This document shows positions 1 through 41,835 of a DNA stretch of 41,835 nucleotides, one piece after another. Under the pieces are notes generated by a model. It was not told the DNA's origin. It made no database searches and saw only the letters and a program-made list of their open reading frames with translations. Each line of letters starts with the position of its first letter. The first letter of the stretch is position 1. The DNA comes from a virus: IMG/VR virus record IMGVR_UViG_3300049617_000022, positions 1-41,835 of that record, one strand, 5' to 3'. The position numbers were made by a program, and so were the translations under genes.

Positions 1-111
1 TATTTTTATTCACGCTTTACGCAAACATTATTTTGTACTGTTGTACTGTTACATGAGTACACGAAATCCTGTGTGTGCTGCTGTACTTATGTAATGGTGT
101 AATGGTGTATG
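1..111. repeat. Terminal direct repeat, left copy
   Basis: These 111 bases recur without change as the last 111 bases of the window (41725-41835). The repeat means the sequence is circular or terminally redundant, so the phage genome is probably complete at about 41,724 bp. A P22-like packaging module suggests headful packaging of a circularly permuted genome. In that case the exact repeat length may come from the assembler rather than from a true physical end. Confidence 0.95.
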
Positions 112-189
112 AATACATGTACTTATGTACTAATGAGCTAGTGTAATGTTACGCTGTTGTACTATTACGGCAGTACAAGGGACGTTAGC
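1..189. promoter_or_regulatory. Repeat-rich region before small terminase, candidate packaging site
   Basis: The hexamer TGTACT occurs six times (34, 42, 82, 118, 126, 158), and its reverse complement AGTACA twice (56, 172). GTAATG-type words recur around 91-150, including the palindrome GTAATGTTAC at 143-152. No gene covers the stretch. Clustered repeats directly upstream of, or within, a small terminase gene are where pac recognition sites commonly lie, so this is a candidate TerS binding site. The role is inferred. It could also hold promoter or operator sites. Confidence 0.45.
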
Positions 190-642
190 ATGACAGATTT
201 TAGACTGCATAAGCCTACCGGTGAGTCGCGTGAAGCGGTACGTTCATTAGCGAGCTTCGGCGTGAGCAGAGAAGAAATCGCAAAATATATAAAAATAGAC
301 CCAGACACATTGGTCAAATATTACTCAGATATATTAGATACAGCAAAGACCAATGCGAATAGAAACATAGCGGAAATGTTATATCAAAAGGCCTTGAAGG
401 GTGATACGACCTGTATGATTTTCTGGTTAAAGACGCAGGCAAAATTCAGGGAAGTTGATAAAGCGGTAGAAAAGCCAATTCACGAATCTATTTTAGAGAT
501 TCTGCAATCTTTAAAAACTGTACAAGGTCTTGAAAGAAAAGAAATTTTAAAAGTTGAGAAGTTAGGTAACCGGTTATTAGAGGGTGAAAAGTTATATGAA
601 TACAACACAGGTAGGATAATTGCAGACAAGGAAAAGCAATGA
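190..642 (+). CDS. Small terminase subunit (putative)
   Basis: This 150-residue protein starts at ATG 190, preceded by the Shine-Dalgarno-like AAGGGA. The open frame extends to 157, but that start has no good ribosome site. The N-terminal part (residues about 10-45, containing REEIAKYIKI) reads as a small helix-turn-helix of the kind TerS uses to bind DNA. A helical region containing ALKGD and FWLKTQAKF follows. It lies just before the large terminase with one tiny gene between. TerS would recognise the packaging site and deliver DNA to TerL. The call rests on position and the helix-turn-helix-like segment; sequence similarity alone would be weak. Confidence 0.7.
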   Translation: MTDFRLHKPTGESREAVRSLASFGVSREEIAKYIKIDPDTLVKYYSDILDTAKTNANRNIAEMLYQKALKGDTTCMIFWLKTQAKFREVDKAVEKPIHESILEILQSLKTVQGLERKEILKVEKLGNRLLEGEKLYEYNTGRIIADKEKQ

Positions 643-806
643 CTTATACAGAAGATTGTACAAGTTGTAAGAAGGGTATGTCAGACATACACCGTTGTTA
701 TGATGATATACCTGAAAAGAACACCCACACACTAGAGGGTAAACCCATTTGTCATCAGTGTTGGGATAAAGATTTAGAGCAAGCAGTACAGGCAGCAGGG
801 TATTAA
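639..806 (+). CDS. Small zinc-finger-like protein
   Basis: This 55-residue protein overlaps the end of the small terminase gene by an ATGA junction, which suggests translational coupling. It has two cysteine pairs, CTSC near residues 7-10 and a CHQCW motif near 38-42, plus scattered His and Cys. That spacing fits a single treble-clef or zinc-ribbon fold. No function is recognised. It is the first of several very small Cys-rich proteins in this genome. It ends just before a terminator-like hairpin. Confidence 0.7.
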   Translation: MTYTEDCTSCKKGMSDIHRCYDDIPEKNTHTLEGKPICHQCWDKDLEQAVQAAGY

Positions 807-812
807 GAAAGC

Positions 813-840
813 CTCGCTCTCGCCTAGAAGAGCGGGTTTA
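813..840 (+). terminator. Terminator-like hairpin after small terminase pair
   Basis: CTCGCTCT-type bases 813-820 pair with 829-836, giving about eight base pairs including one G-U, with an eight-base loop. A short TTTA follows. The U-tract is weak, so this may be a partial terminator or attenuator between the TerS and TerL genes. Confidence 0.45.
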
Positions 841-898
841 GATCACTATCGTTCAGGGTATCATATTTATATATAACAGTAAAGGATTATTATTATAA

Positions 899-2419
899 AT
901 GCTAACTGATGAACAAATTCTATCATTGGATAACCTAGAGGTATTTGCACCTGCATTTCTGAAGATTAGATCTAAGTCTGGTGAGATTAAGCCTTTAGTG
1001 TTTAACCAAGCGCAAAGATATATACATAGTAGACTTGAGCAGCAATTGAAGCTAACAGGTAAGGTTAGGGCTTGTGTATTGAAGGGTAGGCAGCAGGGTT
1101 GTTCAACCTATATTCAGGGTAGGTATTCACATAAGGTTATTACCAAGAAGGGTATTAAGGCATACATTTTAACGCATGAACAGGAAGCGACTAATAACCT
1201 GTTTGAAATGACTAAGCGTTATATGGATGGTTTACCAGAAGGGTTAGCTCCAGAAGCAGAAGCTTCTACTGGATCAAAGCTCTATTACAAGGTATTGGAT
1301 TCTGGTTATACGGTAGGTACTGCAGGTAATAAGGGTGCAGGTAGATCACAGACTATTCAGTTATTTCATGGTAGTGAAGTAGCTTTCTGGCCTCATGCTA
1401 GTGAACATGCTAAAGGTGTGATGCAAGCTGTTAGTAGGGATGAAGGTACGGAGATTATTCTGGAGTCTACTGCTAATGGTATTGGTAACTATTTCTACCA
1501 TATGTGGCTAGGAGCAATGGCGGGTACGTCTGAGTTTCAGGCTATCTTTGTTCCGTGGTATTGGCAGATTGAATATATAGCAGATGATTATGGTTTCAAA
1601 CCTACTGAGGAAGAAAACGAGCTTTTAGATCATTATGGTCGAGATGGTTTATCAGTCAAGAACCTGGCTTGGCGACGATTGAAGATTGCTGAGTTCAGTA
1701 ATGACTACGATGTAGGGTTAGAGCAGTTTAAGCAAGAATATCCAATGACTGCTTCTGAGGCGTTTCGTAATCCAATTGACAATGCTTTTATCAATTCTGT
1801 ACATGTTATGCGTGCTAGGAAGGCAGAAGTCGATTCTGATGCCAAGTTAATCATTGGTGTAGATGTGGCAACTTCTGATGTGGATAAGACAGCAATCATT
1901 CGAAGACGTGGACGTTGGGCTGGAAAGCTAGAGAAGTTCAATAATCACAACACAATGGAAATATGTGGTAAATTAAAGCGCATTATTATCGAAGAAAAGC
2001 CAGAAAAGGTGTACATTGATTGCATAGGTATAGGTGCAGGTGTAGTAGATCGTATGCAAGAAATGGGTTACACACAGGTTGAAGGTGTGAATGTAGGACG
2101 GTCAGCTAATGATAAAGAACGTTTTAAGAACCTACGTGCAGAACTTTGGCAAGAATGTAGTGACTGGTTATCACAGGAAATGGCAGTCCAGATTCCTGAT
2201 GATGACGAACTGCATGGTGAGTTGTGTTCTTTGGGTTACAAGTTTAACTCAAATGGTCAGTTACAGATTGAATCGAAAGATGACCTTAAGGCCAGAGGTA
2301 TGCCAAGCCCGGATGGTGCAGATGCATTATGTCTGACCTTTTATGGTGGTTTCTATAGTTCAGGGGTATCTGTACAAATCGACAAATTAGCACCTAATGA
2401 AAGAGCAATGTTCTTATAG
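899..2419 (+). CDS. Large terminase subunit (packaging ATPase/nuclease)
   Basis: This 506-residue TerL is the motor that pumps DNA into the prohead and cuts the concatemer. A Walker A-like KGRQQGCST lies at residues 62-70. A hydrophobic strand ending HGSEVA (about 157-162) is the likely Walker B region, and the coupling motif ILESTANG is at 187-194. The C-terminal RNase H-like nuclease shows GVDVATSD with Asp322, YIDCIGIG with Asp374, and SPDGADAL with Asp472 and Asp475 as probable metal ligands. Length is normal for the family. Two portal start codons lie just after it, one of them inside its stop region. Confidence 0.95.
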   Translation: MLTDEQILSLDNLEVFAPAFLKIRSKSGEIKPLVFNQAQRYIHSRLEQQLKLTGKVRACVLKGRQQGCSTYIQGRYSHKVITKKGIKAYILTHEQEATNNLFEMTKRYMDGLPEGLAPEAEASTGSKLYYKVLDSGYTVGTAGNKGAGRSQTIQLFHGSEVAFWPHASEHAKGVMQAVSRDEGTEIILESTANGIGNYFYHMWLGAMAGTSEFQAIFVPWYWQIEYIADDYGFKPTEEENELLDHYGRDGLSVKNLAWRRLKIAEFSNDYDVGLEQFKQEYPMTASEAFRNPIDNAFINSVHVMRARKAEVDSDAKLIIGVDVATSDVDKTAIIRRRGRWAGKLEKFNNHNTMEICGKLKRIIIEEKPEKVYIDCIGIGAGVVDRMQEMGYTQVEGVNVGRSANDKERFKNLRAELWQECSDWLSQEMAVQIPDDDELHGELCSLGYKFNSNGQLQIESKDDLKARGMPSPDGADALCLTFYGGFYSSGVSVQIDKLAPNERAMFL

Positions 2420-2429
2420 GGAGTACATG

Positions 2430-4604
2430 ATGGCAAGGAAAAATCCAGAAGTTACAAAACGGATTAGAGCCAGAATAGACAAGTGGGATAAGTATTGGCG
2501 TATCAATAGAGAGCAATGGTACGAATGGGTGCAGTTTGTCATGGGTGACCAATGGCGTGAAGATGAGTCTAAACTCTTTGAACGCTATAATAAGATACCA
2601 CTGACTTTCAATAAACTCGGTGCTTTAGCTAATCATATGTTGGGTGACCAACGTCAAAATACACCAATGTTGCAGATACATCCTGACGACTTTGTTCCAC
2701 CGCAAACAGCAGATACCAGAGCTGCCTTAATCAAAAATATATCATTTAATTCACCTTCTGAAATTGCTTATCAGACGGCTTTCCAAGGATCTATTGTTGG
2801 TGGATATGGTGCATTTGGTGGACAAATCAAATATAGCGATGAAAATTCTTTTGAACAGGAATTTGAAATATTTGAAATAAAAGACCCTAATCGGTGTTAT
2901 TGGGATGTGGCAGCAGAAACACCTTGTAAGACAGATGGTATGGGTTGTGGTTATAGAATCAGAATGTCACGTGAAAAATTCAAAGGTATATATGGTGAAA
3001 ATATTGAATCTAAAATTGGATCAACGGCTATTACAGAAGATAGTTCACTAGCCTTTGCTGACGATGATTCCATAACTATTGTCTATGATTTCGAGCGTGA
3101 AGGTAAGAAATCAACTATATATAAACTTTCAAATGGTCAGACAGTTAGTAAAAAAGAATTAAAGGCACTCGAAACCTTTGAAATAGATGGTATGGAAACT
3201 GCTCTTTATATCTATCAAGGTGAACCAGTCAGTGTGGTGGATGAACGTGATGTTACTCGTTATACAATCAAACATAGAGAAATAGCCGGTGAATATATCC
3301 TCAATGAAACTGATTTTCCGACACAACAATTGCCAATTGTCTATGTTGACCAGAACTCCTATTGGGATAAACGTGGTCAACAGATTACAAGATCGTTCTT
3401 CCAAGATGTAAAAGATGCCCAGCGTTATTTGAATTATCTGGCTACCCAATCTGCCTATATCATGAAGGTTAGCCGTTATGACCAATTTATGGCAAGCCGT
3501 AAAAATGTAGCTGCTCCTGATACCCAACAGATATGGCGTGATCCATCTGTTCAACAAGGTGCATTGATTTATGATGAATCGCCTAATGGCAATAAACCTG
3601 AACAGTTGCGTCCACCTGAACTCTCACAATCCTTGATGACACAGTATGAGCGTTGCCTGATGGATATTCAGACAGGTACAGGTATGTATAATACGCAATT
3701 AGGAGAAAAGGGTAATGAAGTCTCAGGACGTGCTATTGATGCTCGGACTAAGCGTGGTAGTTACAATACTTATGTGCCTTTCAATAGTCTCAATAGGGCG
3801 ATTGCTTGCATGGGACAGATTATCAATGAAGCAATCCCATCGGTATATAGTGACGAGCGACTTATCATGTTACAGATGCCAGACAGAGAAAATGTGCCTA
3901 CTAAACTGAACGAACCGGTTGATGAGTATGGTATGGAGGTTACTAATGATATGACTACGGGTAATTACCATATCAGGTTACTACCTGGAGCATCATATGA
4001 AGGTCAGAAGATGGAAGCTCTGCAGTCTATGGAAATGATGTTGGCTGCTGACAAATCTGGTCAAGTATTCCCATTGATTGCTGATCTTTATGCTGAAAAC
4101 CTGCCATTACCTAATAGTAATGAACTCCGTAATCGTTTAAGAACCATTGTTCCACCAGAAATTATTGAAGCAGGTAAAACTGGTAAACCATTACCACCAA
4201 AACCACCACAACCAAACCCAGAAATGGAGATGATTGCACTCAAAAAGCAAGAATTAGAAGCAAAAATTGCTGATGGACAGCGTGAAATGCAGCAAAAAGC
4301 TAAAGAATTTGAGTTAAAAGAGAAAGAAATGCAACGAAAAGCCATTGAAACACATCAAGATATGACTGTTGCATGGGCAAAATTGGAATCTGAGAAAGAA
4401 GAAGCAGCTGCACAACTACAAGAAGCCATTTTGCGATATAAAGCTGAATTACAGAATATACAAAATAATGCAGAAATGACTCATGCAAATAATTTAGTTA
4501 AATTATTGACACATGGTACACAATTGCATCATGAGCGCGAAATGCAGCATAAAGAATTGAATCATCCTAGCAATAATCAACTTAAACAACCTAAAAGTGA
4601 GTAA
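2430..4604 (+). CDS. Portal protein, P22-like
   Basis: The protein has about 724 residues. AGGGAG at 2418-2423 serves ATG 2430 (spacing 6) or ATG 2427 (spacing 3). An upstream ATG at 2397 lies inside the terminase gene and is less likely. The N-terminal part reads like P22-family portals, with a conserved NKLGALANHMLGDQRQN segment. The C-terminal 120 residues change character: a proline-rich linker (KPLPPKPPQPNPE) leads into a long charged coiled coil. The portal dodecamer occupies one capsid vertex and connects terminase and tail. The extended coiled-coil tail could form a barrel inside the head. Confidence 0.9.
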   Translation: MARKNPEVTKRIRARIDKWDKYWRINREQWYEWVQFVMGDQWREDESKLFERYNKIPLTFNKLGALANHMLGDQRQNTPMLQIHPDDFVPPQTADTRAALIKNISFNSPSEIAYQTAFQGSIVGGYGAFGGQIKYSDENSFEQEFEIFEIKDPNRCYWDVAAETPCKTDGMGCGYRIRMSREKFKGIYGENIESKIGSTAITEDSSLAFADDDSITIVYDFEREGKKSTIYKLSNGQTVSKKELKALETFEIDGMETALYIYQGEPVSVVDERDVTRYTIKHREIAGEYILNETDFPTQQLPIVYVDQNSYWDKRGQQITRSFFQDVKDAQRYLNYLATQSAYIMKVSRYDQFMASRKNVAAPDTQQIWRDPSVQQGALIYDESPNGNKPEQLRPPELSQSLMTQYERCLMDIQTGTGMYNTQLGEKGNEVSGRAIDARTKRGSYNTYVPFNSLNRAIACMGQIINEAIPSVYSDERLIMLQMPDRENVPTKLNEPVDEYGMEVTNDMTTGNYHIRLLPGASYEGQKMEALQSMEMMLAADKSGQVFPLIADLYAENLPLPNSNELRNRLRTIVPPEIIEAGKTGKPLPPKPPQPNPEMEMIALKKQELEAKIADGQREMQQKAKEFELKEKEMQRKAIETHQDMTVAWAKLESEKEEAAAQLQEAILRYKAELQNIQNNAEMTHANNLVKLLTHGTQLHHEREMQHKELNHPSNNQLKQPKSE

Positions 4605-4606
4605 AT

Positions 4607-5515
4607 ATGTCTGATGAACAAGATGTGAAAGAACCAGAGATACGACCAATTAAGAATGTAGATGCATTACTTATTGCTTCACAAAATAGTGATGTTCCAC
4701 GTGAATCATCACCAGTTGAAAAGCCTGTTGAAACAGTGCAAGAGGTATCGGTAACTCCTGAACAGGAAACTGATGAAGCTGTCGAACAACCCGCAGATGC
4801 ACATCAACAGGAAGATAAGGTTGACAATAAATCTGATAAGGTTGACAAAGAATCTCCTAAAACTGACACAGATGAATACGGTACACCTGTTACTGGAAAG
4901 AAAAAACTCTATACAGAAGAAGAAGTTAATCTAAAGATTCGTGAACGTTTGAAACGTGGTCAGTATGCTGAACAACAGCAACAACCGCAGGTATTGCAAC
5001 ACCAGACACCACCTAATACTCCTGAATCTGGTGAAGATGAATCATGGGAAGTTACCCTAGATAAGTATGTTGATAAACGTATTGATAGACGGCAACAAGA
5101 AGCTCAGGAATTGCAATGGCAGCAAAAACAACGTCAGGAACAATCTGAATTTGAAGAAAAGTTTAGTTCTGGTATGTCGAAATATGAAGATTTTAAAGAA
5201 GTAGTTGCTGGTCAACCTTTGACAGACACAATGATGTTAGCTACGAAGTCTATGAATAATCCAGCAGCTTTTATCTATGCAGCAGCCAAGACTCAACCAG
5301 CAGAATTAGAACGTATTTCTAAGATACCTGATGCATTAATACAAGCTGCTGAAATTGGTCGTTTAGAAGAAAAAATGAAAAAAGTACGTAATGCTGCCAG
5401 TCATGCTAAGCCAATTAAAACAGCAAAAAGTGATATGGTTGAAGGCAAGGAAGTCAAAAAACAATCAATTGACAGCTTGATTCATGCACATGCTAAGACT
5501 AAATTTAGAAGATAA
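4607..5515 (+). CDS. Scaffolding protein (putative)
   Basis: A 302-residue, very acidic and Gln/Glu-rich protein lies between portal and coat, the position of P22 gp8. The first 120 residues are low-complexity and probably disordered. Residues about 130-200 are a Gln-rich coiled coil, and the end is basic (KTKFRR), as expected for a coat-binding tail. Scaffolds assemble the prohead and then leave it. The call rests on position and composition, not on clear sequence identity. Confidence 0.7.
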   Translation: MSDEQDVKEPEIRPIKNVDALLIASQNSDVPRESSPVEKPVETVQEVSVTPEQETDEAVEQPADAHQQEDKVDNKSDKVDKESPKTDTDEYGTPVTGKKKLYTEEEVNLKIRERLKRGQYAEQQQQPQVLQHQTPPNTPESGEDESWEVTLDKYVDKRIDRRQQEAQELQWQQKQRQEQSEFEEKFSSGMSKYEDFKEVVAGQPLTDTMMLATKSMNNPAAFIYAAAKTQPAELERISKIPDALIQAAEIGRLEEKMKKVRNAASHAKPIKTAKSDMVEGKEVKKQSIDSLIHAHAKTKFRR

Positions 5516-5532
5516 CTGAAAAGGAGTTAGTC

Positions 5533-5688
5533 ATGCCAATACCTGGAGATAATGGTCAACCTGATCTTGAACGTAAACAACAGGAAGAACGTATCATTAA
5601 AGTAGCAAATGAAGGTGCATGTGTTCAAAAAGAAGTCATGATGAACAAACCAGCACCTAAAGAAAAATGTATTTTTGGGAAAGTCTAA
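5533..5688 (+). CDS. Small virion-region protein
   Basis: This 51-residue protein has a strong AAGGAG six bases before its ATG. It is hydrophilic, with no recognised motif (it begins MPIPGDNGQPDLERKQ). Its stop codon overlaps a following ATG in a TAATG junction. It belongs to a run of small, polar, tightly packed genes between scaffold and coat. It may be a minor head protein or an accessory gene; function unknown. Confidence 0.65.
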   Translation: MPIPGDNGQPDLERKQQEERIIKVANEGACVQKEVMMNKPAPKEKCIFGKV

Positions 5689-5744
5689 TGCGAAGAAAGC
5701 CTAAAAGTGACCAAAACTATATATTGGGAAGCTTCACAGCTTAA
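5688..5744 (+). CDS. Possible 18-residue peptide
   Basis: An ATG overlapping the stop of the previous gene (TAATG) opens an 18-codon frame that starts MRRKPKSDQN. It would fill part of the gap before the DUF2829 gene. It has no motif. The overlap is the only support, so this may be chance. Confidence 0.2.
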   Translation: MRRKPKSDQNYILGSFTA

Positions 5745-5778
5745 TAAGCATATAAATAAGTATCAGTGGAGATATTAC

Positions 5779-6060
5779 ATGAATTTCAGTGAGGCATTAG
5801 AACGAATAAAAAATGGTGATAAAGCATATCGTGAAGGTTGGAATGGCAAAGATATGTTTGTGTATCTGGTAGAGGGATCGCAGTTTGTAGTGAATCGCGC
5901 ACCTTTAAATAAGATTTATCCAGAAGGTACAGAAATCAATTACAGACCGCATATTGACTTAAAAGCTGCCGATGGAACTTGTGGTGTATGGTCGCCAAGT
6001 AATAGTGATGTTCTTGCAGAGGATTGGCGCATTAAACAATCAAATCATATAGAGGAATAA
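5779..6060 (+). CDS. DUF2829 / Tad2-like anti-Thoeris protein
   Basis: The start is ATG 5779, preceded by GGAGA; a GTG at 5707 would add 24 unrelated residues. The 93-residue product matches the DUF2829 family pattern along its length: WNGKDMF at 21-27, NRAPL at 39-43, IYPEGTEINYRPHID at 46-60, Trp71, and LAEDW at 79-83. DUF2829 is the family of Tad2, which binds the glycocyclic-ADP-ribose signal of Thoeris defence. The gene sits as a cargo gene between scaffold and coat. Family membership looks firm. The anti-Thoeris activity of this member is inferred. Confidence 0.85.
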   Translation: MNFSEALERIKNGDKAYREGWNGKDMFVYLVEGSQFVVNRAPLNKIYPEGTEINYRPHIDLKAADGTCGVWSPSNSDVLAEDWRIKQSNHIEE

Positions 6061-6063
6061 TCC

Positions 6064-6222
6064 ATGAAAAAGAATGGTGTTGATTACGATGAATGTTGTT
6101 ATGAAGAAATGACCAATAAAGTTGGTGGTCAATCACAGCCACAAGAATATCATGATGAACCTATGCGTAATGCATATGAGAATCGTGACCACAATGCTTT
6201 TGACCAATCGGGGATGAAGTAA
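6064..6222 (+). CDS. Small polar protein, unknown
   Basis: This 52-residue acidic protein (MKKNGVDYDECCYEE start) sits three bases after the Tad2-like gene. It has a GAGGAATA ribosome site overlapping that gene's end. Its stop overlaps the next ATG (TAATG). No domain is recognised. It is probably expressed as part of the same small-gene cluster. Confidence 0.65.
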   Translation: MKKNGVDYDECCYEEMTNKVGGQSQPQEYHDEPMRNAYENRDHNAFDQSGMK

Positions 6223-6404
6223 TGCGTGACAATGAGGTAAATCAATCAGAAATTGCCTATGAACAGGCTGGTGCTAAGGAAGAAAAATCCAAAGTATTGG
6301 AAAATAAGCAATTTCCGGGTGACAAGATGCCACAAAATGCGCATATTCAATCTAAACATAAACCTGAAAGACAAGAAATTAAACGTTATGGAGAATATAG
6401 ATAA
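6222..6404 (+). CDS. Small polar protein, unknown
   Basis: A 60-residue, highly charged protein is coupled at both ends by TAATG junctions. Its composition (many Lys, Glu, Gln, His) suggests a disordered or capsid-associated peptide. There is no recognisable motif. Confidence 0.65.
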   Translation: MRDNEVNQSEIAYEQAGAKEEKSKVLENKQFPGDKMPQNAHIQSKHKPERQEIKRYGEYR

Positions 6405-6553
6405 TGCCACTCGTTAAAGGAAAAGAAGCAAAATCAAAGAAAGGATTTGGTAAAAATGTTAAAGCTGAAATGAAAGCTGGTAAACCACAGAAACAAGCAG
6501 TAGCAATTGCTTATTCAGAAGCTGGAGAAAAGAAAAAGCATAAGAAAAAGTAA
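6404..6553 (+). CDS. Small basic protein, DUF6496-like
   Basis: This 49-residue basic protein carries the segment AGKPQKQAVAIAYSEAG, a hallmark of a widespread family of tiny phage proteins (DUF6496-type) often found near head genes. The ends are Lys-rich. Its start overlaps the previous stop (TAATG). Its function is not established; a nucleic-acid-binding role would fit the charge. The coat promoter follows directly. Confidence 0.65.
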   Translation: MPLVKGKEAKSKKGFGKNVKAEMKAGKPQKQAVAIAYSEAGEKKKHKKK

Positions 6554-6558
6554 GATAG

Positions 6559-6588
6559 TTGCACGTTAGACGAAATTAGCACTATAAT
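6559..6588 (+). promoter_or_regulatory. Promoter for the coat protein gene
   Basis: A perfect -10 box TATAAT (6583-6588) lies 18 bases after TTGCAC (6559-6564), a weak -35 box. It is placed between the small-gene cluster and the coat gene, where strong extra expression is expected. Confidence 0.6.
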
Positions 6589-6594
6589 GTATCA

Positions 6595-6714
6595 AATTAG
6601 CGTGTAGTTACAGGAAGATCCGCTACTTCCAAAAGGCGCGTACTGTTAGTCGCCCGCTTCGACAATAAATGTCGCCCGTAAGGGTAAAACTAATTATTGT
6701 TGGAGCGCACTCAC
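6595..6714 (+). promoter_or_regulatory. Structured leader of the coat gene
   Basis: The leader holds two copies of GTCGCCCG. The first can form a hairpin with CGAC a few bases on, and the second sits in a CCC-GTAA-GGG hairpin. CAATAA just upstream of the second hairpin can pair with TTATTG just before the ribosome site, closing both into a larger arm. GGAG lies nine bases before the chosen ATG 6715. A stable 5' leader would fit high coat output. The pairings are read by eye only. Confidence 0.4.
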
Positions 6715-7953
6715 ATGCCTAATATTTTTGAAACTACACAATATGTACTCGATGAAACTTTTATCCGTTTTGTTAACTATCTGAATTATGCCAAAGTTGC
6801 TAACCGCAACATTGAAGGCGATTTCAAGGGATTGAAATATGCAACTGGTCAAACAATTGATTATCGTTTGGAAGAACGGTACTTGGGTGGTGAAGGTGCG
6901 ACGGCGGTTTCTGAGGCTCGTGTACAGGTTATCAGACCACTTACCATCAGCAAACAGTTCAACACAATGGTCGAATTTAGTGGTTTCGAACTGACTTTTG
7001 ATCGCGCACGCGATCAACCATATCTCGACATGATGCTCAATCCTAGAGCTAAACGTCTGGCTAACTTGGTTGAAAAGTTCATCGCAACAGACAATTTCCA
7101 ACTTCAAGTCTACCAATATACCGGTACACCGGGCGTTCCAGTAGACTTCAATACCGTTCTGGTCACAGATGCTTACATGACGCAGTTAGGTATTCCAGAA
7201 GACGGTAATAGATACTTCTCTTGCTCACCAATGGTATCTGCCGGCTTGTCAAACGATCTGTACACTGTCTTCAATAACACAGTTAACCGTGGCGCATTGA
7301 TGGATGGTTTCATTGGCCACTTGTCAGGTTTCGACTTCTTCAAAACCAACTTCCTTGTTAGACAGATTGCTGGTACGCCGGGTGGTACAGGCGGTGGCAC
7401 ACCACCAACTGGTTTTGTTGATGCAGGTTTAGTAGCCAGTGTTGCAAATGGCAATACCTTTACTGTTACTAACTTAACAAACGGTGCAACACCATTTAAT
7501 CCGGGTGACTTGTTAACATTAGATATTGCAGCAAATGTATTCATGGTTAATCCATTGACTTATGAACCATTAGCACAAACAGCACAGTTTGTAGTCGTAT
7601 CTTCAACTGCTGCTGCTGGTAATACTGCTACTGTTGTAGTTAGCCCAACTATTGTGTCATCTGGCGCAAGACAGAATGTATCTGCTGCAATTCCGGTTAA
7701 TGCGCAGTTATACCTGGCTCAGTCACACAATGTGTCGATTGCGTTCCATAATCAATCTATCGTGTTTGCTGCTCCGCCAATCAAAGAACTGAAAGGTGGT
7801 GTAGAAGCGGTTACTTCCTATAGTGATCTTTATAAACTTGCCATGACCTACACACTGGGTGCTGACATTCGTAACTACGTCCAACTTGATCGTATAGACG
7901 TAATTTGCGGTGTTGCAATTAATCCAGAGTTTGCTGTTTGTGTAATGTCGTAG
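6715..7953 (+). CDS. Major capsid protein, P22 coat-like
   Basis: ATG 6715 gives a 412-residue protein. An in-frame start at 6697 lies upstream of the GGAG site and is rejected. The sequence has the features of the P22 gp5 coat family: an N-terminal segment with YVLDETFIRFVNYL, a DYRLEERYLGGEG region, the SKQFNTMVEFSGFELTF beta strands, and a Gly/Thr-rich insertion at about residues 225-330. The fold is HK97-like with an inserted domain. It has its own promoter upstream and a strong terminator downstream. Codon choice looks more uniform and C-ending than in its neighbours, consistent with high expression. Confidence 0.85.
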   Translation: MPNIFETTQYVLDETFIRFVNYLNYAKVANRNIEGDFKGLKYATGQTIDYRLEERYLGGEGATAVSEARVQVIRPLTISKQFNTMVEFSGFELTFDRARDQPYLDMMLNPRAKRLANLVEKFIATDNFQLQVYQYTGTPGVPVDFNTVLVTDAYMTQLGIPEDGNRYFSCSPMVSAGLSNDLYTVFNNTVNRGALMDGFIGHLSGFDFFKTNFLVRQIAGTPGGTGGGTPPTGFVDAGLVASVANGNTFTVTNLTNGATPFNPGDLLTLDIAANVFMVNPLTYEPLAQTAQFVVVSSTAAAGNTATVVVSPTIVSSGARQNVSAAIPVNAQLYLAQSHNVSIAFHNQSIVFAAPPIKELKGGVEAVTSYSDLYKLAMTYTLGADIRNYVQLDRIDVICGVAINPEFAVCVMS

Positions 7954-7962
7954 TCCAGACTT

Positions 7963-8000
7963 GAGGGTAGGTATCTAATTAATACTTACCCTCTTTTTTT
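7963..8000 (+). terminator. Intrinsic terminator after coat gene
   Basis: GAGGGTA (7963-7969) pairs with TACCCTC (7987-7993). GTAT/ATAC continue the stem, and seven T residues follow directly. This is the clearest rho-independent terminator in the window and probably limits coat mRNA. Confidence 0.9.
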
Positions 8001-8015
8001 ATGTGAGGAATTTTA

Positions 8016-8318
8016 ATGAGACAAGCAAAGAAAGAAGAAGTGGAACAGATTAATTACAAAGATAGATGGTATGACAAAAAAGATTTTGGAGTCATGTTGT
8101 ATAGCATTGATAGTTCAATATTAGTGAAATCAACAGAAGAAATTGAAGATTTAAAGTCTTCTGGTAAATGGTTTGAAACAAGAAATGATGCGAAAGAAGC
8201 GCAATTGAAAGCACAAGTAAAACGTAAAAAAGCTGAAAAGGTTGTTCCAATAGAAACACTGGATGATATAAAGGAAGAAGATTATGGCATCCCAGACGGT
8301 GAAGCAGTTTGTAACTGA
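8016..8318 (+). CDS. Head/neck region protein, unknown
   Basis: A 100-residue charged protein starts at ATG 8016 behind GTGAGGAAT. A conserved-looking DRWYDKKDF segment and an ISSSGKWF-type region suggest a compact N-terminal domain, with a Lys/Glu helical tail at about residues 65-100. It overlaps the next gene by 35 bases. Its place between coat and the gp4-like gene suggests a head-completion or minor capsid role, but nothing specific is recognised. Confidence 0.7.
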   Translation: MRQAKKEEVEQINYKDRWYDKKDFGVMLYSIDSSILVKSTEEIEDLKSSGKWFETRNDAKEAQLKAQVKRKKAEKVVPIETLDDIKEEDYGIPDGEAVCN

Positions 8319-9006
8319 TGCTTATCAACTAATTAGTCCTAACACACCATCTCAGCCACTTTATGGTGATGATATGTCTAAAGGTGTGCAATTTTTAAAT
8401 GAGTTACTATTAGATTATAGTGCTAATGGATTACTATTAACTATTGCTAAACGAGTTGATTTTACTGTTTCGATTGGTCAAGAATTTATAACATTTGGTA
8501 CACCAGATTATGTTCCTACTCCTAATGTGATAACCGGGCGTTTGGCTAATTTAGAAAATGCATGGTTAACTTTAGATGGGGTGACTTATCCATTAATTGA
8601 TGAATCAAGAAATGTATTTTATGGAAGTTACAAGTATGATCCCCAGCTTGGATTACCTAGATTTTGCATTATTACCAATGACAATAACCTGACGATGATG
8701 CGTATATATCCTGCACCGTCGCAGGTTTATACATTGTCTGTATATGGAAAATTTGAACTATTGTCGTTGTCTGAAAATGGTGATATGTCCAGTTTACCTA
8801 ATTATTATCTTCGCTATTTAAAACTGGCATTGGCTTATGAATTAGCTTTTTACAAAGGTCGTAGTTCAGCATGGGATGAAAAACTCCAGAAGAAATATGA
8901 TGATTCTATGAAGATTATGGAGTCAGTCAGTACGGTCAATCTGGTTGTTGATACGGGTAATGAATCTTATCTCAATGGATCTTGGCGCGTGAGGGCTGGT
9001 GTGTGA
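8284..9006 (+). CDS. Tail accessory factor, P22 gp4-like
   Basis: This 240-residue protein has the profile of P22 gp4-type head-to-tail adaptors. Its N-terminal helices contain DAYQLISPNTPSQPL and FLNELLLDYSANG. Beta segments with RIYPAPSQVYTLSVYGK follow, then a helical LRYLKLALAYELAF. In P22 this protein docks under the portal and plugs DNA after packaging. It precedes the gp10-like gene as in P22 and overlaps it by a GTGTGA junction. Confidence 0.8.
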   Translation: MASQTVKQFVTDAYQLISPNTPSQPLYGDDMSKGVQFLNELLLDYSANGLLLTIAKRVDFTVSIGQEFITFGTPDYVPTPNVITGRLANLENAWLTLDGVTYPLIDESRNVFYGSYKYDPQLGLPRFCIITNDNNLTMMRIYPAPSQVYTLSVYGKFELLSLSENGDMSSLPNYYLRYLKLALAYELAFYKGRSSAWDEKLQKKYDDSMKIMESVSTVNLVVDTGNESYLNGSWRVRAGV

Positions 9007-10832
9007 GTGAATGGGAAGTTAAACCTCTACCGATTATTGGTCAGTATAATGTGCAGAGGTTTACACAATTCTGCCCAGAAGACTCGGCTAATTTTTATGT
9101 GGTAACTGGTCAAGACACAAAAAAACCATTCGTAATGTATCCTACTTTTGGCCGGCAACATATTAATTATGCCGGTTTAAATAGATTGCAATTTCCTGTT
9201 GAATCAAGATGTATGTTTCGTAGTAAGAACTTCTGGTATAACGTATCTGGTAATACGATTTATCAAATTGATAAAAATTTCAATCAATTACCTATATCTA
9301 ATGGATTATTGCAAACTATTACTGGCAATGTATTTTATGCAGTATTAGTAGTAAATCGGGAAACTTTTGTATGTTTTGTTGATGGTCAAAAGGTATATAT
9401 CTATCGTGAAGTAGCTGGCACATTTGATGTAGTAACCGATCCTAATGCACCGGGTAATTTGATGCAAGATGGTGTTTTAACAAAACCGGGATTTATTGTA
9501 GCTTTTGGTAATCGTATTGCAGTATCAGTTGCTGGTAGTTCACAATTCTTTTTAGCACAAGTAAATCTTGGTGGAAGCGCGTTCAATCCTGCTACTTGCT
9601 TTACAATTAATGGTGCAGCAGTATTTGCTCAAGAATCTGGTGTGATTGGTCAAATGGGTGTATTGAATAATACACTTTATATCTATTGCGACTTTACAAC
9701 AGGTGTTTGGTCAAATATTCCAGCTATATTCTCTGGAACTGGAGTACAGTTTCCTTGGAAGAAAAATACTACTTATGATTGGAATGTTGGTATTGCCGAT
9801 CCATTATCATTAGCTATTAATTTTGGTCGAATGGTATTTTTGGGTCAAAATAGTGATGGTTTGCTACAAGTAATGGGTAGCGAAGGTGGTGAACCTAAAC
9901 CAATTGATAATCAAGCTATTGATGTATTATTTCAAGATTATGCCAATAATCCTGAAACTAACAGTCCATTCTTGGAAGGTGATGCTAATGGTTTTCTAAT
10001 GCAATACGAAAACGCAGTTCTATATAGAATTTCAGCTGGTTTATATAGAGGTGAAAAATTATTAGATGATACACAAGATGCAAATAGCCTTGAATATCAT
10101 TATGGTAGCAAAACATGGCACAGGTGCATCGAGGTAAATGGTGAACGTAATCGCGTTCAGAAGCATGTATTTTTCAATAATAGACATCTTGTTAGTATAC
10201 AAGGTGAAGGTACGATTTATGAATTATCTGGAAGATTTTATACAAATGAAGAACTTAATCCAGATATAATTCCGCTTTTACCATTAAATCCCGATCCTAA
10301 TGGTGAATTTTATTATGTTCAATATCCAATGCGTTATGAACGTATTAGTCCTATTATCTTTCAGGATGATTATTCTGAAATTGAAACTGAATATGTGCAG
10401 ATAGATTTTGTATTTGGCGATAGTAATATTTCCTATTCAACCAATCCATTCCCTAATGCACAATTTATTATTGATGAGCAAGATGTTTCTGGAGAACATC
10501 AATTTGTAGTGACTGAAACACCTGCGGCAAATAATGAACCTATATTCATGATTGCTGAACAAGGTAATTTTCCAGTATTAACTGATCTAACATATAACGC
10601 ACTCTACAAGCCGAATATCCAATTGTATTATTCAGATGATGGCGGTATATCGTTTTTACTGGCAGACGATCTTAGGTTTAGTGACCAAGGTAATTATCAA
10701 TGGCGTATGCGTTGGTATCAACTAGGTAGTTCACGTAATCGTTGTTACAAATTAGTAGCTGTTAGTCCTGTGCCAATAGTCATCCTAGGTGGAACAATGA
10801 AAGTCAGGAGGTCTAGTGGCGGAGCAGACTAA
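9003..10832 (+). CDS. Packaged-DNA stabilisation protein, P22 gp10-like
   Basis: The start is GTG 9003, overlapping the previous stop, with GAGGG upstream; a TTG at 8982 is less likely. The protein has about 609 residues and is beta-rich throughout. Repeated blade-like segments (such as VYIYREVAGTFD and NTLYIYCDF) fit the beta-propeller-containing tail hub of P22 gp10. Gp10 forms the second ring of the tail and carries the tail fibres or spikes. Order and length support the call. Confidence 0.8.
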   Translation: MSEWEVKPLPIIGQYNVQRFTQFCPEDSANFYVVTGQDTKKPFVMYPTFGRQHINYAGLNRLQFPVESRCMFRSKNFWYNVSGNTIYQIDKNFNQLPISNGLLQTITGNVFYAVLVVNRETFVCFVDGQKVYIYREVAGTFDVVTDPNAPGNLMQDGVLTKPGFIVAFGNRIAVSVAGSSQFFLAQVNLGGSAFNPATCFTINGAAVFAQESGVIGQMGVLNNTLYIYCDFTTGVWSNIPAIFSGTGVQFPWKKNTTYDWNVGIADPLSLAINFGRMVFLGQNSDGLLQVMGSEGGEPKPIDNQAIDVLFQDYANNPETNSPFLEGDANGFLMQYENAVLYRISAGLYRGEKLLDDTQDANSLEYHYGSKTWHRCIEVNGERNRVQKHVFFNNRHLVSIQGEGTIYELSGRFYTNEELNPDIIPLLPLNPDPNGEFYYVQYPMRYERISPIIFQDDYSEIETEYVQIDFVFGDSNISYSTNPFPNAQFIIDEQDVSGEHQFVVTETPAANNEPIFMIAEQGNFPVLTDLTYNALYKPNIQLYYSDDGGISFLLADDLRFSDQGNYQWRMRWYQLGSSRNRCYKLVAVSPVPIVILGGTMKVRRSSGGAD

Positions 10833-11181
10833 TTTACCGAGAATTGATGCTTGTCCAGTGGAATATGAAGATTTTCATAATGTCATGGCACGTTGGTTAA
10901 CAGATTTAGTTGACCAACTTAATGCTTCATTACAGCAATTAGATGATGTTATTCATGTTGGTCAAAGTGACAATGTATCTGCTACTCCTGCTGCTGCAGT
11001 AACTGTGCCTTTAGTGGGTGTAACACCTACAAGTTTAATAACAGCATTAATTTCTTCATCGACCAATCCTGTTACAATTACAAGTATTGTGCCGGGAACA
11101 GATCAATTTGTAGTGAATTTAAGTGGTGATCCGGGTATATCGATCATTATTAATTATACGGCTATAGTGGCTACCATATAA
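10816..11181 (+). CDS. Small tail protein at the tail-needle position
   Basis: A GTG start at 10816 follows a very strong AGGAGG and overlaps the gp10-like gene by 17 bases. The 121-residue protein has an N-terminal helical half (residues 20-50) and a Thr/Ser/Val-rich beta C-terminus. It lies where P22 has the tail needle gp26. It lacks an evident long trimeric coiled coil, so it cannot be called a needle from sequence. It may close the tail or be a short tip protein. Confidence 0.65.
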   Translation: MAEQTNLPRIDACPVEYEDFHNVMARWLTDLVDQLNASLQQLDDVIHVGQSDNVSATPAAAVTVPLVGVTPTSLITALISSSTNPVTITSIVPGTDQFVVNLSGDPGISIIINYTAIVATI

Positions 11182-11191
11182 GGAATTGGGT

Positions 11192-11902
11192 ATGAGTATC
11201 TGGGATGCATATAAACGCATTAGTGGCGGAAACATGATTAATAGCTTTTTACATCCTGAAGATGCTTATAAAGAAGCTCAGAAATCTGCTAATAAAGGAT
11301 ATGGTGAAGCGCAAGGTTATCAACAACCTATTATCAATCAAGGTCAGGCACAATATGATCCATTAAATGCAGCACGTGAAAAGTTAATGAATCCCGGTGC
11401 TTTACAGAATGAATGGGCTAGTCAATATGAAACATCACCTTATGCAAAACAGTTACTAGAACAAAACCAGTCAGCTGGATTAGATGCAGCTAGTTCGATG
11501 GGTTTGAATGGTAGTAGTGCTGCATTGGGAAATATCCAGACGGGTGCTGGTAATATCCAGAAAGAAGATCGTCAACAATTCTTGAATGACATCATGAAGA
11601 AATATATGGCTGGTATTGGACTTGGTGAAGATATTTATGGTGCAGGTGCTAATGCTGCTAGCGGATCAGCAAATAGAGCATTTGAACATGGCAATAATAT
11701 TGCTGGATTAAAAGGTAGTGAAGTTGCAGCCCCGGGTCAATTATTTGGTAAATTACTAGGTACAGCAGGAAATGTAGGACTGAATTATGCTACAGGTGGT
11801 TTAAGTGGAGCTGCTGGTGCTACTAACAATATGATGACTCCTAATCCGGTAGTAAACCCAGGAATTGGTAGAAATTCTATGAATGCATTTAATCAGGGAT
11901 AA
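11192..11902 (+). CDS. Ejection (internal virion) protein, small
   Basis: ATG 11192 follows AAGGA; an upstream TTG at 11186 is ignored. The 236-residue product is rich in Ala, Gly, Asn and Gln, with a helical middle and a Gly-rich C-terminus containing GNVGLNYATGGLSGAAG. This composition and position, before two larger proteins and the fibre, match P22 gp7/gp14-type proteins that are ejected with the DNA to form a trans-envelope channel. Sequence identity to a named family is not certain. Confidence 0.65.
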   Translation: MSIWDAYKRISGGNMINSFLHPEDAYKEAQKSANKGYGEAQGYQQPIINQGQAQYDPLNAAREKLMNPGALQNEWASQYETSPYAKQLLEQNQSAGLDAASSMGLNGSSAALGNIQTGAGNIQKEDRQQFLNDIMKKYMAGIGLGEDIYGAGANAASGSANRAFEHGNNIAGLKGSEVAAPGQLFGKLLGTAGNVGLNYATGGLSGAAGATNNMMTPNPVVNPGIGRNSMNAFNQG

Positions 11903-11907
11903 TAGAT

Positions 11908-13197
11908 ATGCCGATTAACATACAACGTCCTTTTACTGGTGCAGATGCCTTGATGGAAGGTGCTGCTGGATCTCAGGATATTATCAATTCAATATTGAAT
12001 AATAAGTTACATCCGTACCGTCAGCAATTGATGCGAGCACAAGCTGCGGAAGCAGAAGGTAAAGGTGCGCAGTCACAGATGTTGGCTAACCTATTTGCTA
12101 TGGCACAGGGATTGCCACCACAGGGTCAGCAGCAAATGCCACAACAAGGTATGCCACAAGATATGCAGCAAGGTGGGCAGCAAAACATGTCACAAGGCCA
12201 ACCACAGGATCAGCAACCTTCTGAGCAACCACAAGGTCAGCTGACTAGTCAACAACAAAAAGCTAAAGATATGTTGGAGCATATGGGTTATTGGTCACCT
12301 ACTGCTCAAGAAAAAGCTGATATTGAGGTTAATAAAACTGGAAAACAAAAAGCTAATGAACGTGTAGCAAAACAATATGCAATTGAAGAAGATATTAATG
12401 ACAAATTAAGTTCTATAGAAAGTGCAATTTCCGATCCTACTTATCGTCAGGAAATAGCTGGAGGATGGCGTGGTATAGGTATGGGATTACCATTTGGTGC
12501 GGGAAAGGTTGTACAGATGCTTCCTGATAAATACATATCTCAAAAAGCCAAAAATGCATATGGTACGGCAGCTACGGCTCTTGGTGATATTCAATCATCA
12601 TTTGCTGCCCGATTTAAAGGTGCATATAGTGCAAAAATAAGTACACTCGTTCATACCTTGAAACCAGCAATTGGTGACAATATTGCTGTACAAGATGGCA
12701 AGGTTGCTGCTTTACGTACATTAAATAAAATTGCAACAGACAGATTAGATAAAGTTAATAAATATATGCGTGAAATGGGTTTAGATGAAGTGACAGCTAG
12801 AAAGTTAGCCGATTCACAAATGCCATTCGATAAAATAGAAGCTACCGTCAAAGCAGCTGCACTTGCAGCTAGAGAGCAATCGCAAAAACAACAAACAGAT
12901 GAATTTGCGCAACGAGCAGCAAGTTATCGAGAAGCGCAAGAAAAGAAAACGCAACAAGAACCACAAAAACCACAGAATGTAATGTCATCTATATCTGAAC
13001 CCGGCGTGCAAAGTACCGGTCAACTAGAAGAAGGTACTGGTGAAGGCAATGAATCATCTATTGAGCAGGGATTGATGACTGTTATTACACCGGATGGAAA
13101 AGAACATCAAATTTATAGAGATAAATTAAAAGCTGCGAAAAAGAAATATCCTACTTTGAAAGTAAAGAAGGAGAAATTTAATGACGCAGCAATATGA
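11908..13197 (+). CDS. Ejection protein, Gln-rich, P22 gp20-like position
   Basis: A 429-residue protein with three parts. The helical N-terminus is followed by an extremely Gln/Met/Pro-rich stretch (about residues 65-115, runs such as QGQQQMPQQGMPQ). Residues 130-330 form a long helical domain with a Gly-rich hinge, GGWRGIGMGLPFGAG. The C-terminal tail of about 30 residues ends in lysines. It overlaps the next gene by 17 bases. Position and composition suggest an ejection protein that helps DNA cross the envelope. Confidence 0.65.
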   Translation: MPINIQRPFTGADALMEGAAGSQDIINSILNNKLHPYRQQLMRAQAAEAEGKGAQSQMLANLFAMAQGLPPQGQQQMPQQGMPQDMQQGGQQNMSQGQPQDQQPSEQPQGQLTSQQQKAKDMLEHMGYWSPTAQEKADIEVNKTGKQKANERVAKQYAIEEDINDKLSSIESAISDPTYRQEIAGGWRGIGMGLPFGAGKVVQMLPDKYISQKAKNAYGTAATALGDIQSSFAARFKGAYSAKISTLVHTLKPAIGDNIAVQDGKVAALRTLNKIATDRLDKVNKYMREMGLDEVTARKLADSQMPFDKIEATVKAAALAAREQSQKQQTDEFAQRAASYREAQEKKTQQEPQKPQNVMSSISEPGVQSTGQLEEGTGEGNESSIEQGLMTVITPDGKEHQIYRDKLKAAKKKYPTLKVKKEKFNDAAI

Positions 13198-15799
13198 TCT
13201 TTCTGAGTTTGGTACTCAACATGAAGAACCAAGTTATGACCTTTCGGAATTTGGTGCGCAAGGTAGTAGTGCTCCAAAAGCAAACCAGCAATATGCCAAG
13301 TTACCAGAAGGTCTTCCTTGGTATATGAAGATGATGATGTCACCTAATTTTATGAAAAATCCCATACAAGCTGCACCTGAAAGAGTTAAGGCAGTTGGTC
13401 GTGGATTGCAAGATATTGGTGAAGGCGCAAAACAGGTTTATTTAGAAAATTTTGGTGAACCTGGACAAGCAGAAGACTATACAGAACGAAAAGAAGCAGG
13501 GCGTAAGTCATATGAAGAAAGCAATCAGGGTCGTGATCCATTATTGCAGATGCTTAGAGGACACACAGCAAATTTGCCTGAATATGCAGCTGGGGCAGTT
13601 ATGTTGCCAGAAGCGGGATTATTGAAGCAAATGCTTGCTGGTGGAATAGCAATGGGTACAGCAAAGCATGGTGAGTTTGTTCCTAAAGGTGAATCTAGGG
13701 CATTGAATACTGCGGAAGGTGTATTAATTGGTGCTGGTGTTCCAGCTGCTTTTAAAGCAGTTGAAACCGGTGCTGGATTAGTTAAGTCAGTAGTAGGTAA
13801 AGCACCTAAAGCAATGACATTGGAAGAACAACAGGTCGCTAATGCTATCAAAGAAAACAAAGCAAAACTAACTGAACAAGAAGACATTCTAAAGAAAAGT
13901 GAAGAAGAATGGACTGAACAACAACGTGCTTCTCAAGAAGCAGTTGGCGGTAAAAATCCAGAATTAATGAAATATAGCAATAAAAAGAAAAATGCTGCCA
14001 TTTCAGACTTAGACAATGAGATTAATGATCTCACTGGAAAATTAGATGAAATGAAGCCAATTACACCATTGGACGAGCATGTTAAGACTTCTGAAAATGC
14101 ATTGAGTGAAGTAGAAAACACCACCAAAGAAGCTAAAGACCTGCACCAACAAGCTATCCAAGCAAAAGATGCTGCACAAGAAGAATATGAAGCAGCTGAA
14201 CAAGGCAAGAAAGGATTAGAAGGTGAGCACGCAAAGTTAGCGCGTGAACATCAGGGATTAGAAGATACGCATGAAGCAGCACAAACTGAACATGCAGCAG
14301 CTAAAGCCGAACATGAAAAAGCCGTTGAGCAGACTACTGGATTTTTCGGTAAAGGCAGAGATTATGCCAAGCGTGGCGGTGAAGTATTAAAGAAATCCTT
14401 ACAAGAGGTTTTGGATTTTTGGCCAAAACATTATAAGAATTGGATTGGTAGTATTGAAAAGAAAAATGTTAAATTACCAGAACATGCATTAAGTGAATTG
14501 CAAGATAATATTAAGAGTAAAAAGGAATTGGCTGCGGTAACAAGAGATGTAGCTTCACTTAAAAAGCAGTCTGACAAAATTAGAAAAGATTTACACAAAA
14601 CTCTTGGTACAGAAAAAGACGAATTACAGCATGAGATTGATGCCGAAGTTGCGGATACTGATGTTGCTGATACAACAGGAAATCCGTATCTTGATAGGCT
14701 CTTAAAATATTTACCATCCAAAGGTAAATATAAAGCATTTGATGTTATAGGCAAATTCCAAGATTTCAAGGCAATGCGTTTTAGGATGCAAAAAGCCATG
14801 AAACGTGGCGAGTCATTTGCCAATCGGGAATTGATGGCAGAGGCTATCGAGAAGACTGGTGATTTAATGCCATTAATTGAAAGATCACTGGAGAAAGGGT
14901 TATCTCCAAGAAATTACAAGACATGGAAATGGCTTAATAATGGTTATACGAATGAGTACTTTCCTGTTAGGAATAGCAAGACTGTTAAAGCGATTATCAA
15001 GCAAGGTAAGTTACCAAATAAAACTATTGATGTAATGAACTCGGATGAACCTGAAAAGAAGATAATGCAAGACATTATCAAGAGCAAACCTGAATTGAAT
15101 AAAGACGTACTGGCACAGCATTACAATACAAATCCTGAAGAAATATTTAGACCAGGCGAAAAGACAGGTCATTATGTAAAAGCATTACCTGAGTTGCAAC
15201 CACATATTGCTAATGAAGCAAAGGCTACTGAACTTGCAAAACAGAAAGAATCAGTAGTCAATGAAGCTAAACAACGTATTAATGAATCTGAAAAAGCACA
15301 GCGTTCGGCAAAGAATACTGTGGAAGACTATCAGAAAACAATGGATGAAAGAAAAGCAGCAATTAAACAAGCTGGCAAAAATGTTGAAGTGACAAAAAGA
15401 CATGCTGACCAATTAACAGCACAGCACAAGGAAATGACTGCTAAACATAATAAATTGATGGGTAAAGCTAAAGAAGTTCAGAAAAATATCAGCGCACAAG
15501 ATAAAGCACGAATTGATATGCGTGATAAGATAAGTGATGCGCAAGCTACGAAATTAAAGTCTGAAAAAGAATTAAAAGCAAATCAAGTTGAAATAGAGAA
15601 GTTACTTGAAAAGCGCAGCAACAAGAAATTAAGACTTGATGAAAAAGTAATGACTGAAAAGAAAATAAAGGAATTGAAAGCAAGGCAAGATGAACTTCAA
15701 GAATCTATTGATAAATCAACAGGTGTCTTGCGTATATTGACAAAAGCTGGATGGAAACTTGCTAAGAATTATGTGAAAAAGTCAGTAAATTTACAATAA
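13181..15799 (+). CDS. Large internal/ejection protein with coiled coils
   Basis: This 872-residue protein occupies the place of P22 gp16. It begins with two copies of YDLSEFG (residues 5-11 and 19-25). A helical region with a hydrophobic Gly/Ala stretch (EYAAGAVMLPEAGLLKQMLAGGIAMG, about 132-157) could insert in membrane. Long charged coiled coils fill about 210-390 and 690-850. No lysozyme or transglycosylase motif was seen. The architecture fits a protein threaded out with DNA that refolds in the envelope. An AAGGAGA ribosome site precedes it within the previous gene. Confidence 0.65.
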   Translation: MTQQYDLSEFGTQHEEPSYDLSEFGAQGSSAPKANQQYAKLPEGLPWYMKMMMSPNFMKNPIQAAPERVKAVGRGLQDIGEGAKQVYLENFGEPGQAEDYTERKEAGRKSYEESNQGRDPLLQMLRGHTANLPEYAAGAVMLPEAGLLKQMLAGGIAMGTAKHGEFVPKGESRALNTAEGVLIGAGVPAAFKAVETGAGLVKSVVGKAPKAMTLEEQQVANAIKENKAKLTEQEDILKKSEEEWTEQQRASQEAVGGKNPELMKYSNKKKNAAISDLDNEINDLTGKLDEMKPITPLDEHVKTSENALSEVENTTKEAKDLHQQAIQAKDAAQEEYEAAEQGKKGLEGEHAKLAREHQGLEDTHEAAQTEHAAAKAEHEKAVEQTTGFFGKGRDYAKRGGEVLKKSLQEVLDFWPKHYKNWIGSIEKKNVKLPEHALSELQDNIKSKKELAAVTRDVASLKKQSDKIRKDLHKTLGTEKDELQHEIDAEVADTDVADTTGNPYLDRLLKYLPSKGKYKAFDVIGKFQDFKAMRFRMQKAMKRGESFANRELMAEAIEKTGDLMPLIERSLEKGLSPRNYKTWKWLNNGYTNEYFPVRNSKTVKAIIKQGKLPNKTIDVMNSDEPEKKIMQDIIKSKPELNKDVLAQHYNTNPEEIFRPGEKTGHYVKALPELQPHIANEAKATELAKQKESVVNEAKQRINESEKAQRSAKNTVEDYQKTMDERKAAIKQAGKNVEVTKRHADQLTAQHKEMTAKHNKLMGKAKEVQKNISAQDKARIDMRDKISDAQATKLKSEKELKANQVEIEKLLEKRSNKKLRLDEKVMTEKKIKELKARQDELQESIDKSTGVLRILTKAGWKLAKNYVKKSVNLQ

Positions 15800-15809
15800 G
15801 GATTATGCA

Positions 15810-17879
15810 ATGACAACATATGTGCGTGGAGCTTGTCCAGTTTGGTGGATGTGCGATCTTCAAGGTCTACCATTAAATGATACTTATTTTGCATTTTTCT
15901 TAGATAATGTATTTCCATATACATTTCAGGATGTGTTTGAAAACTATTTACCGGGTTCAAATGCATGGTCTAATCCAGTGCAATTCTTTGCTGATGGTAC
16001 ATTGCCGAATAACATATATTTTGATCCTGATCTAGTTTATACAATTGAAATACGTCAGGGAAATACCCAAAACTCTCCATTGATTAGACAGATATTGAAT
16101 TATCAGCAACCTGATGACCAATCTGTGTTATTGCAATCATTCGATAATTCCACAAATGTATTTGTTAATCCGCAATTTGCTGATCTTAGTTTTATTTCTC
16201 CATTATCACTTAATACGGCTGGAACATATAATATTGCTCCGGGTTGGGATTTGAAATTAGTTGGTACGGGTACAGCAACAATAACCCAAAATACTATATC
16301 GGGTGATTCAGCTGGAGAAATGAGTATCGCTAATGGTGTATCTCTGGCTAATCCTCCTTATTCATTAACCTTTGGTTTATCTGGATGGTCAAGTGCCATC
16401 CTTTACCAGAGATTATCCAATAATGGCGCAATATTTGCTGGTGGATCAATTGCTGTTACAGTAAGTGCCGTATCGGGAGCTGGTACATTACCATTAACAG
16501 CGCAATATGTTGATTCACAAGGCAACTCATCATTTATTGATACATGGCAGGTTACATCTGGATATTACCAAAATTATCCTGCTGCAATAAATGTTCCAGT
16601 AGGGTCTTCTTATTCAACTAATACAGATATTGGACAAGCTGCTTATGTAGACCTGCAATTTGTATTGCCAAATACAGGCACAATATCATTAACCAATATG
16701 CAACTTCTTGGTCAAACTGACGTGCTACCTACCGTCGCAGTTATTCCACCATATATTCAACAGACCTATGAACAGGTAGTTAGTGCTGAATTTGCCTATT
16801 ACAAACCACAAATATTTTATAAACCTATTTCCAGTTATTTGGTGGGATGGGATTTTCCGTTAAATCCAGCGCAAGCAATTGGTCATAGTATTTCAGCGCA
16901 GGCAACTGGAAATAACAAGGCATTTTATGCATGGGATCAGACTGTATTTTTCCAGTCATTAACAAATGGATTTACTATTACACAGAGTAATGATGGTGCA
17001 ATGAGTGTGGCTGCTGCTGTGGTTAATCCGCAATTTGCTATCATTCAATACTTGCCTAACAGTGTGACATCAAGTACTGGAGGAATTGCGACTGAAATAT
17101 TAAATAATATTCTATCAGCAAATTTTTACGGTTATTGCGATAGTGGCCAGACTGTACCAATCAATATTTCACTATGGTACACGACTGGATCATTGCCATC
17201 AGCTGGCTCTGGTAATTCTCCAATATTAACTTTAGGAAGTGACGGACATCCTGCGACAACTGCTGCTGGATGGGTTGAAATACCATTTTCCAATGGACAA
17301 CATGCTAATGCAACAGTGTTGCCGCAATCAAATAGTGTGATGAATTATCCATTTAGTAATTGGAATTTGAATAACCCGTCAATTGCTGATACTGCAACAT
17401 TCTTTGCAATCATCGTAGGTACTGGCATGATTACGAATACCAAGGCACTTTATATTCGTTCAGTAAGTCTTGTTCCGGGGCATATACCAACACAACCAGC
17501 CCCGCAAACACCAGATCAAGTATTGCGTGAATGTCAGTATTATTACGAAAAATCTTATGACATAGCCATACTACCCGGTGCAACTGGCACATCTCCGGGC
17601 GAAGCTAGTGCGCAACCTTCTTCAAATGCATTAGTTATGCCGGGATTAAATACAGCATTTAAAACAGCTAAATATACTGATCCCGTTATTGTCTGGTATT
17701 CACCGGGCGCATCAGGAGCTTCTGGTAACATTTATGATGTAACTGGAGGTGCTGATTTAGCAGTTTCATCAACAATTGGTGCTGGACAATCAAGAACTGG
17801 TTATCCAGTTTGTTCGGCAGCAACAGCCAATCATCTTTATACAGGTCACTGGACGGCGGACTGCCGATTAGGAGTTTAA
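15810..17879 (+). CDS. Tail fibre protein
   Basis: This 689-residue, beta-rich, Ser/Thr/Gly/Asn-rich protein follows the ejection genes. The first 110 residues look like a tail-attachment domain (FFLDNVFPYTFQDVFENYLPG, then YFDPDLVYTIEIRQG). A middle region contains two jelly-roll-like segments with AGGSIAVTVSAVSG and an INISLWYTTG block. The end is a compact domain with QYYYEKSYD and NIYDVTGGADLAVSS. It probably forms the trimeric host-recognition fibre. No pectate-lyase-type enzymatic motif was recognised, so spike-like depolymerase activity is unsupported. Confidence 0.8.
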   Translation: MTTYVRGACPVWWMCDLQGLPLNDTYFAFFLDNVFPYTFQDVFENYLPGSNAWSNPVQFFADGTLPNNIYFDPDLVYTIEIRQGNTQNSPLIRQILNYQQPDDQSVLLQSFDNSTNVFVNPQFADLSFISPLSLNTAGTYNIAPGWDLKLVGTGTATITQNTISGDSAGEMSIANGVSLANPPYSLTFGLSGWSSAILYQRLSNNGAIFAGGSIAVTVSAVSGAGTLPLTAQYVDSQGNSSFIDTWQVTSGYYQNYPAAINVPVGSSYSTNTDIGQAAYVDLQFVLPNTGTISLTNMQLLGQTDVLPTVAVIPPYIQQTYEQVVSAEFAYYKPQIFYKPISSYLVGWDFPLNPAQAIGHSISAQATGNNKAFYAWDQTVFFQSLTNGFTITQSNDGAMSVAAAVVNPQFAIIQYLPNSVTSSTGGIATEILNNILSANFYGYCDSGQTVPINISLWYTTGSLPSAGSGNSPILTLGSDGHPATTAAGWVEIPFSNGQHANATVLPQSNSVMNYPFSNWNLNNPSIADTATFFAIIVGTGMITNTKALYIRSVSLVPGHIPTQPAPQTPDQVLRECQYYYEKSYDIAILPGATGTSPGEASAQPSSNALVMPGLNTAFKTAKYTDPVIVWYSPGASGASGNIYDVTGGADLAVSSTIGAGQSRTGYPVCSAATANHLYTGHWTADCRLGV

Positions 17880-17881
17880 TT

Positions 17882-18226
17882 ATGTCTACACAATACCAAA
17901 GTAATTTTCATGAATGTTTTCCAATATCCGACACGGCATTAAATGCTTTATTGATAGGTAGTACTGCTTTGCCTTGGACAGTACCGGGTACACCTGACAT
18001 TGTTTATCGCGCTACCTTTTCGGTTGGCTCTAATAATGATGTATGGGTACGTCTTAATGGCACAGCTCAAGTGCCTGTATCTAATACAGCCACGGTAACA
18101 CCTTATCAAGAGCGTATTGGCATACCATATGTTCGATATGTTAAAGGTGGAGATATGTTGAGTTTTATTTCTACAGGTGCAACCCAAGTTGGAGTATCAT
18201 TATTACAGTTGCCTAATCGTCAATAG
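17882..18226 (+). CDS. Small fibre-cluster protein
   Basis: A 114-residue beta-rich protein starts at ATG 17882 behind TAGGAGT, right after the fibre stop; an in-frame start at 17810 lies inside the fibre gene. Segments such as IVYRATFSVGSNNDVWVRLNG and PYVRYVKGGDMLSFIST suggest a single beta-sandwich. It may be a fibre-tip or accessory adhesin subunit. No named family was recognised. Confidence 0.65.
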   Translation: MSTQYQSNFHECFPISDTALNALLIGSTALPWTVPGTPDIVYRATFSVGSNNDVWVRLNGTAQVPVSNTATVTPYQERIGIPYVRYVKGGDMLSFISTGATQVGVSLLQLPNRQ

Positions 18227-18237
18227 GGATATGACCT

Positions 18238-18822
18238 ATGGTGCAGACTATTAAGATGAGTGATTTCGCCCAGGCTGATTTAGGTCAGTCTGGTAATCAG
18301 GTAACTGGTTTTGATGGTGGTATCAATATCAAGGCCGGAAAAGTCGTCACTTGGACAAATGTTACTCGTCCACCTTCTACTGCCAATCCTACTCCCCCTT
18401 TTGATGGTCTGTTGGGCTATAACTCTGATATTCAGCAATATGAATTTTGGAGTGTTATTGCCAATAAATGGATTCAATTGTTGGATAGTTCCAATGGTCT
18501 AAACTGGACAACAATCACGGTTGTATCAGTTAATGCAGCTCCCAATAATGGTTATATCACTAACCGTTCATCTACACCGGTACAAGTTGTATTGCCAGCA
18601 GTATTCAATATTGGGGATGTAGTAGAAGTCTTGGGATTAGGTCATGGTGGCTGGTCATTAGTAGCTAATGCTGGTCAGACAATCGTATTTGGTTCAGTAG
18701 CAACAAGTACTGCAGGTGCAATTAATTCAGATATTGATAATGCCAATATTATCGTCAAAGGATTAGTGGCAAATACTACATGGACAGTTACATCAATTAA
18801 TAGCAATCCAACTTACGTTTAG
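18238..18822 (+). CDS. Fibre-tip paralogue 1
   Basis: This 194-residue beta-rich protein has a C-terminal half that matches its downstream neighbour in order and wording: NNGYI..., a VVLPA strand, GD, GGWSLVANAGQTIVFG, and a closing ANTTWTVTS. The N-terminal half has a GLLGYNSDIQQYEFWSVIANKWIQL segment typical of fibre needle motifs. It is part of a run of tandem copies of one beta-domain and likely binds the host surface or assembles on the main fibre. Confidence 0.7.
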   Translation: MVQTIKMSDFAQADLGQSGNQVTGFDGGINIKAGKVVTWTNVTRPPSTANPTPPFDGLLGYNSDIQQYEFWSVIANKWIQLLDSSNGLNWTTITVVSVNAAPNNGYITNRSSTPVQVVLPAVFNIGDVVEVLGLGHGGWSLVANAGQTIVFGSVATSTAGAINSDIDNANIIVKGLVANTTWTVTSINSNPTYV

Positions 18823-18835
18823 GGAGTAATAAGGT

Positions 18836-19369
18836 ATGGCAACTAACAATATGATTAATACACCAGAACCATTTGCGTTAGCTTCTGGTGGTAGTGGTGC
18901 AAATTTAACGGCTGTACAAGGTGCAATTGTTTTCTGTAATGCTACAACAATGGCTTTTACAGCTGCAGGTCTTGCAGGACAATTCTTGCAATCTCAAGGT
19001 ACTAATACGCCAATCTGGACAGCCATTCCCGGTGTATTGGTAACATGGTCAACCGTTACTGCTGGAACATTAGCAGCTGCGATTAACAATGGTTATGTAT
19101 TAAACCATGCTGCAACACCTTGTGTTGTGACATTGCCAGCAACAGCTGCACTTGGGAGTAAGATTTCATTTAGAGGCTTGCAAGGTAGTGGTGGCTGGAC
19201 AATTACAGCAAATACTTCGCAGACTATCCAATTTGGCAATCAAGTATCAAGCTCGGCTGGCTCATGGTCATCAACTAATGCAGGTGATGATTGTGATGTT
19301 GAATGTATTGTTGCTAATACAACTTGGACGCTAACAAATGCCGTATCATCTGGCTTGACAGTTGTTTAA
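18836..19369 (+). CDS. Fibre-tip paralogue 2
   Basis: A 177-residue relative of the preceding protein. It shares NNGYVLN, a VTLPATAALG strand, GGWTITANTSQTIQFG and ANTTWTLTN. The N-terminal segment (PEPFALASGGSGANLTAVQGAIVF) resembles collar repeats of tail fibres. The genes are 13 bases apart with GGGAGTAATAAGG in between. It probably arose by tandem duplication. Confidence 0.7.
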   Translation: MATNNMINTPEPFALASGGSGANLTAVQGAIVFCNATTMAFTAAGLAGQFLQSQGTNTPIWTAIPGVLVTWSTVTAGTLAAAINNGYVLNHAATPCVVTLPATAALGSKISFRGLQGSGGWTITANTSQTIQFGNQVSSSAGSWSSTNAGDDCDVECIVANTTWTLTNAVSSGLTVV

Positions 19370-19381
19370 GGGGTTTGATTA

Positions 19382-20506
19382 ATGACAACTCAAAATATGA
19401 TTGGACGGGCGTATTCAATTACGCCTACTGCAAGTCTTTTAGCCAGTTGGGACGCTAATAGCAATTTGTCAGCAAATAATCATTTACAAGGTTATGCGAC
19501 AACGACTACTGCTGCTGGCACAACAACATTAACTGTTTCGAGTGCATGGCAGCAATTTTTTACTGGATCGACTACGCAAACAGTTGTGTTACCGGTTACT
19601 TCAACACTAGTCCTGGGGCAATCATTCTATATTGTGAATAACTCATCTGGTGTTGTTACGGTGCAGTCATCAGGTGCGAATACTGTTCAGGCAATGGCTG
19701 CTAGTACGACATTGCTTGTGACATGTATCAAAGTATCAGGCACAGATGCAACATCATGGTCTGTGGAATATGTTGGCGCGGTATCGGGCGGTACAGTTAA
19801 TAGCGGAACAACTGGTCAAATCGCTTATTATGCTGGAAATGGCACTGTAGTATCAGGTGCATCATTAACTTCTCGATGTACTGCTCCTACAATTCAGAAA
19901 TTCACTTCAAGTACGGGTACTTATAATACACCAGCAGGTGTTTTATATCTTCGCGTTAAAGCATCAGGTGGTGGAGGTGGTGGTGGTGGTTCGGGAACGA
20001 CAGGTATTACTGGCACAAACGGGGGTAATACAACTTTTGGTTCTGCAATAACTTGTAATGGCGGCCAAGGTGGTCAAACAAATTTAACGCATGGTACAGG
20101 TGGATCAGCGACAAGTACTGGGACAGGCACAATCCTCTCGGGTGGAAATGGTTGTGATGGTAACTCATATCAAACCACAAATGCGGCATTTTACCCTATG
20201 GGTGCAAATGGTGGCACTAATCCTTTAGGTGGTGGCGGCATGGGTATTGTCGCTACGGCTGGCGGTGCTGGTGTAACAAATACTGGTGCGGGTGGTGCTG
20301 GTGGTGGTGGTGCGATTTCAACTGCTTTGTATAGTGGTGGTGGTGGTGGTGCAGGCGGCTATGTTGATGTTGAAATTACATCTCCATCGGCAACTTATTC
20401 TTACGCAGTAGGCGCAGGCGGTGCAGGCGGAACAGCCGGAACAAGTGGAGCGGCAGGCGGTCAAGGCGGATCAGGCTACATTGAAGTTTGGGAATATTAC
20501 CAATAA
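19382..20506 (+). CDS. Fibre-tip paralogue 3 with glycine-rich tip
   Basis: The first 135 residues of this 374-residue protein repeat the same beta-domain (VVLPVTSTLVLGQSFYIVNNSSG, then a TSWSVEY end). The C-terminal 180 residues are an extreme glycine-rich region with many GGGG and GAGG runs, closing in YIEVWEYY. Gly-rich tips of this kind are found in receptor-binding phage fibre proteins with polyglycine-II-like packing. Its end abuts a convergent gene, and the transcription terminator lies inside that gene. Confidence 0.75.
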   Translation: MTTQNMIGRAYSITPTASLLASWDANSNLSANNHLQGYATTTTAAGTTTLTVSSAWQQFFTGSTTQTVVLPVTSTLVLGQSFYIVNNSSGVVTVQSSGANTVQAMAASTTLLVTCIKVSGTDATSWSVEYVGAVSGGTVNSGTTGQIAYYAGNGTVVSGASLTSRCTAPTIQKFTSSTGTYNTPAGVLYLRVKASGGGGGGGGSGTTGITGTNGGNTTFGSAITCNGGQGGQTNLTHGTGGSATSTGTGTILSGGNGCDGNSYQTTNAAFYPMGANGGTNPLGGGGMGIVATAGGAGVTNTGAGGAGGGGAISTALYSGGGGGAGGYVDVEITSPSATYSYAVGAGGAGGTAGTSGAAGGQGGSGYIEVWEYYQ

Positions 20507-20713
20507 TTATTTAGCAATCGCCACAACACAATCGCCGGACGTTAAAATAACACGTCCGGATTTCTTTTCCACAAAGCCAAATATTCCATCATTATGGATA
20601 ACGTCTTTGACTTTACCAGAATAAATCATGCGCCCCTGACTATAGCAAGTAACGGTTGCACCGTAGGAGGTGGTGGCTAATAACAATATAATGCTTAGTA
20701 CGAGTGAACGCAT
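20507..20713 (-). CDS. Small exported protein with signal peptide
   Basis: A 68-residue protein begins with a clear Sec signal (MRSLVLSIILLLATTSYGA), giving a mature periplasmic or surface peptide of about 49 residues. The mature part starts TVTCYSQGRMIYSGKV and has a second Cys near the end (SGDCVV), so one disulphide is likely. Similar tiny exported proteins occur in many phages of Gram-negative bacteria, with functions unknown; superinfection exclusion or lysis roles would be plausible. Its coding sequence also contains the convergent terminator. Confidence 0.7.
   Translation of the reverse strand: MRSLVLSIILLLATTSYGATVTCYSQGRMIYSGKVKDVIHNDGIFGFVEKKSGRVILTSGDCVVAIAK
20535..20568 (+). terminator. 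Rightward terminator inside the convergent gene
   Basis: CCGGACGT (20535-20542) and ACGTCCGG (20552-20559) form an eight-pair stem with a nine-base loop, followed by TTTCTTTT. It is in the right place to end the rightward late transcript. It lies within the 3' part of the leftward gene 20507-20713. Confidence 0.8.
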
Positions 20714-20725
20714 GATTATTCCTTA

Positions 20726-21070
20726 CTACTCTGTTGCTGGTGCTGAATCAGTGATTGGTGTGACATTATCTGGAATCGAAACCGGATTGGTTGCTTCTGT
20801 TGGTGGAGCAACAGGTACAGGTGGTAACAGATTCGCTGATTGAATAAATTCTCTAGCCCAAAATCCAGCTTGGTCTAAGTTCTGGAAGCAATGCATTTTC
20901 AATTGCGGATGACCGGGAATGTTATTCAAGAAATTGATTAACTGCAGGTACTGCTGATGCAAGCCCATCTGTAAAGCTGCTTTGGTATTCTGTGCTTGTT
21001 CTTGCGGAGTCAATGGAGCTTGTGTATCAGGTACGACATTTTCTACAACATTGGCTGCTGCTTCTGTCAT
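20726..21070 (-). CDS. Small helical protein, weakly Acb2-like
   Basis: This 114-residue protein has disordered, Pro/Thr-rich ends and a helical core at about residues 22-80. The core segment INFLNNIPGHPQLKMHCFQ leading to a WAREFIQ end resembles the helical-hairpin pattern of Acb2/Tad1 (DUF7681) nucleotide sponges, where a short turn precedes a helix ending in a conserved Trp-Ala. The match is loose and is given only as a lead. A small virion accessory protein is the alternative. Confidence 0.55.
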   Translation of the reverse strand: MTEAAANVVENVVPDTQAPLTPQEQAQNTKAALQMGLHQQYLQLINFLNNIPGHPQLKMHCFQNLDQAGFWAREFIQSANLLPPVPVAPPTEATNPVSIPDNVTPITDSAPATE

Positions 21071-21112
21071 GTTATAACTTCCTTAAAGTTTTGAAATAAA
21101 AAGATTATATGC

Positions 21113-21134
21113 AAAAACCCCGACACTGTCGAGG
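21113..21134 (-). terminator. Leftward intrinsic terminator
   Basis: On the minus strand CCTCGAC-AGT-GTCGGGG (21134-21118) forms a seven-pair hairpin with one G-U, followed by five T residues. It lies just past the stop of the 72-residue gene and separates it from the next leftward gene. Confidence 0.8.
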
Positions 21135-21156
21135 TCTTTGAGGTAAGAATTATAAC

Positions 21157-21375
21157 TTAGCGGTTAGCGTTATAGTTATAATCGTTTTCGCCCGGCATAC
21201 GTGGTGCTAGCTGAGTATTGCGTTTCTCAGCTTTCATAGCCACTGGTGCTTTTGGCGTATTAGCCTGATCTGCCATATTGTGATAACCCATTGCGCTAGA
21301 CATGGAATCTACATTCCGTTTCTGCCAGCTAGGCATACAGTATTCTTCATTTTCAACTGCATCATGATCGCTCAT
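21157..21375 (-). CDS. Small polar protein, unknown
   Basis: A 72-residue, Asn/Met/Ala-rich, probably disordered protein. Its leader (TTTAAAGGAGTTT, then CACAATG) is nearly identical to that of the 399-residue gene just upstream, so both are likely translated together from the same message. No motif is recognised. It may be a minor virion partner of that protein. Confidence 0.65.
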   Translation of the reverse strand: MSDHDAVENEEYCMPSWQKRNVDSMSSAMGYHNMADQANTPKAPVAMKAEKRNTQLAPRMPGENDYNYNANR

Positions 21376-21397
21376 TGTGAAACTCCTTTAAATTAGA

Positions 21398-22597
21398 TTA
21401 GAGTGCGCCAACTACATTAATAATGCGGTAGTAAATCTTCACTACCCATGTGCTGTCACCTGTCGTAAACGCCTGTGTGGCATTAGATAAGTACAGACCT
21501 TTATTGACAGTCGTGCTAAATGGTAATGCGCCTACTGAGCCAGCAAACTGGAATACAGTGCTTGCAGCAGCGAAGAAGTCAGCAGCAGCTTCTGAGTTAG
21601 TCGCTAGAACACCTGCACCATGAACCGTACTGTCGTATTGAGCAGCTACCACACCACCAGCAGCATAATCAGCTGATCCGAAAGTCATGACAAGTTCCAT
21701 GCTATCAACATAAATCAACTTATTAGCACCGGGAGCAGCGATCAACAGGAATGGAGCAGCATACATACCATTGAACTGAGCAGCGGTCATTGCAATGCTG
21801 GCAAACTGTAATGGATTTGGATTGCCATTCACATTGGCAAGCCAGTTACCTGCGACTGCACAAGTATAGACAACCGTTTGTCCAGGCAGCTGAACAACAC
21901 CCGTACCAGTAGCCACACCATTAATGGTATCTGTACCAGCACCATAAACCTGCATGGAGTTAGCACCACTATTGGTAATCGTGATTTCCTGTCCAGCAGC
22001 AGAAGCTGGTAAGCGTACAGAGTCACCTGCAGCAGCAACAGTTGTGACGTTATTGATAGCTTTCGTCAAGGCAAGTGCCGAAGACTGTCCACCACCTGAA
22101 TGGGCGGTGAGAGCACTAACAGCTGGCTGGTTAAGCAAGCTATTCGTGATGCTATATGCGCTATCGGTAACACTGCCATTCACATCATTGAAGATCGGAA
22201 TAACGTTAGCAATGGTTGGTACATTAACGCTGGCTACTTTCGTATAAGATGCATTGGAAGGCGATATACCAAGATCTTCAATATTGCCAGATGTACTTGC
22301 GAAGATTGCCACATTGCCTACAACAACAGGTGCGCCAACAACAGTTGTGCTAAACACCATTGGAGTCAGAGAATTGAAATTTGCGCTAATGCTGGCAAAC
22401 ATCCATCCATCAGATGCATATACTAATACCATGTCACTGACAACCCATTCAAAAGCACCTTCATTAAGGGCTTCAATATTAGCCTTTTGTGCAAGAATAT
22501 AATTTGCTGCGCTGATGGTGGCGAGATTGTCGGAACTGCTGAGACGAACGATAGAAGGTAATACACCCCAATCGCGTTTAATACTTGTAATAGCCAT
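21398..22597 (-). CDS. Virion-type protein, head fibre or decoration candidate
   Basis: This 399-residue protein is rich in Ala, Ser, Thr, Val and Asn. The N-terminus has a repeat-like LSSSDNLATISAANYILAQ segment. The middle (about residues 180-265) carries a beta-domain with EITITNSGANSMQVYG and a PGQTVVYTC...GNWLAN close, the same plan as the rightward fibre-tip proteins. The C-terminal 130 residues (ANKLIYVDSMELVMTFGSADY and later VVKIYYRII) look like a separate beta-barrel. It has its own promoter and sits opposite to all other virion genes. A surface-exposed head fibre is the best guess. Confidence 0.65.
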   Translation of the reverse strand: MAITSIKRDWGVLPSIVRLSSSDNLATISAANYILAQKANIEALNEGAFEWVVSDMVLVYASDGWMFASISANFNSLTPMVFSTTVVGAPVVVGNVAIFASTSGNIEDLGISPSNASYTKVASVNVPTIANVIPIFNDVNGSVTDSAYSITNSLLNQPAVSALTAHSGGGQSSALALTKAINNVTTVAAAGDSVRLPASAAGQEITITNSGANSMQVYGAGTDTINGVATGTGVVQLPGQTVVYTCAVAGNWLANVNGNPNPLQFASIAMTAAQFNGMYAAPFLLIAAPGANKLIYVDSMELVMTFGSADYAAGGVVAAQYDSTVHGAGVLATNSEAAADFFAAASTVFQFAGSVGALPFSTTVNKGLYLSNATQAFTTGDSTWVVKIYYRIINVVGAL

Positions 22598-22633
22598 TGT
22601 AAAACTCCTTTAAAGGGTAATAGATCAATCCAT

Positions 22634-22679
22634 GAGAATATTCTCTCTGTATTATTGACTAAAATTGTGCTAGAGGCAA
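22634..22679 (-). promoter_or_regulatory. Leftward promoter with palindromic start region
   Basis: Reading leftward, TTGCCT (22679-22674) and AATAAT (22656-22651) are separated by exactly 17 bases, a good sigma-70 match. The perfect 12-base palindrome GAGAATATTCTC (22634-22645) falls at about the transcription start. It may be an operator or a 5' hairpin. This promoter would express the 399-residue virion protein independently of the recombination genes upstream. Confidence 0.6.
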
Positions 22680-22683
22680 TCAG

Positions 22684-22711
22684 AATGGGGTCACAGCAAT
22701 GTAACCCCATT
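22684..22711 (-). terminator. Hairpin between recombination and virion genes
   Basis: AATGGGGT-AC pairs with GT-ACCCCATT (one C-A mismatch), a ten- to eleven-pair stem located right after the stop of the DUF669 gene. There is no strong T-tract, so it is either a weak terminator or an mRNA-stabilising 3' end. Confidence 0.5.
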
Positions 22712-22716
22712 GTACA

Positions 22717-23229
22717 TTAAAATGGCAGATCAGAATCAAATTGCTCTTTAGGGGTTTGTGCCATACCAGCAGTAGTTACTGGTTTAGCTACAGGGGGAGC
22801 AAAGGGATTGGCTGGATTGACCATATTGGCTGGTATGTAATCCTCAATGGTGTTTTTAGCCTTGTACATCTCATTAGTACCGTCATTCTTAGGTTTGGCT
22901 GGCGTATTGGAAACCATACATTTACCACGTCTGCCGGCAGCTAGATGCTCGTTAAACTGCTTGGCAACGTACTGGCTTTCCAATCCGGTAGCTTCACAGA
23001 AATGCTTGGTCTTCCATGCCATGTTTTTTGTACCAACAAGGTAATCGAATACATTATGGTCTTTTTCCTCATGAATAATCTTAAGAGTTAAAGCAATCAT
23101 GGCATTACCAGAATTGGAATATTTCAACTTACTTTCGATCACTTCAAAATTATATGTTCCATCTGGCAATAGGGTAAATTCTCTAGCTTTCTGTGCTTCA
23201 TCTTCTGTCATAACGTCATAATCAAACAT
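22717..23229 (-). CDS. DUF669-family recombination-associated protein
   Basis: ATG at 23229 follows AAGGAAG; a start at 23358 would run into the upstream gene. The 170-residue protein shows the DUF669 pattern: LLPDGTYNFEVIESKLKYSN, GNAMIALTLKI, a KTKHFCEATGL helix, and a disordered Pro-rich tail ending in DSDLPF. The acidic DSDLPF tail is typical of single-stranded-DNA-binding partners. It follows the Gp157- and Sak4-like genes. It probably coats or stabilises ssDNA for annealing. Confidence 0.75.
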   Translation of the reverse strand: MFDYDVMTEDEAQKAREFTLLPDGTYNFEVIESKLKYSNSGNAMIALTLKIIHEEKDHNVFDYLVGTKNMAWKTKHFCEATGLESQYVAKQFNEHLAAGRRGKCMVSNTPAKPKNDGTNEMYKAKNTIEDYIPANMVNPANPFAPPVAKPVTTAGMAQTPKEQFDSDLPF

Positions 23230-23239
23230 AGTTACTTCC

Positions 23240-23731
23240 TTATTTAAATGATAAACGTACACCTTGAACGAGCTTTGCTCCGGGTACTTCAACTCCAGAT
23301 TCAATATCTTTTCTAACGGCTTCTTTATCCAGTTTGTGTTCGATAACTGGCTCACCATAATACCAGTATTTGTCTGGAATGATCTGCCGATTATAGTCGT
23401 CTACTCGCACTCGATTTTTGACAGTCTTGATTGGGAATAATGGGGATTTGGTAATCTTCACATGATTATGTAAACGCATGTATTCCATTAAGTCCTTTTC
23501 CTTGCTAGCAATACGGTTTTCCAGTTCAGTAGCCCGTTGTTTCATTTCCTCCTGGGCGACTTCGACTGCCATCAGTTCAGCCTGCAGATTACGGATATAC
23601 TTAGCCCGATCAATGCAATGGTCTTCTGAATCAGCATGTAATGCTTCCAGTTCAGCACACTCGTCTGCAGATAGTTCTTCCTTGTCGAGCAATTGTTGAT
23701 AGCGAATCTTTAAGGGGTATAAGTGTGTCAT
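23240..23731 (-). CDS. Gp157-family recombination protein
   Basis: This 163-residue protein has a long coiled coil (residues about 10-90, containing ELENRIASKEKDLMEYM) followed by a compact basic domain with TVKNRVRVDD, PDKYWYY and EHKLDKEAVRKDIESG. That layout is characteristic of the phage Gp157 family, often found beside single-strand annealing or Sak4 genes. It overlaps the upstream gene by ATGA. Its exact biochemical role is not well established. Confidence 0.75.
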   Translation of the reverse strand: MTHLYPLKIRYQQLLDKEELSADECAELEALHADSEDHCIDRAKYIRNLQAELMAVEVAQEEMKQRATELENRIASKEKDLMEYMRLHNHVKITKSPLFPIKTVKNRVRVDDYNRQIIPDKYWYYGEPVIEHKLDKEAVRKDIESGVEVPGAKLVQGVRLSFK

Positions 23732-23979
23732 TCTGTTACCCTCTCATATATAGCTTCAAAAATATATTCGCGACAAGGATAGAATTCACCTTTGATGCCT
23801 TTGATGATGTAGTCACCTTCATTAGCTTTCATATAACCTTCCAGTGTTGGAATAGTAAGTGAATTGTCATTTGAATCATAAATAATACAAGGATCACCAA
23901 CGAATCGTCCACACTCTAAATGGTTGTCACCGTTATATTTTATAGCTTCAATTATTATCGGTTTCTTTCTATATTTCAT
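23728..23979 (-). CDS. Conserved small phage protein (KPIIIEA...GDYIIKG)
   Basis: An 83-residue protein starts KYRKKPIIIEAIKYNGDN and ends with GDYIIKGIKGEFYPCREYIFEAIYE. This pattern is very common in phage genomes and is unassigned biochemically. It is coupled by ATGA overlaps to both the Sak4-like gene upstream and the Gp157-like gene downstream. Co-expression with recombination genes is the only hint to function. Confidence 0.75.
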   Translation of the reverse strand: MKYRKKPIIIEAIKYNGDNHLECGRFVGDPCIIYDSNDNSLTIPTLEGYMKANEGDYIIKGIKGEFYPCREYIFEAIYERVTE

Positions 23980-24653
23980 GCTGCAATTCCTTCATCAGTA
24001 GCTTCACGTATCTTATTGGCAACCATCAATAGGTCATTCTCCACAGCTGGTGCATCAAATGTACCGATGCCAGTCTTGGCAGTATGTATGCCATCATTGT
24101 TAACCAAGAAGTAGTACTTACCATCAGCCACAATGGTATGTAGCACATAGGTAAACTTGCCTTCGATACAGATATATTGGTCGATCATATTGCCTACCGT
24201 CTTTGGTTTGGAGATCCCCTGCTTGTCAGTTTCAACATGCATCATGACAAAGCAAAACAGATCCTTGCGTAAACCTTTGGTAATCAGATCAATGATTTCA
24301 CCTGCCTGAAAACCAATTTCACTAAACTTGTCATAACCTTTCTGCAAGGCGCGACGCATGAAATGGTTAGCCATTGTGTAGCCAAAGTCATCTATTACTA
24401 GATACTTAATCTCTGGTCTGCGTGTGTTTACATAATTAATCATCTGCTTCAACATTTCATGGTTATCACTACTAAAGTAATTACCCGTAGGATTGGTTGC
24501 TGATGAGATTAATGTGTATGACTTCCTCCACCCTTTGAATGGCAATGGCTTATCAATGACATTCAGGATAAAGGTTTCTTCTGGTGGCAAGGTACGAATA
24601 GACGCTGACTTGCCTGTTCCACTATTACCGATAATTAATACTGCGTTTGACAT
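23976..24653 (-). CDS. Sak4-like RecA-fold ATPase
   Basis: A 225-residue P-loop protein. Walker A GNSGTGKS is at residues 9-16, and a Walker B strand YLVIDDFGY has Asp88 and Asp89. A helical segment follows, then VMMHVETDKQG, then a C-terminal beta region. This is the minimal RecA-core type (Sak4) used by phages as a recombinase or annealing helper. With DUF669 and Gp157 partners it forms a recognisable phage recombination cassette. It probably supports concatemer formation and repair. Confidence 0.75.
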   Translation of the reverse strand: MSNAVLIIGNSGTGKSASIRTLPPEETFILNVIDKPLPFKGWRKSYTLISSATNPTGNYFSSDNHEMLKQMINYVNTRRPEIKYLVIDDFGYTMANHFMRRALQKGYDKFSEIGFQAGEIIDLITKGLRKDLFCFVMMHVETDKQGISKPKTVGNMIDQYICIEGKFTYVLHTIVADGKYYFLVNNDGIHTAKTGIGTFDAPAVENDLLMVANKIREATDEGIAA

Positions 24654-24656
24654 ATT

Positions 24657-24893
24657 TTATTTCCTAAAGTTAAAGTCTAAATCAGTTGGAAATACATCAG
24701 GGTTCAATTCAAAAGGTAGAATCTCAGGATGTTTCCGACATATTTTGATAACTGCTCTTGGTGTGATGGTGCGCTTGCCTGTCTTCCAACGCATTATATC
24801 GGTTGAATCTTCGGCAACAAACCTAGCAAATTCACGCATAGAGCCATACTTACTTATTAATTGGCAGATAATCTCTGCAGGTGTTAATCCCAT
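24657..24893 (-). CDS. Cro/YdaS-type helix-turn-helix regulator
   Basis: A 78-residue protein with an N-terminal DNA-binding fold. The IICQLISKYGSMREFARFVAEDSTDIMRWKTG region gives the helix-turn-helix, with ITPRAVIKICRKHPEI as the following helices typical of YdaS/Cro-like proteins. It overlaps the upstream gene by ten bases. It may act at the divergent promoter region 25296-25346. It is one of two small repressor-like proteins that flank that region. Confidence 0.7.
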   Translation of the reverse strand: MGLTPAEIICQLISKYGSMREFARFVAEDSTDIMRWKTGKRTITPRAVIKICRKHPEILPFELNPDVFPTDLDFNFRK

Positions 24894-25270
24894 ATAACTT
24901 CCCCATTGATAGGATCAATACGTGATGTTAGACCGCGAGATTTTTTCTCTTCAATATCCGCCTGGTCAACTTGTTCTTCAAAGGCTTCTTCTAATTGTAT
25001 TGCGTAGCATTCAATAGCTCCTTTCTCGATAGTGGCAGCCAAGTCCAATGCTCTACATGGATCACCAGTTATCATGTATTTTATTAAGGAATTAATTACA
25101 TTTTCAGGGTCAGAACAACCTAGAAAATCTAGCGCATCAATACCATCATTCTGCAACATCATAATCGTTAGCTCGGTCTTATAATCATCAGGAACAGACT
25201 TATAATCCTTGATTTCATAATCCAATATAATCCGATCAATCAGCTGCATAACTTCTTTACTTACCATCAT
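24884..25270 (-). CDS. Leftward operon leader gene, unknown
   Basis: This 128-residue acidic helical protein starts at 25270 or 25267 behind AGGAGG. The C-terminal 40 residues form a charged coiled coil (LEEAFEEQVDQADIEEKKSRG) ending in IDPINGEVIWD. No family is recognised. As first gene after the leftward promoter it is probably expressed early together with the regulator and recombination genes. Confidence 0.65.
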   Translation of the reverse strand: MMVSKEVMQLIDRIILDYEIKDYKSVPDDYKTELTIMMLQNDGIDALDFLGCSDPENVINSLIKYMITGDPCRALDLAATIEKGAIECYAIQLEEAFEEQVDQADIEEKKSRGLTSRIDPINGEVIWD

Positions 25271-25295
25271 AACCTCCTATTGGTTGAGGGTTGTA

Positions 25296-25346
25296 ATAAT
25301 ACAATATAAAAATATTTATTGCAATAACATATAGGACATGTATAAT
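25296..25346. promoter_or_regulatory. Divergent promoters sharing a palindromic -35 box
   Basis: The perfect 12-base palindrome TTATTGCAATAA (25316-25327) contains TTGCAA, which reads identically on both strands. Rightward, TTGCAA is followed after 16 bases by a perfect TATAAT (25341-25346). Leftward, the same TTGCAA is followed after 17 bases by TATTAT (25301-25296). One protein bound at the palindrome could block or switch both promoters. The Xre protein 25369-25569 and the YdaS-like protein 24657-24893 are the obvious candidates. Confidence 0.7.
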
Positions 25347-25368
25347 CTTTTCTTTCGGGAGGGCATAG

Positions 25369-25569
25369 ATGAAATCATTTGCTGATAAATTAAAAGAATT
25401 ACGTAATGAATTGGAATTAACGCAATATGGGTTAGCTAGAAAGTTAGGTGTTACACAAGCGTGTGTATCGCATTGGGAAAATGGACTACAACTTCCCAAT
25501 CTGAAAAGGATTCATAAGTTAAATGATCTGGCTAAGAAGCATGGAATCAGAATTAATTTTGGAGAGTAA
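25369..25569 (+). CDS. Xre-family repressor (Cro/CI-like)
   Basis: A 66-residue single-domain helix-turn-helix protein. LTQYGLARKLGVTQACVSHWENG (residues about 17-39) is a textbook HTH_3 motif, and the rest packs the five-helix bundle. GGGAGGG precedes the ATG. It is the first rightward gene after the shared promoter, as Cro-type regulators usually are. It lacks a dimerisation or cleavage domain, so it is more Cro-like than CI-like. Confidence 0.85.
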   Translation: MKSFADKLKELRNELELTQYGLARKLGVTQACVSHWENGLQLPNLKRIHKLNDLAKKHGIRINFGE

Positions 25570-25571
25570 TT

Positions 25572-25928
25572 ATGGAAGAATCATGGGGTTTAAGTTGTAG
25601 TGTTGATGTAATAAATTGTGATCTAGCTATCATAAAGTCACCTGCAGAAATTCAACGATATGTGATTGAGTTATGCAAGTTAATTGACATGAAGCGTTAT
25701 GGTGATTGTCAAATAGTGCATTTTGGTGCAGATGAGAAAGTAGCTGGATATTCGATGGTACAACTTATAGAAACATCCCTGATTAGCGGACATTTTGCCA
25801 ATCTCTCTCGGAGAGCTTTTATAGATGTATTTTCATGCAAGGATTTTGATACTAATGCGGTTGCTGAATTTACTTTAGATTTTTTCAAAGGTGATGGTTA
25901 TTCAGCAAATTGTCAGATCAGAGGTTAA
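25572..25928 (+). CDS. S-adenosylmethionine decarboxylase-like protein
   Basis: This 118-residue protein resembles short phage and bacterial AdoMet decarboxylase proenzymes. It has an IDMKRYGDCQIVHFG region, then GYSMVQLIETSLISGHF and AFIDVFSCKDF. Aligning SxxxxH and DVFSC with known enzymes puts the pyruvoyl-forming Ser at 69, the His at 74 and the catalytic Cys at 89, all present. The reaction removes CO2 from AdoMet for polyamine synthesis. In a phage it could also lower AdoMet. It lies three bases after the Xre gene. A divergent non-enzymatic role remains possible. Confidence 0.65.
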   Translation: MEESWGLSCSVDVINCDLAIIKSPAEIQRYVIELCKLIDMKRYGDCQIVHFGADEKVAGYSMVQLIETSLISGHFANLSRRAFIDVFSCKDFDTNAVAEFTLDFFKGDGYSANCQIRG

Positions 25929-25933
25929 GTGAT

Positions 25934-26006
25934 TGGCATGTAGCTTAGTTGGTAGAGCACCGGTCTGTTAAACCGGATGTCGTAGGTTCGAGTCCTACCA
26001 TGCCAG
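25934..26006 (+). tRNA. tRNA-Asn (GTT)
   Basis: A complete cloverleaf can be drawn. The seven-pair acceptor TGGCATG/CATGCCA is perfect. The D stem is GCTT/GAGC around AGTTGGTA, and the anticodon stem CCGGT/ACCGG has loop CTGTTAA and anticodon GTT. The T stem GTAGG/CCTAC has loop TTCGAGT. The discriminator base is G and no CCA is encoded. It is the only full tRNA seen, and directly precedes a structured RNA candidate and the RtcB gene. Confidence 0.97.
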
Positions 26007-26010
26007 AAAG

Positions 26011-26480
26011 AAGTCGGCTGGGTAATTCATGCCCTTTCCAGACGCGCCAGCCGTTTGCCGCAAAGCTGGCAAGAGTAACGGGTAACTCTGCACTTGAAAG
26101 ATATTGCTCCGAGGCAAGGAGCTTAAATAAATCGCCTCAGAGTTACCCTATGAGGTGGCTGGTTCGATTCCAGCAGGTATGTGTGTACGGTGGCTAAGAT
26201 GCGATTCTTAGAAGGCGAATGGGTTGTGGTGACCAGCCGACAGATTAGTAGGCAGCCGGAAACATGCCAAAGAATTATGGGCGACACGCGAAGCCAAGTG
26301 AAGACAAGAGCAGGTGGCATTAATTGCTGAATCTATTAAGCGCGCACCAGGTCGCCCACTGAATTTAAGGCAATACGTCCTATGTACGCGAGTAGGAATG
26401 GGCTAGAGCGAGATGAATGATATTTCCAAGTACTGTGAATCCCATCAAGCCGGGCAGTAACCAATCTGCCTATTGCCGCC
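26011..26480 (+). ncRNA. Large structured RNA candidate between tRNA-Asn and rtcB
   Basis: About 470 bases hold no credible gene but many long pairings. CGGCTGG 26015-26021 pairs with 26047-26053. An alternative hairpin is GCCAGC 26046-26051 with 26065-26070. An 11-pair helix joins 26080-26090 to 26138-26148. It encloses hairpin GCTCC/GGAGC (26106-26122), whose loop GAGGC pairs with GCCTC 26134-26138 as a pseudoknot. A tRNA T-arm mimic (GCTGG, TTCGATT loop, CCAGC) sits at 26158-26174. Hairpins lie at 26194-26211, 26378-26397 and 26453-26470, and seven-pair helices join 26279-26285/26351-26357 and 26369-26375/26471-26477. The class is unassigned; ornate phage RNAs of GOLLD or ROOL type are the comparison. 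Confidence 0.7.
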
Positions 26481-26502
26481 AGTTTTATTTAGGAGATATG
26501 TA

Positions 26503-27669
26503 ATGAAAGTATTTGAAGGAAAGCGTGTACCGATTAAGGCATGGGTTGATGGTGTAACATTAGAAGAAGAAGCACTTAAGCAGTTACAAAACCTATCTGA
26601 AATGCCATTTATTTATAAGCATATTGCAGTCATGCCTGATGCTCATTGGGGTATGGGTTCAACTGTGGGTAGCGTCATTGCTACTAATGGTGCGATTATT
26701 CCAGCAGCTGTCGGAGTAGACATTGGTTGTGGTATGGCTGCTGTTAAGTTGAAGCTTAGAGCTGAACACCTATCAGGACTAGATACATTGCGTTCATCAA
26801 TTGAACGTTCTGTACCAGTTGGGTTTCATGCGAATAAAGAAATCACGCATCGTATGTGGTCATCAATCAAGTCAACACATCCAGATGGTACGCCAGTCAA
26901 TGAAAAGACCTATCTACAATTAGGAACACTTGGCGGTGGGAATCACTTCATTGAAATCTGTTTAGACCAAAACAATGATGTATGGATTGTGCTGCATAGT
27001 GGCAGCCGTAACATTGGTAAAACATCAGCTGAGAAGCATATCAATGCAGCGAAAGGTTTGATGCAAGAGTACTTTATTTCTTTGCCAGATCCAGACTTGG
27101 CTTATTTGGTGCAAGATACAGATCCATTCAAGCGGTACATTGCTGATTTGCTATGGTGTCAGGATTATGCAAAGCAAAATCGTAATGAAATGATGTTACG
27201 TGTTTTGAAAGACGTTGCTTACCATGTGTATGGTTCAGATAAGCGTTACGACCATTTGGTAGATATGCGTGTGGACTGTCACCATAACTTTACGCAACAG
27301 GAAAACCACTTTGACAAGAATATTTGGATCACACGTAAAGGTGCTGTTTCAGCGCGTGAAGACCAGTTAGGGATTATTCCGGGGTCAATGGGTACACGTA
27401 GTTATATTGTACGTGGCAAAGGCAACCTTGAGTCATTCTGTTCATGTTCGCATGGTGCAGGGCGAGCCATGAGTCGTAACAAGGCTAAGAAGTTATTCAC
27501 GTTGGAAGACCATATGAAAGCAACAGAAGGTGTGGAGTGCCGAAAGGATGAAGATGTGATTGATGAAACGCCAATGGCTTATAAAGATATTGACATGGTT
27601 ATGGCAGCCCAGGCTGATTTGGTTGACATTGTATATACGTTGAAACAAGTACTTTGCGTGAAGGGTTAA
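26503..27669 (+). CDS. rtcB: RtcB-type RNA ligase
   Basis: ATG 26503 follows TAGGAG; an in-frame start at 26473 would lie inside the structured RNA. The 388-residue protein has the RtcB metal and nucleotide-binding set: GVDIGCGM with Asp73 and Cys76, GGGNHF with His148, IVLHSGSRN with His165, DCHHNF with His260/261, and CSHGAGR with His317, the residue guanylylated in E. coli RtcB. RtcB joins 2',3'-cyclic phosphate or 3'-phosphate ends to 5'-OH ends and repairs cleaved tRNAs. No archease gene was found. The tRNA and structured RNA directly upstream may be substrates. Confidence 0.93.
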   Translation: MKVFEGKRVPIKAWVDGVTLEEEALKQLQNLSEMPFIYKHIAVMPDAHWGMGSTVGSVIATNGAIIPAAVGVDIGCGMAAVKLKLRAEHLSGLDTLRSSIERSVPVGFHANKEITHRMWSSIKSTHPDGTPVNEKTYLQLGTLGGGNHFIEICLDQNNDVWIVLHSGSRNIGKTSAEKHINAAKGLMQEYFISLPDPDLAYLVQDTDPFKRYIADLLWCQDYAKQNRNEMMLRVLKDVAYHVYGSDKRYDHLVDMRVDCHHNFTQQENHFDKNIWITRKGAVSAREDQLGIIPGSMGTRSYIVRGKGNLESFCSCSHGAGRAMSRNKAKKLFTLEDHMKATEGVECRKDEDVIDETPMAYKDIDMVMAAQADLVDIVYTLKQVLCVKG

Positions 27670-27672
27670 AGA

Positions 27673-27897
27673 ATGACTAACGAAACTGAATTGAAGCCTT
27701 TAAAAGATGAATTAAATATCAACATAGTTTACATAATTGTATATGACAATATTTTTGATTCGCATATTTCTGGAAATGTTATTTTGGCAGACAATTATAT
27801 ATATTCTACAAGGGAAATAGCCCAAAAACATTGGAGGCAACTTGGCGCGTCAAGATTTGGATTTAGCATAAAGGAAATGGAGTTAATAAAAGAATGA
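27673..27897 (+). CDS. Small protein with a Lar-like start, unknown
   Basis: A 74-residue protein begins MTNETELKPLKDE. This echoes the start of the next gene's product (MNETELKPCPFCG), but without its cysteines. The remainder is a mixed fold with IVYDNIFDSHISG and EIAQKHWRQLGA. It overlaps the Lar-like gene by an ATGA junction. The shared start suggests partial duplication or recombination at the 5' end of the gene. Confidence 0.65.
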   Translation: MTNETELKPLKDELNINIVYIIVYDNIFDSHISGNVILADNYIYSTREIAQKHWRQLGASRFGFSIKEMELIKE

Positions 27898-28220
27898 ACG
27901 AAACTGAGTTGAAGCCGTGTCCGTTTTGTGGTAATGAGGCTAAATTTACCGATAACAAGAATGTTAAATCTGATTATGCGCCTATTAGCTATGGAGTTAA
28001 GTGCAGGAATTGTTTTGTGATAAGTGAATATGAAGATAATAAACAATTAGCAATCAAAGCATGGAACACCCGCACCGATGCAGAGTTGCAGGGGAAGTAT
28101 GAAAAGGCAATTGAATTCTTATGGAATCTTGATTGGAATGTGCCTAGAAAGTTAGTCACCATTGATGAGGTTTTGGAAAATGCCAAAGAATTACTCCGCG
28201 AGTTAGGGGAAACAAAATGA
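27894..28220 (+). CDS. Lar-like zinc protein (restriction alleviation family)
   Basis: This 108-residue protein begins ELKPCPFCGNEA, with Cys9 and Cys12, and has a second pair VKCRNC at 37 and 40. It ends its zinc domain with AIKAWNTR. This is the pattern of the Lar restriction-alleviation family, widespread in phages. The C-terminal 45 residues are helical (QGKYEKAIEFLW...ENAKELLREL) and resemble the next protein's end. Lar of Rac prophage moderates type I restriction. Activity here is inferred only from the family. Confidence 0.75.
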   Translation: MNETELKPCPFCGNEAKFTDNKNVKSDYAPISYGVKCRNCFVISEYEDNKQLAIKAWNTRTDAELQGKYEKAIEFLWNLDWNVPRKLVTIDEVLENAKELLRELGETK

Positions 28221-28546
28221 TCGACAAAAATAAAATAAAATGGATTGATGGAAAATGCGAATGTTGCGGATGTATGCCTGATGATTTTGATGAAGATTAT
28301 TATGGTGTGATTACGCCTGACATAATTGAAAACGATGACTATTGTGGCGTCCATATAGCCAGATTGCTACATGAAAGAAATGAACTGAAAGCCAAGTATG
28401 AGAAGTGCATCACATTTATACGGCATCTTTATGCAGATTATGCTCTCGATGTTCGCACTAATGATTATGACATAGCCAGAGAATTATTATTGGCAAGCGG
28501 AATTTTTGATAAAGAATTACTCCGCGAACTGGAGGGGAAGGAATGA
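28217..28546 (+). CDS. Small Cys-rich protein with shared helical tail
   Basis: A 109-residue protein with an N-terminal CECCGCMP cluster and a further Cys-His pair (YCGVH). Its C-terminal helical tail has AKYEKCITFI and ELLRELEGKE, close in layout to the tail of the Lar-like neighbour. It overlaps that gene by ATGA. It probably belongs to a small paralogous group built on one helical tail with different zinc-binding heads. Confidence 0.65.
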   Translation: MIDKNKIKWIDGKCECCGCMPDDFDEDYYGVITPDIIENDDYCGVHIARLLHERNELKAKYEKCITFIRHLYADYALDVRTNDYDIARELLLASGIFDKELLRELEGKE

Positions 28547-28875
28547 TTAACATTTTAAAGATTATATGTAAGTCGTCTGACCGGGGTGTTCAGGAGGAGA
28601 TTGCTAGACAGAAATCTCATATTCAATCTGAACTGAATACGCTTGAGAATGAGATCAATGTTCTTGATAAGCATTTCACATATATTATTAGTTTTACTGA
28701 AACAGGTAAATTTACAAATGAAGAATTAGCTTGGCGTTTAAGACATAGTAAATTCTTTAGTTACTATTCAGTTATGCATTTAGCTAAAAATAAGGAAGCG
28801 TATGAGATATTGACTGAGTTGATGAAGCGTTATGATGAGCTACAAGTAGAATTACAAAAATTATATGTTGATTAG
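28543..28875 (+). CDS. Coiled-coil protein, unknown
   Basis: This 110-residue helical protein overlaps the previous gene by ATGA. Residues 15-45 (EEIARQKSHIQSELNTLENEINVLD) and 80-110 are likely coiled coils. No motif is recognised. It is probably co-expressed with the surrounding accessory genes. Confidence 0.6.
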   Translation: MINILKIICKSSDRGVQEEIARQKSHIQSELNTLENEINVLDKHFTYIISFTETGKFTNEELAWRLRHSKFFSYYSVMHLAKNKEAYEILTELMKRYDELQVELQKLYVD

Positions 28876-28884
28876 GGGAAGGTA

Positions 28885-29151
28885 ATGCAAGTAGATGACG
28901 GAATAATAAGTAAATTACATGCTTTCTATCATATTTATCCATCAATGCAATCAAAGTTACATGACTTGCAAAAAAAAGTTGAGCATCTTGAAAATGCTAG
29001 AGCTATTAAATGTGAAGAAGAAAAGTATGAGAAAGTTATTATTAAGCAATTTATTGGTAAAATTAAACGTATAGAGCAATTTCTCATAGAGCATGGATTA
29101 ATAAAGTTATTGGGTAAAAAAGTGGAGAATAAAGATGAAACTAGTTTATAA
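28885..29151 (+). CDS. Small helical protein, unknown
   Basis: An 88-residue, Lys-rich helical protein follows GGGGAAGGT. It has a KCEEEKYEKVIIKQFIGKI segment reminiscent of the KYEK helices in the two genes upstream. It overlaps the start of the Prs-like gene by 17 bases, which suggests coupled translation into the NAD+ pathway genes. Confidence 0.6.
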   Translation: MQVDDGIISKLHAFYHIYPSMQSKLHDLQKKVEHLENARAIKCEEEKYEKVIIKQFIGKIKRIEQFLIEHGLIKLLGKKVENKDETSL

Positions 29152-29962
29152 GCACAATCAAGAGAAGCACTTCAAGATAATCCGTTATCCAGATGGTCAG
29201 CAGTCGGTGGAATTGGATATGAATTATTTTAATGATCCTAAGCAGCCTGTCACTATGCAGGTCAGTATTAGGAATTGGATGGAGCTAGAGGTCTATCATT
29301 GCTTATGGTCAGCACTAATGAAGAATGATTTTATTGTTGAACAGATAGACTTTATGTACTTGATGGGTATGCGTTCGGATAGAGCATTTGCTGTTGGTCA
29401 ACCAAATTACTTTAGGGATATTATAAATCCACAAATTAGTGGAGGAAGGCATCGTATTGGAGTGCTATATCCCCATAGTCCAATTGGTTTAATGTACATA
29501 CGTCAAGCTACTGCAATGCATGTTTCGCTTAAAGAAGACGGATATTATGTCATTGGTGCTGACCAATCTGCGCTTTGGTCACATCCCAATTATTCTATTT
29601 ATCTTCCACATTTCAATAAGAAGCGTACTGCAGATAAAGTTGAAATTTATTTAATTCATGATGTACACAGTGCAATTGAAAAGCTGCCAGAGCATACTCC
29701 AATTCTCATCAAGGACGATTTATGTGATGGCGGTGCTACATTCATTGCTATTGCTGAATATCTTGAGAAGCATTATCCAGAACGTAAAAGAGAATTATTT
29801 GTAGCCCACGGATTATTTACTAAAGGAGTAGACCATGTTGCAAAACATTATAGCCAAGTTATTACAACTAATTCATATCAAGACTTCGAACCGCACCCTA
29901 AGCTCCAAGTCATTGACGTGTGGAATGAAGGACGACCTGCTTCAACATTTGTTAGCTCTTAA
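29135..29962 (+). CDS. Prs-like protein, candidate ADPR pyrophosphokinase (Adps)
   Basis: This 275-residue protein has the phosphoribosyl-pyrophosphate synthetase fold markers: RYPDGQQ near residue 17, FMYLMGMRSDR (73-83), a basic HFNKKRTADKVE loop at 159-170, and the ribose-phosphate loop DDLCDGGAT at 194-202, then VAHGLFTKGVD. It is shorter and more divergent than host Prs and lies directly before a Nampt-like gene. In the NARP1 pathway such a protein turns ADP-ribose into ADPR-pyrophosphate rather than making PRPP. Substrate choice here cannot be read from sequence alone. Confidence 0.85.
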   Translation: MKLVYKHNQEKHFKIIRYPDGQQSVELDMNYFNDPKQPVTMQVSIRNWMELEVYHCLWSALMKNDFIVEQIDFMYLMGMRSDRAFAVGQPNYFRDIINPQISGGRHRIGVLYPHSPIGLMYIRQATAMHVSLKEDGYYVIGADQSALWSHPNYSIYLPHFNKKRTADKVEIYLIHDVHSAIEKLPEHTPILIKDDLCDGGATFIAIAEYLEKHYPERKRELFVAHGLFTKGVDHVAKHYSQVITTNSYQDFEPHPKLQVIDVWNEGRPASTFVSS

Positions 29963-30104
29963 GGAAAACAAGCTAGAAGCCAAGTCCATGATTGATTACT
30001 ACAACAAGCTAATCAAGTCATATATGGATGAAGTTGAAAGCTTAGACATAGCTATTCCAGCATTAGAAAATGCCGTTATCGCATTACAGGAAAAAATGAA
30101 ATAA
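29925..30104 (+). CDS. Small coiled-coil protein between the NAD+ genes
   Basis: A 59-residue helical protein starts at ATG 29925 inside the end of the Prs-like gene. An in-frame ATG at 29835 has a good AAAGGAG but would add 30 residues overlapping the Prs frame, so the start is uncertain. The sequence (ENKLEAKSMIDYYNKLIK and later IPALENAVIALQEKMK) is a probable coiled coil. Function unknown. Confidence 0.55.
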   Translation: MKDDLLQHLLALKENKLEAKSMIDYYNKLIKSYMDEVESLDIAIPALENAVIALQEKMK

Positions 30105-30156
30105 AGATCAATAGATTAACCATTAAGTAGTGTTACTGGTCAACAGGATAACCATT

Positions 30157-31599
30157 ATGAATATAAGTCCGATATTTTTAAAAGATGCCTATAAGGTCGA
30201 TCACATCCGACAATATCCGCCTGGCACTGAAGTAGTCTTTAGTAATTTTACTCCTAGGAAGTCACGTATGCCGAATGTAAATCATTCGGTATTTTTTGGT
30301 CTGCAGTATTTCTTGAAAGAATACTTGATGAAAGAATTCAATGAGAGATTCTTCAAATCACCGGGATATGTAGTAGATGAAGGTGCAACTAGAGCCTATC
30401 AATATCAAAACATTATTAATCAATGTTTAGGTAATGATGAATATCCGCACCATATTGCTGCTCTTTACAATCTAGGCTATTTACCAATCGCAATCTATGC
30501 CTTACCAGAAGGTGCTGTTGTGCCTTGTGGTGTGCCAGCATTGGTGATGTTCAATACCCACCCTGATTTCTACTGGCTGCCCAACATGTTGGAAACACTA
30601 ATGTCTTGCACCTTATGGCAGCCATGTACATCGGCCACTATTGCTAGAGAATATCGCTTATTGTTAGACAAGTACGCTGCAGAAACTTCTGATATGCCTG
30701 AATTTGTAGATTATCAGGCGCATGATTTCTCTATGCGTGGTATGTCATCGGTTGAATCTGCTTGTCTATCAGGTATGGCTCATCTGCAGTATTTCAAAGG
30801 TACAGATACCATTCCAGCAATGATTGCCAATTCCCAGTATTACGATAATCCATTACATATTTGTAGTGTGCCGGCAACCGAACACTCTGTTATGTCAGCT
30901 GGTGGTCAGGAGAGTGAATTTGAAACCTACGAACGACTTATTTCTACCTATCCTCATGGTATTTTGTCTATTGTTTCTGACACATGGGATTTATGGAAAG
31001 TCATTACTGAATACCTTCCAAGACTTAAAGATCAGATCATGCGACGTGACGGTAAAATCGTTATTAGGCCAGACTCAGGTGATCCAGCCAACATAATCTG
31101 TGGTAGTTCAGCACCGAAAAGAACATGGGATGCTCCACACACGTTAGGCGTAGTTGAATGTTTATGGGAGATATTTGGTGGAACAGTTAATTCAAAAGGT
31201 TTTAAACAGCTTGACCCTCACATTGGGTGTATCTATGGCGATTCCATTACTCTCGATAGGTGTAATGATATTTGTGCAAGACTTAAGAAAAAAGGTTTTG
31301 CTTCTACAAATGTTGTGTTTGGCATCGGTTCTTACACTTATCAATTTAATACGCGTGATACATTAGGCTGGGCAATGAAAGCAACCTATTGCGAGATCAA
31401 TGGTGTTGGTCATGCGATTACAAAAGACCCTGTTACTGATGACGGCATAAAGAAATCGCATTCAGGTTTGCTTAAAGTGGTAATTGATATTCCAAAGCCC
31501 GGCTTTCCATATAAGGTTTTGCAAGATCAAACTTGGGATGACTTCTATGCTGCAGATAATGAACTGAAATTAGTTTATAGGGATGGGAAGATATTATGA
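30157..31599 (+). CDS. Nampt-like transferase, candidate Namat of NARP1
   Basis: ATG 30157 gives 480 residues, near the size of human NAMPT; a start at 30130 adds nine unlikely residues. Conserved points include KDAYKVDH with Asp10, HDFSMRGMSS (189-198), FKGTDT (213-218), SVPATEHS with the catalytic His243, IRPDSGDP (303-310), GDS (361-363), FGIGSYTY (388-395) and Arg400 in NTRD. The enzyme joins nicotinamide to a pyrophosphorylated ribose donor. Beside a Prs-like gene it most likely acts in NAD+ reconstitution, making NAD+ from ADPR-pyrophosphate and nicotinamide. Plain NMN synthesis is the alternative. Confidence 0.9.
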   Translation: MNISPIFLKDAYKVDHIRQYPPGTEVVFSNFTPRKSRMPNVNHSVFFGLQYFLKEYLMKEFNERFFKSPGYVVDEGATRAYQYQNIINQCLGNDEYPHHIAALYNLGYLPIAIYALPEGAVVPCGVPALVMFNTHPDFYWLPNMLETLMSCTLWQPCTSATIAREYRLLLDKYAAETSDMPEFVDYQAHDFSMRGMSSVESACLSGMAHLQYFKGTDTIPAMIANSQYYDNPLHICSVPATEHSVMSAGGQESEFETYERLISTYPHGILSIVSDTWDLWKVITEYLPRLKDQIMRRDGKIVIRPDSGDPANIICGSSAPKRTWDAPHTLGVVECLWEIFGGTVNSKGFKQLDPHIGCIYGDSITLDRCNDICARLKKKGFASTNVVFGIGSYTYQFNTRDTLGWAMKATYCEINGVGHAITKDPVTDDGIKKSHSGLLKVVIDIPKPGFPYKVLQDQTWDDFYAADNELKLVYRDGKIL

Positions 31600-31883
31600 G
31601 ATGTAAAAAACATGAAAGAAAGGCTTGTCCAGTATGTTTTCCAAAGAATCCATTACAGTGCAATGAACATGTTGTCGCCCAGGACGATGGATTTGCATTG
31701 GGATTATTGACTGGTATACCAACATCACCAATGGGTGTAGTTGGCGCAATGATACATGATTCAGTAGTTGATAGTTCACCTTCATATGACAGCTCACCAT
31801 CTTATGATAGTAGCCCATGTGATAGCAGTAGTTCATATGATAGTGGTAGTTCAGATTCAGGATCATGTGGAGGGGATTGGTAA
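31596..31883 (+). CDS. Cys-rich protein with Ser/Asp repeat tail
   Basis: A 95-residue protein with an N-terminal zinc-type motif, RCKKHERKACPVCFP, and a later Cys-His pair. A hydrophobic Gly/Pro stretch follows (LGLLTGIPTSPMGVVGAMI). The tail consists of SYDSSP-type repeats (about residues 58-90) rich in Ser, Asp and Gly. It overlaps the Nampt-like gene by ATGA. The CPVCFP motif recurs as CRVCYP in 33070-33249. Function unknown. Confidence 0.65.
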   Translation: MRCKKHERKACPVCFPKNPLQCNEHVVAQDDGFALGLLTGIPTSPMGVVGAMIHDSVVDSSPSYDSSPSYDSSPCDSSSSYDSGSSDSGSCGGDW

Positions 31884-32128
31884 TGACAGCACATCAAGAG
31901 CAATTAATAGAAAGCATGGGTAAGCGCATTACAGCAGCAATGGATATTATTACAGAATATGGAAGCATTGATGGTAGCCATCACAAGCAATGGTGTTTAG
32001 ATCAAGTAGTAAGAGCCTTATTGCCCGGCAAAGATTATGAAACATGGCGAGAAAGATTAAGAGGTGAATATGATGATGAGGAAGAAGATTATGAATATGA
32101 CGAATGGGATGAGGGGATAGCACCATGA
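31883..32128 (+). CDS. Conserved small phage protein (HHKQW...EWDEGIAP)
   Basis: ATG 31883 overlaps the previous stop (TAATG) with GGAGGGG upstream; an in-frame start at 31865 is rejected. The 81-residue protein has IDGSHHKQWCLDQVVRALL followed by an acidic tail ending EYDEWDEGIAP. This arrangement is common in phage genomes and is of unknown function. It is coupled by ATGA to the following membrane protein. Confidence 0.75.
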   Translation: MTAHQEQLIESMGKRITAAMDIITEYGSIDGSHHKQWCLDQVVRALLPGKDYETWRERLRGEYDDEEEDYEYDEWDEGIAP

Positions 32129-32304
32129 ACTTAAACATTGAATCATCAGGTTTTCCAACGATATTATTTTTAATATTTTTAGTTCTGAAATTGTGTGGAG
32201 TAATTACGTGGTCATGGTGGTGGGTGTGCTGTCCACTATGGATACCAGCTGTAATCGCTTTATTTTGCATGGCTTTATTAATGACAATGGAGTTGTTTAA
32301 ATGA
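32125..32304 (+). CDS. Small membrane protein (TMEM185/Fragile-X-F-like)
   Basis: A 59-residue protein with two membrane segments: PTILFLIFLVLKLCGVI (about 11-27) and IPAVIALFCMALLM (about 40-53), joined by an aromatic turn TWSWWWVCCPLW. Phage proteins with this layout are often annotated as Fragile-X-F-like membrane proteins. It overlaps both neighbours by ATGA. It may act in the inner membrane, possibly affecting lysis or superinfection; neither is shown here. Confidence 0.7.
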   Translation: MNLNIESSGFPTILFLIFLVLKLCGVITWSWWWVCCPLWIPAVIALFCMALLMTMELFK

Positions 32305-32501
32305 GTCTGAAAAAGTTATTTGATCGTGCTGTATCGCAACGTGCAGAAGTTAAGGTGCATTACATGCCTACCAACATTATCGGTGAGCGTTGGAAAATTA
32401 AGTACTATCCAGATCCCAATGAAGATAACCATTTTTGGGCATATCACAAAGATGTAGACATGTGTGCAGATAAGTTAATAGATGAAATGGAGGCGTTTTG
32501 A
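32301..32501 (+). CDS. Small conserved-looking protein, unknown
   Basis: A 66-residue protein coupled to its neighbours by ATGA and TGATG junctions. A central beta-type segment (EVKVHYMPTNIIGERWKIKYY) and a helical acidic end are visible. No family is recognised. Confidence 0.65.
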   Translation: MSLKKLFDRAVSQRAEVKVHYMPTNIIGERWKIKYYPDPNEDNHFWAYHKDVDMCADKLIDEMEAF

Positions 32502-33061
32502 TGCGTAAGTTACTAGCTGGCGTAGTGTTGTCGTTATTCATGGTGTCATGTTTTGGTGGATATAGTTCAGGGGGTCGTAGTGGGTATAGTGGTGGGAGTC
32601 GTGGATATAGTAGCAGCAGTTATTCTCGCAGTTATAGTGGTGCTGGTCGGTCAGGTTATTCTTCTGGGTATGGTTCACGTCCTTCGTATAACAGCTCACG
32701 CAGTTATAGCAGTTCATACTCTCGCTATCCAAGCTCAAGAAGCAATACCACCATTGTCAACAATCATTCAGGTGGCTATGGCGCTGGGATCGGTGGTGGT
32801 GGCTTCTTTTCTGGGATGTTGGGTGGCTTTATGGGCGCATCAATGGCTCAACATCCCGTTATGATGGGCGGTGGTATGGTTGGGCAGCCAATGGTAGGTG
32901 GTGGCATGATGATGGATGGTGGAGTAGCGCCAGTTGTTGCGCCTGGCATCGGCTATTACTCTGGTTACAGCCCAATTGCGTGGTTGGTGATGTTTATCAT
33001 CATGGGATTTTTAGTTGTGTTGTTTATTAGATTTTTATTATGCGAACACGATCATTATTAG
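32501..33061 (+). CDS. Exported Ser/Gly/Tyr-rich protein with C-terminal anchor
   Basis: ATG 32501 lies in a TGATG overlap behind GGAGG. The 186-residue protein starts with a signal sequence (MRKLLAGVVLSLFMVSC). The Cys is in a weak lipobox, so lipidation is possible. The mature region is almost wholly Ser, Gly, Tyr and Arg (about 20-85), then Gly/Met-rich (95-145). A C-terminal membrane span, IAWLVMFIIMGFLVVLFIRFLL, ends it. A flexible envelope-spanning role is conceivable, for instance exclusion or lysis, but it is unproven. Confidence 0.65.
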   Translation: MRKLLAGVVLSLFMVSCFGGYSSGGRSGYSGGSRGYSSSSYSRSYSGAGRSGYSSGYGSRPSYNSSRSYSSSYSRYPSSRSNTTIVNNHSGGYGAGIGGGGFFSGMLGGFMGASMAQHPVMMGGGMVGQPMVGGGMMMDGGVAPVVAPGIGYYSGYSPIAWLVMFIIMGFLVVLFIRFLLCEHDHY

Positions 33062-33069
33062 GAGTTGAT

Positions 33070-33249
33070 ATGTCCGGTAAGCGCAAACCAAAGCCTAAGC
33101 GTTGTTCACGCTGTCGGTATAACAAAGAACTACGTCCATGCCGGGTATGTTATCCAGAGAAAGTTATAGCAGAGATAGAAAAGATATTAGGTCATGAATT
33201 AGGTCAAACAGTTAGTTATGAATTGGAGAAAGATAAATGGAAACTTTAG
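33070..33249 (+). CDS. Small basic zinc-finger-like protein
   Basis: ATG 33070 follows TAGGAGT; a start at 33040 would overlap the membrane gene. The 59-residue protein has KRCSRCRYNK and PCRVCYPEK, two CxxC pairs that suit one zinc ion, then a helical tail. It shares the C-x-V-C-[FY]-P motif with 31596-31883. Nucleic-acid binding is plausible given the basic N-terminus. Confidence 0.65.
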   Translation: MSGKRKPKPKRCSRCRYNKELRPCRVCYPEKVIAEIEKILGHELGQTVSYELEKDKWKL

Positions 33250-33668
33250 TAAGAATTGCGGATATGGAACAGCATATTGATTATGCTTTGGGTCGGCTTA
33301 AGAAGTTAGAAGAATATCGCATACATGCATTAGATCAAGTACGGTTATTCAATGATGCGCTTCATAAACTTGAGCAATCCAGAGAAGCGCAGTCACGAAG
33401 CAATAAGGATTTATTTGAGCGCGTAGCTAATTTGGAAAAGGAAAATAAGGTATTAAATAAATACATTTCTGATTGTGATGTTGCAAGATTTAATGCTGAT
33501 GGGAAATTAGAGGAGCGCATCAAAGCAAAAGAAGTCACTAAGCAAAATAAACCATATATGGAAAAAATATTTCCTTGTCAAAAATGTGGCGTAACAGTTT
33601 TAAAGGTGCAATATACACAACTGATACACGATAAGAGTATGAAAGTTTATTGTGGAGATTGTGCATGA
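33237..33668 (+). CDS. Coiled-coil protein with C-terminal zinc motif
   Basis: A 143-residue protein overlaps the previous gene by 13 bases. Residues 5-85 form a coiled coil (EYRIHALDQVRLFNDALHKLEQ and following). The end carries CQKC and CGDC pairs separated by about 25 residues, a likely zinc ribbon. Its stop overlaps the sigma-like gene (ATGA). Function unknown; the context suggests gene control. Confidence 0.65.
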   Translation: METLVRIADMEQHIDYALGRLKKLEEYRIHALDQVRLFNDALHKLEQSREAQSRSNKDLFERVANLEKENKVLNKYISDCDVARFNADGKLEERIKAKEVTKQNKPYMEKIFPCQKCGVTVLKVQYTQLIHDKSMKVYCGDCA

Positions 33669-34282
33669 CCGGCGAATATAGAGTTGATATTAAGGTTAGG
33701 AATAACATCATTCTCTACAAGATAGAACAAGCTGGTTATGCCAGTGTGAATCAATTTTGTAAAGCGCATCAGCTGCAGCCGGGATCATTGGGTGACATTA
33801 TTGCTATGAAGGTGTCACCTTTAATGTGGGATGGTGAGTTCAAGCCTGTCATCCAAAAGACAGCAGACATTCTAGGTTGTGCGCCATTGGATTTATTCAG
33901 TGATACCCAGATGCATACCATCCTGAAAGATAATCATCGTCATATCGCCGTCAATGAAGCTGAGATGAAGTTTATGTTGGACAATACAGACCAGAAATTA
34001 TTGGAAGACCATGTACTGCAAGATGAATGTAATGAAGCAGTGGGAAAGACATTGAATTCTCTCTCTCCTAGAGAGCAGAAAGTTATTAATATGCGTTATG
34101 GACTAGGAGAATATAGCCGGGAGCATACATTGGAAGAAGTGGCTGCAGAGATTAGTCACCATTACAGTCTTGGAGTAGGTATGTCAAAGGAGCGTATCAG
34201 GCAGATTGAAGTCAAAGCTCTACGCAAGATGCGTCATCCAGATCGAGCGGAGAAGTTACGGGAATTTGTGAACACTGAATGA
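33665..34282 (+). CDS. Sigma-70 region-4 protein fused to an Xre-like domain
   Basis: ATG 33665 overlaps the previous stop and has GGAG seven bases upstream. The 205-residue protein has two parts. Residues about 10-75 (VNQFCKAHQLQPGSLGDIIAMK and following helices) look like an Xre-type helix-turn-helix. Residues about 120-205 closely follow RpoD region 4: TLNSLSPREQKVINMRYGLG, HTLEEVAAEI, then ERIRQIEVKALRKMRHPDRAEKLREFV. Regions 1-3 are absent. About seven extra residues sit inside the region-4 helix-turn-helix turn. It may recruit RNA polymerase to late promoters or act as an activator. Confidence 0.8.
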   Translation: MTGEYRVDIKVRNNIILYKIEQAGYASVNQFCKAHQLQPGSLGDIIAMKVSPLMWDGEFKPVIQKTADILGCAPLDLFSDTQMHTILKDNHRHIAVNEAEMKFMLDNTDQKLLEDHVLQDECNEAVGKTLNSLSPREQKVINMRYGLGEYSREHTLEEVAAEISHHYSLGVGMSKERIRQIEVKALRKMRHPDRAEKLREFVNTE

Positions 34283-34312
34283 TGTTATAATAAGTCGCCC
34301 AGGAGGTGACTT

Positions 34313-34507
34313 ATGTTCAGCAGAAAGAAGCTCATCAAGAACGTCGAAACCAAGAGCGAACCCTATGATCCTAAGCTGTTTCCCACTATCAATCAGACCA
34401 CTACGGTCACTGTAACGGTTGAACAGGCGGATGATGGAATAGCTGAATGTATCAAGGGATGTTTTAGCTGTTGTGTCAGTGGCGCAAAGATAGCAGCCAA
34501 GTCTTAA
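34313..34507 (+). CDS. Small protein, unknown
   Basis: A 64-residue protein behind a very strong AGGAGGTGA. The N-terminus is basic and the centre is Thr-rich (TINQTTTVTVTVEQ). The end has a CIKGCFSCC cluster that could bind metal or be a lipid or membrane contact. No family is recognised. Confidence 0.65.
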   Translation: MFSRKKLIKNVETKSEPYDPKLFPTINQTTTVTVTVEQADDGIAECIKGCFSCCVSGAKIAAKS

Positions 34508-34524
34508 CTTACAGGGAGTTTGAT

Positions 34525-34587
34525 ATGTGGATAGTGTTAGCAGCGGTCATTCTATTGTTACTTGCCTTGATTAACCAGCTTGTTTGA
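34525..34587 (+). CDS. Possible 20-residue membrane peptide
   Basis: AGGGAGT precedes an ATG opening 20 codons that encode one hydrophobic span (WIVLAAVILLLLALINQLV). Phages carry such peptides, some affecting membrane or lysis timing. The ribosome site and composition support it, but its size means caution. Confidence 0.45.
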   Translation: MWIVLAAVILLLLALINQLV

Positions 34588-34588
34588 A

Positions 34589-34825
34589 ATGCAGCACACG
34601 TCCGGGTGTACTGCATCCAAAGATTACCTTAAATAGACTTCAAGGAATGGGCATTATAGCAGAAGTTAGCTTTACATCCATCGGAATTATTGGTTGAAAA
34701 TTCATCGGTAAACTGTAAGATATGTGGGCTAAGAGGGGTCTGAACACCCCTCTAGCGTGGTCGATCCATCAACCATAATCAGAAATAATCGCCTTTCAAA
34801 GACAAGAGCGATTATAGTTGATGGA
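34589..34825 (+). promoter_or_regulatory. Leader of the replication gene: promoter and three hairpins
   Basis: This gene-free stretch holds a hairpin at 34589-34616 (ATGCAG/CTGCAT with an inner ACAC/GTGT). A promoter candidate is TTGAAA (34694-34699) with TAAGAT (34716-34721), spacing 16. A GAGGGGT/ACCCCTC hairpin lies at 34733-34752. A long two-step stem then pairs TCCATCAAC 34765-34773 with 34817-34825, and inside it ATAATCGC 34785-34792 with 34808-34815. Such a leader could attenuate or time expression of the initiator protein. No T-tract marks them as plain terminators. Confidence 0.5.
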
Positions 34826-34864
34826 CGATAAAAATCAACTGTAGATGCTTTCTAAGGATAGAAA

Positions 34865-35653
34865 ATGTCAGAAAAAACCATTCATATCGTCTTTCAAGTA
34901 CTAAATTTTATCACATCAGAAGACTCCACCCCCTACCAGCTCACAGCTGATGAGGAGAAATTGCTATTGATATTGGCAAGCCATAAGGGTGATAAAGGTA
35001 TATACCCCGGCATACCCACGTTGGCAGCCAAGACTAAGCGTCACCGCACCAATGTCATCAAGACACTAAGCAAACTGGAAGAAAAGGATTTACTCCTGAT
35101 TGACCGTTTGTCTGGCCGATCAAACCATTACACCCTAACCATCCCCACCTTAAAGTTATCCACAACCAGTAGCGCGCACGCCACCAGTAGTGTGGACACT
35201 ACCAGTAGTGCCGACGCCACTACACCCGTAGTGTCCACGCTCACAACCAGTAGCGTCCACGCTACCCGATTAGCTTTAAGAAGATCTAAGAAGAATAAAA
35301 CAGAGAGAGGACGCGCTTCGCTTGCCTCTCCACTCTCTGTCTTTCAACCATCAGAGCAAAACCAGTTCCTAGCGTCAGACCTACGCCTCGACCTGGCTGC
35401 AGAGCTGGAGTCCTTCAGGCATCGGCACAAGGGTGAGAAGAACCAATACGAGTTTGAACGCTGGTTAAAAAATAGCCACGCGTATCGTAGCCGGCAGCCG
35501 AGTGGCAAATCGGTCAATGAGCCGATGCCACAGCGGTCAACGTATGTAGATATGCCACCGGTGATTCGCACACCGCAATCAGATGCGATACGAGAGAAAG
35601 CCATGCAGGAGATGCGGGGGTTCTTAAGGAAAACCATTGTTACAGGGAAATGA
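34865..35653 (+). CDS. Replication initiator with winged-helix domain (O-like)
   Basis: A 262-residue protein. Residues about 20-97 are a helix-turn-helix of the HTH_36 type (LTADEEKLLLILASHKGDKGIYPG, then TNVIKTLSKLEEKDLLLIDR), used by phage replication initiators. Residues 98-135 are a repetitive Thr/Ser/Ala/His linker encoded by DNA repeats (see 35169-35340). The C-terminal part is helical and basic, a possible helicase or loader contact. This mirrors lambda O, in which the origin lies inside the initiator gene. No phage helicase or loader was recognised, so host ones are probably used. Confidence 0.75.
   Translation: MSEKTIHIVFQVLNFITSEDSTPYQLTADEEKLLLILASHKGDKGIYPGIPTLAAKTKRHRTNVIKTLSKLEEKDLLLIDRLSGRSNHYTLTIPTLKLSTTSSAHATSSVDTTSSADATTPVVSTLTTSSVHATRLALRRSKKNKTERGRASLASPLSVFQPSEQNQFLASDLRLDLAAELESFRHRHKGEKNQYEFERWLKNSHAYRSRQPSGKSVNEPMPQRSTYVDMPPVIRTPQSDAIREKAMQEMRGFLRKTIVTGK
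35169..35340 (+). repeat. Iterons and hairpin inside the initiator gene, probable origin
   Basis: Five copies of an imperfect palindrome, consensus GTAGYGTSSACRCTAC, start at 35169, 35187, 35205, 35228 and 35250. Copies two (35187-35202) and five (35250-35265) are perfect inverted repeats apart from the two central bases. Spacings are 18, 18, 23 and 22. An A-rich tract follows (35281-35300), then a hairpin ACAGAGAG/CTCTCTGT (35300-35340). Symmetric iterons next to an A-rich stretch within an initiator gene match the lambdoid origin layout. Confidence 0.75.
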
Positions 35654-35877
35654 CTATGCCAGTAGATGCAAGAGGGTTTAGCTATGCCGTTCCGACGGCA
35701 AAGGAAGTTGCGGAGCGCAAACGGTTACTCGCTATGAGTGAAGCAGAGGCGCGAGCTGAAGGATTGCCCGTCTGGTATCAACAGATGCGGTACTTGCGGG
35801 AAATGGAAGCAGCAAAGCATGTAGCAGACTTACAAGCTGGAAGGACGCAGACAAAATGGACTGGCAGCAAAGAATAG
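35650..35877 (+). CDS. Small helical protein after initiator, unknown
   Basis: A 75-residue protein coupled to the initiator by ATGA (a second ATG lies at 35656). It is charged and helical (KEVAERKRLLAMSEAEARAEG, then QQMRYLREMEAAKHVADL). It overlaps the next gene by 22 bases. It could be a replication partner of the initiator by position, but no motif supports that. Confidence 0.65.
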   Translation: MTMPVDARGFSYAVPTAKEVAERKRLLAMSEAEARAEGLPVWYQQMRYLREMEAAKHVADLQAGRTQTKWTGSKE

Positions 35878-36086
35878 ACCGATTAAACCGTCAGGCGTTG
35901 GTATGCCTGATACGCACTGTTGGTCAGGGATGGGCTGAAGATGATGAATTTCTGGAAGACTACATTGTTGACCAAGTCAATTTGTGGTCAACTACACCTG
36001 AACGTTTACAGCAAGCAATTGTATGTTTTGAACAACTTAAGGAACAAGTGTGTGGAAAAGGAATCTCAGTGGTCACGGCGCGGTAA
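35856..36086 (+). CDS. Small acidic protein in replication operon, unknown
   Basis: A 76-residue helical, acidic protein starts MDWQQRIDRLNRQALVC behind GGAAGGA in the upstream gene. Segments GWAEDDEFLEDYIVDQV and TTPERLQQAIVCFEQLKEQV suggest a small helical bundle. No named family is recognised. Confidence 0.65.
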   Translation: MDWQQRIDRLNRQALVCLIRTVGQGWAEDDEFLEDYIVDQVNLWSTTPERLQQAIVCFEQLKEQVCGKGISVVTAR

Positions 36087-36249
36087 GGTATATCGTGCGA
36101 ATAGTTTGAAGGCTTTGAAAACGCTCTATGGCGCAACGCAAAAGGAATCTAAACCTGATTCAGGAATCGAATTGGATGGGTCAAATTCAAGCGTAGCTAA
36201 ACGCAATGACTTGGGGATGAAAAACGATACCTTAAAATCCAAAAGTTAA
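36052..36249 (+). CDS. Small basic protein with GTG start
   Basis: A GTG at 36052 with AAGGA upstream begins a 65-residue protein (VEKESQWSRRGKVYRANSLK), overlapping the previous gene by 35 bases. An ATG at 35920 is open in this frame, but it lies deep in the previous gene and lacks a ribosome site. The product is polar, basic at first and Ser/Asp-rich later. Start and function are uncertain. Confidence 0.5.
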   Translation: MEKESQWSRRGKVYRANSLKALKTLYGATQKESKPDSGIELDGSNSSVAKRNDLGMKNDTLKSKS

Positions 36250-36301
36250 TGGTGGGCTTCCAATTAGGTTTAAAGGGATATGCATATCAAGGAGAGATAG
36301 C

Positions 36302-36706
36302 ATGGCAAGAGGTACGTATACCAGACGGAAAACTGTGAATGACATTCCCAGTGAAGATGATGAGCAAGTATTGTTTGTCACATGGCTGGATAAACGCAAT
36401 TTGCTTTATTGTGCTGTTCCTAATCAGGGACGAAGGGATTTTGTCTATGCCTGTAAATTGAAACGTATGGGCGTTAAGGCTGGAATTCAAGATGTGCTCA
36501 TTTTTGAGCCGCGCGGCCAATATCATGGTTGTGCCGTAGAACTCAAGAGAAAAAAAGGCGGTGTAGTATCGGAACATCAATCTTATTGGCAGGAAGCGTT
36601 AACCAAGAAAGGATGGTTAGCGGTAATTTGCAAGGGAGCTGATGAAGCAATAGCAATTATGGAGAAGTATCTGAATGACCAATCAAATATCAACAATTCA
36701 GGATAG
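36302..36706 (+). CDS. VRR-NUC domain nuclease
   Basis: A 134-residue stand-alone VRR-NUC protein. It has EDDEQVLFVTWLD (18-30), VPNQGRRD (39-46), MGVKAGIQDVLIFEP (56-70) with Asp64, the metal-binding VELKRKKG (79-86) with Glu80 and Lys82, and EHQSYWQEAL with Gln93. This is a complete PD-(D/E)xK-type active site. Viral stand-alone forms can cut Holliday or flap structures. The place next to the initiator suggests a replication-recombination role, for instance resolving branched DNA before packaging. Confidence 0.88.
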   Translation: MARGTYTRRKTVNDIPSEDDEQVLFVTWLDKRNLLYCAVPNQGRRDFVYACKLKRMGVKAGIQDVLIFEPRGQYHGCAVELKRKKGGVVSEHQSYWQEALTKKGWLAVICKGADEAIAIMEKYLNDQSNINNSG

Positions 36707-36791
36707 ATTTTTTGCATTCGTGCCGATACTATTTGGGCTATTGTTAACCGCAGAACATGGAAACATATATGATTGTATCGCGGTGTTGTAG
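36675..36791 (+). CDS. Possible 38-residue membrane peptide
   Basis: An ATG inside the nuclease 3' end (36675) opens 38 codons with a hydrophobic core FFAFVPILFGLLLTA. The position just before the endolysin would suit a small lysis-related or holin-like peptide. There is no clear strong ribosome site (GGAG lies 11 bases upstream), so confidence is modest. Confidence 0.4.
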   Translation: MTNQISTIQDRFFAFVPILFGLLLTAEHGNIYDCIAVL

Positions 36792-36927
36792 TGAGAATGT
36801 GGTCGTTGTGTGCTGTGATGAAGGCACAAGCTACTACTCATGCGCAAAATGTGAGCACGCGTGCGATACGCGCTGTAGTTTGGATTTACAAGTGGATTTG
36901 GAGGACGAATGTGATGCCGAAGTTTAG
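36769..36927 (+). CDS. Small zinc-ribbon protein
   Basis: A 52-residue acidic protein with CC at 6-7, CC at 15-16, CAKC at 25-28 and CDTRC at 32-36. It is a dense cysteine set typical of tiny phage zinc-ribbon proteins. An in-frame ATG at 36757 would add four residues. It overlaps the endolysin start by 14 bases, and its GGAGGAC codons form that gene's ribosome site. The function is unknown. Confidence 0.65.
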   Translation: MIVSRCCSENVVVVCCDEGTSYYSCAKCEHACDTRCSLDLQVDLEDECDAEV

Positions 36928-37327
36928 TTTTGAGTCAGCTACGAAGTTAGGAACGTGTCACCATGACCTGCAGGTGTTGTTTACTGAGGTTATCAAGTAT
37001 TGGGATTGCACTGTCATTGAAGGACACCGTGACGAAGTCGACCAAGAGCTTGATTTTGCCAATGGCAAGACGCGATTGCACTACCCGCATGGGAAACATA
37101 ATGCTGTGCCGTCAATGGCAGTAGACGTAGCCCCATGCCCTGTGGATTGGCATGATGAAAAGCGGTTCTACTACTTCGCTGGTTTTGTGATGGGTGTGGC
37201 ACAATGGTTATTAGAAAGTGGTAAGATAAGTCATAAGGTACGTTATGGCGGTGACTGGTTTAGGAGCACGATGGTATCTGAGAATAAATTTAATGACTTA
37301 GTGCATTTTGAATTGGAGGCTGTATGA
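36914..37327 (+). CDS. Endolysin, M15-type peptidase
   Basis: ATG 36914 with GGAGGAC upstream gives 137 residues; an in-frame start at 36773 would include 47 extra residues overlapping the zinc-ribbon gene. The sequence matches phage M15 peptidases: TVIEGHRDEVDQ (33-44), KHNAVPSMAVDVAP with His62 and Asp71, FYYFAGFVMG, RYGGDW, and LVHFEL with His131. These ligate the catalytic zinc. The enzyme cuts peptide cross-links in peptidoglycan. No signal peptide was seen, so export should depend on a holin. Confidence 0.88.
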   Translation: MPKFSFESATKLGTCHHDLQVLFTEVIKYWDCTVIEGHRDEVDQELDFANGKTRLHYPHGKHNAVPSMAVDVAPCPVDWHDEKRFYYFAGFVMGVAQWLLESGKISHKVRYGGDWFRSTMVSENKFNDLVHFELEAV

Positions 37328-37560
37328 ACTGGTTAAGCATGGCGAAGGGTTATGTGCTGAATATTCTGGTACAGCATTATGGGAAGATTCTCGGATTGGC
37401 AGCGGTGATTGGTAGTGGAACGTTTTTTTCAAACCTGATGCTGGATTTATCGAATGGTACGGTGACTGACGATCAGTTCCATTCCTTGTTAAGCCAAGCG
37501 TCTGGTGTGCAGCTGGTGCTCTTGGGCATTGTGATGGCGGTGATTAAGTTACGGAAGTAG
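37324..37560 (+). CDS. Holin candidate
   Basis: A 78-residue protein coupled to the endolysin by ATGA. It has two hydrophobic stretches, KILGLAAVIGSGTFFSNLML (about 21-40) and GVQLVLLGIVMAVIKL (about 61-76), joined by a polar acidic loop. Size, topology and position support a class II-type holin that releases the endolysin. A spanin partner was not recognised. Confidence 0.65.
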   Translation: MNWLSMAKGYVLNILVQHYGKILGLAAVIGSGTFFSNLMLDLSNGTVTDDQFHSLLSQASGVQLVLLGIVMAVIKLRK

Positions 37561-37578
37561 CCCGCATGGACGGGCTAC
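37557..37578. terminator. Hairpin at the end of the lysis operon
   Basis: GTAGCCCG (37557-37564) and CGGGCTAC (37571-37578) form a perfect eight-pair stem with a six-base loop, overlapping the holin stop codon. There is no T-tract, so the terminator call is tentative. It lies between convergent operons. Confidence 0.55.
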
Positions 37579-37638
37579 CCTTGTTGGTTAGTTATTGAGT
37601 ACAACTAATAAGATTAGAATTAATAGTGCTATTTCCAT

Positions 37639-37869
37639 TTAGTTCACCAATGTAATTGCAGCTGTAAAGTCTTCCAAGTCTTCTGTTGTCCAGCCTTTGA
37701 AAGTGTCACCTATTTCATGGACGGTATCACTCCCACAATCTAAAATTGTACCGTCCATGCCATTGTCGTCAATGCAAGTGACAAGCATAACCATTTTGTC
37801 TGTTGTGTACTGCATAAGTCTTGGAAAGGCATGTGTTTTTATGACTGGTTTTTCAACTGTTACTTTCAT
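37639..37869 (-). CDS. Last gene of left operon, unknown
   Basis: A 76-residue beta-type protein (MKVTVEKPVIKTHAFPRL, then TTDKMVMLVTCIDDNGMDGTIL). It overlaps its upstream neighbour by 17 bases. No family is recognised. As the last of the leftward series it is probably the least expressed. Confidence 0.65.
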   Translation of the reverse strand: MKVTVEKPVIKTHAFPRLMQYTTDKMVMLVTCIDDNGMDGTILDCGSDTVHEIGDTFKGWTTEDLEDFTAAITLVN

Positions 37870-38035
37870 CTACTTTCTCCCAATAGTTAATAATTGCTAA
37901 TACTTCTGTATCCCCTTGACCAACAATGTCATTGCAATCAGGACAACCACAATAGTTATCATCATTGACAAGCCAGCGTTTAGTCCAAGGTTCATATTCA
38001 GAATGTAATATACGTTTAGCTAGTGATTTACTCAT
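37853..38035 (-). CDS. Small Cys-containing protein, unknown
   Basis: A 60-residue protein with an NYCGCPDCND cluster (three Cys) near the middle and an aromatic N-terminal half. It overlaps the genes on both sides by eight to 17 bases, which supports coupled translation. It may bind a metal. Function unknown. Confidence 0.6.
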   Translation of the reverse strand: MSKSLAKRILHSEYEPWTKRWLVNDDNYCGCPDCNDIVGQGDTEVLAIINYWEKVDESNS

Positions 38036-38216
38036 TGCATAGTTTCGCTAATTGCACGATTTCCCATAATTGAAAAGTAACATCCGTACCCACTAATGAA
38101 ACTTTATAGAGTTTATAGGCATCATACTTCTCTAGCAATTCAGTTTCCTGAAGTGTGAGAGTATCTTCAGGTTCACATAAATCATCACTATTAGTTCCCC
38201 ATTCATCTATACTCAT
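38028..38216 (-). CDS. Small acidic protein, unknown
   Basis: A 62-residue acidic protein (MSIDEWGTNSDDLCEPEDT start) coupled by a four-base overlap (TGATG-like junction region) to the gene upstream. Highly acidic small early proteins often bind host proteins or mimic DNA, but no specific match was seen. Confidence 0.6.
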   Translation of the reverse strand: MSIDEWGTNSDDLCEPEDTLTLQETELLEKYDAYKLYKVSLVGTDVTFQLWEIVQLAKLCNE

Positions 38217-38359
38217 TCAATCACCTCATGTTCCACAATTTCTAATTGTTCAGTGAGTTCAAATAACTTCACGACTTGTTCAGCGGTTTTCAGGTTTTTG
38301 AATATACCTAATGTATGCCAGCAACCATCTATATATTTTTGTAGTGCATATACTTTCAT
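38213..38359 (-). CDS. Small protein, unknown
   Basis: ATG at 38359 follows AAGGAG and gives 48 residues (MKVYALQKYIDGCWHTLG, then a helix KTAEQVVKLFELTEQL). An in-frame start at 38422 lies within the upstream structured repeat and is rejected. The pattern of a short beta hairpin then a helix recurs among small phage proteins handled as unknowns. Confidence 0.6.
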   Translation of the reverse strand: MKVYALQKYIDGCWHTLGIFKNLKTAEQVVKLFELTEQLEIVEHEVIE

Positions 38360-38433
38360 TGCTTTGTTTCTCCTTAAGTTATTTAAAGTAAATCTATGAT
38401 GCGCTCTCTTGCGAAAGCGCACGTAGAGTTACC
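38360..38433 (-). repeat. Structured intergenic element, copy 1
   Basis: Minus-strand GGTAA (38433-38429) pairs with TTACT (38391-38387) as an outer stem. The inner hairpin is TGCGCT/AGCGCA (38421-38416 with 38405-38400). TTTAAATAACTTAAGGAG then leads to the ATG at 38359. Confidence 0.7.
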
Positions 38434-38690
38434 TATTGGTTTAGGTGATTAATATATTCTTCACTGGAGCACCAGATGGCAGCGTCTTTGTATTTATCGA
38501 TGCACCAGAGTGCATAACAATAGGCTGCTTCCTTGCTGCCAAAGCCACCAAAACCTCTTGGCGGTATTGTATAGTGCTTGCCGTCAACTGCTTTTAATTG
38601 TGCTTTCCATGTGTCTTTTTTGGACTTGCGCATATCTACTTTGAAATGTGATTCTTCTTTGTAGATTGTAGACATAAATTTTATTTTCAT
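38433..38690 (-). CDS. Small basic protein, unknown
   Basis: An 85-residue protein starting MKIKFMSTIYKEESH, with an RGFGGFGSKEAAYCYALWCID segment in the middle. The Gly/Phe turn followed by a Cys-Trp helix resembles AP2-like or integrase N-terminal small folds only loosely. It overlaps the upstream stop by TAATG. Another possible start is Met6. Confidence 0.6.
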   Translation of the reverse strand: MKIKFMSTIYKEESHFKVDMRKSKKDTWKAQLKAVDGKHYTIPPRGFGGFGSKEAAYCYALWCIDKYKDAAIWCSSEEYINHLNQ

Positions 38691-38872
38691 TAACCTAACT
38701 CCCGCATAACATCACTATTAATTTCTAACCATTCGCCCAGGTTGACTGGTCGTGCCAGACGCTCTTGTGCTGCCTTGATACGTTTGATTGTTTCAATGCG
38801 CATAACTTTAAGATGGTTTGACAGGTAGGAATTACCTTGTAATTTACGTGTGAAGATTGTTTTTATTTGCAT
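38690..38872 (-). CDS. Small helical protein, unknown
   Basis: A 60-residue basic helical protein (VMRIETIKRIKAAQERLARPV in the centre). It overlaps the membrane-peptide gene upstream by 29 bases. The start at 38872 is supported only by the overlap; Met23 is an alternative. Confidence 0.5.
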   Translation of the reverse strand: MQIKTIFTRKLQGNSYLSNHLKVMRIETIKRIKAAQERLARPVNLGEWLEINSDVMRELG

Positions 38873-38981
38873 GATATTCTCTTATCTTTTCGTCCATAAC
38901 ACTTTCCATATAGGTATTTGAAACCTTAATTAGAAAGATAACTAAAATAATAATTACAAAATAAGCAATAAGAGTAATCAT
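38844..38981 (-). CDS. Small single-span membrane protein
   Basis: A 45-residue protein with an N-terminal hydrophobic span (ITLIAYFVIIILVIFLIKV) and a charged cytoplasmic-type tail. Its ATG overlaps the upstream stop (ATGA), which is good evidence that it is real. Function unknown. Confidence 0.6.
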   Translation of the reverse strand: MITLIAYFVIIILVIFLIKVSNTYMESVMDEKIREYHANKNNLHT

Positions 38982-39202
38982 GTATACACCTTCGCTTTAC
39001 GCGCACGTATTAACATTTCATGAATATATCGGGGATAATTAAATTCATTGCGCAATGCAAATGTTGCATACATTTCTTCGCATTTAGTAATGAATTTTGA
39101 ATAACTTAAATCTTTTCCCGGATTCATAAGGGGATAGAGTTCAAGTAGATTCTTTTCATGTTGTTTAGCGTCTATAGCATTGATGTCAATGTTTTCAGAC
39201 AT
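38978..39202 (-). CDS. Small protein, unknown
   Basis: A 74-residue protein behind AAAGGAG. The N-terminus is acidic. The centre (LSYSKFITKCEEMYATFALRNEFNYPRY) and the basic end IRARKAKVY suggest a helical nucleic-acid- or protein-binding unit. It follows one copy of the structured repeat. Confidence 0.65.
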   Translation of the reverse strand: MSENIDINAIDAKQHEKNLLELYPLMNPGKDLSYSKFITKCEEMYATFALRNEFNYPRYIHEMLIRARKAKVYT

Positions 39203-39291
39203 TTTGTTTCTCCTTTAAAGTTTATAAAGATAATCCATAATAGGTACAATCTGACCTATTTTGTACTTGTACTGTACCTATTAGTATTACC
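39203..39291 (-). repeat. Structured intergenic element, copy 2
   Basis: Outer stem GGTAAT (39291-39286) with ATTATC (39234-39229). The inner stem of 11 pairs joins 39283-39273 to 39248-39238. An AAAGGAG ribosome site and the ATG at 39202 follow. The stop codon of the upstream gene lies inside the outer stem. Confidence 0.75.
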
Positions 39292-39442
39292 CAATTAATG
39301 CTTGTTCTGCTGCATCATTAGCGAGTATTTCATCTAGTGCTGATTCAGGTAATGTTTCCATAATCCAATACAGCAACATTTGTTTGTCATAATCTCTTTC
39401 GAGAATGTCATACACTTTTTCTAATTTCTGTTCTAATGTCAT
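39287..39442 (-). CDS. Small acidic helical protein
   Basis: A 51-residue helical, acidic protein (EQKLEKVYDILERDYDKQM, then LPESALDEILANDAAEQAL). Its start overlaps a 15-codon frame just upstream, and its stop is part of the structured repeat. No family is recognised. Confidence 0.6.
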   Translation of the reverse strand: MTLEQKLEKVYDILERDYDKQMLLYWIMETLPESALDEILANDAAEQALIG

Positions 39443-39486
39443 ATTAAAACGCCATAACCGAATCTGGTTTGTACTTCGTATTTCAT
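39439..39486 (-). CDS. Possible 15-residue coupling peptide
   Basis: A 15-codon frame (MKYEVQTRFGYGVLI) connects two genes by ATGA-type overlaps at both ends. Its sequence resembles the start of the upstream protein (MPKYEVWYWVTSTYGG), so it may be the remnant of a duplicated gene kept for translational coupling. Confidence 0.4.
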   Translation of the reverse strand: MKYEVQTRFGYGVLI

Positions 39487-39671
39487 TCTGTTACCTCATC
39501 AATATCGCCACTATAAATAATTTCAGCGGCATCTCTAAGATAGCCACCATCAATTTTAATATCTGGATGACAATTGAGTGCATCAATAGCGTCATCTTCA
39601 TTATCAGCTTCGATAGTGACAGATCCGCCATAAGTTGATGTTACCCAATACCAGACTTCATATTTTGGCAT
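39483..39671 (-). CDS. Small beta-alpha protein, unknown
   Basis: A 62-residue protein: PKYEVWYWVTSTYGGSVTIEA followed by DNEDDAIDALNCHPDI. This beta hairpin plus helix layout is common in small phage proteins of unknown role. It has AAGGA in its leader, which is one copy of the structured repeat. Confidence 0.65.
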   Translation of the reverse strand: MPKYEVWYWVTSTYGGSVTIEADNEDDAIDALNCHPDIKIDGGYLRDAAEIIYSGDIDEVTE

Positions 39672-39740
39672 AGCGTATTTCCTTAAGTTATGTTTAAAGT
39701 AAATCTGTAAAGCGCACTCTGACTACGCTTTGAGATTACT
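39672..39740 (-). repeat. Structured intergenic element, copy 3
   Basis: Outer stem AGTAA (39740-39736) with TTACT (39702-39698). The inner hairpin AAAGCG/CGCTTT joins 39731-39726 to 39714-39709. A TTTAAACATAACTTAAGGA segment then leads to the start. The upstream stop codon is within the outer stem. Confidence 0.7.
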
Positions 39741-39969
39741 CTATGATTGCGACATAATCGCCACAAGGCAGTAATGCTAATGGGAAATGATGTGGTACAG
39801 TCCAACCTAATTTTGACACCATAAATTCATCCACTAACAGCCTGACAAAATCTATATCTTCCATATTTGATGGACGCTCTTTTGTTAAGCTTTGATGTTT
39901 AGTAAATGCTTTATATCTATAATCTTTGGTAGCAGTGGCAGCTAGGTATCTAATTTGTATTGCTCTCAT
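39736..39969 (-). CDS. Small protein, unknown
   Basis: A 77-residue protein (MRAIQIRYLAATATKDYRYKAF). The N-terminal part resembles small phage proteins with an RYL-ATxTK-RYKA pattern. The rest is FVRLLVDEFMVSKLGW and a short hydrophobic end. It overlaps the upstream gene by ATGA. Confidence 0.65.
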   Translation of the reverse strand: MRAIQIRYLAATATKDYRYKAFTKHQSLTKERPSNMEDIDFVRLLVDEFMVSKLGWTVPHHFPLALLPCGDYVAIIE

Positions 39970-40127
39970 GATTGTTCTTCCTTTGTGAAACCGTCAAAGT
40001 ATTTACCTTCTACGCTTGTAGACGGGTCATTGCAGTGTGCTTTCGCTTCTTCAAGCGTTAAGCCTGTTGCAATAATTCTTTGACGATTTGACTTGAAATA
40101 GAATCTAACTATTTTATAAGTTTCCAT
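39966..40127 (-). CDS. Conserved small phage protein (GLTLEEAKAHCNDPSTS)
   Basis: A 53-residue protein: METYKIVRFYFKSNRQRII, then GLTLEEAKAHCNDPSTS and KYFDGFT. This signature of a short hairpin, GLTLEEAxAHCxDPxTS and a closing aromatic-Asp-Gly is widely seen in phage genomes of many hosts. The function is unknown. AAAGGA precedes it in the structured repeat. Confidence 0.75.
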   Translation of the reverse strand: METYKIVRFYFKSNRQRIIATGLTLEEAKAHCNDPSTSVEGKYFDGFTKEEQS

Positions 40128-40195
40128 TTTGTTTTCCTTTCAGTTAGTAATTAAAGATAATCTATAGGGAGTGCATAACACTCCCGAACATTACC
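40128..40195 (-). repeat. Structured intergenic element, copy 4
   Basis: Outer stem GGTAAT (40195-40190) with ATTATC (40161-40156). The inner hairpin GGGAGTG/CACTCCC joins 40185-40179 to 40173-40167 with a five-base loop. AACTGAAAGGA then leads to the ATG at 40127. Confidence 0.75.
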
Positions 40196-40196
40196 C

Positions 40197-40514
40197 TTAG
40201 GATATGTGTTGTTCTAATTTGTAAACCATTTGATGATCTGGTGTTGCCTCGTTTTCCATTCTACGAGTGATGATTAAATTGATTGAGCCATCATCATTTG
40301 TACCCATGTATAATTCTTTTGCTTTTGGAAAATCCACATGGGATTGTGTCCAAGAGCCATCTTTGCAAGTATTGAGTGTAAATCCGCGAGTAGAGACAGT
40401 GTTTACAGTTCTATACTCAGATTGATGTGGTGGAACTTCTTTATACCAAGAGTTATGTACCAACCGCCATTTGTATAAATGGCAATTACGTTTCAAGTCT
40501 GCTAGTGTTTTCAT
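40197..40514 (-). CDS. Small protein, unknown
   Basis: A 105-residue protein with an aromatic N-terminal half (YKWRLVHNSWYKEVPPHQSEY) and a beta region (TVSTRGFTLNTCKDGSWTQSHVDFPKAKEL) ending in DDGSINLIITRR. It may be a single mixed domain. No known family is recognised. Confidence 0.65.
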   Translation of the reverse strand: MKTLADLKRNCHLYKWRLVHNSWYKEVPPHQSEYRTVNTVSTRGFTLNTCKDGSWTQSHVDFPKAKELYMGTNDDGSINLIITRRMENEATPDHQMVYKLEQHIS

Positions 40515-40584
40515 ATATTTTCCTTTTAGTTAAGTATTAAAGTAATCTACTGGTGACACGTGCGAGTGCCACCGCTACATTACT
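40515..40584 (-). repeat. Structured intergenic element, copy 5
   Basis: Outer stem AGTAAT (40584-40579) with ATTACT (40546-40541). The inner hairpin GGTGGCAC/GTGTCACC (one G-U) joins 40573-40566 to 40559-40552. AACTAAAAGGA follows before the ATG at 40514. The stop codon of the upstream gene is in the outer stem. Confidence 0.75.
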
Positions 40585-40828
40585 CCCAATGTTTGCTGGT
40601 GATTTCATCTGGATAGATACGATTTGTTTTGATAAGCGCATATAGTACGGGTTTAGGTAGCTCTGTCACACCGTCATAATCAGTTAGCATGTTTTGGTCA
40701 TCAAACCACAAGCCACCAGAGCGATCCTCACCAAATATGTTGTGTTCGAAGTATCCATACTTGGCATGGGTATCTATTTTGATAGTGTACTTATCGTTTA
40801 ATATATCTAGGTCGAAGTTATAACTCAT
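40580..40828 (-). CDS. Small beta-rich protein, unknown
   Basis: An 82-residue acidic protein (SYNFDLDILNDKYTIKI, then GEDRSGGLWFDDQNMLTDYDG). The GGLWF segment and following acidic turn suggest a compact beta fold. It overlaps the upstream gene by ATGA. Confidence 0.65.
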   Translation of the reverse strand: MSYNFDLDILNDKYTIKIDTHAKYGYFEHNIFGEDRSGGLWFDDQNMLTDYDGVTELPKPVLYALIKTNRIYPDEITSKHWE

Positions 40829-41136
40829 AATGATTCTCCCAACAAATTAGCTTTGAGAGATTTCTCTAGCTTGTTTTGTTGTTCGTACATCATGAGCCTT
40901 AACTGTGCCAGCTCACCAATATTGAGTGAATCAATCAGACCTGCAATGATACGTGCTTCTGATAGTTTGCCATGTACGTCTGCAATGCCTTTCTCATATC
41001 CAGACCACCAATTACGTTGATATGCCATATCGTTTGCTTCTGCTTCTGTATATGTCACATCTGATTTAGTGCAGTAGTTACGATAGTTGTCGTATGCTTC
41101 TGACATCATTCGGCGCATTTCAGTAATGATATTCAT
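40825..41136 (-). CDS. First gene of left operon, unknown
   Basis: A 103-residue helical protein (MNIITEMRRMMSEAYDNYRNYC, and ELAQLRLMMYEQQNKLEKSLKANLL at the end). It is nearest to the leftward promoter candidate at 41249-41277 and is preceded by a structured-repeat copy. As first gene of an early-type operon it may act on the host. No family is recognised. Confidence 0.65.
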   Translation of the reverse strand: MNIITEMRRMMSEAYDNYRNYCTKSDVTYTEAEANDMAYQRNWWSGYEKGIADVHGKLSEARIIAGLIDSLNIGELAQLRLMMYEQQNKLEKSLKANLLGESL

Positions 41137-41210
41137 GTTTCTATTTCCTTGTTTAAGTTATAAAGATAATCTTCATGTGAGCCTATTGAATACAGCCCAC
41201 ACTAAGATTA
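41137..41210 (-). repeat. Structured intergenic element, copy 6
   Basis: Outer stem TAATCTT (41210-41204) with AAGATTA (41173-41167). The inner GTGTG/CACAT stem lies next to it. AACTTAAACAAGGA leads to the ATG at 41136. It is the most divergent copy and sits in the 5' leader of the operon. Confidence 0.65.
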
Positions 41211-41248
41211 ACTTTAAGGAAAAATAGCTAGCATGTTATTTCCATTTA

Positions 41249-41277
41249 ACTATGCTAGTCAGTGATTAACTTGTTAA
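41249..41277 (-). promoter_or_regulatory. Leftward early promoter candidate
   Basis: On the minus strand TTAACA (41277-41272) and CATAGT (41254-41249) are 17 bases apart. That is five of six and four of six matches to sigma-70 boxes. An inverted repeat CTAGCAT/ATGCTAG (about 41227-41257) overlaps the -10 region and could be an operator. It would drive the whole left operon. Confidence 0.5.
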
Positions 41278-41724
41278 AGAGCGTTTGGAACTGGCAGTAG
41301 TTCGCGCCTATTTACTTGTGTTAGCGTTCTAAACAACGCCTTCAGTCTGATAGTGCTAGTACTGGCAGTGATACCAGTGGGCAAGGTGAGAGAGCTATAG
41401 ATAGCTCGTCATTAGCTCGACTTAACGAGAACACCTGCTATTATGACGGATTGACCTATCAAACCCTGCCAACTGATCAAGAACTACACTGGACAACTTA
41501 TAACCCATTACCAGTGAATAACTAGTCTTGATGGGCATATTACACCACGATAACCAACGGGTTACAACTATACTTGCGAGTCATTATTTATAATTTACCT
41601 ATATCTGCATACCTGCGCGCAAGGCTGTAACCATGCGGGTTTCAAGGCTATCAGCCTGTCTACTAAAGCTGATTGATAACCCCGAAACTTAATGATGATT
41701 GGCTATTGGATGACAGGTGGATGA
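41278..41724. other. Gene-free region with inverted repeats before the terminal repeat
   Basis: No credible gene was found in these roughly 450 bases. Visible elements are two copies of ACTGGCAGT (about 41290 and 41361), the near-perfect palindrome GAGCTAT-AG-ATAGCTC (about 41392-41407), repeated CCAGTG words, and a nested stem joining GTTTC 41639-41643 to GAAAC 41684-41688 and ATCAGC 41650-41655 to GCTGAT 41668-41673. It continues into the repeat-rich region before the small terminase once the genome is closed. It may hold operators, a rightward promoter or part of a packaging site. Confidence 0.5.
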
Positions 41725-41835
41725 TATTTTTATTCACGCTTTACGCAAACATTATTTTGTACTGTTGTACTGTTACATGAGTACACGAAATCCTGTGTGT
41801 GCTGCTGTACTTATGTAATGGTGTAATGGTGTATG
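41725..41835. repeat. Terminal direct repeat, right copy
   Basis: Identical to bases 1-111 over its whole length, so the last base of the window continues at base 112. This closes the genome. Confidence 0.95.

Follow-up and report, generated by a model that had tools for sequence, protein, structure and literature searches.

A conserved, covarying twin-T-arm RNA family of phages, encoded in the window between tRNA-Asn and rtcB

GOLLD RNAs occur in phages near tRNAs and place a conserved part next to a variable part, ROOL RNAs are phage-borne and often lie near tRNA islands, and both form nanocages (PMC12286853). Bacterial Y RNAs (YrlA), known from rsr-yrlBA-rtcBA operons, possess a tRNA-like domain and are encoded near rtcB (PMC7790460), and Y RNAs have also been reported in mycobacteriophages (PMC12282133). 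As a kind, a phage-borne structured RNA beside tRNAs has precedents; the RNA family described here, named the twin-T-arm RNA (R2), has no known relative as a family.

The window, i.e. the whole stretch of DNA that was analysed, is a virus record of 41.8 kb; it belongs to a tailed phage and encodes a portal protein, a terminase and a major head protein of phage families. By comparing sequences, we could show that positions 26157-26269 are a member of an uncatalogued phage RNA family that is conserved and covarying. This core lies in a gap (26008-26500) bounded by two genes:

25933-26007, + strand, tRNA-Asn(GUU), called by ARAGORN and by Rfam RF00005 at 75.7 bits; adjoins the gap on its 5' side
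26503-27669, + strand, rtcB (RNA ligase; PF01139, E 3e-123); the downstream neighbour, not a general partner

The gap had been described as gene-free, and no gene of a known family was found in 26008-26500. The tRNA-Asn and the gap RNA are probably co-transcribed. Elsewhere in the window, adjacent genes for ribose-phosphate pyrophosphokinase and nicotinamide phosphoribosyltransferase form a probable NAD salvage pair, and a Lar-type restriction alleviation gene and an AdoMet decarboxylase gene are also encoded (coordinates for the pair and these two genes, listed together: 29135-31599, 27894-28220, 25572-25928). On the minus strand, 35001-35430, over a replication-initiation-like gene, has the lowest GC-corrected folding energy of that strand (z to -4.1).

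The gap was correctly noted to be rich in G+C (50.4%, against a window mean of 39.5%, sd 4.1), and at least one other region of the window matches this level. The initial annotation also placed its structure far above chance, which held for the 5' half alone: 26008-26245 is exceptionally stable (z -3.34; 0 of 200 shuffles as good), whereas the 3' half folds no better than shuffles (z 0.18) and the MFE of the whole 493-nt gap is ordinary (z -0.85; 22 of 100 shuffles as good). The 11-pair helix 26080-26090/26138-26148 is indeed unusual, an equally long helix occurring in 1 of 200 shuffles; the seven-pair helices that had been singled out are not, with eight helices of at least seven pairs observed against 4.65 expected and as many in 23 of 200 shuffles. 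The reported tRNA T-arm mimic, a perfect T-arm (GCTGGTTCGATTCCAGC), is present at 26158-26174 outside any tRNA gene. A second T-arm at 26194-26211 had been overlooked, and it is the feature identifying the family. A genuine structured RNA thus lies in the gap; that it is a single RNA of ~470 nt, as first proposed, is not supported, only ~113 nt being conserved. A 9-bp helix (26013-26021/26233-26241) was dropped as a native pairing; it is probably non-native, because its 3' strand consists of invariant core bases in homologues.

The core and its elements are as follows:

26157-26269, + strand, conserved R2 core; CM R2 94 bits with the window as one of 11 training sequences, E 4.8e-22 (CM E-values being rough owing to short calibration)
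26158-26174, + strand, T-arm 1; stem GCTGG/CCAGC, loop TTCGATT; stem pairs covary in the family
26176-26181, + strand, P2 outer 5' strand GGTATG, pairing with 26263-26268
26188-26190, + strand, P2 inner 5' strand CGG, pairing with CCG at 26256-26258
26194-26211, + strand, T-arm 2; stem CTAAG/CTTAG, loop ATGCGATT; the stem covaries in the family
26214-26238, + strand, P3 and invariant centre; GGC (26214-26216)/GCC (26236-26238) around GARTGGG...CCA; invariant columns, RNAalifold helix
26256-26258, + strand, P2 inner 3' strand CCG, pairing with CGG at 26188-26190
26263-26268, + strand, P2 outer 3' strand CATGCC, pairing with GGTATG at 26176-26181

From its 5' end, the core opens with T-arm 1 and the outer and inner 5' strands of P2; after GTGG (or a variant of it) comes T-arm 2, followed by AGGCGARTGGG. 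A short loop separates the latter from CAGCC, and a variable stretch leads on to AGCCG, which closes P2 inner, and finally to the 3' strand of P2 outer. The window has T-arm 1 with GTTCRANTC/GTGCAATTC (26158-26174), P2 outer and inner enclosing T-arm 2 and the centre, and the AGGCGARTGGG...CAGCC...AGCCG centre itself. This centre is invariant in the family; note that the scans fixed the T-loop letters and GGCGARTGGG, so that the invariance of those letters is partly imposed, and that P2, the outer T-stem pairs, CAGCC and AGCCG lay outside the scan pattern that yielded most members. In other members P2 inner is CTG/CAG and CCG/CGG. The T-arm 2 loop reads TTCGANT in most members and TGCAACT in L219; with 8 nt, that of the window is unusual. 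An outer helix P1 of 11-16 perfect pairs was observed in five of 13 members (permutation test 0/100,000). The window lacks P1, its longest candidate being 5 bp, and the helix is missing in L112 and G063 too, and hence is not a defining feature of R2.

The route to the family began with unassigned T-arms in rtcB-carrying phages, which led to several tRNA-like RNAs in relatives. Three of the relatives' RNAs, with a D-hairpin loop close to GACAGUGA and the T-loop UGCAAUU, formed the basis of an IMG/VR scan that returned 65 loci, most with a complete 8-bp acceptor and T-stem (family R1, below). One of these loci, L112, holds beside its R1 RNA a stretch that matches the window core (72% over 106 nt, E 2e-7, window 26155-26258); this member hence came to light by BLASTN, in a locus that had been collected on other grounds. 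The comparison of L112 with the window yielded a motif (T-arm, 28-58 nt, RGGCGARTGGG) that, used as a scan pattern, gave seven more phages with the same anatomy. L197 was the only locus real by structure among 56 returned by a bacterial-genome scan, and its contig carries phage-type genes; L219 came from another IMG/VR pattern, G063 from a CM search, and the named-phage members, Klebsiella phages BU9 and KP13-27, from BLASTN. In BLASTN the window core also aligned with L116 (74% over 128 nt, E 5e-15) and L135 (77% over 100 nt, E 3e-13), and it is homologous to L134 as well. The 13 further members comprise 10 IMG/VR phage contigs, one virus-like contig of a planctomycete MAG and the two Klebsiella phages, so that R2 is carried by at least 13 other phages, mostly unrelated. 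A scan of 293 planctomycete genomes revealed no further R2 copies, and the listed matches of direct DNA searches of phage and plasmid collections were only tRNA, T-arm-sized pieces and chance matches. CM-supported members number 14, and those outside model training scored 52 bits (L237), 81 bits (L257) and 71 bits (L258), the last two being near-identical and counted as one independent observation.

Both Klebsiella copies sit among head genes. In KP13-27 the twin-T-arm RNA (record 39684-39791) lies in a ~1 kb gap between head genes (L258:3340-4430; record 39060-40139), together with another RNA whose acceptor is GAGCATTG/CAATGCTC and whose T-arm is ATGGGTTCGAGTCCCAT. The corresponding place in BU9 is annotated with reverse-strand hypothetical genes, which is why R2 was overlooked there.

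P2 outer has 11 different sequences in 11 aligned members and is always paired; when partners were permuted, 0 of 100,000 permutations were as good, the best reaching 60 against 69 observed. In the CM alignment of 14 members, 93.9% of cells pair and 9 of the 13 modelled pairs show two-sided changes, with a covariation score of 0.657 against 0.152 for shuffled and at most 0.143 for slid versions. Given no structure, RNAalifold finds P2, P3 and both T-arms (25 pairs, 15 of them with two-sided changes), adding P3 (GGC/GCC and the pairs inside it) to the modelled helices. Covariation among homologues, whose absence had been set beforehand as a refutation, is thus present, and its occurrence across 14 sequences bears out the suggestion of a new class of phage structured RNA. 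No reading frame is free of stops in all members, and length differences between members are not multiples of three; from these two observations we infer that R2 is noncoding.

R2 is absent from Rfam 15. A search of the window at E<=10 returned only the tRNA-Asn and sub-threshold chance matches, with no match to the group I/II intron or RNase P models, and six other member loci matched nothing in Rfam 15 except tRNA and sub-threshold chance matches. The initial annotation had named GOLLD or ROOL; neither model matches even at E<=10, GOLLD (RF02032, gathering score 150 bits) in 17 records and ROOL (RF03087) in a search run without a positive control, and cmscan of the window likewise reported no ROOL. 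R2 was not found in the open papers on phage tRNA-like RNA families that were surveyed; 'new' is meant relative to Rfam 15 and the open papers searched.

Three features describe the sequence around the core:

26008-26156, + strand, upstream structured segment; no homologue found; part of 26008-26245 (z -3.34)
26080-26148, + strand, hairpin domain; 11-bp helix GGGTAACTCTG (26080-26090)/CAGAGTTACCC (26138-26148)
26270-26490, + strand, 3' segment; no homologue found; z 0.18

The 3' segment holds a helix TGGGCGAC (26278-26285)/GTCGCCCA (26351-26358). The upstream segment occupies the place where L112 and G063 carry an R1 RNA directly upstream of R2; CM R1 run on the window gave no match at 26008-26156, i.e. 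this segment is not R1, and a back-translated scan of 26009-26194 found nothing. The window element as a whole was also rejected as an R1 member, CM R1 giving only 3.2 bits on the R2 core, at T-arm 1. A tRNA-like domain with acceptor CATGCC (26029)/GGTATG (26176) was dropped because homologues pair GGTATG downstream with CATGCC at 26263-26268.

R1 is a second uncatalogued phage tRNA-like family of ~114-173 nt, represented by 46 sequences (L040, L050-L114). Its members have an 8-bp acceptor, the D-hairpin loop GACAGUGA and the T-arm loop UGCAAUU, and a hypervariable internal domain replaces the anticodon arm. In the alignment (n=46), 98.8% of cells pair, two-sided changes occur in 15 of 18 pairs and the score is 0.736 against 0.190; only sequences with 7 or more of the 8 acceptor pairs were admitted, a filter that inflates the paired percentage but leaves the two-sided changes unaffected. 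Rfam reported nothing besides tRNA on 15 R1 loci. Examples are L040:15515-15687 and 15842-15968, and L047:8715-8843. R1 followed by the twin-T-arm RNA in tandem, with R1 directly upstream, was observed in two phages (L112 and G063); the tandem coordinates are 6151-6222 (tRNA-Asn first), 6016-6142 and 5896-6006 on the minus strand in L112, and about 1351-1603 in L237. In G004, a tRNA-like RNA whose anticodon loop is enlarged is surrounded by two strong R1 copies and one weaker match. Phages may carry a modular set of tRNA-imitating RNAs, comprising R1 and the twin-T-arm RNA, sometimes in tandem and beside tRNAs, that would target, in trans, the tRNA machinery or defences directed at tRNAs, with the window element as a composite of this set that has its own upstream module; we put this forward tentatively, at somewhat less than even odds.

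Other structured stretches were met in these phages. L040:15738-15832, in an RtcB-encoding phage, is a tRNA-like RNA (Rfam tRNA, 40 bits) whose anticodon loop appears to hold a long insert, and L040:15354-15497 is an RNA-like stretch closed by ATCACTTGAG/CTCAAGTGAT that is very stable (147 nt, z -4.46) and has no T-arm. In an rtcB phage, L007:960-1240 is a structured stretch closed by TGCACACTAG/CTAGTGTGCA, downstream of which lies a tRNA-Leu-like gene (L007:1258-1461) with a large insert near the anticodon that might be an intron. L004:1963-2165 is a tRNA-like RNA with a T run after it; its 8-bp acceptor is GCCTCTCT/AGAGAGGC, its T-arm GCGGGTTCGACTCCCGC and its D-hairpin loop CACGGTGA. It is perhaps a divergent R1 RNA, and CM R1 does not report it. 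Upstream of terminase in L025 (1050-1600), consecutive long inverted repeats share AATAGATAT-like stems, one repeat having the T-arm loop TGCAAGT; this looks like another structured-RNA array.

The best explanation of R2, to which we assign a probability of about 0.5, is that of a co-transcribed, trans-acting RNA with a covarying fold, whose T-arms imitate the tRNA elbow and so engage an elbow-reading factor. In the window, the core would be transcribed together with tRNA-Asn from a rightward operon. R2 would probably be a stable RNA working in trans, since the protein genes around it vary among phages, those downstream of it having different products in different members. A tRNA gene lies close to the core (within ~140 nt) in four cases, namely the window, L112, L130 and L197, and not in most others, and in L112 a tRNA-Asn stands upstream of the R2 copy, as in the window. 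Judged from the sequence of the two T-arms, candidates for the factor engaged are enzymes that process or modify tRNA, defence nucleases that cleave it, and the ribosome; R2 may divert or inhibit this factor during infection. Mimicry of the tRNA elbow is the best mechanism we can offer, if an unproven one. T-loops are also generic RNA tertiary modules, and those of R2 may only hold the RNA together.

This last property is central to a rival explanation, in which R2 belongs to an ornate RNA of the GOLLD/ROOL kind that self-assembles or acts as a scaffold, the T-loops are internal docking modules and the flanks (26008-26156 and 26270-26490) are the variable part of a larger RNA. A phage location beside tRNAs, a conserved core in variable surroundings and a Klebsiella copy in a ~1 kb gap with at least one more tRNA-like element would all be expected of such an RNA, given that GOLLD and ROOL are published as nanocage RNAs near phage tRNA islands (PMC12286853). 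However, the conserved core of R2 is much smaller, GOLLD and ROOL are unmatched, the 3' flank has no excess structure and neither flank has homologues that could be found, and we regard this explanation as unlikely, though worth keeping in view. R2 could instead act in cis, as a leader that regulates the gene behind it (rtcB in the window) in response to tRNA or some other ligand. The distance from the core to the rtcB start codon, which has a Shine-Dalgarno-like AGGAG, is 234 nt, and T-loop modules are found in T-box leaders, which sense tRNA, and in RNase P. Yet the downstream genes vary (rtcB in 2 of 13 records), no expression platform was seen, and a + strand scan from the core to rtcB found no terminator, which leaves a leader function improbable.

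The initial annotation had further suggested that RtcB processes or ligates the RNA, which would make the element an RtcB substrate or product, such as an intron-like or circular RNA. The two are adjacent in the window, and RtcB is also encoded in G034, G002 and G004, carriers of R2 or R1; rtcB in 4 of 46 records, against 644 of 50,697 reference phages, is a weak excess that is inflated because some records were fetched through rtcB. Since rtcB is present in only 2 of the 13 R2 carrier records (the window and G034; the records are often fragments), it is not a required partner. Moreover, L002, whose RtcB is the closest relative (85% identical), has no such RNA upstream, and a search of the element for exon-like tRNA halves returned spurious candidates only. 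A role for RtcB as processing partner is thereby not supported, and we consider the substrate explanation very improbable. Two T-arms next to a tRNA gene, with T-arm 1 a perfect match to the tRNA consensus, might also be read as tRNA pseudogenes decaying from a phage tRNA cluster, but the T-arms recur together with P2, P3 and the centre in 14 sequences with compensatory changes, which decay does not yield; we give this possibility hardly any credence.

R2 is a strongly covarying conserved RNA class without an Rfam 15 entry, and its occurrence in otherwise dissimilar phage neighbourhoods points to selection for a general role during infection. As an elbow-imitating RNA, it would add to the known phage tRNA mimics and be relevant to the way phages cope with tRNA-targeting defences. 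The isolated Klebsiella phages BU9 and KP13-27 make expression, structure and loss of function directly testable.

Among the known systems, ROOL resembles R2 in being phage-borne and near tRNAs and differs in that its model gave no match at E<=10. GOLLD is similar in that R2 is phage-borne, can be near tRNAs and has a conserved part beside variable parts; the conserved core of R2, however, is just ~113 nt, and the GOLLD model matched in none of the carrier records. R2 has in common with Y RNAs a tRNA-like domain and, in the window, proximity to rtcB; the Y RNA models in Rfam did not match the window, and a Pfam scan of ten window frames, including those nearest the RNA, found no Ro domain. tmRNA and tRNA share the GTTCRANTC T-arms with R2, whereas R2 has two T-arms per molecule, no anticodon arm and no acceptor beside T-arm 1; for tmRNA, ARAGORN and cmscan gave spurious low-threshold calls only. 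The R1 RNAs, finally, are like R2 in being phage-borne and in having a T-arm at the tRNA position.
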